From: a virus
Virus record (IMG/VR): IMGVR_UViG_3300042503_000461
Location: 1-34,869 of that record
DNA: 34,869 bases
Reading direction: 5' to 3' (one strand)
Part shown: positions 1 to 34,869 of the stretch, piece after piece
How positions within the stretch are numbered: the stretch's first letter is position 1
How the letters are laid out: the number at the start of each line of letters is the position of its first letter
The notes under the pieces: model-generated
Databases searched by the model: none
What the model was told of the DNA's origin: nothing
The model's input: the letters and a program-made list of their open reading frames with translations, nothing else
Position numbers and translations under genes: made by a program

Positions 1-126
1 CGCAGGTACATCGGCCACCACCTACACGTTCAGCGCAACGGGCGCGCGGATACAGGGCGACTTCAGCAACGCCACGCTGGCAAACCGCACTGCGTTTCAA
101 ACCAGCACGACAAACGACGCAACGGG
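1..126. repeat. Terminal direct repeat, left copy (assembly overlap of a circular genome)
   Basis: These 126 bases are identical to 34741-34866; the two copies diverge at the next base (c here, g in the right copy). The tail-fibre frame runs unbroken from the right end into the left end. That fits a circular or circularly permuted genome better than true short terminal repeats placed inside a gene. A length near 127 is typical of a k-mer overlap, so I infer an assembly artefact rather than biology. Confidence 0.9.
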
Positions 127-844
127 CGTAAGCGTACTGCCCAATGGCACTGGCTCAGTAGCCGCAGTTACTGCGTTTAACAACTCAAACCCGACCAATG
201 CTGCTTTCACCACATTGGGCATTTCTTCTGGAAACGCTGCACTAACGTCTGGAAATACCGGGTCGGGCACGGCGCTCCCGCTAATTGTTTACGTTGGAAA
301 TGGAAGTCCGGAGCGCGCTCGATTCTCAACTGACGGGCAGTTTTTGCTTGGCACCGCAACAACAACATTCGGCGGCTCATCTGCAAACGCAAAACTGATC
401 CCAACCAGCGCATCAAACGTCGGCATTGCGACTGGGACTTGGAACAATGTCGGTGCTGCGATGGATTTCTACGCGAATATCGGCACATCCACCGTGTATT
501 CGGGTTCGGTTTCGCTTAACGGCGCAACAACTTCATACAACTCCGCATCGGACTACCGCCTAAAGAGCAGCCCGCAACCGTTGACTGGCAGCGGCGCGTT
601 TATTGATGCTTTGCAGCCAAAGACATGGACATGGGTTGGTGACGGCTCCCAAGGGGTCGGATTCATTGCGCATGAGGTTGCACAAGTTGCGCCTCGCAGT
701 GTGTGCGGCGAAAAAGACGCGGTGAACGACGACGGTTCGCCTAGATATCAGAGCATGGAGTACGGCAGCGCCGAGTTCATCGCCAACATCGTTGCCGAGC
801 TGCAGTCGCTGCGTGCCCGCGTTGCCGCTCTGGAGGCAGCATGA
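1..844 (+). CDS. Tail fibre with C-terminal S74 intramolecular chaperone, 3' part (continues from 34610)
   Basis: The codon frame begins at base 2 and joins the segment starting at 34610; across the circle it encodes about 324 residues. The body is rich in Gly, Ser, Thr and Asn, as in trimeric fibre shafts. The C-terminal ~98 residues form a peptidase_S74 domain: SDYRLK (Ser about 227, the expected self-cleavage serine), GFIAHEVAQVAP, then a terminal helix ending RARVAALEAA. In this family the domain templates trimerisation of the fibre and then cuts itself off. The fibre probably binds the host surface. The stop overlaps the start of the next gene (ATGA). The family call is strong; receptor function is inferred. 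Confidence 0.88.
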   Translation, partial: AGTSATTYTFSATGARIQGDFSNATLANRTAFQTSTTNDATGVSVLPNGTGSVAAVTAFNNSNPTNAAFTTLGISSGNAALTSGNTGSGTALPLIVYVGNGSPERARFSTDGQFLLGTATTTFGGSSANAKLIPTSASNVGIATGTWNNVGAAMDFYANIGTSTVYSGSVSLNGATTSYNSASDYRLKSSPQPLTGSGAFIDALQPKTWTWVGDGSQGVGFIAHEVAQVAPRSVCGEKDAVNDDGSPRYQSMEYGSAEFIANIVAELQSLRARVAALEAA

Positions 845-1107
845 CTGCCGATCCCGATTTCCTGCGCTTGGAAGCCAAGGTAGACAAGCTCACCGACGCG
901 GTAATGCGCTTGGTGCTGATCGAAGAGCGCCAGACGACACAAGGTGAGCGCATCGGTGCCTGCGAGACGAAAATCGCAGTCAACGAAGCGGCCATTGTCA
1001 AAACCGATCGCAAGGTTGACCAGTGGATAAACCGTGGCGTCGGCGTGTGGCTTGCTGCGTTAGTGCTATTTACGCTCGCGCAGTTTGGTGCCAAGTTCAT
1101 CAAGTAG
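841..1107 (+). CDS. Small coiled-coil protein with one C-terminal TM segment, holin/XhlA-like
   Basis: This 88-residue protein has an N-terminal heptad-like helix (about 8-60, many charged residues) followed by one membrane segment at about 67-86 (VGVWLAALVLFTLAQF). That layout resembles XhlA/hemolysin-type phage accessory holins. It starts on ATG overlapping the tail-fibre stop, and its stop is three bases before the lysozyme gene, so it belongs to the lysis cassette. It could be the holin, a holin partner or a regulator of the fused holin-like segment downstream. The assignment rests on architecture and position, not on a recognised signature. Confidence 0.6.
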   Translation: MTADPDFLRLEAKVDKLTDAVMRLVLIEERQTTQGERIGACETKIAVNEAAIVKTDRKVDQWINRGVGVWLAALVLFTLAQFGAKFIK

Positions 1108-1110
1108 CCG

Positions 1111-2193
1111 ATGTTCACCAACCAGGCCGGCGTCGAACTCATCAAGGAGTTCGAGGGGCTGCGGCTGCGTGCGTATCGGTGCCCCGCAGGCGTTGCCACC
1201 ATTGGTTACGGCACTACCGTGTATCCCACGGGCTACAAGGTGCAGATGGGCGAGCAGATCACCGCAGAGCAGGCGGAAGAGTATCTGCGCAGTGATCTAC
1301 GGGCGTTCGAGCGCGATGTCGAGCGCATGGTGCGGGTGCCGCTCAACACCAACCAGTTCGCCGCACTGGTCAGTTTTGCCTACAACCTGGGCGCGGAAGC
1401 CCTGCGCAAGTCCACCTTGCTGCGCCTGCTGAATGCCCACAACTACGCGGGTGCTGCCGAGCAGTTTGCACGCTGGACGTATGCCGCTGGCAAGCAACTG
1501 CCTGGCTTAGTGCGCAGGCGTGCCGCAGAGCGTGCGCTGTTTATCCAAACGGATATAACGCCCGCCGTTAATACGCCACCCGCCAGCGTGCCGGATGTTG
1601 GCGACTTCCCACCCATGCAGCCCGTCGCTGCGCTCCACGTGGAACAACCCATGGCCCCAATCGTCGCGGCGCTCATGCCGAGCCTTATCTCTGCCATCCC
1701 CGAGATTGCCAAGCTGTTTGGATCTGGGCCGCGAACAGATAAGACGGCGGCCATCGCGCAGAAGGTAGCCGAGACAGTGATTGCGGCCACCAACACGGCC
1801 AACCTGCAGGCCGCTGTTGAAACCGTGCAGGCCGATCCGCAGATGCGCAAGCAGGCGACGGAAGCCGTGCAGGCCATGTGGTACGAGCTGCAGGAGATTG
1901 GCGGCGGCATCAGTGCCGCACGCGAGTTCTCTGCAAGGACTGCGGCAGACGGGGCCAGCTTTATCCGCATGCCGGCGTTCTGGATCAGTCTCGCCCTGCT
2001 GCCGCTTCTCTACGGCACCGTGTACGCGGTACTGACGGGCGGGGATGGGTTCACCAGCGAACTACGTGCAGCCATTGCATCGAGCGTCGTCACAGGCGTC
2101 TTGGGCGCTGTGGCGGGCTTCTGGCTTGGTTCCTCGTTCACTACAAGCCGCTCCAGAGGGCTGGGCGCAACGCCCATTAGCGATCAGCCATGA
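1111..2193 (+). CDS. Endolysin (GH24 lysozyme) fused to a C-terminal holin-like membrane domain
   Basis: Residues 1-147 are a T4/P1-type lysozyme that cuts the glycan strands of peptidoglycan. The catalytic pattern E-8-(D/C)-5-T is present as E15, C24 and T30, so the usual Asp is Cys, as in P1 Lyz. There is no N-terminal signal or anchor segment. A proline-rich linker (about 150-185) leads to an Ala-rich helical region and two membrane segments at about 288-308 and 318-342, reminiscent of 3TM-type phage holins. Usual GH24 endolysins are about 150-180 residues, so this 360-residue protein looks like a lysozyme-holin fusion. A missed stop between two genes is possible but nothing in the frame suggests it. 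Confidence 0.85.
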   Translation: MFTNQAGVELIKEFEGLRLRAYRCPAGVATIGYGTTVYPTGYKVQMGEQITAEQAEEYLRSDLRAFERDVERMVRVPLNTNQFAALVSFAYNLGAEALRKSTLLRLLNAHNYAGAAEQFARWTYAAGKQLPGLVRRRAAERALFIQTDITPAVNTPPASVPDVGDFPPMQPVAALHVEQPMAPIVAALMPSLISAIPEIAKLFGSGPRTDKTAAIAQKVAETVIAATNTANLQAAVETVQADPQMRKQATEAVQAMWYELQEIGGGISAAREFSARTAADGASFIRMPAFWISLALLPLLYGTVYAVLTGGDGFTSELRAAIASSVVTGVLGAVAGFWLGSSFTTSRSRGLGATPISDQP

Positions 2194-2396
2194 AAGCCGC
2201 TTTTGCGTTTGTGGCTGCGATGGTTCCGGCCCAAGCGCAAGGGCCGACGTTCGACATTCAAGTGGCTTGCGATGGCCCGGTGCCCATTGGCATGCGGATC
2301 ACCGCGTTGCGAGCTGGCTCCGCTTTGCTGCGGGTTTCTGAGCTTTTGGAGTTCTGTGCGCGTGACTACGAGCAAGAAGAAAAAAAGCGGATCTAA
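2190..2396 (+). CDS. Small protein with possible signal peptide, unknown function
   Basis: This 68-residue frame starts on an ATG overlapping the endolysin stop (ATGA). Residues 1-17 look like a short signal peptide (MKAAFAFVAAMVPAQA, possible cut after AQA). Two cysteines (26, 56) and a charged C-terminus follow. It sits where a spanin or periplasmic lysis accessory would be expected, but it has neither an Rz-like coiled coil nor a lipobox. It overlaps the next frame by about 35 bases. It is plausible from coupling and coding appearance; I do not recognise the family. Confidence 0.45.
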   Translation: MKAAFAFVAAMVPAQAQGPTFDIQVACDGPVPIGMRITALRAGSALLRVSELLEFCARDYEQEEKKRI

Positions 2397-2661
2397 GCCT
2401 GCGGCGATGGTGCGGGTGAAGTGGACGGACGCAGCAATGTCGACATCCCCGCACTGGCAAGAAGGCCAGCAACCCAAGCCGCCCAAAGGCAAGGCCATGC
2501 ACATCTGCCTCACTGTGGGCTGGCTTGTGCACCTAGATGAAAACTGGTGCCAGGTGGTGGCCACGCTCACCGATGGCGGCCACGCGCATGTCACCGAGAT
2601 CCCTGTTGGCATGATCGAAACGATTGAAGTGCTAGAGCCTGCGGGCGAGATGGGTGCCTGA
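2362..2661 (+). CDS. Conserved-looking phage protein of unknown function
   Basis: I chose the GTG at 2362 (99 residues) because the frame further upstream reads as Cys/Trp/Arg-rich noise; ATG at 2407 is the alternative. A lysine-rich N-terminus is followed by a compact part with VRVKWTDAAMSTSPHW, VGWLVHLDENWCQVVATL and a final strand-like VTEIPVGMIETIEVLEP. The pattern suggests a small beta-rich domain seen in phage accessory regions, with no function I can name. The stop overlaps the start of the phosphoesterase gene (TGATG), implying coupled translation. Confidence 0.6.
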   Translation: MTTSKKKKSGSKPAAMVRVKWTDAAMSTSPHWQEGQQPKPPKGKAMHICLTVGWLVHLDENWCQVVATLTDGGHAHVTEIPVGMIETIEVLEPAGEMGA

Positions 2662-3617
2662 TGGCTGTGCGCAAGTTCACGGATGAGCAGTTGCTGGAGG
2701 CTTTACGCGAAACCAAAAGCCCAGCAAAACTGGCAGCAAAGTTTGGTATGTCCACGCGCGCAATGGTGACGCGCATGCGTGCTGTCGGCGTTGCTCCGGC
2801 CAAGTCGGCCATGGATGCACAAGGCCTTCCAACAAGGGCGATGGTAGAGCGCAGCATCGGACGCATCAGCACAACGATCACAGACGGGCGTGCGGTGGTG
2901 TTCTCGGACGCCCACTTTCAGCCCGACTGTATCTCAACTGCTAACCGTGCCCTGCTGAAGTTGCTGCCCGAGTTGCGCCCCGCGCTGGTGGTGTGCAACG
3001 GCGACGCGCTGGACGGTGCAAGCATCAGCCGGCACCCGGCGATTTTTGGCGAAAAGCCGCACACACCTGCCGCAGAACTGCGCGCATGTCAGGAGCGGCT
3101 GACGGAGATTGCCGAGTTATCCAAGGGTGCACTGCGCATCTGGACGCTAGGCAACCATGACATCCGGCTGCATACCTACTTGGCCACCCAAGCCCCGCAG
3201 TTGGCAGACATGCCTGGCCTGGACTTGCGCACGCTGTTCCCAGAGTGGCAATTCTGCTGGTCGCTAAGGGTGAACGACGACACGGTTATCAAGCACCGCT
3301 ACCGAGGCGGCATGTACGCACCTGCCAACAACGTGCGCGGCTCAATGGGTATGTCGTTCGTCACCGGCCACCTGCACAGCCTGAAGGTTATGCCTATTTC
3401 GGCATACGCAGACAAGCGCACCGCATACGGAGTTGACACCGGGATGCTGGCCGAGCCGGATTGGCCGGCGTTCATGTACCGGGAGGATTCGCCCGCCGAC
3501 TGGCGCAGCGGGTTTGTGGTGATGACCTGGCGCGGTGGCCGCCTGCTGTGGCCCGAGGTGGTCAACGTGGTGGAAGAGGGTGTGGTCGAGTTTCGTGGCG
3601 AGCTAATGGAGGTTTGA
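2661..3617 (+). CDS. Calcineurin-like metallophosphoesterase with N-terminal HTH-like segment
   Basis: This 318-residue protein carries the metal-binding motifs of the calcineurin-like fold in order: D83-A-H85, N113-G-D115, G164-N-H-D167 and G236-H-L-H239. They would bind two metal ions and hydrolyse a phosphomono- or diester. Residues 1-50 look like a small helix-turn-helix (EALRETKSPAKLAAKFGMS), suggesting DNA contact or substrate positioning. Similar enzymes are common in phages, with DNA-repair, nucleotide or counter-defence roles; the substrate cannot be read from sequence. It is translationally coupled to its upstream neighbour and followed one base later by the ART-like gene. Confidence 0.85.
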   Translation: MAVRKFTDEQLLEALRETKSPAKLAAKFGMSTRAMVTRMRAVGVAPAKSAMDAQGLPTRAMVERSIGRISTTITDGRAVVFSDAHFQPDCISTANRALLKLLPELRPALVVCNGDALDGASISRHPAIFGEKPHTPAAELRACQERLTEIAELSKGALRIWTLGNHDIRLHTYLATQAPQLADMPGLDLRTLFPEWQFCWSLRVNDDTVIKHRYRGGMYAPANNVRGSMGMSFVTGHLHSLKVMPISAYADKRTAYGVDTGMLAEPDWPAFMYREDSPADWRSGFVVMTWRGGRLLWPEVVNVVEEGVVEFRGELMEV

Positions 3618-3618
3618 T

Positions 3619-4758
3619 ATGGGGTGGCTAGAACAACTTCTGCGGCGTGCAGCGCCTGGTGATGTGCCAGCCGATCCCATAGCCGGCTCGGTCATGTCGC
3701 CAAACTATGTCCCGCAGACAAGCCGCCGCCAGTTAGGGCTTGGCGCTTTGCGCGGGCTTTTGGATGTCACGCCCGTTGGGATTGCCGATGCGGTGCAGTC
3801 CGGCATCAACAACATGCAAAGCCCCGTCGGTGCTGCGCTGCGGGCAGTTACCGGCAAAGCGGCGTCGCCCGGCGATGTCCTGTTGGGGAAACTTGGGCTG
3901 CTGGGCAGCGGCTCTGGATATGACGCAGGGCGCTTTGCGCTAAATGCTGCGTTTCCGGCAATGGGGTTGCTTGGCAACCAGGCCGGCGGCGCTCTCCCAA
4001 AGGGTTACGCAAGGAATCAAGCTGGGGCCATTGTGTGGCACGGCTCGCCGCACAAGTTCGACAGGTTCGACGCCAGCAAGATCGGCACGGGCGAAGGTGC
4101 GCAGGTTTACGGGCATGGGCTGTATTTGGCTGAGTCGCCGGAGGTTGCCCGTATGTACCAGAAAAATACGGGGCGCGTTTATCAGATTGATACACCCAAT
4201 GGGCGCCAGCCTCTCGATTGGGACAAACCAGAACATCAAGCAGCGGCGTTGTTGCACCTCAGCAATCGAAATCGCGCTGATGCACTCGCAAGCCCTTTCC
4301 AGTCACAAGAAGTGCGGGATATCCTGAATAGCGGGATGCCGCTGCCGGCGGTAAAAATACAAGACCCGTCACTCTACAAAGTCGACCTGCCCGACGACCA
4401 GATCGCCAAGATGCTGGACTGGGACAAGCCGCTGAGTGAGCAGGCACCGGGGGTAAGAAGCCTGATTGAACAGGAACGCAAACGCATTGGCGGCGGCGCA
4501 AGCACTGGCGAGCAGGCCTACAGAGAGTTGATGTTTGAGGCTCGAATGCAAGGCGATAGGAGCGCGTCTAACGCAATGAGAAACAACGCAGAAGCGCTGG
4601 CGGCGTCTAGGCGTTTGCAGGAACTTGGCATCCCCGGCATCCGCTACCTGGACGGCGGCTCACGCGGCACAGGATCAGGCACCAGCAACTTCGTCGTGTT
4701 CCCCGGCAACGAGGGCTTGCTGAACATCCTAGAGCGCAACGGCCAGCCGATCCGATGA
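3619..4758 (+). CDS. ADP-ribosyltransferase-like (ART-PolyVal type) protein
   Basis: This 379-residue protein has a clear Shine-Dalgarno (TGGAGG) before its ATG. Residues 1-130 are a Gly/Ala/Pro-rich region resembling those of phage virion proteins. From 139 comes the pattern WHGSPHKFDRFD, GTGEGAQ (156-162) and GHGLYLAES (165-173), typical of the ART domain found in polyvalent phage proteins. It ends with a FVVFPGNEGLLNIL motif common to the family. Such enzymes move ADP-ribose from NAD+ to a target. The N-terminal region and position next to tail and lysis genes fit a protein carried in the virion and delivered to the cell, but this is inference. The exact catalytic triad is not certain. Confidence 0.75.
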   Translation: MGWLEQLLRRAAPGDVPADPIAGSVMSPNYVPQTSRRQLGLGALRGLLDVTPVGIADAVQSGINNMQSPVGAALRAVTGKAASPGDVLLGKLGLLGSGSGYDAGRFALNAAFPAMGLLGNQAGGALPKGYARNQAGAIVWHGSPHKFDRFDASKIGTGEGAQVYGHGLYLAESPEVARMYQKNTGRVYQIDTPNGRQPLDWDKPEHQAAALLHLSNRNRADALASPFQSQEVRDILNSGMPLPAVKIQDPSLYKVDLPDDQIAKMLDWDKPLSEQAPGVRSLIEQERKRIGGGASTGEQAYRELMFEARMQGDRSASNAMRNNAEALAASRRLQELGIPGIRYLDGGSRGTGSGTSNFVVFPGNEGLLNILERNGQPIR

Positions 4759-4898
4759 GCGCCGCCCTGATCGCCGCCGTCGGCGTCGTCTACGCAGTCA
4801 TCGCCACCGACCTGTACCGCTCCGGCCAGCCCGGCCTGGCACTGGCGTTTGCCGGGTACGCGCTGGCCAATGTTGGGCTGTGGATGGAGGCCAAATAG
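4755..4898 (+). CDS. Small two-TM membrane protein
   Basis: This 47-residue frame starts on an ATG overlapping the ART-like stop (ATGA). It is almost wholly hydrophobic: helix one at about 3-19 (AALIAAVGVVYAVIATD), a short polar turn (LYRSGQPG), and helix two at about 28-43. Small proteins of this shape often close phage late operons. No function is known to me; a superinfection or membrane-modifying role would be a guess. It is the last rightward gene before the integrase end. Confidence 0.6.
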   Translation: MSAALIAAVGVVYAVIATDLYRSGQPGLALAFAGYALANVGLWMEAK

Positions 4899-5128
4899 CC
4901 GCCGCCAAGCTGTCCAATACTCGCAAAACCGCCCCTATTTTCACCGCATTTCGCTACAGCCAAGCTTGCCCCGTTTCTTAGACACCGCGAGCGCTAGATC
5001 GGCTTTGTGTGCGGCCTAGCGGGCGATTTTGTAGCGAATGACCGAGTACCTTACCAAGACGTAGATCGGCTATCCATGCGGGTCTTCGGGCGTCGTTGTC
5101 TAACAAATCCAAAAGCTGTCTAATACTT
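4899..5128. other. Intergenic region between late genes and integrase; probable attP
   Basis: No gene is visible in these 230 bases. The motif TGTCTAA occurs at 5097-5103 and 5117-5123, inverted at 4978-4984, and as TGTCCAA at 4911-4917. The outer two sit inside a 15-base near-repeat (aagctgtcYaatact, 4907-4921 and 5113-5127). There is also a 10-base direct repeat tagatcggct (4995-5004, 5062-5071) and a 9-base inverted repeat (4950-4958 with 5030-5038). Repeats around an uncharacterised core beside the integrase 3' end suit phage attP arm sites. No tRNA 3' end is recognisable, so the core cannot be placed. Confidence 0.5.
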
Positions 5129-6088
5129 TCAGCGTTTTGCGGTCTTGCTGGGGCCGATGACGACGGGCACAACCTTGTCCCGCAGGTAGCGCCTGGTCAC
5201 TTTGGCGTCCGCATGGCCAAGCAGTTTTTGCGCATCAATGCCCTGGGCGTCGGCGTCGGTTCCGCTCATCGCTCGCAGATCGTGCAGGTTGGCGTCCAGC
5301 ACTCCGGCCTTCTCGCAAGCCACTGTCCACTGCTTGTGAATCATGTGGTACGCCGGCGGCTTTGCGCCCAGCAGGTAGATGTGCACCACATTTCGGTGCA
5401 GCGCCCTGGCGTCGGCCACCGCAGTGCGAAGCTCGGGCGTCCAAGACAGCAGCAGCCTGCTTTTCGTCTTTTGCTGCTGAACAAAAATCCCTTCCTCGCT
5501 AATGTCGTCGCGTCCAATTTTCAGTACGTCACCGATGCGCTGCCCCGTCGCGTAACACAAGTCCATCACCACGCGCAGCAACGGCCTGGCTTGCTCGCGT
5601 ATAGCGTCAAACTCGGATTGAGTAATTCGCCTGGTGCGCGCTTCCTGCTTAATCCGTTTGATTGCAATGCAGGGGTTTGATTCGACAAGCTGCTCTTCCA
5701 GTCCGTAGTTAAATATCAACTTCAGGACAGTAATCAGCCTGTTTGCCACCGCCGGCGTGGCTACAAACGCCCTGCGCATTTGCGCGACATCCCGCGGCGT
5801 CACTTGGTGTGGGGCGAAGTCTGCAAAGATGTCTTGCAGCTTGACTGCGCAAAAAGTGTATTGCTTAATCGTTTCCTTGGCCTTGCCGCGCAAAATAGTC
5901 GGCAGCGCCTCTTGAATCAATGCGGGCATGCCGCCTAGCTTTTGCTGCTGCAGGCGTGCGTACTCTGCAAGCGACTGATCGAGGTCAGTGCCTAGCCGCA
6001 GCCACTTGCCTTTCTTAACGTACCAATACGCCCCGTGTTTCAGGTAGACGCAGGCGGGGAGATGGCGCTGCAGTTTTCTCGGGCGCAT
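5129..6088 (-). CDS. int: Tyrosine site-specific recombinase (phage integrase)
   Basis: It catalyses integration of the phage into the host chromosome at attP/attB. Numbered from an upstream ATG at 6097, the catalytic residues are R187 (TGQRIGD), K210/K212, H272-x-x-R275 (LHDLRAMSG), H295 (LLGHADAKV) and the nucleophile Y304 (RRYLRDK). The N-terminal half holds an arm-binding-like segment and a SAM-like core-binding domain (about 60-145). I prefer ATG 6088 (319 residues) because the AGGAGG at about 6103-6108 is too close to the first ATG and well spaced for the second. It overlaps the DUF4224 gene upstream and is the last gene of the leftward operon. Confidence 0.93.
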   Translation of the reverse strand: MRPRKLQRHLPACVYLKHGAYWYVKKGKWLRLGTDLDQSLAEYARLQQQKLGGMPALIQEALPTILRGKAKETIKQYTFCAVKLQDIFADFAPHQVTPRDVAQMRRAFVATPAVANRLITVLKLIFNYGLEEQLVESNPCIAIKRIKQEARTRRITQSEFDAIREQARPLLRVVMDLCYATGQRIGDVLKIGRDDISEEGIFVQQQKTKSRLLLSWTPELRTAVADARALHRNVVHIYLLGAKPPAYHMIHKQWTVACEKAGVLDANLHDLRAMSGTDADAQGIDAQKLLGHADAKVTRRYLRDKVVPVVIGPSKTAKR

Positions 6089-6230
6089 GTTCCACATCCC
6101 TCCTAAAGACGACTATTGTTCCGTCTGTGCGCCTGCGAAACGGCACGCCCAGGGCACGCAATTCTCTAGCCTGTGCGCTGTTCATCTTGCGCCCCGTTAG
6201 CGTTTGCAACTCTTCTATGCTCAGAATCAT
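6015..6230 (-). CDS. DUF4224-like small protein upstream of integrase
   Basis: This protein has 71 residues, with ATG at 6230 preceded by a GGGAG Shine-Dalgarno and overlapping the stop of the upstream gene. The segment SIEELQTLTGRKMNSAQARE followed by LRALGVPFRRRTDGTIVVFR matches the DUF4224 pattern, a small helical DNA-binding-like domain commonly encoded just before phage integrases. It could act as an excisionase or recombination directionality factor; that role is inferred from position. Its last 74 bases overlap the integrase start. Confidence 0.75.
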   Translation of the reverse strand: MILSIEELQTLTGRKMNSAQARELRALGVPFRRRTDGTIVVFRRDVEHAPEKTAAPSPRLRLPETRGVLVR

Positions 6231-6421
6231 CGCGTGCTCCCTGGACGCTTCGGCAAAGGCGACCAGGCTACGAAGTTGCTGTCGTCCAGCCAATCACCAA
6301 TAACTGCGACGCCGCCATCGGTGAGGATGAGCAGCTTCACGCCACGCGGCGGGCGCTCTTGCTCTGGATCGCGCCAGTACGCTTCGCCGGCCACGGCTGG
6401 CATCAACGTGTTCTCGCTCAT
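6227..6421 (-). CDS. Small hypothetical protein, 64 residues
   Basis: It starts on ATG 6421, overlapping the stop of its upstream neighbour, and ends in an ATGA overlap with the DUF4224 gene. Residues 29-54 look like two or three beta strands (VKLLILTDGGVAVIGDW, FVAWSPLP). The pattern of a short hydrophilic head followed by this strand core occurs in small accessory proteins near phage integrases. I do not know its function. Coupling on both sides supports it being a real gene. Confidence 0.6.
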   Translation of the reverse strand: MSENTLMPAVAGEAYWRDPEQERPPRGVKLLILTDGGVAVIGDWLDDSNFVAWSPLPKRPGSTR

Positions 6422-6708
6422 TCCCTGCCCCTTGCGCGGATGGCAGCGGCGCAGTGATCGTTCCCAAGCTCGTCTAGTCGCCTAGCGCACGCCTCTCGCT
6501 CAGCTTCGACGGCTTTGCGTGTTCGCACACAAGCGACTTTTGAGCAGGTCGGCCCGCATGAATGAATATCCCATTTGTACTTGTTGTCTACGGCAACGGC
6601 GACAAGCTCGGCGAATCGTTCAAGCTCTTCCTCCACGCAGCTAAACCAAAGTCCGGTTTGTCCGATTCCGGCTTGCCTCGCCATGCGGATGATGTCGTCG
6701 CGCGTCAT
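6418..6708 (-). CDS. Small hypothetical accessory protein, 96 residues
   Basis: I chose ATG 6708 over a longer frame because it overlaps the upstream stop and begins the sensible part, MTRDDIIRMARQAG. A helical N-terminal half (FAELVAVAVDNKY) leads to a Cys-containing middle (SCGPTCSKVAC) and a C-terminal helix rich in Glu/Arg (VEAEREACARRLDEL). This resembles small phage early proteins of unknown role. The cysteines could bind a metal but no complete motif is clear. It is coupled on both sides in the leftward operon. Confidence 0.6.
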   Translation of the reverse strand: MTRDDIIRMARQAGIGQTGLWFSCVEEELERFAELVAVAVDNKYKWDIHSCGPTCSKVACVRTRKAVEAEREACARRLDELGNDHCAAAIRARGRE

Positions 6709-6890
6709 TGGGCTTGATCCTGCCCACTTTGGGCATGCCAGCCGCGAAGTTTGGCTATCTCTGCACACGCACATGCGTAGTGCGCTGGCCCCCACGACCA
6801 ACAGCCGTCTGCGTGGGTTATTTGCGGGTTTGTAGGCACCTTCGTCGAGTTATCTTCTGCTGATAATTTCGAGTGACTCGTATCGCTCAT
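6705..6890 (-). CDS. Small hypothetical protein, 61 residues
   Basis: ATG 6890 is chosen because it overlaps the stop of the gene upstream and because the longer frame before it is a shadow. The recognisable part is HADGCWSWGPAHYACACAEI with Trp, Cys and His clustered, followed by a short basic helix. Small phage proteins with this W-x-W-G-P-x-H-Y pattern occur in accessory operons; none has a function I can state. It is translationally coupled at both ends. Confidence 0.55.
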   Translation of the reverse strand: MSDTSHSKLSAEDNSTKVPTNPQITHADGCWSWGPAHYACACAEIAKLRGWHAQSGQDQAQ

Positions 6891-7339
6891 GCTGCCAGCA
6901 CCGGGTTGCTCAACCACGCTGACGCAACGTCCGGCCTGCGCGTGTTGACTGCGTTTTGAACTTGGTTCGATTCCCGCCAACCAGGAGTGATATAGACGTA
7001 GGACTTGTGTGGCGTGCCATGCTCGTTGAGAGGGTGGTACGCATCTAGCTCGCCGCTCTTTAAGGCAAGCCGCAACGCGGTGTGGATGGTTGCCGGCGGC
7101 CCGCCAATGTGCTGGTGCAACTCTCGGTAAGAGAGCGGCCCATGCTCGTTAATGAGCTCTGCAATGCGCTCGATAACAGTTGGCACGGCTGGCCGCTCCA
7201 CTCCGTTGTTGCAATGCGTTGCCAAGGCTTCCAGCAGGTCACGCAGCGGCCTATGCGCAGCGCGCGGGTAACGCTGTTCTATATCTGCTATACGCTCCAA
7301 GAGGCGCTCGGAATTGTGTGTAACTGTCATGCCTGTCAT
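6887..7339 (-). CDS. Putative winged-helix DNA-binding protein
   Basis: This protein has 150 residues; ATG 7339 is preceded by purine-rich GGAAAGGAAAGG. The middle (about 50-115) reads as a winged helix: ERIAELINEHGPLSYRELHQ, then HIGGPPATIHTALRLALKSG as recognition helix region, then a wing ending HKSYVYITPGW. The first 45 residues are helical and charged. It is the first gene after the long pentamer tract and heads the overlapping run leading to the integrase, so it may regulate this distal part of the operon. The fold is inferred by eye; the target is unknown. Confidence 0.6.
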   Translation of the reverse strand: MTGMTVTHNSERLLERIADIEQRYPRAAHRPLRDLLEALATHCNNGVERPAVPTVIERIAELINEHGPLSYRELHQHIGGPPATIHTALRLALKSGELDAYHPLNEHGTPHKSYVYITPGWRESNQVQNAVNTRRPDVASAWLSNPVLAA

Positions 7340-7375
7340 GCCTTACCTTTCCTTTCCAAATGCCGCCACACCTCG

Positions 7376-7749
7376 CCTGCCTGACCAAACGTCGCCTCGC
7401 CTCGCCGTGCCGTGCCGTGCCAAACCTCGCCTCGCCTGCCGTGCCCCACCAATCCGGTCGGCGCCCGTCCTAACCTGGCCTCGCCTGCCACACCGTGCCC
7501 CGCGTTACCGGGCCATGCCAGTCCTCGCCTGCCGTGCCCCGCCCCGCCGCGCCGCGCCGCGCCGCGCCTTGCCATGCCGCGCCTGCCTTGCCCAACCAGG
7601 CACCACCGCGCCTTGCCCCGCCTCGACATGCCTCACCGCGCCTGCCTAGCCTCGCGGTGCCTTGACCGGACATGCCATGCCGCGCCGTACCCTGCCTGCC
7701 TCGCCTTGGCATGCCGCGCCAGGCCGCTCCATGCCGTGCCCAGCCTGCC
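7376..7749. repeat. Degenerate 5-bp tandem repeat tract (NNGCC on +, GGCNN on transcript strand)
   Basis: The whole gap between two minus-strand genes consists of units ending GCC. Perfectly phased runs are visible: six units at 7392-7421 (TCGCC x3, GTGCC x3) and ten at 7534-7583 (GTGCC, CCGCC x2, GCGCC x4, TTGCC, ATGCC, GCGCC). Elsewhere four-base TGCC units and short insertions shift the phase. The period of five is not a multiple of three, and frames through it are Arg/Ala-rich low complexity, so it is not coding. It begins immediately after the stop of the gene ending at 7750 and stops just before the ribosome site of the next gene. The leftward transcript would carry it as purine-rich RNA. 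Confidence 0.85.
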
Positions 7750-8226
7750 TTACGCCGCCAGCCCATCCTCGTCTGGCCGACGACGCACAACTCGTGCGCT
7801 CATCAACCCCAGGCGCTCCACCATCTCATCCACTTCGCGCATCAGCCCAAACATCCGCGACAGCTCCCGCGTGCGTTCCAGCAATGCGCGGGCGCGAGCA
7901 AACTCCTGCGCCAGCGTCTGGTGCTGCAAATCCTCGACGCTGATGCTGCGCGTGGCGATATAGCTCTGCGTTGACGGTTGCGCCTCGGGGTTGCGCACAT
8001 ACCTGGGGACGGTCAGCGAGTAGCTGTCGGTGGTAATGACAACCCTGCGGGACAACAACGTGCGGGCCTGCCAGATGCGATGCGCGTGTCCCGCCTTTTC
8101 GTTGTCCCACTCAAAGCAGTTGTGCGCCGGACAGTCGGGGTCTTGCGCCAACTCCACCAGTTCGTCTGGCGTGATGTTGGGACGCTCGCGCTCAATCTCG
8201 TCAAGCCACTCGCTGATCGTTTCCAT
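7750..8226 (-). CDS. Hypothetical phage protein, 158 residues
   Basis: It starts on ATG 8226, which overlaps the stop of the RAMP-like gene (TAATG), so the two are translated together. Residues 1-35 are acidic and helical (METISEWLDEIERERPNITP), followed by PAHNCFEWDNEKAGHAHRIW, where Cys and His residues cluster, then a strand region (SRRVVITTDSYSLTVPRYVR). The C-terminal 60 residues form a long charged helix. I do not recognise a family. The coupling suggests a partner of its upstream neighbour. Confidence 0.65.
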   Translation of the reverse strand: METISEWLDEIERERPNITPDELVELAQDPDCPAHNCFEWDNEKAGHAHRIWQARTLLSRRVVITTDSYSLTVPRYVRNPEAQPSTQSYIATRSISVEDLQHQTLAQEFARARALLERTRELSRMFGLMREVDEMVERLGLMSARVVRRRPDEDGLAA

Positions 8227-8993
8227 TACGCAGCCACCTTAAATCCGCGACGCTTCACCTCAACATCGAACCAACCCATCAATTCCTCGGTTTGATCGTC
8301 GTAGCACTGCGGGTCATCCATTGCCGCAATCTGCGCAGCCCTGCCGCCCGCACTCACAACCTGCGCAAACGCCGGATCGGTTTCAGCCATGCCAATGTCG
8401 AATTGGCCGAAAGTTCCCGAGCCTTTCTCCGGACGCCAATCGCCCACACCGATCGTTAGCCCAGCCTGGGTCAGCAGGTTGACGATGCTGGTGGTCTTGA
8501 TGATTGACGACGCGAAATGCACATGGATCGTCGCGGCCCACTGCGGAACGATGCAGCGGGTGCGGATGTCCGGTGTGCGGTTCATGTCCGCGCTGCGCAC
8601 AGGCGTCATCAGAACCTTTGGGACGCCAAAGATTTGTATGTATTCACCCTCGATAAACGTCAGCCGGCCAATCTGCGACTTAGCTGCGCCAGGCACATCA
8701 ATTGCTGCTGTTCTGAGCGCGCCCTTGAATGCCGTGCTGGGCATAGCCAACAGGGTCGCAGCGCTGTCGTCGTTGATCCGGTGCGGTGAGCTGCGAAACT
8801 CTGCCATCGGGTCATGCTTCAAACTGCTAGCCTTTTCTGCCGCGTTCTTGCGGCCTTTCGGCATCAGCAGCTCATGCAGCACTTTCTCGCTGAGTCGATT
8901 AAGAATCAGCGGGGTGCGACCAAGCACGTTGACGGTGAGTCGCTCGCGTCGAATCTCCGGGACTTCGATTTCTGCACTCTTTGTCGTAGCCAT
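8226..8993 (-). CDS. Conserved phage protein, possible RAMP/Cas7-like fold
   Basis: This 255-residue protein has a strong Shine-Dalgarno (TTAGGAG) before ATG 8993. It opens with a strand-like LTVNVLGRTPLILNRL, then MPSTAFKGALRTAAID (about 83-98), which resembles the P-x-S-x-x-K-G-A-L-R segment of RAMP/Cas7 proteins. Near the end, AGLTIGVGDWRP followed by GSGTFGQFDI resembles their glycine-rich loop. No other cas genes or CRISPR repeats are present. It lies in a recombination/replication operon between two pentamer tracts and behind a two-hairpin leader. The RAMP reading is my inference from motif resemblance; a role in recombination or RNA binding is unproven. Confidence 0.6.
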   Translation of the reverse strand: MATTKSAEIEVPEIRRERLTVNVLGRTPLILNRLSEKVLHELLMPKGRKNAAEKASSLKHDPMAEFRSSPHRINDDSAATLLAMPSTAFKGALRTAAIDVPGAAKSQIGRLTFIEGEYIQIFGVPKVLMTPVRSADMNRTPDIRTRCIVPQWAATIHVHFASSIIKTTSIVNLLTQAGLTIGVGDWRPEKGSGTFGQFDIGMAETDPAFAQVVSAGGRAAQIAAMDDPQCYDDQTEELMGWFDVEVKRRGFKVAA

Positions 8994-9001
8994 CTGTCAC
9001 T

Positions 9002-9049
9002 CTCCTAAGTTGATGCGCCATTCGCATCGGTCAGGGCTGTCCCTGACCG
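9002..9049 (-). promoter_or_regulatory. Two-hairpin 5' leader with Shine-Dalgarno for the RAMP-like gene
   Basis: On the transcript strand the leader has a perfect 9-bp hairpin (CGGTCAGGG at 9028-9036 with CCCTGACCG at 9041-9049, 4-base loop). Directly after it comes a 6-bp hairpin (GATGCG 9012-9017 with CGCATC 9023-9028), then the ribosome site TTAGGAG (complement of 9002-9008). There is no U-run, so it is not a simple terminator. It could control translation, serve as a processing site or bind a protein. The structures are seen in the sequence; the function is inferred. Confidence 0.55.
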
Positions 9050-9175
9050 CTGAAAACGGCCTGCCTTGTTACAACTCGCCGCACCTTGCCTTGCCTGGCC
9101 CTGACTCGCCCCGCCTGCCTTGCGTAGCCAATCCGATCCCCGCCGTGCCCCGCCTCGCCTTGCCTGCCTTGCAGA
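9050..9175. repeat. Second degenerate 5-bp repeat tract (NNGCC / GGCNN)
   Basis: This tract has the same unit as 7376-7749 but is shorter. Phased runs include TTGCC TTGCC at 9086-9095, TCGCC CCGCC at 9106-9115, and five units at 9140-9164 (CCGCC, GTGCC, CCGCC, TCGCC, TTGCC). It starts right after the stop codon of the SSB-like gene and runs up to the hairpin leader of the next gene. A shared unit in two separate gaps of one operon argues against chance composition. Confidence 0.75.
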
Positions 9176-9430
9176 TCAAAAAGGTACGTCCTCCTGATAC
9201 GAACCCGCAGACTGACGACGCGGCTGCGGACGTTGTTGCGGATCGTCACGCGGCTTTGGCTCAAAGAAAGTTAGCCAGCCGTCAAAGTTCACTGGAATCG
9301 ACTCCAGCTTCAGCGACAGGCCGTTCTTTCCTTCAACCACCACGCCGCACTTAATCCATTTCTGCTTTTCCTCGCCGGATTGAGTGGTGTACTTCTCGCC
9401 CCTGGCGCACGCTTCAAATTTGACGCTCAT
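9176..9430 (-). CDS. SSB-like single-stranded DNA-binding protein
   Basis: This 84-residue protein begins on ATG 9430, overlapping the exonuclease stop. Residues 1-55 look like a minimal OB-fold core (KFEACARGEKYTTQSGEEKQ, then KCGVVVEGKNGLSLKLESIP). A Pro/Gln/Arg-rich disordered linker follows. It ends in acidic-aromatic EDVPF, like the partner-binding tip of bacterial SSB (DDDIPF). Known SSBs are about twice this length. It would coat ssDNA for the annealase and exonuclease encoded just upstream. The tail motif is the main evidence. Confidence 0.65.
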   Translation of the reverse strand: MSVKFEACARGEKYTTQSGEEKQKWIKCGVVVEGKNGLSLKLESIPVNFDGWLTFFEPKPRDDPQQRPQPRRQSAGSYQEDVPF

Positions 9431-10047
9431 GCTGCTTTCCCTGTGGTTAGTTGTTCAAACATTGCTTCTACTTCCGCTAGAAACTTGCGGGCGTGTCCTT
9501 CAATTTCTTCTATCTCTTCCCGTCCCGGCGTCCACTCGGCAATGTGCAGTTGCCTGCGCGGATCGCGCACACGCGGGTCATAGCTGACGAACACCGCATG
9601 CTCGCGGCCAGTGCAAGCGAGTTGGGCCAAGATTTGTGGCTTGTGCTGATCAGGCACTCCGCCTGCAAGCAGCCACGACACATGCGTCGTCGTCTGCGGG
9701 CACTTAAACTCAATCACGCCGCCAGGCAGGAACCCGTCTGGAGTTGCTGCAAACAAATCAATCTCTGGGTGGTCAATCGTCCCGCACGGCGCAATTAGCT
9801 GACCCGTTGCAAGTTCAAATGCTGACTTCGCGGCAGGCTCTTGCTCGATGCCCCACTGCATGAACGAATTGACAAAGTGCGGCACCGTGTCGCCGGTGAT
9901 GCGCTCGGCAAGAATTTCGTACTTCAGTGCTCGACGCTTTGCGCCTTCAGCGCCTTTGCTTGTCATGTCCAGCGCTTGATGCATGCGGCTGGCCGTGAGC
10001 TTGCCGCAGCGAGCCGACAGGAACGCAGACTTCTCGGCGTCGTTCAC
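9427..10047 (-). CDS. YqaJ-type recombination exonuclease (PD-(D/E)XK)
   Basis: This 206-residue protein starts at GTG 10047, which overlaps the upstream stop (GTGA); a longer frame upstream is Arg-rich shadow. Signature parts from that start are ARCGKLTAS (12-20), a Glu-containing helix (GIEQEPAA, about 66-73), D104 in ATPDGFL, E113-F-K115 and a following Gln helix (PQILAQLACTG). This is the lambda-exonuclease/YqaJ nuclease fold that resects dsDNA ends 5' to 3'. Together with the ERF annealase and SSB-like protein it forms a two-component recombination system. There is no sign of damage. Confidence 0.88.
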   Translation of the reverse strand: MNDAEKSAFLSARCGKLTASRMHQALDMTSKGAEGAKRRALKYEILAERITGDTVPHFVNSFMQWGIEQEPAAKSAFELATGQLIAPCGTIDHPEIDLFAATPDGFLPGGVIEFKCPQTTTHVSWLLAGGVPDQHKPQILAQLACTGREHAVFVSYDPRVRDPRRQLHIAEWTPGREEIEEIEGHARKFLAEVEAMFEQLTTGKAA

Positions 10048-10262
10048 AGCCGCCCGTCCAGTTCGTCCAGGGCGTCCTCTGCACGGCACATGGCGCGGCC
10101 TAAGTCTTCGCCCGTTGCTGGCTTGCACTGGTGCGCCATTACGTAATCGGCATCCATCCTGCGCACCACATCAACGAGGTTGCGCAGCGCGCCAATAGCA
10201 TCGCTACGGTAGACATCGCCACGGCGGCGCATCGGTTTGTTGGGATAGGTCTGCGTGTTCAT
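10044..10262 (-). CDS. Small hypothetical protein, 72 residues
   Basis: It starts on ATG 10262, overlapping the ERF stop, and ends in a GTGA overlap with the exonuclease. A basic N-terminus is followed by two helices (GALRNLVDVVRRMDADYV and EDLGRAMCRAEDALDEL). It sits between the annealase and exonuclease genes. It may be a recombination accessory, but no family is recognised. Confidence comes from tight coupling on both sides. Confidence 0.6.
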   Translation of the reverse strand: MNTQTYPNKPMRRRGDVYRSDAIGALRNLVDVVRRMDADYVMAHQCKPATGEDLGRAMCRAEDALDELDGRL

Positions 10263-10879
10263 GCGGTCACCTTTTCGGCTGCGGATTTGAGTGATGCCTG
10301 GTGCTGCGTCCAGACGCTGGTCTTTGTGGGTGAGTTGGGTATGGCCTTAAACCGCGCCTGCAACGCTTCCAGGCCGTCCACAGCGGCTTCGCGCAGGCTG
10401 TCCAAGATGAGCGCCGCTTCCGCGTCGTTGACGCGCTGTGCAGGCTTAGGCGCGATTTCGTGCGTGTGCAAGTCCGCGTCGTTGTCACCTTCTGTCGGGA
10501 TGCAAAACGCCTGCATTGCTGCGTACTTGTAAGCCGCGCTCATGGCCTTGTTGGTGGCCTTGTCTGCCGAATCCATCGCTTCGCCGTATGTCTTAACGGT
10601 GTGTTTGCTGCCATCCTCTGCCGACACGAAGTCAAACTCAACTTCGACAGTGACGTAAAACAGCGGCGATCCTTTTGCAGTCTGGCGCTCTATGCACTCG
10701 CGGCTCAGGGTTCGCGGCAGCACAACCAGTCCGTTGCGAGCCAGCACTGGGCCAAGCGCGTTATACACATCGTCGATGCCGCGAAACGAGTAGCCCTGCG
10801 CCTGATTCTTGCGGGCTTTTGCAATGCCGGATTCGGCCATCGTTGCTGCGACAGATGCAATTGCTTGATAGACCTTCAC
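10259..10879 (-). CDS. erf: ERF-family single-strand annealing protein
   Basis: It anneals complementary ssDNA in phage recombination and genome circularisation. This 206-residue protein is best started at GTG 10879, which has GGGGAG seven bases upstream and overlaps the preceding stop. ERF signatures are KVYQAIASVAATMAESGIAK near the start, YSFRGIDDVYNALGPVLARN, a strand region FYVTVEVEFDF, then YGEAMDSADKATNKAMSAAY and KYAAMQAFCIPTEG. The C-terminal ~50 residues are a variable helical tail. The length is near that of P22 Erf. It pairs with the exonuclease two genes downstream. Confidence 0.9.
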   Translation of the reverse strand: MKVYQAIASVAATMAESGIAKARKNQAQGYSFRGIDDVYNALGPVLARNGLVVLPRTLSRECIERQTAKGSPLFYVTVEVEFDFVSAEDGSKHTVKTYGEAMDSADKATNKAMSAAYKYAAMQAFCIPTEGDNDADLHTHEIAPKPAQRVNDAEAALILDSLREAAVDGLEALQARFKAIPNSPTKTSVWTQHQASLKSAAEKVTA

Positions 10880-11043
10880 AGCATTACTCCCCAAAGAGTC
10901 ACAAGAACCAGAGCCAGCACTGCCCACAGAGCCGCGCCCCAGATCATTGCGTTGACGATGCCCTCGGCGGCATCCAGCTCGCGCCGATGTTGCTGGCAGT
11001 CGCGCCAGCCTTGGCCGTATCGCGTCGAATGCGAGTTGCTCAT
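10876..11043 (-). CDS. Small membrane protein, 55 residues
   Basis: ATG 11043 has a good Shine-Dalgarno (AGGAGAAACAGAA before it) and overlaps the upstream stop. A hydrophilic N-terminal half (about 1-27) is followed by one membrane helix, about 30-52 (AMIWGAALWAVLALVLVTLW). It ends in a GTGA overlap with ERF. Its role is unknown; early-operon single-TM proteins sometimes act in host takeover or exclusion, which cannot be told here. Confidence 0.6.
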   Translation of the reverse strand: MSNSHSTRYGQGWRDCQQHRRELDAAEGIVNAMIWGAALWAVLALVLVTLWGVML

Positions 11044-11192
11044 TTCTGTTTCTCCTGAACTTTCTGGACTGCTGCCCATGTCTTGCGGATGTCCGTTTTG
11101 GTGAGATTCACCGGGTACCCTTTGCGGCGCTGGTCGCACCAACCCAAGATGGGCGCACGGCCCGCCTGCTCGATTTGTTGGCGTGCGGTCAT
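11040..11192 (-). CDS. Small basic hypothetical protein, 50 residues
   Basis: It starts at ATG 11192 with a strong AGGAGG five bases upstream, overlaps the upstream gene's stop, and ends in an ATGA overlap with the membrane protein. It has about ten Lys/Arg and the pattern APILGWCDQRRKGYPVNLTK followed by a helix (TDIRKTWAAVQKVQEKQ). That is consistent with a small nucleic-acid or protein binder. No family is recognised. Its perfect placement between two coupled genes supports it. Confidence 0.6.
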   Translation of the reverse strand: MTARQQIEQAGRAPILGWCDQRRKGYPVNLTKTDIRKTWAAVQKVQEKQK

Positions 11193-11401
11193 GCCGCCTC
11201 CTTGCGCAACACGATTTGCTGCGCAGACAGGTCAATGTCCGGCGTCGAGTCAATCGGGCAGCAGATGTCGACAGTCATGCGGTGACCGTCGTTGCAGACA
11301 ACAGAGACCTTCAGCACACGGAAAGGCGCACAGACGCCTCCGTTTATGTCCTGTGTGCTGATGGTCACAGGCTCGCTGGTGTGCAGAGTCAGAGTGCTCA
11401 T
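11189..11401 (-). CDS. Small hypothetical protein, 70 residues
   Basis: ATG 11401 overlaps the stop of the operon's first gene; a longer frame upstream is shadow. It appears all-beta: STLTLHTSEPVTISTQDI, APFRVLKVSVVCNDGHRMTV and a final DIDLSAQQIVLRKE. Three cysteines lie in the middle. No family is recognised. Coupling at both ends is the main support. Confidence 0.6.
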   Translation of the reverse strand: MSTLTLHTSEPVTISTQDINGGVCAPFRVLKVSVVCNDGHRMTVDICCPIDSTPDIDLSAQQIVLRKEAA

Positions 11402-11706
11402 TGCCAGCCCTCCGTTGCATCGGACATGTCTTCGCCGAGTGCGTGCAGGCGCTTCAGTTGCCAGGCTCGACGGGTTGCCCAGGCGTTGCTGAACTCGTGA
11501 TACCAGGCGGCCAGAGTGCCGGCCTGGACTGCGCGCACCAGTTGGGCGGGCGTGCAGACTTCCTCTTCCATGAGCCATTTCGCCAGGTCTTCCTGAGCGC
11601 CAACCGTGTAGCCGGCGGCAAACAGTGCCGGAACGGGATCGTTGGACGGCAATGCGTCCCAGACTTCATCAAAAGCGCGTCGGTGTGCTGCGTTCAGATC
11701 AAACAT
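11398..11706 (-). CDS. First gene of the leftward early operon, hypothetical, 102 residues
   Basis: ATG 11706 is chosen because GGAGGGAACG lies directly before it; an ATG four codons upstream would put the ribosome site inside the gene. The protein looks helical: NAAHRRAFDEVWDALPSNDP, an acidic middle (EDLAKWLMEEEVCTPAQLVR) and a basic Trp-rich helix (WATRRAWQLKRLHALG). The start is about 30 bases from the predicted transcription start of the leftward promoter, so it should be the earliest protein made from that side. Its function is unknown. Confidence 0.65.
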   Translation of the reverse strand: MFDLNAAHRRAFDEVWDALPSNDPVPALFAAGYTVGAQEDLAKWLMEEEVCTPAQLVRAVQAGTLAAWYHEFSNAWATRRAWQLKRLHALGEDMSDATEGWQ

Positions 11707-11742
11707 CGTTCCCTCCATGCCGCGTTCAGTGCGGTGTGAGAG

Positions 11743-11788
11743 AACTTTAGATCAACTGAAGTTAAGTGTCAACTGGTCTTAAGTTATG
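11743..11788 (-). promoter_or_regulatory. Leftward early promoter with operator-like repeats (PL-type)
   Basis: Reading the minus strand, TTGACA (complement of 11767-11772) is followed after exactly 17 bases by TAAAGT (complement of 11744-11749): a consensus -35 and a 4/6 -10. On the plus strand, tcaactgaagttaag (11753-11767) and tcaactggtcttaag (11769-11783) are 16-base-spaced direct repeats lying over the promoter. TCTTAAGTTATG (11777-11788) differs by one base from 12277-12288 near cro. It is likely the promoter of the recombination operon, repressed by the CI-like protein. Confidence 0.7.
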
Positions 11789-11801
11789 GAGCAAAAAATT
11801 T

Positions 11802-12200
11802 TTACGCTCCAGCTTTCTGCGACTTTTTTGCCACCTCATCCAGGTACTCGTTGAACGATTGAAGCTCGTTTGCTGACGGGCTTTTCATGAACTTTGTTGG
11901 AATCATGTGCTGCAAGGTCTCCGCGCGGATAAGCGTCGCAATAACGTAATCGCGTAGCGCGTCGGGCAGTTCGTTGATTCGCTTGTCGTACTGATTGTTT
12001 GGCGCGCGGCCCAAAACAAGCCAATCAAGAGAGACGCCAGTCTCTTCGCAGAACTTCACAACCGCCGAAAACTGCGGCGTGTGCTTATCGGATTCCCATT
12101 GGGACACGTTTGAATGATTCACGCCTAGCCTCTCAGCCATTTGCTGCTGAGTGAGGCCGGCCTGCCGCCTGGCGGCTTTCATACGTGCGCCGAAAGTCAT
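11802..12200 (-). CDS. CI-like phage repressor (XRE HTH) lacking a peptidase domain
   Basis: This 132-residue protein starts at ATG 12200; ATG 12182 is an alternative and no strong ribosome site is seen. Residues 4-62 form an XRE helix-turn-helix: MKAARRQAGLTQQQMAERLG, VNHSNVSQWESDKHTP and FCEETGVSLDWLVLG. The rest (about 65-132) is a short helical tail, not an S24/LexA-type autoprotease with its Ser-Lys dyad. It is divergent from the Cro-like gene and placed before the leftward promoter, as in lambdoid immunity regions. It should maintain lysogeny by binding both operators. Induction must be indirect if it cannot cleave itself. Confidence 0.82.
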   Translation of the reverse strand: MTFGARMKAARRQAGLTQQQMAERLGVNHSNVSQWESDKHTPQFSAVVKFCEETGVSLDWLVLGRAPNNQYDKRINELPDALRDYVIATLIRAETLQHMIPTKFMKSPSANELQSFNEYLDEVAKKSQKAGA

Positions 12201-12290
12201 GCGCAAGTGTTGAGGCAACAAACGCGCCCGTCCACAGGGTTCTACTCAAATAACTTGCGTTCATGACTTGAGATAGTCTAAAGTTATGCA
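12201..12290. promoter_or_regulatory. Immunity operator/promoter region between repressor and Cro-like gene
   Basis: This 90-base divergent gap holds TCTAAAGTTATG at 12277-12288, a one-mismatch copy of the motif in the leftward promoter, whose core TCTAAAGTT also occurs inverted at 11743-11751. On the plus strand TAAAGT (12279-12284) could be a -10 with a weak -35 TTGCGT (12255-12260, 18-base spacer). The next gene's ATG is only six bases after that -10 and has no Shine-Dalgarno, suggesting a leaderless message. The promoter for the repressor is not resolved. Confidence 0.55.
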
Positions 12291-12497
12291 ATGAGATCAA
12301 CCAAACGAACCGATGTTGGCCTTGATTTGGCACTGGAGCGCTCCGAGTCAATGACGAAGCTCGCCGAGGCAATGGGCATAGGCGTGTCTGCCATTTCGCA
12401 GTGGAAGCGCGTCCCTGCCGAACGTGTGCTGGCTGTGGAAGCCGCGACGGGTGTGTCCAGGCAGCAGCTCCGTCCCGATCTGTACCCGGCTGAATAA
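12291..12497 (+). CDS. Cro/YdaS-like small DNA-binding protein
   Basis: This 68-residue protein is encoded divergently from the CI-like repressor. A single helix-turn-helix is visible: SMTKLAEAMGIGVSAISQWK, then RVPAERVLAVEAATGVSRQQ. The final LRPDLYP is characteristic of the Cro/YdaS family, in which it follows the recognition helix. It would bind the immunity operators and favour the lytic route. There is no ribosome binding site, and the putative promoter is almost on top of the ATG, so translation may be leaderless. Confidence 0.82.
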   Translation: MRSTKRTDVGLDLALERSESMTKLAEAMGIGVSAISQWKRVPAERVLAVEAATGVSRQQLRPDLYPAE

Positions 12498-12513
12498 CTG
12501 TATGCATGTACAG
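12498..12513. promoter_or_regulatory. LexA (SOS) box, CTGT-N8-ACAG
   Basis: The sequence ctgtatgcatgtacag starts at the base after the Cro-like stop codon. It matches the beta/gammaproteobacterial LexA operator in both halves (CTGT, ACAG) with the exact 8-base spacing, and extends to 5-base arms (CTGTA/TACAG). It lies within the rightward early transcript, upstream of the replication genes. The motif is exact; whether the host LexA binds it is inferred. Confidence 0.65.
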
Positions 12514-12894
12514 CAGTCTGAACCACTGGTGGCTCATGAAATGAGCCTGCAGCCGGCCTACGTCGGTCGGTGCTGCGTCCCTAGCTACTTGGCAGAGGGG
12601 GGGGGGCTGCGTGCATGAGCTTGACTGTAGGCGTCCTACAAACGGTTGCGCAATCGCTCTAAAGGATTAAGCACTCCGGGCTAACTAAGGGCGCACTTGT
12701 CTCGCCGCGCGGAAGAAAAGGACAAGCGTTACCTGCACGACAGCAGTAGTCACCGCTAGACGGTGGCCGGTGGGCGTATCCAGGCGCCGGAAAGTCTGGA
12801 TCCCGAAAGGGGGCGATACCTCTTCTACCTCTCACTTTCTTCTGTGGGGGGTAGGGGGGCTTTCGGCGATACACCGCGAAAAAGAGGCGCAGGC
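12514..12894. other. 380-base gap without a convincing gene
   Basis: The usual position of a cII-like gene holds nothing I recognise. A frame from ATG 12502 could encode 38 residues (MHVQQSEPLVAHEM...), starting inside the LexA box, but it has no ribosome site or familiar pattern. A run of ten G lies at 12597-12606, and further G-runs lie at 12844-12859. An upstream extension of the next gene (GTG 12763) is possible but reads as low-complexity. The gap may hold regulatory sites, an origin or a decayed gene. Confidence 0.5.
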
Positions 12895-13218
12895 GTGATC
12901 ACAGTGCGATGCAAGACAGGCGAATACCTGATGCCTGCGGATGTGTGGGCTGGCTACCGGCGGCTCTACCCAAGTGCAGACGATGAGTTTGCGCGGATGT
13001 CGATCTGGCTGGAGTTGAACGCAGCAAAGAGGCCGGCAGCGCCTGCGAGTGCACCCAGGTTTGTTGCCAACTGGTTCAAAAAAGTGCGGGCGGCCCAGCC
13101 TGCGCGGGTGCAGCGCGAACTGATTGTGGACTTGCTGACAGGACGGACACATGGAAATCACCGAGCAGACAACAACGTCATCGACATCGAAGCCGCCCCT
13201 GCCCGCCGCTTGGGTTGA
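12895..13218 (+). CDS. Phage replication protein, O/DnaT-like C-terminal-domain type
   Basis: GTG 12895 (107 residues) is chosen because AGAGGCGCAGG precedes it and the protein core begins there. The pattern MPADVWAGYRRLYPSADDEF, MSIWLELNAAKRPA and RFVANWFKKV is typical of the C-terminal region of phage O-like and DnaT-like replication proteins (a helical module ending RF-x-x-x-W). No separate DNA-binding winged helix is seen, so it is shorter than classical O. It overlaps the next gene by 68 bases. It likely helps load the replisome; the degree of homology is inferred. Confidence 0.6.
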   Translation: MITVRCKTGEYLMPADVWAGYRRLYPSADDEFARMSIWLELNAAKRPAAPASAPRFVANWFKKVRAAQPARVQRELIVDLLTGRTHGNHRADNNVIDIEAAPARRLG

Positions 13219-13672
13219 GCGGATTTTCGAGGTGATGGCCGCCGTTTACGGGCGCCAGCGCTTGGGCACGATGTTCGACGGCCAGGAGGCGGACATGGTG
13301 AAAAAGGTGTGGGGCCGCGCGTTGGCAGCACTGCCTGCAGACGCTGTGGCCGCTGCAGTCCATCGGTTGCCAGAACAGGCGTGGACATGGCCGCCGACGC
13401 TGCCGGAGTTCGTGGCCTTTGCGCGCGAGCAGATCCCGCCTGCTGCACACCGCCCTGCGTTGCCTGTGCCAAATCGCCGGCAGGTTGACATAGAGATCGG
13501 CGCGCAAAAAGCGGCCGCCCTGAAAGCTGCTGTTAGCGACCGTAAAGACCCGCGTGCCTGGGCGCACAAGATTTTGGAGCGCCACGCAAATGGCGACAGC
13601 AGTCTTGCGCCAATCACGATCCAGTTTGCGCGCGAGGCGCTGAACAAGCCGGCGTTTGGGGGTGATGCATGA
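13151..13672 (+). CDS. Lambda P-like replication protein
   Basis: This 173-residue protein has CAGGACGG upstream of its ATG. Residues 20-100 show the pattern of P-like helicase-loading proteins: AWVERIFEVMAAVYGRQRLG, a helix with MVKKVWGRALAALPADAV, then EQAWTWPPTLPEFVAFAR. The C-terminal part is helical (RAWAHKILERHANGD). In this family the protein brings the host DnaB helicase to the phage origin. No phage-encoded helicase is present, consistent with use of the host enzyme. It is paired with the O/DnaT-like gene directly upstream. Confidence 0.7.
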   Translation: MEITEQTTTSSTSKPPLPAAWVERIFEVMAAVYGRQRLGTMFDGQEADMVKKVWGRALAALPADAVAAAVHRLPEQAWTWPPTLPEFVAFAREQIPPAAHRPALPVPNRRQVDIEIGAQKAAALKAAVSDRKDPRAWAHKILERHANGDSSLAPITIQFAREALNKPAFGGDA

Positions 13673-13761
13673 GCGGCCTGATATCGCCTGCAATCAATTG
13701 CTAGCAGTTGCTATCAACCGCTACACGCTGAGTTTTTTTGCTAACCAACCAAGGACAGACA

Positions 13762-14040
13762 ATGATTGAACAACTGATGATGCAACGCGCAGAGATTGAC
13801 GCCGCAATTGACGCCGAGCGTAAGGCGCTGTCAGCGGTAGCGATTGCCAAAGTGCGCGATCTGGTGGCCGCGCATGGCCTGCGCATCCAAGACGTATTCC
13901 CTGGCGGCTCAGGCATGAAGTCGGCAGCAAAGAAGGTGGCCGCCAAGTACCGCGACCCTGCTAGCGGCAAGACATGGAGCGGCCGGGGAATTGCGCCGAA
14001 ATGGTTCGACAAGAGCCGCCCGCAGGACTTTGCGCTGTGA
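13762..14040 (+). CDS. H-NS/HvrA-family nucleoid protein
   Basis: This 92-residue protein has AAGGAC before ATG 13762. The N-terminal half is a coiled-coil oligomerisation helix (MMQRAEIDAAIDAERKALSA). Residues 63-82 (YRDPASGKTWSGRGIAPKWF) are the H-NS C-terminal DNA-binding signature, with the W-S-G-R-G hook that enters the minor groove of A/T-rich DNA. Its length matches small HvrA/BpH3-type members. It may modulate phage or host gene silencing; the A/T-richer late cassette would be a natural target, but that is inference. Confidence 0.88.
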   Translation: MIEQLMMQRAEIDAAIDAERKALSAVAIAKVRDLVAAHGLRIQDVFPGGSGMKSAAKKVAAKYRDPASGKTWSGRGIAPKWFDKSRPQDFAL

Positions 14041-14138
14041 TCGACGCTCTGCTGCTGGACATGCTCTACAGCGGCCTTGGGGCGCTGTCCGGTGCTGTTG
14101 TGCTTTACGGGCTGATGTGGCTCGCCGACTGGCCCTAA
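14037..14138 (+). CDS. Very small membrane protein, 33 residues
   Basis: GTG 14037 overlaps the H-NS-like stop (GTGA). The product is one hydrophobic helix of about 25 residues (LYSGLGALSGAVVLYGLMWL) with an acidic start and DWP at the end. Coupling and hydrophobicity support it, but a frame of this size could be chance. Function is unknown. Confidence 0.4.
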   Translation: MIDALLLDMLYSGLGALSGAVVLYGLMWLADWP

Positions 14139-14329
14139 AAGACGACAAGCCGCCGTGTACACAATGTACGTACGCCAAGCAGCACAAGCCTGCGTTTCTC
14201 AGCGCGCGCGCGCCATTCGTGTGGGTGTGCACACATCCGTCGGCACTGCGGATCAACGACGGGTCGGTGTGGTCGGTAAATATTGCACGCCCGGTGTGTA
14301 AAGGACGGCGGTTTGAACATAAGCGCTGA
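14117..14329 (+). CDS. Small Cys-rich, possible zinc-binding protein, 70 residues
   Basis: GTG 14117 is the likely start; it overlaps the tiny membrane gene. The core KPPCTQCTYAKQHKPAF (C14-x-x-C17) plus C38-T-H40 and C61 provides four cysteines and nearby histidines in the order seen in small phage zinc-ribbon-like proteins, ending RRFEHKR. It may bind nucleic acid. The start is uncertain because no clear ribosome site is seen. Family resemblance is from memory of the pattern only. Confidence 0.55.
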   Translation: MARRLALKDDKPPCTQCTYAKQHKPAFLSARAPFVWVCTHPSALRINDGSVWSVNIARPVCKGRRFEHKR

Positions 14330-14495
14330 TCTGCAGAAGGTGCTCGAGCTGCTGGCACAGGGCGCGGTGGATGCGGAAAACATCGGCGCAGTGTCCTGCG
14401 AGCTAACGATCACAGACCCGCACGGTGCCGGGGTGATGTATCGCTACACGGGACAGTCCAGCGAATTCAAGCCTACGGAGCCGGAATGGCACTGA
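14313..14495 (+). CDS. Small hypothetical protein, 60 residues
   Basis: I take TTG 14313 as start because AAAGGACGG lies just upstream and the frame becomes sensible there; this is an unusual codon and not certain. The protein has a helix (DLQKVLELLAQGAVDAENIG) and a strand pair (VSCELTITDPHGAG, GVMYRYTG). No family is recognised. It overlaps the genes on both sides by a few bases, as in the rest of the cluster. Confidence 0.5.
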   Translation: MNISADLQKVLELLAQGAVDAENIGAVSCELTITDPHGAGVMYRYTGQSSEFKPTEPEWH

Positions 14496-14809
14496 CACCG
14501 ACGCAGCGCAGTACGAAGCATCTGCAGGCCGAGGGCTACCACGTTGAGCTGGTCGAGCAGACCAAGCGCGTTGGCGTGCCAGGGGCGATGAAGGTGTGGA
14601 AGGTTGACCTGTGGAACTTCATCGATCTGCTGTGCATTAAGCGCGGCGAAGTCTTGGCTGTGCAGGTAACGTCGGCAAGCAACGTGCCCGCCAGGGTTCG
14701 CAAGATCACCGACAGCCCATTGCTGCCACTGGTGCGGGAGGCTGGCGTGCGCATTGTTGTCCACGGCTGGCATCCAGACGGCCGCCTGCGCTTGGTGGAC
14801 TTGTCTTGA
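14486..14809 (+). CDS. PD-(D/E)XK-like nuclease (VRR-NUC/resolvase-type), putative
   Basis: This 107-residue protein has GGAGCCGGA before ATG 14486. The order helix (RSTKHLQAEGYHVELVEQTK), VDLWNFIDLLCI, GEVLAVQVTSASN, then a helix with RVRKITDSPLLPLVREAG and IVVHGWHPDGR fits a minimal nuclease core. The Asp of WNFID and the Glu-x-x-Ala-x-Gln strand occupy the active-site positions. It could process recombination or replication intermediates, like phage Holliday-junction resolvases. Activity is inferred; the last metal ligand is Gln-containing rather than the usual Glu-x-Lys. Confidence 0.6.
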   Translation: MALTPTQRSTKHLQAEGYHVELVEQTKRVGVPGAMKVWKVDLWNFIDLLCIKRGEVLAVQVTSASNVPARVRKITDSPLLPLVREAGVRIVVHGWHPDGRLRLVDLS

Positions 14810-14979
14810 TCGTCGAAAAGATGCGCAGCCTGTTGCCGATGCTGCCAATGGAATACAGAGCCGTTCGTCGAGCGATGCGGGAAGCCATCACGCACATCCA
14901 TCAACTGGAAGCGCGAGTGGCCGAGCAGGACAAGCACCTGGAGATGCTGCGCGCTCAACTGCTGAAGGCTCGCAAATGA
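14806..14979 (+). CDS. Short coiled-coil protein, 57 residues
   Basis: TTG 14806 overlaps the nuclease stop (TTGA), giving 57 residues; ATG 14821 would give 52. The second half is an uninterrupted charged helix (EARVAEQDKHLEMLRAQLLK). The stop overlaps the next start (ATGA). It may be a small partner or adaptor. It is too short for the usual gene callers but the context is well packed. Confidence 0.5.
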   Translation: MIVEKMRSLLPMLPMEYRAVRRAMREAITHIHQLEARVAEQDKHLEMLRAQLLKARK

Positions 14980-15305
14980 CCGACGACAGATTGTCCTGGT
15001 TGCTCGACTTGTGGCGGGACTGGATGCGCAGGCCAGACCACCGGCACGAACTTGGGTATCCGAGCACCGCTGCGGGCATCCGGTTCCGGGCTGGAAGCGA
15101 TTTCGACAGCATGGTCGACAACGTGGACAACTCGCAGGCATTGGCAGTGGATGCGGCCATTGACAGCCTGCCGCACCTGGAGCGCACCGCCGTGCACCAC
15201 GTTCTCATCGCCAGCGTGTACCGGGCAAGGGAGCCGCTACAGGACGTTTACGGGCGCGCTAGGGAACAACTGAAGATCAGTCTGCACGCAAGGAACATTG
15301 AATGA
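14976..15305 (+). CDS. Possible Q-like late antitermination regulator
   Basis: This 109-residue protein starts on ATG 14976 inside a packed cluster. It has an N-terminal Trp-rich helix (LSWLLDLWRDWMRRPDHRHE), a middle acidic loop and a helical C-terminal part with IDSLPHLERTAVHHVLIASV and VYGRAREQLKISLHARNI. That pattern recalls phage proteins annotated as antiterminators or sigma-like regulators. Its place just ahead of an intrinsic terminator and the terminase genes fits a Q role. This is a positional guess; no diagnostic motif was identified. Confidence 0.45.
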   Translation: MTDDRLSWLLDLWRDWMRRPDHRHELGYPSTAAGIRFRAGSDFDSMVDNVDNSQALAVDAAIDSLPHLERTAVHHVLIASVYRAREPLQDVYGRAREQLKISLHARNIE

Positions 15306-15505
15306 CGGACGAATACCTGAGTACCAATGAATTCGCTGATGCCATTGGCGTGGCGCACAGAACCATTCACGACGCCCGTACAAAGGTTGGCCACTTCCAC
15401 AACTTCCAGCCCATCGAACTACCGAATGGCCGCCTTGCATGGCCGCGAGCCTTCGTAGATGTTTGGTACGGTCGTCGATTTCAGAAGGCTGAAGAAACTA
15501 AGTAA
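15302..15505 (+). CDS. Small HTH protein, AlpA/excisionase-like
   Basis: This 67-residue protein starts on ATG 15302, overlapping the upstream stop. The sequence STNEFADAIGVAHRTIHDAR followed by LPNGRLAWPRAFVDVWYGRR reads as a MerR-like helix-turn-helix with a wing, seen in AlpA and Xis-type proteins. It is the last gene before the terminator at 15614, far from integrase, so a transcriptional role is as likely as excision. No ribosome site beyond coupling is seen. Confidence 0.6.
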   Translation: MTDEYLSTNEFADAIGVAHRTIHDARTKVGHFHNFQPIELPNGRLAWPRAFVDVWYGRRFQKAEETK

Positions 15506-15613
15506 CACGGTTTCACACGGTTCCATTGCAGACTTAGCCGTGATGTAATTCTCGCGGGAAGGTGTCTTCGGAACTTTCCTATCTGTCTCCTCCTTAGTGG
15601 CCGACACCACTTT

Positions 15614-15641
15614 AACCGCCGCCATGGCGGTTTTCTTTTTT
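15614..15641 (+). terminator. Intrinsic terminator ahead of the late block
   Basis: The stem AACCGCC (15614-15620) pairs with GGCGGTT (15626-15632) around a five-base loop, followed by TTTTCTTTTTT (15631-15641). It lies between the early/regulatory genes and the small terminase gene, where a Q-type antiterminator would be needed for read-through. Confidence 0.75.
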
Positions 15642-15668
15642 GCGGAACAATCCGACAGGAACTCCGAA

Positions 15669-15914
15669 ATGGCAGCACGTTTGCGCGCCCGGCATCAAGA
15701 CGAAATCCGGGAAAAGATTAAGACCAGTCAGCTCATAAATCGACTTACGGATTGCGGACTTGGCGATCTGGAATTGACTGCTCAGCAGCTAAAGGCAATC
15801 GAAATACTTTTGCGCAAGTCGCTGCCTGATTTATCTGCCGTCAGCATTGAGGGCACGGGCGAAAACGGCGACATACCGATTACGTTTACATGGGCGAATC
15901 AGCCCGCATCGTAA
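15669..15914 (+). CDS. Small terminase subunit, probable
   Basis: This 81-residue protein starts at ATG 15669 after a short AGGA; a GTG at 15597 would run through the terminator and is rejected. It begins with a basic helix (RLRARHQDEIREKIKTSQLI), then LTAQQLKAIEILLRKSLPDL, a pattern common in small proteins located just before TerL. It would recognise the packaging site and regulate TerL. It overlaps TerL by 25 bases. It lacks an obvious oligomerisation core, so the assignment leans on position. Confidence 0.6.
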   Translation: MAARLRARHQDEIREKIKTSQLINRLTDCGLGDLELTAQQLKAIEILLRKSLPDLSAVSIEGTGENGDIPITFTWANQPAS

Positions 15915-17158
15915 TTCCTTACTCGCCAAGGACGGCATTCCTGCCGTTCCACCAGCGCACCCAGCGTTGGTCGGTGATGGTCTGCCATCGCCGCGCGGGT
16001 AAGACGGTCGCGTGCATCAACGATCTGCTGCGCTCTGCGCTGACGACACAGCGTGCAGACTGGCGTGGGGCATATATCGCACCGTACTACTCGCAGGCCA
16101 AGGATACGGCCTGGGGGTATTTGAAGAAGTTTGCCGGCGTAGTGCCTGGTGTGCAGTTCAGCGAAGGGGAGTTGAGGGCCGATTTCCCAAATGGCTCACG
16201 CATCCGGCTGTACGGTGCCGACAACGCAGACGTAAGGTTGCGCGGGATTTATCTCGACGACGCAATCCTGGATGAATACGCCGACTTTGCGCCGCAGCTT
16301 TGGGGCGAAACCCTGAGGCCTTTGCTTTCAGATCGGCAGGGGCGCTGCACGTTCATTGGCACGCCAAAGGGCCACAACAGCTTCTATCGCATCTTCAGCG
16401 AAGCCGACGGTAAACCAGATTGGTTTCGGCTAATGCTGCGCGCGTCTGAGTCGGATATTTTGCCCGCAGAGGAATTGCAGGCAGCTGCCAGCCAGATGAC
16501 TGCCGACCAGTTCGCGCAGGAGTTTGAGTGCAGCTTTGAGGCCGCGATACAGGGCGCGTACTACGCGAAGGATTTACAAGCGGCTGAGACGGATGGGCGC
16601 ATCACCGATGTGCCAATTGATCCTGCTGTGCCAGTCAATACCGCGTGGGATTTGGGCGTCGCTGATAGCACCACGATCGTGTTCTTCCAGGCACCGCGCG
16701 GCGGCTCTGTGCGCATTGTTGATGCGTATGAGGCCAGCGGCCATGGACTGGATCACTACGTTCGCGTGGTGAAGGATCGCGGCTATAGCTACGGCGAGCA
16801 CTGGGCACCGCACGACATCGAGGTGCGTGAGCTGGGTAGCGGTCGCAGCAGACTGGAAACCGCTGCAAGCCTGGGCATCCGATTCAAGGTTGCGCCGAAT
16901 TTGCCCGTGCAGGACGGCATCAACGCGGTGCGGATGCTGCTGCCGCGCACTTGGTTCGATAAGCGCCGATGCGCTGGCCTGCTCGATGCACTGCGTCAGT
17001 ACCGCGAAAAGATTGACGACAAGCGGCAGATATCACTCGGCCCGCTGCATGACTGGACAAGTCACCACGCCGACGCGTTTCGCTATCTGGCGGTGGCGCT
17101 GAAGGAACAACAACCGGCTCGCAAGCCTGCGGATGCCGAAATTCATTGGATGTCGTGA
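15890..17158 (+). CDS. terL: Large terminase subunit (packaging ATPase-nuclease)
   Basis: This 422-residue protein pumps and cuts phage DNA at the portal. It contains a Walker A-type loop (CHRRAGKT, about 32-39), a Walker B with catalytic acid (AILDEYADF, D128/E129), the coupling motif FIGTPKGHN (155-163) and an RNase H-fold nuclease: WDLGVADST (D254, D259), HWAPHDIE (304-311) and SHHADAFRY (391-399). The length and order are standard. Its stop overlaps the portal start (TGATG). There are no defects. Confidence 0.95.
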   Translation: MGESARIVIPYSPRTAFLPFHQRTQRWSVMVCHRRAGKTVACINDLLRSALTTQRADWRGAYIAPYYSQAKDTAWGYLKKFAGVVPGVQFSEGELRADFPNGSRIRLYGADNADVRLRGIYLDDAILDEYADFAPQLWGETLRPLLSDRQGRCTFIGTPKGHNSFYRIFSEADGKPDWFRLMLRASESDILPAEELQAAASQMTADQFAQEFECSFEAAIQGAYYAKDLQAAETDGRITDVPIDPAVPVNTAWDLGVADSTTIVFFQAPRGGSVRIVDAYEASGHGLDHYVRVVKDRGYSYGEHWAPHDIEVRELGSGRSRLETAASLGIRFKVAPNLPVQDGINAVRMLLPRTWFDKRRCAGLLDALRQYREKIDDKRQISLGPLHDWTSHHADAFRYLAVALKEQQPARKPADAEIHWMS

Positions 17159-19605
17159 TGGCTGATAAAGACGTTTTAGCGGATGCGCGGGAGCGGTTTC
17201 GGCTGGCTCACGACGCAGAGAGCGAGAATCGGAAATGGGCCATTGATGACTTGATGTTCGCGCGCATGGGCGAGCAGTGGCCGCTGCATGTTCGCAAACA
17301 ACGCGAATTGGAAGGCCGCCCGTGCCTGACGATCAATCGCATGCCGGCGTTTGCTCGCCAGGTGGTGAACGATGCGCGCCAGAACAAGCCTGCGATCCGC
17401 GTGCGGCCTGCTGATAGCGAAGCCGATCCGGACACGGCCAACATTTACAACGGCCTGATCCGCAACATCGAGCAGAGCAGCAATGCTGATGTGGCGTATG
17501 ACACCGCGCTCGAATCTGCCGTCTACACCGGCTTCGGATACTTCCGGCTGTCAACCGACTACGCACACGAAGACACGTTCGATCTAGACATCAAGATTGA
17601 GCGCATTGCCAACCCGCTGACCGTCTACGCCGATCCCACCAGCACCGCACCGGATGCCAGCGACTGGCGGTTTGGGTTCGTCACCGACCTGATGCCGCTG
17701 ACAGAGTTCGAAAGCAAGTACGGCAAGAACACGCTCGCCAGCAATTGGAGCGCAGACGGTGACGACAGCGACGCTTTGTGGCGCAACGAGGACTCGGTAC
17801 GCATTGCAGAGCACTGGGTGCGCGATGAGTACATGAAACCTATTGTGCAGCTAAGCAACGGCCAGGTGCTGGATGCCAAGCTGTACGAAGCCAACCGCCC
17901 GCTGTGGGACGCGCAGCAGCTCTTCGTCATTGGCGAGCGCGAGACGCGCTGTTATCGCGTGAAGCAGCACATCATGACCGGCGCAGAAGTGCTGGAGACG
18001 ACTGATTGGCCGGGTAAGTACATCCCGATCGTCCCCGTCTATGGCGATGAGGTCAACATTCAGGGCAAGCGCTATTTCCGCAGCCTGGTGCGTGATGCGC
18101 GCGACTCTCAGATGATGTTTAACTTCTGGCGCACTGCCAGCACCGAGTTGGTTGCGCTGGCTCCAAAGGCTCCGTTTATTGGGCCGCGTGGGGCGTTCGA
18201 TGGCGATCCCAAATGGCAGTCTGCCAACGTTAAGAGCCACCCGTTTTTAGAGTACGAAGGCGCTGTCCCGCCGCAGCGCCAACCGTTTGCTGGCGTGCCT
18301 GCTGGCGCGTTGCAGGAGGCGCTGAATAGCTCGGATGACATGAAGGCGATCTTGGGCATCTACGACGCCTCGTTGGGCGCTAGAAGCAACGAGACCAGTG
18401 GCCGCGCCATCCTTGCAAGGCAGCGCGAGGGCGATGTCAGCACCTTCCACTTCATCGACAACCTGTCACGCGCCATCAAGTACGCGGGGCGTTGCCTAAT
18501 CGACTTGATTCCAGCGGTCTACAACACTGAGCGCATGGTGCGCGTGCTGGGCGAAGACGGCGACGTAAAGAACGTGCTGGTCAACCCCAGGCAAGCTGCC
18601 GAGTACGGCAAAGTCTACGAACTCGCACGCGGCAAGTACGACTTAGTGGTCGAGGCCGGCCCGTCGTTCAGCACCAAGCGCGATGAAACGCAGAATTTCC
18701 TGCTGGAAACGATGCGCGCGAATCCCAGCACAGCGCCGCTGCTGATGGATGTGCTGGCTCGCAATATGGACTTTCCAGAAGCCGAGAAGATCGCCGCGCG
18801 GTTCAAGACGATGCTCCCGCCTGCCATCCAAAAGATGGAAGAGCAGGGCGAGGATGTCACCGAGCAGACGCTGATGGCCCAGCTCTCGCAAGCGCAGATG
18901 CAGATGCAGCAGATGCAGCAAGCGCTGCAATCCGCAGAGATGCAAAAGGCGCAACTGGAGTCCCAGAAGGTGCAGCAGGACGGCCAGATCGAAGCGCAGA
19001 AGCTGCAGCTACAGAAATCGATAGAAGACCAGCGCGCAGAACTGGAGCGCTACAAGGCCAACCTAGACGCACAGGTGCGTGTGTACGTCGAACAGCTCAA
19101 AGCCGGCACGCTGGAAAGTTCGCAGCAGCGGCAGTTTGACGTTGAGAACAAGCGGCTGGTGGCTCAGCAACTCGGCACCGACTTGGGCACGGTGGACGCG
19201 CTCATACAGACAACGCAGGAAATCACCGCGGGCATGCAGGCGATGCAGTCATCGCTGTCTCAGCAGGTCAGCGGGTTGGCCAGTGTGGCGACAGCGCCCA
19301 AGCGTGTGGTGCGCGATCAGAACGACAAGGTGGTGGGCGTGGAGTCTGTCGTGCCACCTATGCCTGAGATGGTGCCCGCTGAACCCATCCAGACGCCCGC
19401 TATAGCTGACGCAAGCCCAAGCGGGTTGGTGCAGTCCATGGCTGACGTTGCTAGCGGGATGCGCGAGATGCAGTCGTCGATGTCGGAAATGATGGCCGGA
19501 TTGGCCGCAGCAATGGCAGCGCCCAAGCGGGTGGTGCGTGATCCCAAAACGAACAAAGTAGCCGGCGTCGAGCCTGTGCTGCCGGCTTCGCAACAACTTC
19601 AGTGA
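17158..19605 (+). CDS. P22-like portal protein
   Basis: ATG 17158 gives 815 residues; it overlaps the TerL stop, so I prefer it over an ATG four codons upstream. The N-terminal part (MADKDVLADARERFRLAHDA, RMGEQWP, RPCLTINRMPAFARQVVNDA) and the core with TGFGYFRL and RNETSG-like segments are typical of portals of P22-like podoviruses. A Gln-rich coiled coil (about 575-665) resembles the barrel of P22 gp1. After it, a motif AAPKRVVRDPKTNKVAGVEP appears twice in related form. The dodecameric ring is the entry for DNA and binds TerL and tail factors. The function is confident; exact residue limits are by eye. Confidence 0.9.
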   Translation: MADKDVLADARERFRLAHDAESENRKWAIDDLMFARMGEQWPLHVRKQRELEGRPCLTINRMPAFARQVVNDARQNKPAIRVRPADSEADPDTANIYNGLIRNIEQSSNADVAYDTALESAVYTGFGYFRLSTDYAHEDTFDLDIKIERIANPLTVYADPTSTAPDASDWRFGFVTDLMPLTEFESKYGKNTLASNWSADGDDSDALWRNEDSVRIAEHWVRDEYMKPIVQLSNGQVLDAKLYEANRPLWDAQQLFVIGERETRCYRVKQHIMTGAEVLETTDWPGKYIPIVPVYGDEVNIQGKRYFRSLVRDARDSQMMFNFWRTASTELVALAPKAPFIGPRGAFDGDPKWQSANVKSHPFLEYEGAVPPQRQPFAGVPAGALQEALNSSDDMKAILGIYDASLGARSNETSGRAILARQREGDVSTFHFIDNLSRAIKYAGRCLIDLIPAVYNTERMVRVLGEDGDVKNVLVNPRQAAEYGKVYELARGKYDLVVEAGPSFSTKRDETQNFLLETMRANPSTAPLLMDVLARNMDFPEAEKIAARFKTMLPPAIQKMEEQGEDVTEQTLMAQLSQAQMQMQQMQQALQSAEMQKAQLESQKVQQDGQIEAQKLQLQKSIEDQRAELERYKANLDAQVRVYVEQLKAGTLESSQQRQFDVENKRLVAQQLGTDLGTVDALIQTTQEITAGMQAMQSSLSQQVSGLASVATAPKRVVRDQNDKVVGVESVVPPMPEMVPAEPIQTPAIADASPSGLVQSMADVASGMREMQSSMSEMMAGLAAAMAAPKRVVRDPKTNKVAGVEPVLPASQQLQ

Positions 19606-19613
19606 GGTAAAAA

Positions 19614-20108
19614 ATGGCTGTCGGGGATATTGACTCCGTAAAGAAAAGACTCCGATACAACAAAGATTCGGGTGTCTTTACGTGGGCCGAATCTCGTGGC
19701 TGTGCGAAGCCTGGTGATGTTGCGTCCAGCGTAAACAGTCTCGGTTATTGCAGAGTGAAAGTCGATGGCGTGTCGTACTTAGCGCACAGGCTCGCATGGG
19801 CTTTTGTTAATGGCGAGTTTCCAAAGTCCGACATTGACCACGTAAATGGCATCAAAACGGACAACCGCATAGAAAACCTGAGGCTTGCAACGCGGTCAGA
19901 GAACCAGTGCAACAGAGGCAAGCACGCAAACAACAAGTCCGGCTTCAAAGGCGTCAATTGGAACCAGTCGGTTAAGAAGTGGGCTGCGCGTTGCATGGTT
20001 AACGGGAAGCGCACGCACATTGGGTATTTCGACGACGTTGCCCTTGCGGCAGCGGCATATCAACAAGTTGCCGTCTCTTTGCACGGCAGATTCTTTAGAG
20101 GGGTTTAA
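19614..20108 (+). CDS. HNH homing endonuclease with AP2 DNA-binding domain
   Basis: This 164-residue protein contains an HNH core (AHRLAWAFVNGEFP with H58, IDHVNGIKTDNRIENLRLAT with D75-H76 and N84/N88) and a C-terminal AP2-type domain (about 108-160; SGFKGVNWNQSVKKWAARCM, THIGYFDDVALAAAAYQQ). Such enzymes nick or cut alleles lacking themselves. Its first 18 bases (atggctgtcggggatatt) repeat, with one change, the start of the next gene at 20111, so it appears inserted at that gene's start codon. It uses the same GTGAGGTAAAAA ribosome-site region that the structural gene would have used. It is freestanding; no intron is evident. Confidence 0.88.
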   Translation: MAVGDIDSVKKRLRYNKDSGVFTWAESRGCAKPGDVASSVNSLGYCRVKVDGVSYLAHRLAWAFVNGEFPKSDIDHVNGIKTDNRIENLRLATRSENQCNRGKHANNKSGFKGVNWNQSVKKWAARCMVNGKRTHIGYFDDVALAAAAYQQVAVSLHGRFFRGV

Positions 20109-20110
20109 TT

Positions 20111-20575
20111 ATGGCTGTGGGGGATATTCGGTGGTTCGGCCAGGGTCTGCATGACTTAGGCAAGAAGCTCCACGACCTGAGCGCTGATTCGCTCAAGCTC
20201 GGGCTAATCACGTCGGCAACTACGCCTACCGTGGCAACCGCTGTCCCGCATTTCGGAGGCACGGGCACGACCAACATGGCCACCAACCAAGTAGCTGCTG
20301 GCACCAGCTACACCGCAGGCGGGCCCGCCCTGTCGTCGGTAACGTGGACGGTTGTGAGCGGCGTGCCGACATTGCGTGCGGCCAACGTCGTCGTTAACCA
20401 AGACGCCACTGGGTTTACCGCTGCGCGGTGGGGGATCATTTACAACGCCACCAACGCTGCAAAGCAGTGCCTGGCATACGTTGACCTTGGCTCGGATCGA
20501 TCCATTGTTGCGGGTTCGCTGACGCTCGATTGGAGCGGTGCTGACAACGACATCCTGACCATCACGCAGTCCTAA
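20111..20575 (+). CDS. Phage structural protein, 154 residues
   Basis: It starts MAVGDIRWFGQGLHDLGKKL, then a helix and an all-beta body rich in Thr, Ala and Gly with DATGFTAARWGIIYNATNAA. This pattern is common in small virion proteins encoded between portal and capsid in this phage group, perhaps a decoration or appendage base. AGAGGGG lies before the ATG. It is followed two bases later by the larger appendage protein. I cannot assign an exact role. Confidence 0.65.
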   Translation: MAVGDIRWFGQGLHDLGKKLHDLSADSLKLGLITSATTPTVATAVPHFGGTGTTNMATNQVAAGTSYTAGGPALSSVTWTVVSGVPTLRAANVVVNQDATGFTAARWGIIYNATNAAKQCLAYVDLGSDRSIVAGSLTLDWSGADNDILTITQS

Positions 20576-20577
20576 GC

Positions 20578-22449
20578 ATGCCAGGCCAAGTCAACGTAGC
20601 GCTGCGCTGGGCAAGGGCCGGTAGCGGGCCAACGCTAATTGCCGCGCCCAGTGTCGGGACGTACTCAGGAACAGCCACTGCTGTTGGTAGCACGCTCATT
20701 CCTAACCCTGCCGTCTGGCAAAACGAATATGTAGCTGGCCAATATCCAGTGCAGCGTAGTTGGCAATGGTATAGGGATGGCGCAGCAATTACTAATGCGG
20801 TCAGCGGGACTTATACGACTGTACAAGCTGACTCTGGAAAAGCAATTACCGTTCGAGAAACGGCGTTCTTTCTGAACCCTTCAAATAACGGAACCACATA
20901 CGAAGCCCCGCACGACACCACAGTCGCAACTTCTGCCGCTGTATCTGTGACGGGGAATGTCGCATCCAACTTGGTTTTTTCCAATAACATTCAATACCTT
21001 GGTTCTTTTCAAATCACATCAGCACTTTATAATGACTCGCTTGGTAAAGGTAAAGTTCTTGCCTTAAACCCGTCGGCAAGTAGCGGGTCTGGCAGGTCTT
21101 TCCTATGTAGCGCGTTTAACGGTAACCCTAATACTAATCCGCTAAAAAACGCGGAAATACAAATACCAAGCACATTGGGTAATGCTTATACAACACCAAG
21201 GACGAGTTTGCCCTATTCGTCAATGTCATTTCCGGCGTCAAACGATTTTAATAATTTTTATGATATTTACAATGGGCAGTTGCGGAACTCTGGAATTGGC
21301 GATTCCGGCTGGTATGCTGGTTCAACGCAAGCGGTATATTTAACCAGCACATCAAAAATGATTATGGGGGCGAGCGTTTACTACACGGATCAACCATACT
21401 CTTTATGGTGGAAAAGGGACGCTCAACTTTCAAGTAATACGATTGATGGTATTTTTACAGTCAAAGACCCGGCCGTAGCCGCAGCAAATCCAAACTATGA
21501 TAGTCGATGGTCTGTCGGATATGTTTTTCCTATCCCACCGGAGCATCAGGCGGCATTAGGGGATAAGCAATACATCGGCGGCATATTTGCGATGTCGGTT
21601 ATTACGACTCAATCAGACGGCCCTAGCGGGTGCGCGTTTAGTAACGCGGATATTGACGACGCAATAAGCAAATACACCTCCGGTACTGCTCAAGGCGCAG
21701 GATCAGGATCAAATACCATTGTTATTTCTGCAAGCGACACTAGAGCAGACGGATTCTATAACGGGATGCTTATTTACGTCCCAAGTGCATCTACGCCGAA
21801 GGGGCATGTAAAGAAAATTACCGGATATGTATCAGCGACAAAAACGGTAACCGTTGATAGCAACTGGGGTACAGCGCCAACTTCTAGCAGCACATATAAA
21901 ATTTATCCCAACGCAAACGGCAAGCAATTGTTTGGGTATTTTGTAGATGAAATGCAGGCATTAAGCACTGACGGCGCTGCAAGCCAAGCACGAGAAATAA
22001 ACACTGTAAGGAAGTGGGACGGTTCGTGCATGGGAGGAATATTTCCAAATGGAACAAAAAGCATACTTATATTTGGTTATAACGGCGACGGGTATTCGAC
22101 ATACGGAGTCCCAGGGCAGTACGACGGAGGAACCGCATCGCCGGTAGCTGCTAGGATTTACGGCCCTGGCGCTTCAACGCAAAATGCCCCGTTTTCATAT
22201 CCTTATTACGCAAAAGTTTATGCGTATAACGTAGACGATTTGGCTGCGGTGCAAAGCGGGACAAAAGTGTTTAATCAAGTCAAGCCCTATGGTGTGTGGG
22301 ATTTCCCTATCCCGTACACAACTACGCCAGAGCTTCCGTTTGAACTTGCTTCTTCTTACGTAGTATACGATCCGTCTACTACCAAAATGTACATAACTGT
22401 AAACGATGCGGTTCACGTTTACTCTATAACAAATGCCGTAATTGTGTAA
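20578..22449 (+). CDS. Large virion appendage protein, possibly receptor binding
   Basis: This 623-residue protein has an Ig-like segment at about 20-100 (PSVGTYSGTATAVGSTLI, YRDGAAITNAVSGTYTTV with a Trp-rich strand). The rest is a Ser/Gly/Tyr-rich beta domain (about 130-620) with many aromatic strands. It contains no catalytic motif I recognise. The gene is clearly more A/T-rich than the packaging and capsid genes: bases 21001-21060 have 21 G/C of 60, against 38 of 60 at 26641-26700. It probably came by horizontal exchange. Its place between portal and scaffold suggests a head- or neck-attached fibre. Confidence 0.6.
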   Translation: MPGQVNVALRWARAGSGPTLIAAPSVGTYSGTATAVGSTLIPNPAVWQNEYVAGQYPVQRSWQWYRDGAAITNAVSGTYTTVQADSGKAITVRETAFFLNPSNNGTTYEAPHDTTVATSAAVSVTGNVASNLVFSNNIQYLGSFQITSALYNDSLGKGKVLALNPSASSGSGRSFLCSAFNGNPNTNPLKNAEIQIPSTLGNAYTTPRTSLPYSSMSFPASNDFNNFYDIYNGQLRNSGIGDSGWYAGSTQAVYLTSTSKMIMGASVYYTDQPYSLWWKRDAQLSSNTIDGIFTVKDPAVAAANPNYDSRWSVGYVFPIPPEHQAALGDKQYIGGIFAMSVITTQSDGPSGCAFSNADIDDAISKYTSGTAQGAGSGSNTIVISASDTRADGFYNGMLIYVPSASTPKGHVKKITGYVSATKTVTVDSNWGTAPTSSSTYKIYPNANGKQLFGYFVDEMQALSTDGAASQAREINTVRKWDGSCMGGIFPNGTKSILIFGYNGDGYSTYGVPGQYDGGTASPVAARIYGPGASTQNAPFSYPYYAKVYAYNVDDLAAVQSGTKVFNQVKPYGVWDFPIPYTTTPELPFELASSYVVYDPSTTKMYITVNDAVHVYSITNAVIV

Positions 22450-22460
22450 AGGATTAAAAT

Positions 22461-22979
22461 ATGCCTGGTGATATTAAACTTAAGTATCCTGCGTCTAGCG
22501 CGGATACATCGTCAATCACGATCACGCTAACCAGTCTTGCCGCAAGCACTACAGGTGTTGCTGGTCGAGAAAGCACGGCGGTTAACAATACTTCAAATCT
22601 TGACATTGACCACTTGGTTAGCGGTAAAACAGCTATTCAGTCCAATGCAACGGTCGGCGCGGTAGAAATTTGGGCGTATAGCTATACAAGCATTTCTACA
22701 ACGCCGACATACAATAAAGTGACGGGCAGTGATGCCGCGGTTACTTTTGACTCTCGAAATCAAGTTGTGGGTGCGTTGCGTCTTTTGTGGTCGCAGCCTA
22801 CAGATGCGTCTGTCGCAAGGGCTTACTACATGCCTCCGACTAGCGTTGCGCAGGCATTCGGCGGGCAGCTTCCGCCTTATTGGGGCCTTGTTGTAATCGA
22901 TACCCACGGCGGTGCTTTAAGTGCCACAGCGGGCGATCACCAATTTGTTTACGAACGTGTGCAGGCTCAGTACACATAA
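22461..22979 (+). CDS. Small virion protein, 172 residues
   Basis: It begins MPGDIKLKYPASSADTSSIT and is all-beta, with a Ser/Thr-rich first half and a second half containing ARAYYMPPTSVAQAFGG and PPYWGLVVIDTHGGALS. This style is seen in small phage appendage or decoration proteins next to fibre genes. It shares the A/T-richer composition of its neighbours. Its stop overlaps the next start (TAATG), suggesting co-expression with the lectin-like protein. Confidence 0.6.
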   Translation: MPGDIKLKYPASSADTSSITITLTSLAASTTGVAGRESTAVNNTSNLDIDHLVSGKTAIQSNATVGAVEIWAYSYTSISTTPTYNKVTGSDAAVTFDSRNQVVGALRLLWSQPTDASVARAYYMPPTSVAQAFGGQLPPYWGLVVIDTHGGALSATAGDHQFVYERVQAQYT

Positions 22980-24148
22980 TGTCAATACTGCTGCCATCTC
23001 CCCGGTCAAATCAGCCAGACTACCCTGTCTTGGTTGACTCAAGCAATTCTATTGCAAAAGAATTGATTGTTTCTTTGCCAATGAATCAGGCAGGCTGCGT
23101 AGTTGATGCTAGTCAAAAAAGAAGAAATTCCAATGTACTTGCGTCATCAAATATAACTTGGGGTACTGGGCAAAACGGAACACAGCTTAATTTTAACGGC
23201 TCGCAGGCATCGGGGGATGTGTCTTGGGGTGATGTGCCGTGGTTTGATAATTTCAGTGGATCGCTTTCTTTTGAAATAGACTACATTGCAACGTCTATAA
23301 CAAACGCCCCGGTTTTGTTTTCTAAGTGGGGCGCAACGGCAGCAGCCCAATCGGTAGTATTCTTAACAAGAAGCACTGGCGCGATAGAGATTACTTTTTA
23401 TCTTGGCGCAGGGGTTTATCATCAGTGGATTTCTGTTGCTTCTGCGGCTCCCGTTAACACAAGAATACATTTAGTTTTCGTTTGGGTGTCGTCAAATACT
23501 GCGTTCTTGCACATAAACGGAAAGCCGGTTTCGTTTTCTTCTACTCCAGCCGGAACATCAAGAGGCATTTTGGATTCTACTGACCCGTTCCAGCTTGGCA
23601 ATTGGTCGGAAACCACGACTAGAAAGCTGGCCGGATCAATTGGGATGGTAAACATTTGGGGCCGGTCTTTAAGCAACGCAGAAGCATATTTAAGATACAT
23701 CAATAGGTGGAGTTTGTTTGCGCCGGTTAGAGCGCCGATTTCCGTTACCGTTTCCAGCATCACCTACACCTACGCCCGCCCCACGTCCGACATCACCACA
23801 CAGTGGTCGACTTCATCCGGCAGCACGCACTACACCCTAATTGACGAGACGGTAGCCGACGACAACGATTACATCGTCGCTACCGCAGCCGGCCAGACCG
23901 ACGAGGTGAAGCTGGCGTCCATGACGCCTCCGCAGGTCGGCACCAACCTTGTCATCAATTACAAAGTGACGGGCGTCGACGGTGGCGCAACCGTCACGGT
24001 GTCGCTACGCCAGGGGTCTGGTGGCACGCTCATTAAGACTGACACGGCGAAAAATGCCAACGGCACCTACGCGCTGGCTGTCGCGCCTGGCGACTGGGCT
24101 GCTGTGACGGACTGGTCTGATCTGCGGTTGCGTTTCGTGAGCGCCTAA
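22979..24148 (+). CDS. Lectin-like (LamG/concanavalin A-fold) virion protein
   Basis: ATG 22979 overlaps the previous stop and gives 389 residues; an upstream extension is Cys/Arg-rich shadow. Residues about 50-255 follow a LamG pattern: TQLNFNGSQASGDVSW, SLSFEIDYIA, FVWVSSNTAFLHINGKPV, LDSTDPFQLGNWSE, AGSIGMVNIWGRSLSNAEAY. The last ~120 residues are a separate beta-sandwich (about 268-389, ATVTVSLRQGSGGTLIK). Base composition shifts within the gene near 23750: the lectin part is A/T-richer, while the C-terminal part is as G/C-rich as the rest of the genome. That suggests a domain swap. It likely binds surface glycans. Confidence 0.7.
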   Translation: MSILLPSPRSNQPDYPVLVDSSNSIAKELIVSLPMNQAGCVVDASQKRRNSNVLASSNITWGTGQNGTQLNFNGSQASGDVSWGDVPWFDNFSGSLSFEIDYIATSITNAPVLFSKWGATAAAQSVVFLTRSTGAIEITFYLGAGVYHQWISVASAAPVNTRIHLVFVWVSSNTAFLHINGKPVSFSSTPAGTSRGILDSTDPFQLGNWSETTTRKLAGSIGMVNIWGRSLSNAEAYLRYINRWSLFAPVRAPISVTVSSITYTYARPTSDITTQWSTSSGSTHYTLIDETVADDNDYIVATAAGQTDEVKLASMTPPQVGTNLVINYKVTGVDGGATVTVSLRQGSGGTLIKTDTAKNANGTYALAVAPGDWAAVTDWSDLRLRFVSA

Positions 24149-24150
24149 CC

Positions 24151-24918
24151 ATGCCGTACGTCGTCCGCGTCACCTGGGCAGAGGGGCAATACCAAGGTAC
24201 GTCGCCCACGACCATCTCTGCCAACGTCGGCAATGCGGTAGCCAACGGTGGTGGCCAGGCGGCGATTGCCACGACGATCACGTTTGGCGTTGGCAATGCG
24301 GTGGCCGCAGGAAGCCAAGCGAGTGTCTTGCAGGGCGGCATCGTTTCGGCGGGCATTGGTAACGCTGTAGCGGGCGGCCCAATAGGCGCAACGGTTTCCG
24401 AGAACGTAACGCTGGAGACTGCCGCAGGCAATGCCGTCGCTGCCGGTTTGGCGTTTGGCCTCACGAACAACGCGCTAATCAATTTCGCTACCGGCGATGC
24501 ATTCGCTGCGGGCCAGCGTTGCGAAGTTCTGCCGCCGCTTACCGTAGCACTCAGTGCAACCCCAGGCTATGCGCCCAGGACGCGCTACCGCGTGCGGGTG
24601 GGCAGTCGGTGGATGGAGGTTGATCCGCTTGATCCGATGAGCGTGCGTAGAGCCTACGACGCCGCACAGGAAGACGCGCAAGACGCTGCCACGCAAGACG
24701 TAGAAGCACCCGCCGCTGTGGCCGCCCAGGCCGTGGTGGTGCAGCCCATCAAGGGGCCGGATTACGCAGGGCTTGCCAAAGAAGCCCGCCGAATTAGCGA
24801 AGACATCCGCAAGGTTTACGCAGACGCACTGCAAACCGCACTCATCGCGCGCCTCATGCGCGAACAGATAGAGCGCGACGACGAAGACGACATCGCCGTC
24901 CTGCTCGCCAGTATCTAA
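24151..24918 (+). CDS. Structural protein with GNAVA repeats and C-terminal helix
   Basis: This 255-residue protein contains four copies of a GNAVA-centred repeat spaced about 20-28 residues apart (VGNAVANGG, VGNAVAAGS, IGNAVAGGP, AGNAVAAGL) at about 25-100, suggesting a short beta-solenoid or stacked-strand shaft. A segment with RYRVRVGSRWMEVDPLDPM follows, then a charged helical C-terminus ending MREQIERDDEDD. It is followed by an intrinsic terminator. It may connect the appendage proteins to the capsid. I do not know a close family. Confidence 0.65.
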   Translation: MPYVVRVTWAEGQYQGTSPTTISANVGNAVANGGGQAAIATTITFGVGNAVAAGSQASVLQGGIVSAGIGNAVAGGPIGATVSENVTLETAAGNAVAAGLAFGLTNNALINFATGDAFAAGQRCEVLPPLTVALSATPGYAPRTRYRVRVGSRWMEVDPLDPMSVRRAYDAAQEDAQDAATQDVEAPAAVAAQAVVVQPIKGPDYAGLAKEARRISEDIRKVYADALQTALIARLMREQIERDDEDDIAVLLASI

Positions 24919-24940
24919 CCGCAGCGCAATCGGTTAGCAC

Positions 24941-24964
24941 AAGCCGCCTTCGGGCGGCTTTTTT
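24941..24964 (+). terminator. Intrinsic terminator after the appendage cassette
   Basis: Stem AAGCCGCC (24941-24948), TTCG tetraloop, GGCGGCTT (24953-24960), then TTTT. It separates the appendage genes from scaffold and capsid, so the latter may have their own promoter or rely on antitermination. Confidence 0.85.
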
Positions 24965-24988
24965 ATTGCGCGTTCACTTCGGAAACAC

Positions 24989-25855
24989 ATGAACGACACA
25001 GAGAACAATCTGCCGGAAGCGGCGGAACTCTCGCAGCCCGCGCTCGACCAGGCGCAGCCCGAGACAGGAAGCGACCCCACTGCAGACCAATCCAGCGACA
25101 CCGATGGCGATACGCAAGGCGTTGACCCAGAGGTTTTCGAGGAAGTCGAGTACGAGGGGAAGAAATACGCACTCCCGCCTGAGTTGAAGGACGCAATCCT
25201 TCGGCAAGCCGATTACACGCGAAAGACGCAGGAACTGGCGCAAACACGCCAACAAGCCGAGCAGACATTCGCGCAGCAGCAGGCACGCATCGAGGCTGAA
25301 AGGGCAAACATCCAAGCGGTGGCGCGACTCACTGCGCTGGATGAGCGTCTGCAGCAATACGCAGGCGTTGATTGGGACAGCCTAAGCCAGAGCAACGGCG
25401 AACTGGCCCAGCGCGAGTTCATGAAGTATCAGCAACTCAAAGACTCACGCCAACAATTTGTCGCACAAATCCAGCAGCACGAAGGCCAACGAGCAATGCA
25501 GGAGCAGCAGGAAACTGCCAGGCAACTGCAAGAGGCAAACGAGGCATTGAGCCGCGAGATTAAAGGGTGGTCACCCGACTACGCGCAATCCCTGCGCGAA
25601 GTAGCGAAGTCACTGGGCGCAAAAGAAGAGCAACTGAACGGCATCCGCGAACCGTGGATCGTGAAGGCACTTCATGCGCAAAAAGTGCTCGCTGAGATGA
25701 CCAAAAAGGCGGGCGCTGCTGCACCGGCAGTCGCTGCAAAACCTGTTCGCACCATCAGCGGCGGCAACGCAAAAGCCACTGTTGATCCCGACAAGATGAG
25801 CATCGAAGACTGGATGCGCCACGAACAGCGGCGCACGGCATCTGCACGCCGATAG
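24989..25855 (+). CDS. Capsid scaffolding protein
   Basis: This 288-residue, mostly helical, charged protein directly precedes the coat gene, the standard scaffold position. It has an acidic N-terminus (EVFEEVEYEGKKYALPPELK, ILRQADYTRKTQEL), a long Gln-rich coiled coil (about 75-190), and a basic C-terminal helix (SIEDWMRHEQRRTASARR) that in P22-type scaffolds contacts coat protein. The phrase YEGKKYALPPELKD with YTRKTQELA is a recurrent scaffold pattern. It directs procapsid assembly and then leaves. There is no protease domain. Confidence 0.88.
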   Translation: MNDTENNLPEAAELSQPALDQAQPETGSDPTADQSSDTDGDTQGVDPEVFEEVEYEGKKYALPPELKDAILRQADYTRKTQELAQTRQQAEQTFAQQQARIEAERANIQAVARLTALDERLQQYAGVDWDSLSQSNGELAQREFMKYQQLKDSRQQFVAQIQQHEGQRAMQEQQETARQLQEANEALSREIKGWSPDYAQSLREVAKSLGAKEEQLNGIREPWIVKALHAQKVLAEMTKKAGAAAPAVAAKPVRTISGGNAKATVDPDKMSIEDWMRHEQRRTASARR

Positions 25856-25886
25856 CACTCACCACAACTTAGTCACACACAAACCC

Positions 25887-25909
25887 AAAGCCGCGAAAGC
25901 GGCTTTTTT
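25887..25909 (+). terminator. Intrinsic terminator between scaffold and coat genes
   Basis: Stem AAAGCCGC (25887-25894), GAAA tetraloop, GCGGCTTT (25899-25906), T-run to 25909. Partial termination here would set the scaffold-to-coat ratio or attenuate read-through; the coat gene starts 18 bases later. Confidence 0.85.
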
Positions 25910-25926
25910 CATTTCTAGGACGCATC

Positions 25927-27132
25927 ATGCCTAACACTATCCTTACCCCCACCGCAGTGACCCGCAAGGCTCTGCAAATCCTGCACCAGAAGCTCAACTT
26001 CATCGGCAACATCAACCGGACGTATGACGACTCGTTCGCCAACTCTGGCGCAAAGATCGGCGACTCGCTGAAGATTCGTCTACCCAACGAGTACGTCGTC
26101 CGCACTGGCGCAAACCTGTCCACGCAGGACACCAGTGAGACCAGCACCACGCTGCAAATCGCTACGCAAAAGGGCGTGGATATCAGCTTCAGCAGCGCCG
26201 AGCTGACCCTGAGCCTGGACGACTTCTCGTCTCGGATTCTTGAGCCTGCAATGGCTGTGCTGGCTGCGAACATCGAAGCTGATGCGCTCAGCATGTACAA
26301 GGACGTGTACAACATTGTCGACAACGACACTGCTGCTATCTCGTTCCTGAACATCATGCAGGGCCGCAAGCTGCTGAATGACTCGCTGGCTCCGATGGAC
26401 AACAACCGCGCTGCGTTGCTGTCTACCGACCACACCGCCAAGCTGGTGGATTCGCTGAAAGGTCTGTTCCAGGACTCCAACGCGATCAAGCAGCAGTACA
26501 AAGAGGGCATGATGGGCCGCACCGGTGGTTTCGACTTCTACGAAAACACGCTGCTCGCCAATCACCAGACCGGCACCGCCGCCAAGACCACCACCTACTC
26601 GGTCAACGGCGCAGTGACCACCAACGGCTCGACCGCCGTCACCGTGGCATCCGCTGGTAGCACGACCTTCAAGGCTGGCGACGTGTTCACCGTTGCGGGT
26701 TGCTTCCGCGTCCACCCGGAAACGAAAGTTTCCACGGGCGTGCTGCAGCAGTTCGTGGTGACCGCTGACTACGCTGGTGGCGCTGGTTCGCTGTCGTTTG
26801 CTCCGGCCATCTACACCTCTGGCGGCCGTCAGAACGTTGTCGCGGCCGGCATGGCCAACTCTTCGGCCATCGTGAAGGTTGGTGCTGGTGCGTCTGAGCT
26901 GCTCACCCCGTCGATGGTCTTCCACCGCGATGCGTTTGCCTTTGCAACCGCTGACCTGGTGATGCCCAAAGGCGTCGATTTCGCGGCAAGGGAAGTCTAT
27001 GACGGCATCTCGCTTCGTACCGTGCGCCAGTACGCAATTAGCACGGACACCATGCCTTGCAGGATTGACGTTCTGTACGGCTACAAGACGATCCGCGCTC
27101 AACTGGCTGCGCGCATCCACGCTGACGGCTGA
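25927..27132 (+). CDS. Major capsid protein (P22 coat / gp5-like, HK97 fold)
   Basis: This 401-residue protein follows the scaffold gene. The N-terminus (NTILTPTAVTRKALQILHQK, NRTYDDSFANSGAKIGDSLK, IRLPNEYVVRTGANLS) matches the N-arm and E-loop region of P22-like coat proteins. The insertion domain region (GAVTTNGSTAVTVASAGSTT, FTVAGCFRVHPETKVSTG) and the C-terminal VFHRDAFAFATADLVMP and YGYKTIRAQLAARI strands are also family-like. It forms the icosahedral shell. There is no sign of proteolytic maturation. Codon use is strongly G/C at third positions. Confidence 0.92.
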   Translation: MPNTILTPTAVTRKALQILHQKLNFIGNINRTYDDSFANSGAKIGDSLKIRLPNEYVVRTGANLSTQDTSETSTTLQIATQKGVDISFSSAELTLSLDDFSSRILEPAMAVLAANIEADALSMYKDVYNIVDNDTAAISFLNIMQGRKLLNDSLAPMDNNRAALLSTDHTAKLVDSLKGLFQDSNAIKQQYKEGMMGRTGGFDFYENTLLANHQTGTAAKTTTYSVNGAVTTNGSTAVTVASAGSTTFKAGDVFTVAGCFRVHPETKVSTGVLQQFVVTADYAGGAGSLSFAPAIYTSGGRQNVVAAGMANSSAIVKVGAGASELLTPSMVFHRDAFAFATADLVMPKGVDFAAREVYDGISLRTVRQYAISTDTMPCRIDVLYGYKTIRAQLAARIHADG

Positions 27133-27155
27133 TCGCCCTAAGCGTTAAGCAGTAA

Positions 27156-27180
27156 GGGGCCGGCTCACAAGGCTGGCCCC
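27156..27180 (+). terminator. Hairpin after the coat gene, weak terminator or attenuator
   Basis: GGGGCCGGC (27156-27164) pairs with GCTGGCCCC (27172-27180) including one G-U pair, around a seven-base loop. No T-run follows, so it is not a full intrinsic terminator. It may stabilise the coat message or reduce read-through to the tail genes. Confidence 0.45.
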
Positions 27181-27199
27181 ACCATCACCAGAGGGAACT

Positions 27200-27832
27200 A
27201 TGGCGCTCGATACGTACGCGGAACTCAAGACGCAGGTGGCCGCATGGCTGCATCGCAACGATCTGACAGACAGGATTCCGACGTTCATCGAGTTTGCTAC
27301 TAACCGACTTGCTCGCAACATCACTTCGCCGCGCATGGAGGCGTCCACGACGCTGAGCGTGGTCAATGGCATTGCTTCGCTGCCGAATGATTTCCGCGCG
27401 GCAATCTCAATGACGCTAGGCACAGTCGAATACAAGGCCATCACCGCTGCAGACATGCGGGCAATGGATCAGGGAGGCATCCGGCCTACCTACCCGGTGT
27501 ATTCCATCGTTAACAACCAGATCAAGCTCTACCCGGCTGAGAGTTCGTCGCCCACCTTTATCTACTCGGTGCGCCTACCAAACTTGGTAGCGGACAGCGA
27601 CACCAATTGGGTGCTGCAGGACTACCCGGATGTGTATCTCATGGCATCGCTCGCAGAGGCGCGCAAGTTCGTGCTGGATGACACGCGCCTGGTGCAGTAC
27701 GAACAGATGACGATTGCGCGCATCGCGGAACTGAACCGCAACGAGCTGCGCAACGTTGAGAATTCGGCCACCTGGTACAAGCAGCGCGAACTGCCGGTGC
27801 ATCTGCCGGCCTATGACATCCGGTTCGGCTGA
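27200..27832 (+). CDS. Head-tail adaptor, P22 gp4-like tail accessory factor
   Basis: AGAGGGAAC precedes the ATG. The 210 residues are helical at the start (LKTQVAAWLHRNDLTDRIPT, EFATNRLARNI), with beta segments in the middle (SVVNGIASLPNDFRAAISMT, IYSVRLPNLVADSDTNWVLQ) and helices near the end (YPDVYLMASLAEARKFVLDD). The pattern is that of phage adaptor proteins that bind under the portal after packaging. P22 gp4 is somewhat shorter. Genomic order (coat, adaptor, gp10-like) matches P22-like modules. Confidence 0.78.
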   Translation: MALDTYAELKTQVAAWLHRNDLTDRIPTFIEFATNRLARNITSPRMEASTTLSVVNGIASLPNDFRAAISMTLGTVEYKAITAADMRAMDQGGIRPTYPVYSIVNNQIKLYPAESSSPTFIYSVRLPNLVADSDTNWVLQDYPDVYLMASLAEARKFVLDDTRLVQYEQMTIARIAELNRNELRNVENSATWYKQRELPVHLPAYDIRFG

Positions 27833-27833
27833 C

Positions 27834-29303
27834 ATGCTGGTTCCGCTGACTCAATTCGCTCCGGACGCTGATCCGGGTGTGGCTGGCGCACTGGTGGACG
27901 CTACCGGCGTCATGCCCATCGAGCGCAGCATCAAATCCGCTCCAGAGGCGTTGGACACGGGCATCGCTACCGCTGCATCGGAAATCTACGGCGCGGCCAC
28001 TGTGGAGCGCGTGGATAGCTCCAAGACCCTATACATGGGCACGGCCACGAAGCTGTACTCTGCCAGCGGATCGACATGGACGGACGTTACCCGCTCAGCA
28101 GGTAACTACTCCGCGCCCGCTTCCAGTAGCTGGTACTTCACCACCTTCGGCAACCAGGTGCTGGCGGCCAACAACGGCACGGTGATGCAGGTATCCACTG
28201 GCAGCCTGTTTGCTGACATCACTGGCGCACCGCGCGCTGAGATTGTGGAGACGGTTGGCCTGTTTGTGATGGCGTTCAACGCATCCGACGGCTCGAGTTG
28301 GGACTATGACGACGGCTGGTGGAGCAGTGCGCAGGCCAATGCTACGGACTGGACGCCTGCCATTGCAAGCGGCTCTGTGCGTGGGCGACTGTATGCCACA
28401 CCCGGCCCCATTCGTGCCGCCAAGCCTCTGGGCGAGCAGATGGTGGTGTACAAGAATTCGGGCGTGTATTTGGGCACTAATTCCGGCCCGCCGCTGTGGT
28501 GGACTTGGCAGCTAGTGCCAGGCGATGGCGGGTGCGTCGGCAAGTACGCGGTGGCGCAGATTGTGGTGAATGGTGCGCCCGCACATTTTGTTGTTGGCCC
28601 GCGCGGCATGTATGTGTTTGACGGCTCGCGCCCTGTTAAAATTGGGGACGGGATAGTACGTCGGTGGTTTTACCAGCGGCTGAATCCCACATACCGTGAG
28701 AAAACCTCTTGCGTTGTAGACCGCGCAGAAGGCGTCGTCTACATCCTGTTTGCCAACAGCGAGTCAACGGGCAGCCTTAATGACTGCCTGATCTACTCTT
28801 TTATCACCGGCAAGTGGGGCAGAGGGCGCAACTACGCAGCAAGGTTTGGCCTGCAGTACTTGGCCCCGTCCAGTACGTTCGATACTGTGCCGCCGGTTGG
28901 TGTGACGTACGAAGCAATCGACGCACCGAGCTACGACGACCTGTTCCGTGACGCGGATATGGAAGCGGCGGCGATCGTCACCACTGGCGACCGTATCGCA
29001 ACGCTGAACGGCTCCGCCAACAGCAGCACATTCCGCACAACATACTTTGGCACTGACGGCAATTTGTCGCTGATGCGCCGGGTGCGTCCGCGCTTCATTG
29101 CCAATCCCACCGCTGCCAGCATGAACCTGCTTGTGGGCGATGCACTAGGCGATGTGCCATCCACATACCAATCTGCCACCTACAGCAACAAGAGATTCGA
29201 TGTGCTGGCAGAGGCGCGTTGGCATCAGGTGGATATGACCGTCACAGGCGGGTTTGAAATCACCGCGCTGGATGTCGACCTGTCGGGAGTCAGCTCCGAA
29301 TGA
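27834..29303 (+). CDS. Tail hub / packaged DNA stabilisation protein (P22 gp10-like)
   Basis: ATG 27834 (489 residues) lies one base after the adaptor stop; the frame's upstream extension is rejected. The body is all-beta with recurring blades (YMGTATKLYSASGSTWTDVT, MVVYKNSGVYLGTNSGPPLW, GPRGMYVFDGSRPVKIGDGI, KTSCVVDRAEGVVYILFANS), consistent with the beta-propeller of P22 gp10. It seals the portal-adaptor channel and provides a base for the tailspike and needle. Its length is close to the family. Confidence 0.82.
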   Translation: MLVPLTQFAPDADPGVAGALVDATGVMPIERSIKSAPEALDTGIATAASEIYGAATVERVDSSKTLYMGTATKLYSASGSTWTDVTRSAGNYSAPASSSWYFTTFGNQVLAANNGTVMQVSTGSLFADITGAPRAEIVETVGLFVMAFNASDGSSWDYDDGWWSSAQANATDWTPAIASGSVRGRLYATPGPIRAAKPLGEQMVVYKNSGVYLGTNSGPPLWWTWQLVPGDGGCVGKYAVAQIVVNGAPAHFVVGPRGMYVFDGSRPVKIGDGIVRRWFYQRLNPTYREKTSCVVDRAEGVVYILFANSESTGSLNDCLIYSFITGKWGRGRNYAARFGLQYLAPSSTFDTVPPVGVTYEAIDAPSYDDLFRDADMEAAAIVTTGDRIATLNGSANSSTFRTTYFGTDGNLSLMRRVRPRFIANPTAASMNLLVGDALGDVPSTYQSATYSNKRFDVLAEARWHQVDMTVTGGFEITALDVDLSGVSSE

Positions 29304-29608
29304 AGCTCAACGAAGACCCGGTGCTGCCGTCGCTGACGGGGCCAACCTTCCTGCCATTTCTAAAGCACCTGCTGGCAAGCCTTGCACGCCAAGTGAATGG
29401 GGCAACAGAAGGCCGCATTGCCTCCATCCACGCCGCTAATACCTCGTTCCCGACGACGGGCGACTGGATGCAGGGCGATGTGGTGCGCAACAGCACGCCG
29501 ACGGAGCTGGGCACGGCTGGCAGCAAGTATGTGATTACGGAGTGGGTGTGCGTTGCGAGCGGCACGCCTGGCACCTGGGTAGCCGCTCGATCATTGACGG
29601 GGAATTAA
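29300..29608 (+). CDS. Small tail-associated protein, 102 residues
   Basis: It starts on an ATG that overlaps the gp10-like stop. It has an N-terminal helix (TFLPFLKHLLASLARQVNG) and a beta C-terminal part, GDWMQGDVVRNSTPTELGTA then YVITEWVCVASGTPGTWVAA, a pattern repeated at the ends of many phage tail or fibre proteins. It may be an attachment base for fibres. Its exact role is unknown. Confidence 0.65.
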   Translation: MKLNEDPVLPSLTGPTFLPFLKHLLASLARQVNGATEGRIASIHAANTSFPTTGDWMQGDVVRNSTPTELGTAGSKYVITEWVCVASGTPGTWVAARSLTGN

Positions 29609-29609
29609 T

Positions 29610-30575
29610 GTGAATCCGATTGCAATTGGCGCTACGTTGTTGGGCGGTCTGCTTGGCGGCAGATCATCAAAGAACAGCGGCACGCAAGTCAGCAAGCAAG
29701 AGTTGCCAGACTTTCTGCAGCCCTATGCGCCCGAATACGCCCAGCGCGTGCAGGACGTTGCAAACCTGCCGTACAACGAATACGGCTACAACCGCGTTGC
29801 TCCGTTTACCGAAGACACGCTGGCCGGCATGGACATGGCGCGCAATGCGGCCAACTACAACCAGCCGTTGTTCGATCAAGCGCAAGGCGAACTGTCCAAA
29901 ACCATGTCGGGCGCGTACCTGTCGCCGGACAGCAACCCATACCTGCAAGGCACCTACGATGCCGCTGCGGGCCGCATGGCCGATGCGTACAAGATGGGCA
30001 CGGCAGCGCAGACCAACGCCGCAGCGGGCTTTGGCGGCGCATTCGGTGGTAGCGCTCAGTCGGAACTGCAGGGCCAACAGAACCGCGCATTCGGTGACTC
30101 GCTGGGCCAGCTTGGGCTTGGGTTGTACGGGCAGAACTTCCAGGCAGAGCGCGGTCGCCAGTTAGGCGCAGCGCAATTCGCCCCAACTTTTGCCGGCGCA
30201 CGACAAGCGTTCGATTTTGGCAATGCAAACGCTCTAAACAGCATCGGCCAGCAGCAGCAGGCACTCGGCCAAAACTACCTGAACGCAGACTACGCGCAGT
30301 TCCAGGACGCCAACAACTACCCGCGTCAGCAGCTAGACGTTTATGCGTCCATGTTCAATCCCAACTTGGGACGTACTGCAAGCGCATCGCAGTCCATCAA
30401 CCCGATGCTGGGTACGCTGGGTGGTACGGCTGGGGCTTTGGGTATGGCGCGCAGCTTTGGCTTGTTAGGCAGTGGCGGCGGCAATCCGTTTGATAGCTCT
30501 ACGGGCGGCAGCATGTCGATTGAAGACGCCTCACCGTTTACGCCTGTTGGCGGTTGGTTTGGCAAAAGGGGGTAA
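29610..30575 (+). CDS. Ejection (internal virion) protein, first of the set
   Basis: GTG 29610 follows GGGGAATTAAT and lies one base after the preceding stop. The 321 residues are Gly/Ala/Gln/Asn-rich and low in charge: a short hydrophobic start (IAIGATLLGGLLGG), then repeated helices (YAPEYAQRVQDVANLPYNEY, DNPYLQ-like, FGGAFGGSAQSELQGQQNRA). That is typical of internal proteins injected with DNA, like P22 gp7 or T7 gp14. It is encoded with three more ejection-type genes. It would help form a conduit through the cell envelope. Confidence 0.68.
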   Translation: MNPIAIGATLLGGLLGGRSSKNSGTQVSKQELPDFLQPYAPEYAQRVQDVANLPYNEYGYNRVAPFTEDTLAGMDMARNAANYNQPLFDQAQGELSKTMSGAYLSPDSNPYLQGTYDAAAGRMADAYKMGTAAQTNAAAGFGGAFGGSAQSELQGQQNRAFGDSLGQLGLGLYGQNFQAERGRQLGAAQFAPTFAGARQAFDFGNANALNSIGQQQQALGQNYLNADYAQFQDANNYPRQQLDVYASMFNPNLGRTASASQSINPMLGTLGGTAGALGMARSFGLLGSGGGNPFDSSTGGSMSIEDASPFTPVGGWFGKRG

Positions 30576-30577
30576 TC

Positions 30578-30916
30578 ATGAACTGGTCAAACATCACCAG
30601 CGGCTACATGCCGCAAGGCTCGCAGTATCTCGGTGGATTGCTCGGCGGGCCTGCTATGCAAAACCCCGGCATGTTTGCGCCGCAATTCAGCGCACTGTTT
30701 CGCGGCTTTGGACAGTCACCGTTTCCGCAGTACGGCGGCAACACGCGCAGCGCGCAGATGATGAACAACTACATGGGCGGGCTGCTGTCGCGCAGACAGG
30801 GCTACATGCCGCCTGCCATGCCTAGCCGTGTTGCACCGGCTGCCGCGCCCATGGCTCCAAGCTATGGCGTGACCGGTAGCGGCTATGACCAGTATTCGCC
30901 CGTAACCGGAGGCTGA
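30578..30916 (+). CDS. Small Met/Gly-rich virion protein, 112 residues
   Basis: ATG 30578 with GGGGGTAATC upstream. Low-complexity composition rich in Met, Gly, Tyr, Pro and Gln (NWSNITSGYMPQGSQYLGGL, MMNNYMGGLLSRRQGYMPPA). It lies between two ejection-type genes and is probably an internal virion component. No domain is visible. Confidence 0.6.
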   Translation: MNWSNITSGYMPQGSQYLGGLLGGPAMQNPGMFAPQFSALFRGFGQSPFPQYGGNTRSAQMMNNYMGGLLSRRQGYMPPAMPSRVAPAAAPMAPSYGVTGSGYDQYSPVTGG

Positions 30917-30917
30917 C

Positions 30918-32411
30918 ATGCCGGGATTGCTCGATGCACGCGGTGGGTTCAATGACCCGATCACCATGGGCCTGCTGGGTGCGTCGCAGGCATTGCTGAC
31001 ACCTATGTCGCAGGGTGGCGGGCTGGGCGCTGCGTTTGGCGCGTTCCCGGCTGCGCAGCAGGCTGCGGAAGCTACCCGCTACAAGCAGATGCTGCAGGCG
31101 TATCAGATGCGCAAGATGCAGCAGGAAGACGAAGACAGGCAGACCGCGCGCGATCTAGATGCGCAGATCAAAGCCGCTGCACGCAATTCGTTTGTCCCGC
31201 CATCTCCTGGTTCACTTGGCGGCGGCGTTGCGCCTGGCTCACAACAAGGGCAGATGCTGCTCGCAAACATGTCTGGCGATACTGAGTTTGATTCGGCTTT
31301 GCTGCAAGCAACCAACAGCGGATTAAACACTGTCGGCCCCAAGCAATCAGTTTCGTTGCCGACGCAGGGCGGGTTTGACCAAGGCAAGTTTTTCAACAAT
31401 CTGATGCAAGTCAGCCCGCTGCAGGCCATGAAGCTGCGCAAAGACATGCAAGCCGATTCGCCGTGGGCAAAGATCAATCCAGGCGAATACACACCAGATT
31501 CGGTTGCCGCGTTTGCCGCGAGCAACAACCCGGCCGTCCTCCGCAAGGCCACCGGCCCAGTCAAATACAGCAGCAGAGACACTGGCACGACGATTGAATA
31601 TTTCCCAGAAGGCCAACCAGATCAAGTTGTGCACCGCGTGCCTAAAGAGTTCGCACCAAACTTCCAGCCTGTTGCTGCAGGCGATACGGTTTCTGTTGTC
31701 AATACCAGAACAGGAAAGGTAGAGCCAGCAACCTCTCCCAGTGGTGCGCCAGTTCCAAGGCCGTTAAAAGACCTGCCTGACACCGTGGCAAATGGATACA
31801 TTGAGAATCAGGTTGCGCTGAACAAGATTGACGAAGCAATTACAGGGGTTCAAAAGTACCCCAATGCGCTTGGTCTAAAAAACCTGATGGGCGATGCTGT
31901 GCGTCAGCGCACCGACCCGGAAGGCGTTGCAGTCCGGGCAATGATTGCAGACATCGGCAGCATGAAAATCCATGACAGATCAGGGGCTGCTGTTAGTGCT
32001 GCGGAGTTTCCGCGCCTGAAGCCGTTTGTTCCGTCTGCTAACGATGAGCCTGCTGCTGCGGTTGAAAAACTCAAGCTCTTCAAGCGGGAGTACGAGCTAA
32101 TGCAGCAAGGAATCACAACGTTTTACAGCGAAGGGTATAAGCAGCCGCCTACGTCGCCCGCGCCAGCGCCGACGCCACGGCCAGCGACTGCTGTGCCACC
32201 GCAAGCGCAGCCATCACCAGCGCCGCAACCGCAACCAACTAAGCCTGGCGGCCTTGGTACGCAAAAAGTAGAAGGCAAAGTGCTCGGGCCTAAGCCTCCG
32301 GCTACGCAAGCTGACGTAGACACGACGTTTGCAAGCATGAGAAAGACAAACCCAAACATTACGCGAAATGAAGTCTTTGAGCTGCTAAGCAAAAAATTTG
32401 AGATCAAGTAA
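30918..32411 (+). CDS. Ejection protein, P22 gp20-like position
   Basis: This 497-residue protein has a hydrophobic N-terminal region (ITMGLLGASQALLTPMSQGG, LGAAFGAFPAAQQAAEATRY), then a helical Gln/Met-rich part. The central region (about 180-390) contains FLDQ-free mixed segments such as EIEYF-like TIEYFPEGQPDQVVHRVPKE and GLKNLMGDAVRQRTDPEGVA. A long Pro/Ala/Thr-rich linker (about 412-450) precedes a short C-terminal helix (NITRNEVFELLSKKFEIK). Similar proteins in podoviruses are packaged inside the head and ejected with the genome. The role comes mainly from order and composition. Confidence 0.68.
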   Translation: MPGLLDARGGFNDPITMGLLGASQALLTPMSQGGGLGAAFGAFPAAQQAAEATRYKQMLQAYQMRKMQQEDEDRQTARDLDAQIKAAARNSFVPPSPGSLGGGVAPGSQQGQMLLANMSGDTEFDSALLQATNSGLNTVGPKQSVSLPTQGGFDQGKFFNNLMQVSPLQAMKLRKDMQADSPWAKINPGEYTPDSVAAFAASNNPAVLRKATGPVKYSSRDTGTTIEYFPEGQPDQVVHRVPKEFAPNFQPVAAGDTVSVVNTRTGKVEPATSPSGAPVPRPLKDLPDTVANGYIENQVALNKIDEAITGVQKYPNALGLKNLMGDAVRQRTDPEGVAVRAMIADIGSMKIHDRSGAAVSAAEFPRLKPFVPSANDEPAAAVEKLKLFKREYELMQQGITTFYSEGYKQPPTSPAPAPTPRPATAVPPQAQPSPAPQPQPTKPGGLGTQKVEGKVLGPKPPATQADVDTTFASMRKTNPNITRNEVFELLSKKFEIK

Positions 32412-32413
32412 AC

Positions 32414-34441
32414 ATGAGCAACGAGTTACGCGCGTTTGCTAAGGCTGAAGCTGAACGGCTAGGGCTGGACTGGGGAATTGCTGACCGGCTCATCCAGGCA
32501 GAATCTAGCTGGAACCCCAAAGCCATTGGCCCGGTGTTACCAAAGCGGGATGAGCGCGCAATCGGCTTGACGCAACTGCTGCCAAGCACCGCAAGAGACT
32601 TGCGAGTCGACCCTTACGACGCCAAGCAAAACATCACTGGCGGGCTGACGTACTTAAAGCAGAACCTAGACAGGTACAACGGCGATTACGCAAAGGCACT
32701 GGCATCGCACAACTGGGGGCCGAATGCCGTCGCCAAGTACGGCATGGAGAAAGCGCCGCCTGAAACACGCAACTATGTGAGCAAAATCATGGGAAGCGAA
32801 ACGGCGCAAAGAAAAGGCCGCGATCTGTCTGCGGAAATTTCCGGCACGCAATCACAAGGCGGCAGGGATTTGTCTGGCGAGCTTATGTCGGCAATGGCGC
32901 AAGCCCCAGAGCAAGAGCGCCCTGGTGCATTCATGCGTGGCGCGCAGGGCGTGGCCCAAGGCATTGCAGACCCTATCAACGCGCTGGGCCAGATGTTTAC
33001 CCGTGCCGGTGCCGCTGTGGGCCTGCCTGGTGCCGAAAGGAAAGCGGCCGAGTTCGACAAGTACGTCACTCAGCAAGATTCGCAGTACAAGACCAACATA
33101 CGCGGCGGCCAGGACGACTTTGATTTCGGGCGCATGTTTGGAAACGTTGCAAGCACGTTGCCGTTGACAATGGCGCTTCCGGCTGGCGGCACGCTCGGTG
33201 CGGCGGCCACGTTTGGCGCAGGGGGTGGCGCGCTGTCCGGCGCGCTGCAGCCAGTTATGGGCGGCAACTTTGGCGAGCAAAAGCTGGAGCAACTGAAAGC
33301 CGGTACGTTAGGCGGCGCTGTTGCTGGGCCAGTTGGCAACATGCTTGGCCGCGCTATATCTCCAACAGTCAACCCGCAGGTGGCGTTGCTGCAGCGCGAA
33401 GGCGTCACGCCAACCATTGGCCAGATCATGGGCGGCGGGTTCAAGACGGCAGAAGAAAAGCTGACCAGCGTGCCGTTGCTTGGCTCTGCTATCGCTAGCG
33501 GTCAGGGCAGGGCGAATGAGCAATTTAACCGCGCTGCATTTAATCGGGCGCTTGCTCCGTTTGGCGAGCAATTACCGGATGGCGTTGCAGGCAGAGACGC
33601 GGTGCGCTTTGTTGGGCAGCGCATTGGACAGGCTTACGACGACGCACTAAATGCGGTCGGGCCAATTCGACTTGACCCACAGTTGTCGACCGCCCTTACC
33701 GGTTTGCAAAACAGGCTGACTGTTCTTCCGAAAGAGACAGCGGATCAATTCGCAAGACTCTTGCAAACCGAGATTGCCGACAGGGCGCAGAACGGCATAC
33801 TGACGCCGGAGGCAATGAAAGCCGCCGAAAGCCAGCTCGGGCAGATGGCTCGAGGGTATGGCAGATCGCTTGATTTTGATCAGCGTCAACTTGGCCAGGC
33901 AATTTCGGAAGCGCAGACGGCACTGAGAGATGCGGTGCAGCGCCAAGCACCGCGGGGTGCAGCGGATGCTGTAAGGGCGGCCAATACTGCCTACGCAAAC
34001 TTCCTGCGCACTCAGCGTGCAGCGTCGTCTGTTGGTGCCAATGATGGGGTTTTCTCTGCATCGCAACTGCAAAACGCAGTGCGGGCGCTTGACCCGACGC
34101 GATCACGATTCGCAAGAGGCGATGCGCTGATGCAGGACTTGTCGGACGCTGGCAAGTCTGTACTGGCTCAAAGAACGCCGGACTCCGGTACTGCTGGCCG
34201 CCTACTTCCTGCAGCCATCGCCGGTGGCGCTGCGGGTGGGGCCGTCACGATCAACCCTTGGCTGGCTCTGGGTGCAGTGCCCGCATTGGCTTACACCGCC
34301 ACCGGCCAGCGCGCGCTATCCAGCCTGCTCACCGGACGCCAAGGCGCAGGCTACGGATTGCTATCGGACGCGGCCCGCAGGCTTGCTGTGCCGAGTGGTG
34401 TTGCGCTCAGCCCTGCGCTGCAAGGCTTGCTGAATCAGTGA
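32414..34441 (+). CDS. Ejection protein with N-terminal lytic transglycosylase domain (P22 gp16-like role)
   Basis: This 675-residue protein has an SLT domain at about 1-110: ADRLIQAESSWNPKAIGP with catalytic E30, RAIGLTQLLPSTARDL (about 48-63), and ITGGLTYLKQNLDRYNGDYA. It cuts peptidoglycan locally so DNA can pass. Then come Gly/Ala-rich and amphipathic segments (about 210-310, including FGRMFGNVASTLPLTMALPA) that could insert into the membrane, and helical regions to the end. It is the last ejection gene and is followed by a strong terminator. The domain is confident; the injection role follows from family precedent. Confidence 0.85.
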   Translation: MSNELRAFAKAEAERLGLDWGIADRLIQAESSWNPKAIGPVLPKRDERAIGLTQLLPSTARDLRVDPYDAKQNITGGLTYLKQNLDRYNGDYAKALASHNWGPNAVAKYGMEKAPPETRNYVSKIMGSETAQRKGRDLSAEISGTQSQGGRDLSGELMSAMAQAPEQERPGAFMRGAQGVAQGIADPINALGQMFTRAGAAVGLPGAERKAAEFDKYVTQQDSQYKTNIRGGQDDFDFGRMFGNVASTLPLTMALPAGGTLGAAATFGAGGGALSGALQPVMGGNFGEQKLEQLKAGTLGGAVAGPVGNMLGRAISPTVNPQVALLQREGVTPTIGQIMGGGFKTAEEKLTSVPLLGSAIASGQGRANEQFNRAAFNRALAPFGEQLPDGVAGRDAVRFVGQRIGQAYDDALNAVGPIRLDPQLSTALTGLQNRLTVLPKETADQFARLLQTEIADRAQNGILTPEAMKAAESQLGQMARGYGRSLDFDQRQLGQAISEAQTALRDAVQRQAPRGAADAVRAANTAYANFLRTQRAASSVGANDGVFSASQLQNAVRALDPTRSRFARGDALMQDLSDAGKSVLAQRTPDSGTAGRLLPAAIAGGAAGGAVTINPWLALGAVPALAYTATGQRALSSLLTGRQGAGYGLLSDAARRLAVPSGVALSPALQGLLNQ

Positions 34442-34510
34442 CACAACGGTCGGCACAACCGCAGAGATGGCCGCCACCGCCAGGATTCTGTAGTACTGCT
34501 CGCTATCCAT
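34361..34510 (-). CDS. Possible small minus-strand membrane protein, 49 residues
   Basis: It starts at ATG 34510 with AAAGG seven bases upstream. Residues 1-30 (MDSEQYYRILAVAAISAVVP then TVVSLIQQAL) form a membrane helix; the remainder is basic (QRRAERNTTRHSKPAGRVR). The first half lies in otherwise empty sequence, so it is not merely an opposite-strand shadow, but its last 81 bases overlap the transglycosylase gene. It would be the only minus-strand gene in the late block, perhaps expressed in the lysogen. It is tentative. Confidence 0.35.
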   Translation of the reverse strand: MDSEQYYRILAVAAISAVVPTVVSLIQQALQRRAERNTTRHSKPAGRVR

Positions 34511-34551
34511 CAGACGCCTTTCTATAACCGCCACATCCTGCCACGCCACCC

Positions 34552-34596
34552 AGCGCCGCGCTGTCGGAGAACTCCGATACCGGCGCTATTTTTTTT
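34552..34596 (+). terminator. Nested-hairpin terminator before the tail-fibre gene
   Basis: The outer stem AGCGCCG (34552-34558) pairs with CGGCGCT (34581-34587). Within it lies TCGGAG-AA-CTCCGA (34564-34577). A run of eight T follows at 34589-34596. This is the strongest-looking terminator here. It isolates the tail-fibre and lysis genes from the ejection genes, implying antitermination or a separate promoter. Confidence 0.8.
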
Positions 34597-34609
34597 GCCC
34601 GGATGAACC

Positions 34610-34869
34610 ATGCCCGTACCATCGCTAATCACCGACCTGTCCACCACAGCGGCGTCCAACTCACCGGCAGGCGCAGAGTCGGCCAGGGGAACGATAGACG
34701 ACTATTTGCGCGCCCATGCGTCGTTCATCGCCCAGACGCGCGCAGGTACATCGGCCACCACCTACACGTTCAGCGCAACGGGCGCGCGGATACAGGGCGA
34801 CTTCAGCAACGCCACGCTGGCAAACCGCACTGCGTTTCAAACCAGCACGACAAACGACGCAACGGGGGT
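34610..34869 (+). CDS. Tail fibre, 5' part (continues at base 1)
   Basis: ATG 34610 opens the frame MPVPSLITDLSTTAASNSPA, then a helix with IDDYLRAHASFIAQTRAGTS. The beginning resembles the N-terminal virion-attachment region of podovirus fibres. It runs into the repeat that begins at 34741 and joins the segment 1-844; the C-terminal chaperone domain is described there. No good Shine-Dalgarno is seen (GGATGAACC before the ATG). The full gene is intact if the circle is closed; the last three bases of the window differ at one position from the left copy. Confidence 0.85.
   Translation, partial: MPVPSLITDLSTTAASNSPAGAESARGTIDDYLRAHASFIAQTRAGTSATTYTFSATGARIQGDFSNATLANRTAFQTSTTNDATG
34741..34866. 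repeat. Terminal direct repeat, right copy
   Basis: Identical to 1-126. It lies within the tail-fibre frame and diverges from the left copy at base 34867, where g replaces c. It is most simply explained as the assembly overlap of a circular molecule, so one copy should be removed to count genes. Confidence 0.9.

What the first reader, a model, noticed from the sequence alone, without database searches (positions are those of the whole stretch)
7376..7749. Long degenerate 5-bp repeat tract filling an operon gap
About 370 bases are built of NNGCC units (GGCNN on the transcript), with perfectly phased runs such as ten units at 7534-7583. The third to fifth bases are constant while the first two vary, so this is not a simple satellite. 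The period of five rules out a coding repeat. It starts right at a stop codon and ends just before the next ribosome site, so it acts as a spacer. Possible roles (all inference): RNA element for a bound protein, R-loop or replication structure from the G-rich transcript, recombination substrate for the phage's own annealase, or Chi-like sites.
Basis: partly seen in the sequence, partly recalled or inferred. Interest (0 to 1): 0.72.

Follow-up and report, generated by a model that had tools for sequence, protein, structure and literature searches.

The report
RNA guide array aimed at rival phages
The odd five-base repeat is a store of guide RNAs for VIPR, a recently described CRISPR-like weapon carried by viruses of bacteria, and one of the guides in this virus spells out part of a DNA-binding-protein gene found in its close rivals.

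Summary
In detail: 7375-7749 holds 44 GGY pairs spaced five bases apart, against 3.9 +/- 1.9 in shuffles. A second tract lies at 9059-9168. Read on the transcript (minus) strand, the tracts are rows of GGY-NN units cut into nine blocks of 8-11 units by a four-base slip, GGCA|GGC. The two tracts flank gene 8226-8993. Its family matches the solved SUSP1 Vipr protein (E=1.5e-41) and folds like Csm3/Cas7. Of 120 virus loci found by DNA pattern alone, 87 contigs carry that family. This is a VIPR locus (PMC13142463): the tracts are vrRNA guide arrays. Decoded with the published one-base-skip rule, guide 9120-9164 matches 16/16 bases of an ssb-like gene (single-strand-binding protein) in sibling phages. 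Skips 0, 2, 3 and 4 give no 16/16 match there. Across IMG/VR only nine contigs match, eight in that gene family. The window carries a different ssb-like gene, so it spares itself. The partner gene differs from SUSP1 vap1, and guides are punctuated by GGCA rather than by tails. I file it as a new member of a known kind. Targets of the other guides, processing and activity are untested.

The parts
8226..8993 (-). vipr gene: single-domain RAMP protein (phrog_4652 family), the RNA-binding backbone
   Evidence: Family profile hits PDB 36pp_D SUSP1 Vipr E=1.5e-41; SUSP1 Vipr hits the family HMM E=1.9e-44; AF2 pLDDT 88; Foldseek top hits Csm3/type VII RAMP subunits E 9e-6, probability 1.0
7750..8226 (-). 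partner gene (phrog_15946), candidate vipr-accessory protein
   Evidence: Adjacent to vipr here and found in 24 of 84 tract loci that hold vipr; not homologous to SUSP1 vap1 (E 0.05); no significant fold match, only weak DNA-binding folds
9120..9164 (-). tract 2 guide 1, 9 units, NN AA.GA.GG.AC.GG.TC.TT.TA.AA; decodes to N/K-D-G-T-G-S-F-Y of the rival ssb-like gene
   Evidence: 16/16 match with 1-nt skip in sibling phages; 8 of 9 IMG/VR exact hits in that gene family
9066..9115 (-). tract 2 guide 2, about 10 units (last ones imperfect); largely shared with L131 and L134
   Evidence: Unit parse; relatives
9004..9058 (-). conserved structured tail between tract 2 and vipr (nested hairpin GGTCAGGG-ACAG-CCCTGACC and flanks)
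   Evidence: Present in all relatives with tract 2; fold z = -4.5
7701..7745 (-). tract 1 guide 1 (9 units)
   Evidence: Unit parse
7647..7696 (-). tract 1 guide 2 (10 units)
7588..7642 (-). tract 1 guide 3 (11 units)
7490..7529 (-). tract 1 guide 5 (8 units); the core of this cassette is shared with L129, L134, L135, L187, L188
7441..7485 (-). tract 1 guide 6 (9 units); core shared with L132 and L135
7382..7436 (-). tract 1 guide 7 (11 units); related guide in L134
7375..7749 (-). whole tract 1 with its eight GGCA|GGC slips at 7375, 7434, 7483, 7527, 7581, 7640, 7694 and 7743 (each 7 nt, first base given)
9059..9168 (-). whole tract 2 with its three GGCA|GGC slips at 9059, 9113 and 9162
7337..7377 (-). 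end of array running into the ribosome site and start codon of the next gene
   Evidence: conserved end in relatives
9176..9430 (-). ssb-like gene of the window's own type (EDVPF tail), not matched by its guides
   Evidence: Carriers of the anti-ssb guides all have this type; no guide of the family reaches 14/16 on it at skip 1

Best explanation
The tract is one of two guide-RNA arrays of a phage-borne VIPR system. Transcription of the early operon yields RNA made of GGY-NN units (shown: unit structure and strand; inferred: transcription). A small RAMP protein encoded between the arrays coats each guide, probably one protomer per five-base unit, gripping GGY and presenting NN (inferred by homology with the published SUSP1 system). 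The NN pairs, read with a one-base skip, pair with double-stranded DNA of rival phages and block transcription of the target gene. The skip falls on codon wobble positions, so synonymous changes there do not help the target escape. In this phage the guide at 9120-9164 fits the ssb-like gene that sibling phages carry where this phage carries another type (shown as a sequence match; repression is inferred). The four-base slip GGCA|GGC marks the border of each guide, and guides are gained, lost and swapped as whole cassettes.
For: The Vipr family profile matches PDB 36pp 'SUSP1 Vipr protein' at E=1.5e-41; SUSP1's own gene hits the window-family HMM at 1.9e-44. The AF2 model resembles Csm3/Cas7-like RAMPs. 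The preprint PMC13142463 describes Vipr + vap + vrRNAs of 9-16 YNNGG units and the 1-nt skip rule. A pattern-only scan gave 120 loci, 84 with the Vipr family in the fetched stretch and 3 more elsewhere on the contig. All 30 phage records found by tract DNA similarity also carry Vipr. GGC is on the coding strand in 95 tracts against 12 on the opposite strand. Guide 9120-9164 matches 16/16 in six sibling loci at skip 1; no family guide reaches 16/16 at skips 0, 2, 3 or 4. Only nine IMG/VR contigs match exactly, eight in the same ssb-like family and in codon frame. A second guide, from sibling L130, fits the N-terminal part of the same gene family (15/16 in siblings; 24/26 in L285). The anti-ssb guides are found only in phages with the other ssb type. 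Against ssb-like genes of the rival type, family guides score 16 and 15 of 16, while 60 shuffles never exceed 14. The best self-match of any window guide is 13/16.
Against: No RNA or activity data exist for this phage. Six percent of unit-shuffled guide sets gave some 16/16 match in sibling DNA (9 of 150), so the first target alone is only suggestive; the case rests on the second guide, the shared gene family, the frame and the ssb-type split. The sibling hits are homologous, not independent. Two other guides scanned over IMG/VR gave no exact match, and targets of the tract 1 guides are unknown. Per-guide 3' tails, a feature of SUSP1 vrRNAs, are absent here.
Confidence: 0.93

Rival explanations
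1. The tract is a substrate for the phage's own annealase and exonuclease (ERF, YqaJ): short imperfect repeats that promote module exchange between phages, with no RNA function.
For: ERF and YqaJ genes lie upstream in the window. Arrays are rearranged between relatives, and in L187, L188 and L190 the two arrays appear fused with loss of vipr and partner.
Against: ERF occurs in only 2 of 50 tract-bearing contigs, while Vipr occurs in 87 of 120. Strand bias relative to genes is strong. GG is kept while NN varies. Decoded guides find 16/16 sibling targets only at skip 1. Recombination is better seen as how the array evolves.
Confidence: 0.03
2. The tract is a structured or protein-binding leader that regulates the operon in cis (antitermination, protection from Rho, translational coupling) and not a trans-acting guide.
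For: It lies inside an operon between stop codon and ribosome site; the G-rich transcript has few stops; the tail near 9004-9058 folds strongly.
Against: Individual guide blocks do not fold significantly better than shuffles (z -1.7 and -0.5). NN sequences turn over between phages with near-identical flanks. Decoded NN matches rival genes.
Confidence: 0.03
3. It is a low-complexity satellite expanded by slippage, without function.
For: Period 5, and low-complexity stretches such as the GC-rich run at 7534-7583. A few of the 120 pattern loci without Vipr look like plain satellites, such as L028 (GGCGG) and L019.
Against: NN positions use all 16 pairs. The slip letter is A in 180 of 186 cases across unrelated phages. 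Tract and vipr are absent together in L184/L185.
Confidence: 0.01

Closest known systems
VIPR system of Escherichia phage SUSP1 (preprint PMC13142463, type II)
   Same: Homologous Vipr protein; GGY/NN tandem units; one array upstream and one downstream of the vipr-partner gene pair; guides directed at competing phages; skip base on codon wobble.
   Different: Partner protein is not homologous to SUSP1 vap1. Guides stand back to back, separated by GGCA slips, without a hairpin tail after each guide. Units are mostly GGC rather than GGT. Most likely another of the seven published types; the supplement that defines them could not be read here.
VIPR 'staggered arrays with overlapping vrRNAs' (PMC13142463, fig. 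S18, text mention only)
   Same: A continuous array whose phase shifts between neighbouring guides fits the word 'staggered'.
   Different: Cannot be compared in detail; the figure and supplement are not held.
Class 1 CRISPR Cas7/Csm3 (RAMP) backbones with CRISPR arrays
   Same: RAMP fold with glycine-rich loop; protein polymer on guide RNA; array of exchangeable guides.
   Different: No CRISPR repeats or spacers, no Cas1/Cas2; guide information is non-contiguous; phage-borne.

Membership tests
VIPR | Vipr protein: small RAMP with glycine-rich loop, homologous to SUSP1 Vipr | tested here: met
   Profile vs PDB 36pp_D E=1.5e-41; reciprocal HMM E=1.9e-44; RAMP fold
VIPR | vrRNA tracts of alternating GGY and variable NN, 9-16 units, flanking the vipr gene | tested here: met
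   Nine blocks of 8-11 units in two tracts either side of vipr and partner; one block (7490-7529) has 8 units, just below the published range
VIPR | vipr-accessory (vap) gene next to vipr | tested here: inconclusive
   A conserved neighbour (phrog_15946) exists in 24 of 84 loci but is unrelated to SUSP1 vap1; the other published vaps could not be compared
VIPR | Target recognition with a 1-nt skip, skip on wobble position | tested here: met
   In silico: 16/16 sibling matches only at skip 1, in codon frame
VIPR | Targets lie in competing mobile elements | tested here: met
   ssb-like gene of sibling phages; shown for one of the nine window guides
VIPR | Invariant structured 3' tail after the repeat tract of each vrRNA | tested here: not met
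   No tail between neighbouring guides; one conserved hairpin tail only, after tract 2. This feature is described for the SUSP1 and P. fulva vrRNAs; the paper states that other array architectures exist
VIPR | vrRNA is expressed and co-purifies with Vipr | not testable with these tools
   needs RNA sequencing and pull-down
CRISPR-Cas class 1 | CRISPR repeat-spacer array with multi-subunit cas genes | tested here: not met
   No further cas-like gene among the scanned neighbours; the tracts have five-base units, not repeat-spacer units
ERF annealase substrate repeats | Tract accompanies annealase genes across phages | tested here: not met
   ERF in 2 of 50 tract-bearing contigs

The most novel reading that the evidence does not exclude
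This belongs to a VIPR type in which the four-base slip GGCA|GGC is the guide delimiter. Tail-less guides are stored back to back, the RAMP filament starts and stops at the phase break, and whole guides are exchanged as cassettes. Phages of one population use them to exclude relatives that carry the alternative ssb gene at the same locus.
Probability: 0.4. Interest if true: 0.75.

Novelty: new member of a known kind. Interest (0 to 1): 0.6.

Why it matters
VIPR is known from one recent preprint. This window gives an independent sequence-only check of its decoding rule in an uncultivated phage: a guide that, read with one skipped base per pair, spells a conserved peptide of a rival's gene. It also shows how such arrays evolve, by whole-guide turnover between otherwise near-identical phages, and points to a conserved punctuation mark that could define where each guide begins and ends. 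The ssb-type split suggests that closely related phages use RNA guides to police alleles within their own population.

Tried and rejected
ERF/annealase association: 2 of 50. Coding repeat: ORFs through the tract arise because only NN=TA makes a stop. Known RNA families: no Rfam match in the window. Exact IMG/VR scans for the cores of guides 7588-7642 and 7441-7485: no hit. Target search of all parsed guides against the first locus set: no difference between skips, as the set held few relatives of the carriers. A resemblance of guide 7490-7529 to the Vipr motif 'LMPKG' was not supported by a match. The L130 guide pattern gave 20 IMG/VR hits, 18 of them outside the ssb-like family, which shows the chance level for 16 fixed bases. 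Skip-3 hits to ssb-like genes are taken to be the arrays themselves, read inside open frames running upstream of the gene, and were discarded. A genome-collection search gave only two distant MAG relatives, so the host is unknown. The partner protein has no significant structural match.

Full report
Observation. The tract is real. On the minus strand, which is the coding strand of this operon, 7375-7749 consists of GGY-NN units. There are 44 GGY pairs at distance five against 3.9 (sd 1.9, max 13) in 2000 dinucleotide shuffles; lag-5 autocorrelation is 0.575 against 0.342. A phase-aware parse shows that the tracts are not continuous. They are blocks of 8-11 perfect or near-perfect five-base units separated by four-base units, GGCA, followed by the next GGC. 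Tract 1 has eight slips and seven blocks, tract 2 three slips and two blocks. The ten perfect units noted at 7534-7583 are exactly block 4.

How widespread. In these loci GGC lies on the coding strand when both neighbours agree, 95 tracts against 12, and the tract starts a median of 17 bases after a stop codon. All 16 NN pairs are used. Of 150 proteins beside the tracts, 36 match phrog_4652 and 16 match phrog_15946, with no other family above 6. These are the families of the window genes 8226-8993 and 7750-8226. An HMM built from the window protein finds phrog_4652 relatives in 84 of the 120 loci, and 3 more contigs carry it outside the fetched stretch. In GenBank phages, the 30 records found by tract similarity (27 Mycobacterium, 2 Gordonia, 1 cyanophage) all encode the same protein family.

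What the protein is. A profile of 79 family members hits PDB 36pp_D, 'SUSP1 Vipr protein', at E=1.5e-41. In reverse, SUSP1 gene 28474-29061 hits the window-family HMM at 1.9e-44. The AlphaFold2 model (pLDDT 88) finds Csm3 and type VII RAMP subunits as best structural matches (E about 1e-5, probability 1.0). The preprint PMC13142463 describes VIPR: a Vipr RAMP, an accessory gene and vrRNAs of alternating GGY/NN. The NN pairs recognise double-stranded DNA with one skipped base per pair, the skip usually falls on the codon wobble position, and targets lie in competing phages. The window locus has the same layout as SUSP1: array, vipr, partner, array.

What the guide reads. All guides of the window and its relatives were decoded with skips of 0 to 4 and compared with sibling phages, the arrays being masked. 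Only skip 1 gave 16/16 matches (12 against 0, 0, 0, 0). All are one guide, at 9120-9164 in the window and also present in L134/L144, against an ssb-like gene in L129/L189, L187, L188, L190 and L193 (peptide NDGTGSFY). An exact scan of IMG/VR returned nine contigs; eight lie in the same ssb-like family and in codon frame. Unit-shuffled guide sets gave some 16/16 match in 9 of 150 trials, so this alone would be weak. A second guide, from sibling L130, spells DNTNRGII of the N-terminal part of the same gene family, 15/16 in siblings and 24/26 in L285. Against ssb-like genes of this type the two guides score 16 and 15, while 60 shuffles never exceed 14. The phages that carry these guides (window, L130, L134/L144) all have another ssb-like gene (KWIKCG type), and the matched gene type is carried by the others. 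L128 encodes the same peptide with AGT in place of TCN serine (sequence), which breaks the match; this is an observation, not a test. No window guide matches the window itself above 13/16.

How the array evolves. Relatives with vipr and partner almost identical carry largely different guides, while the flanks and a structured tail next to vipr are kept (tail fold z -4.5). Single cassettes, bounded by the slips, are shared across relatives: the core of 7490-7529 is found in L129, L134 and L135. In aligned stretches GG changes at 0.2-0.3% of sites, Y at 9% and NN at 23-35%; that count includes in-phase alignments of unrelated guides. In strictly homologous stretches (at least 90% identity) the counts are GG 2 of 338, Y 7 of 176, NN 11 of 358. 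L184/L185, 92-96% identical on both sides, lack the whole module. L187, L188 and L190 appear to have lost vipr and partner by fusion of the two arrays, unless these are assembly joins. Among loci chosen by portal or ERF similarity and not by the tract, 117 have neither tract nor Vipr, 4 have both, and the 3 with a tract only are those fusions.

The slip. Inside tracts of Vipr-bearing loci 186 four-base steps were counted, 180 of them GGCAGGY, with block lengths peaking at 10-12 units. The slip goes with the phrog_15946 partner: 18 of 24 loci with the partner have it, 14 of 60 without. L137, from a Gammaproteobacteria MAG, appears to use GGCT and L138, from a Binatia MAG, GGCG (read by eye from the sequence). 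I infer that the slip marks guide borders. Whether it is a processing site or a stop for the protein filament is untested. The published 'staggered arrays' may be the same thing, and the supplement could not be read.

Verdict. The tract is a VIPR guide array; confidence is high. It differs from SUSP1 in partner protein, in unit composition and in lacking a tail after each guide. Expression, processing and repression in this phage are inferred.

Noticed in passing
L187:2376-2740, L188:2617-2855, L190:3440-3810: Arrays apparently fused, with vipr and partner deleted between them; real deletion by recombination of the two arrays, or an assembly join.
   Followed up: partly
window 9176-9430; L129, L193 and others: Two different ssb-like genes alternate at the same place between exonuclease and VIPR array in sibling phages; guides against one type were found only in carriers of the other.
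   Followed up: partly
L137:6820-8260; L138:5500-5900: VIPR arrays in bacterial MAG contigs with other slip letters (GGCT|GGC and GGCG|GTC), suggesting lineage-specific punctuation.
   Followed up: no
L123, L126, L127 (Mycobacterium phages BobaPhett, Brocalys, Donkeykong); L124 (Gordonia phage UmaThurman); L125 (Cyanophage Cy-LDV1): GenBank phages carry vipr, partner and guide arrays annotated only as hypothetical proteins; the isolates among them would allow laboratory tests.
   Followed up: partly
L028:6056-6302; L019:1120-1162: Pattern hits without Vipr that look like plain satellites (one NN repeated), so period 5 alone is not diagnostic.
   Followed up: no
window 3619-4758: Protein with a weak match to ADP-ribosyltransferase domains of polyvalent proteins (below the Pfam cut-off).
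   Followed up: no
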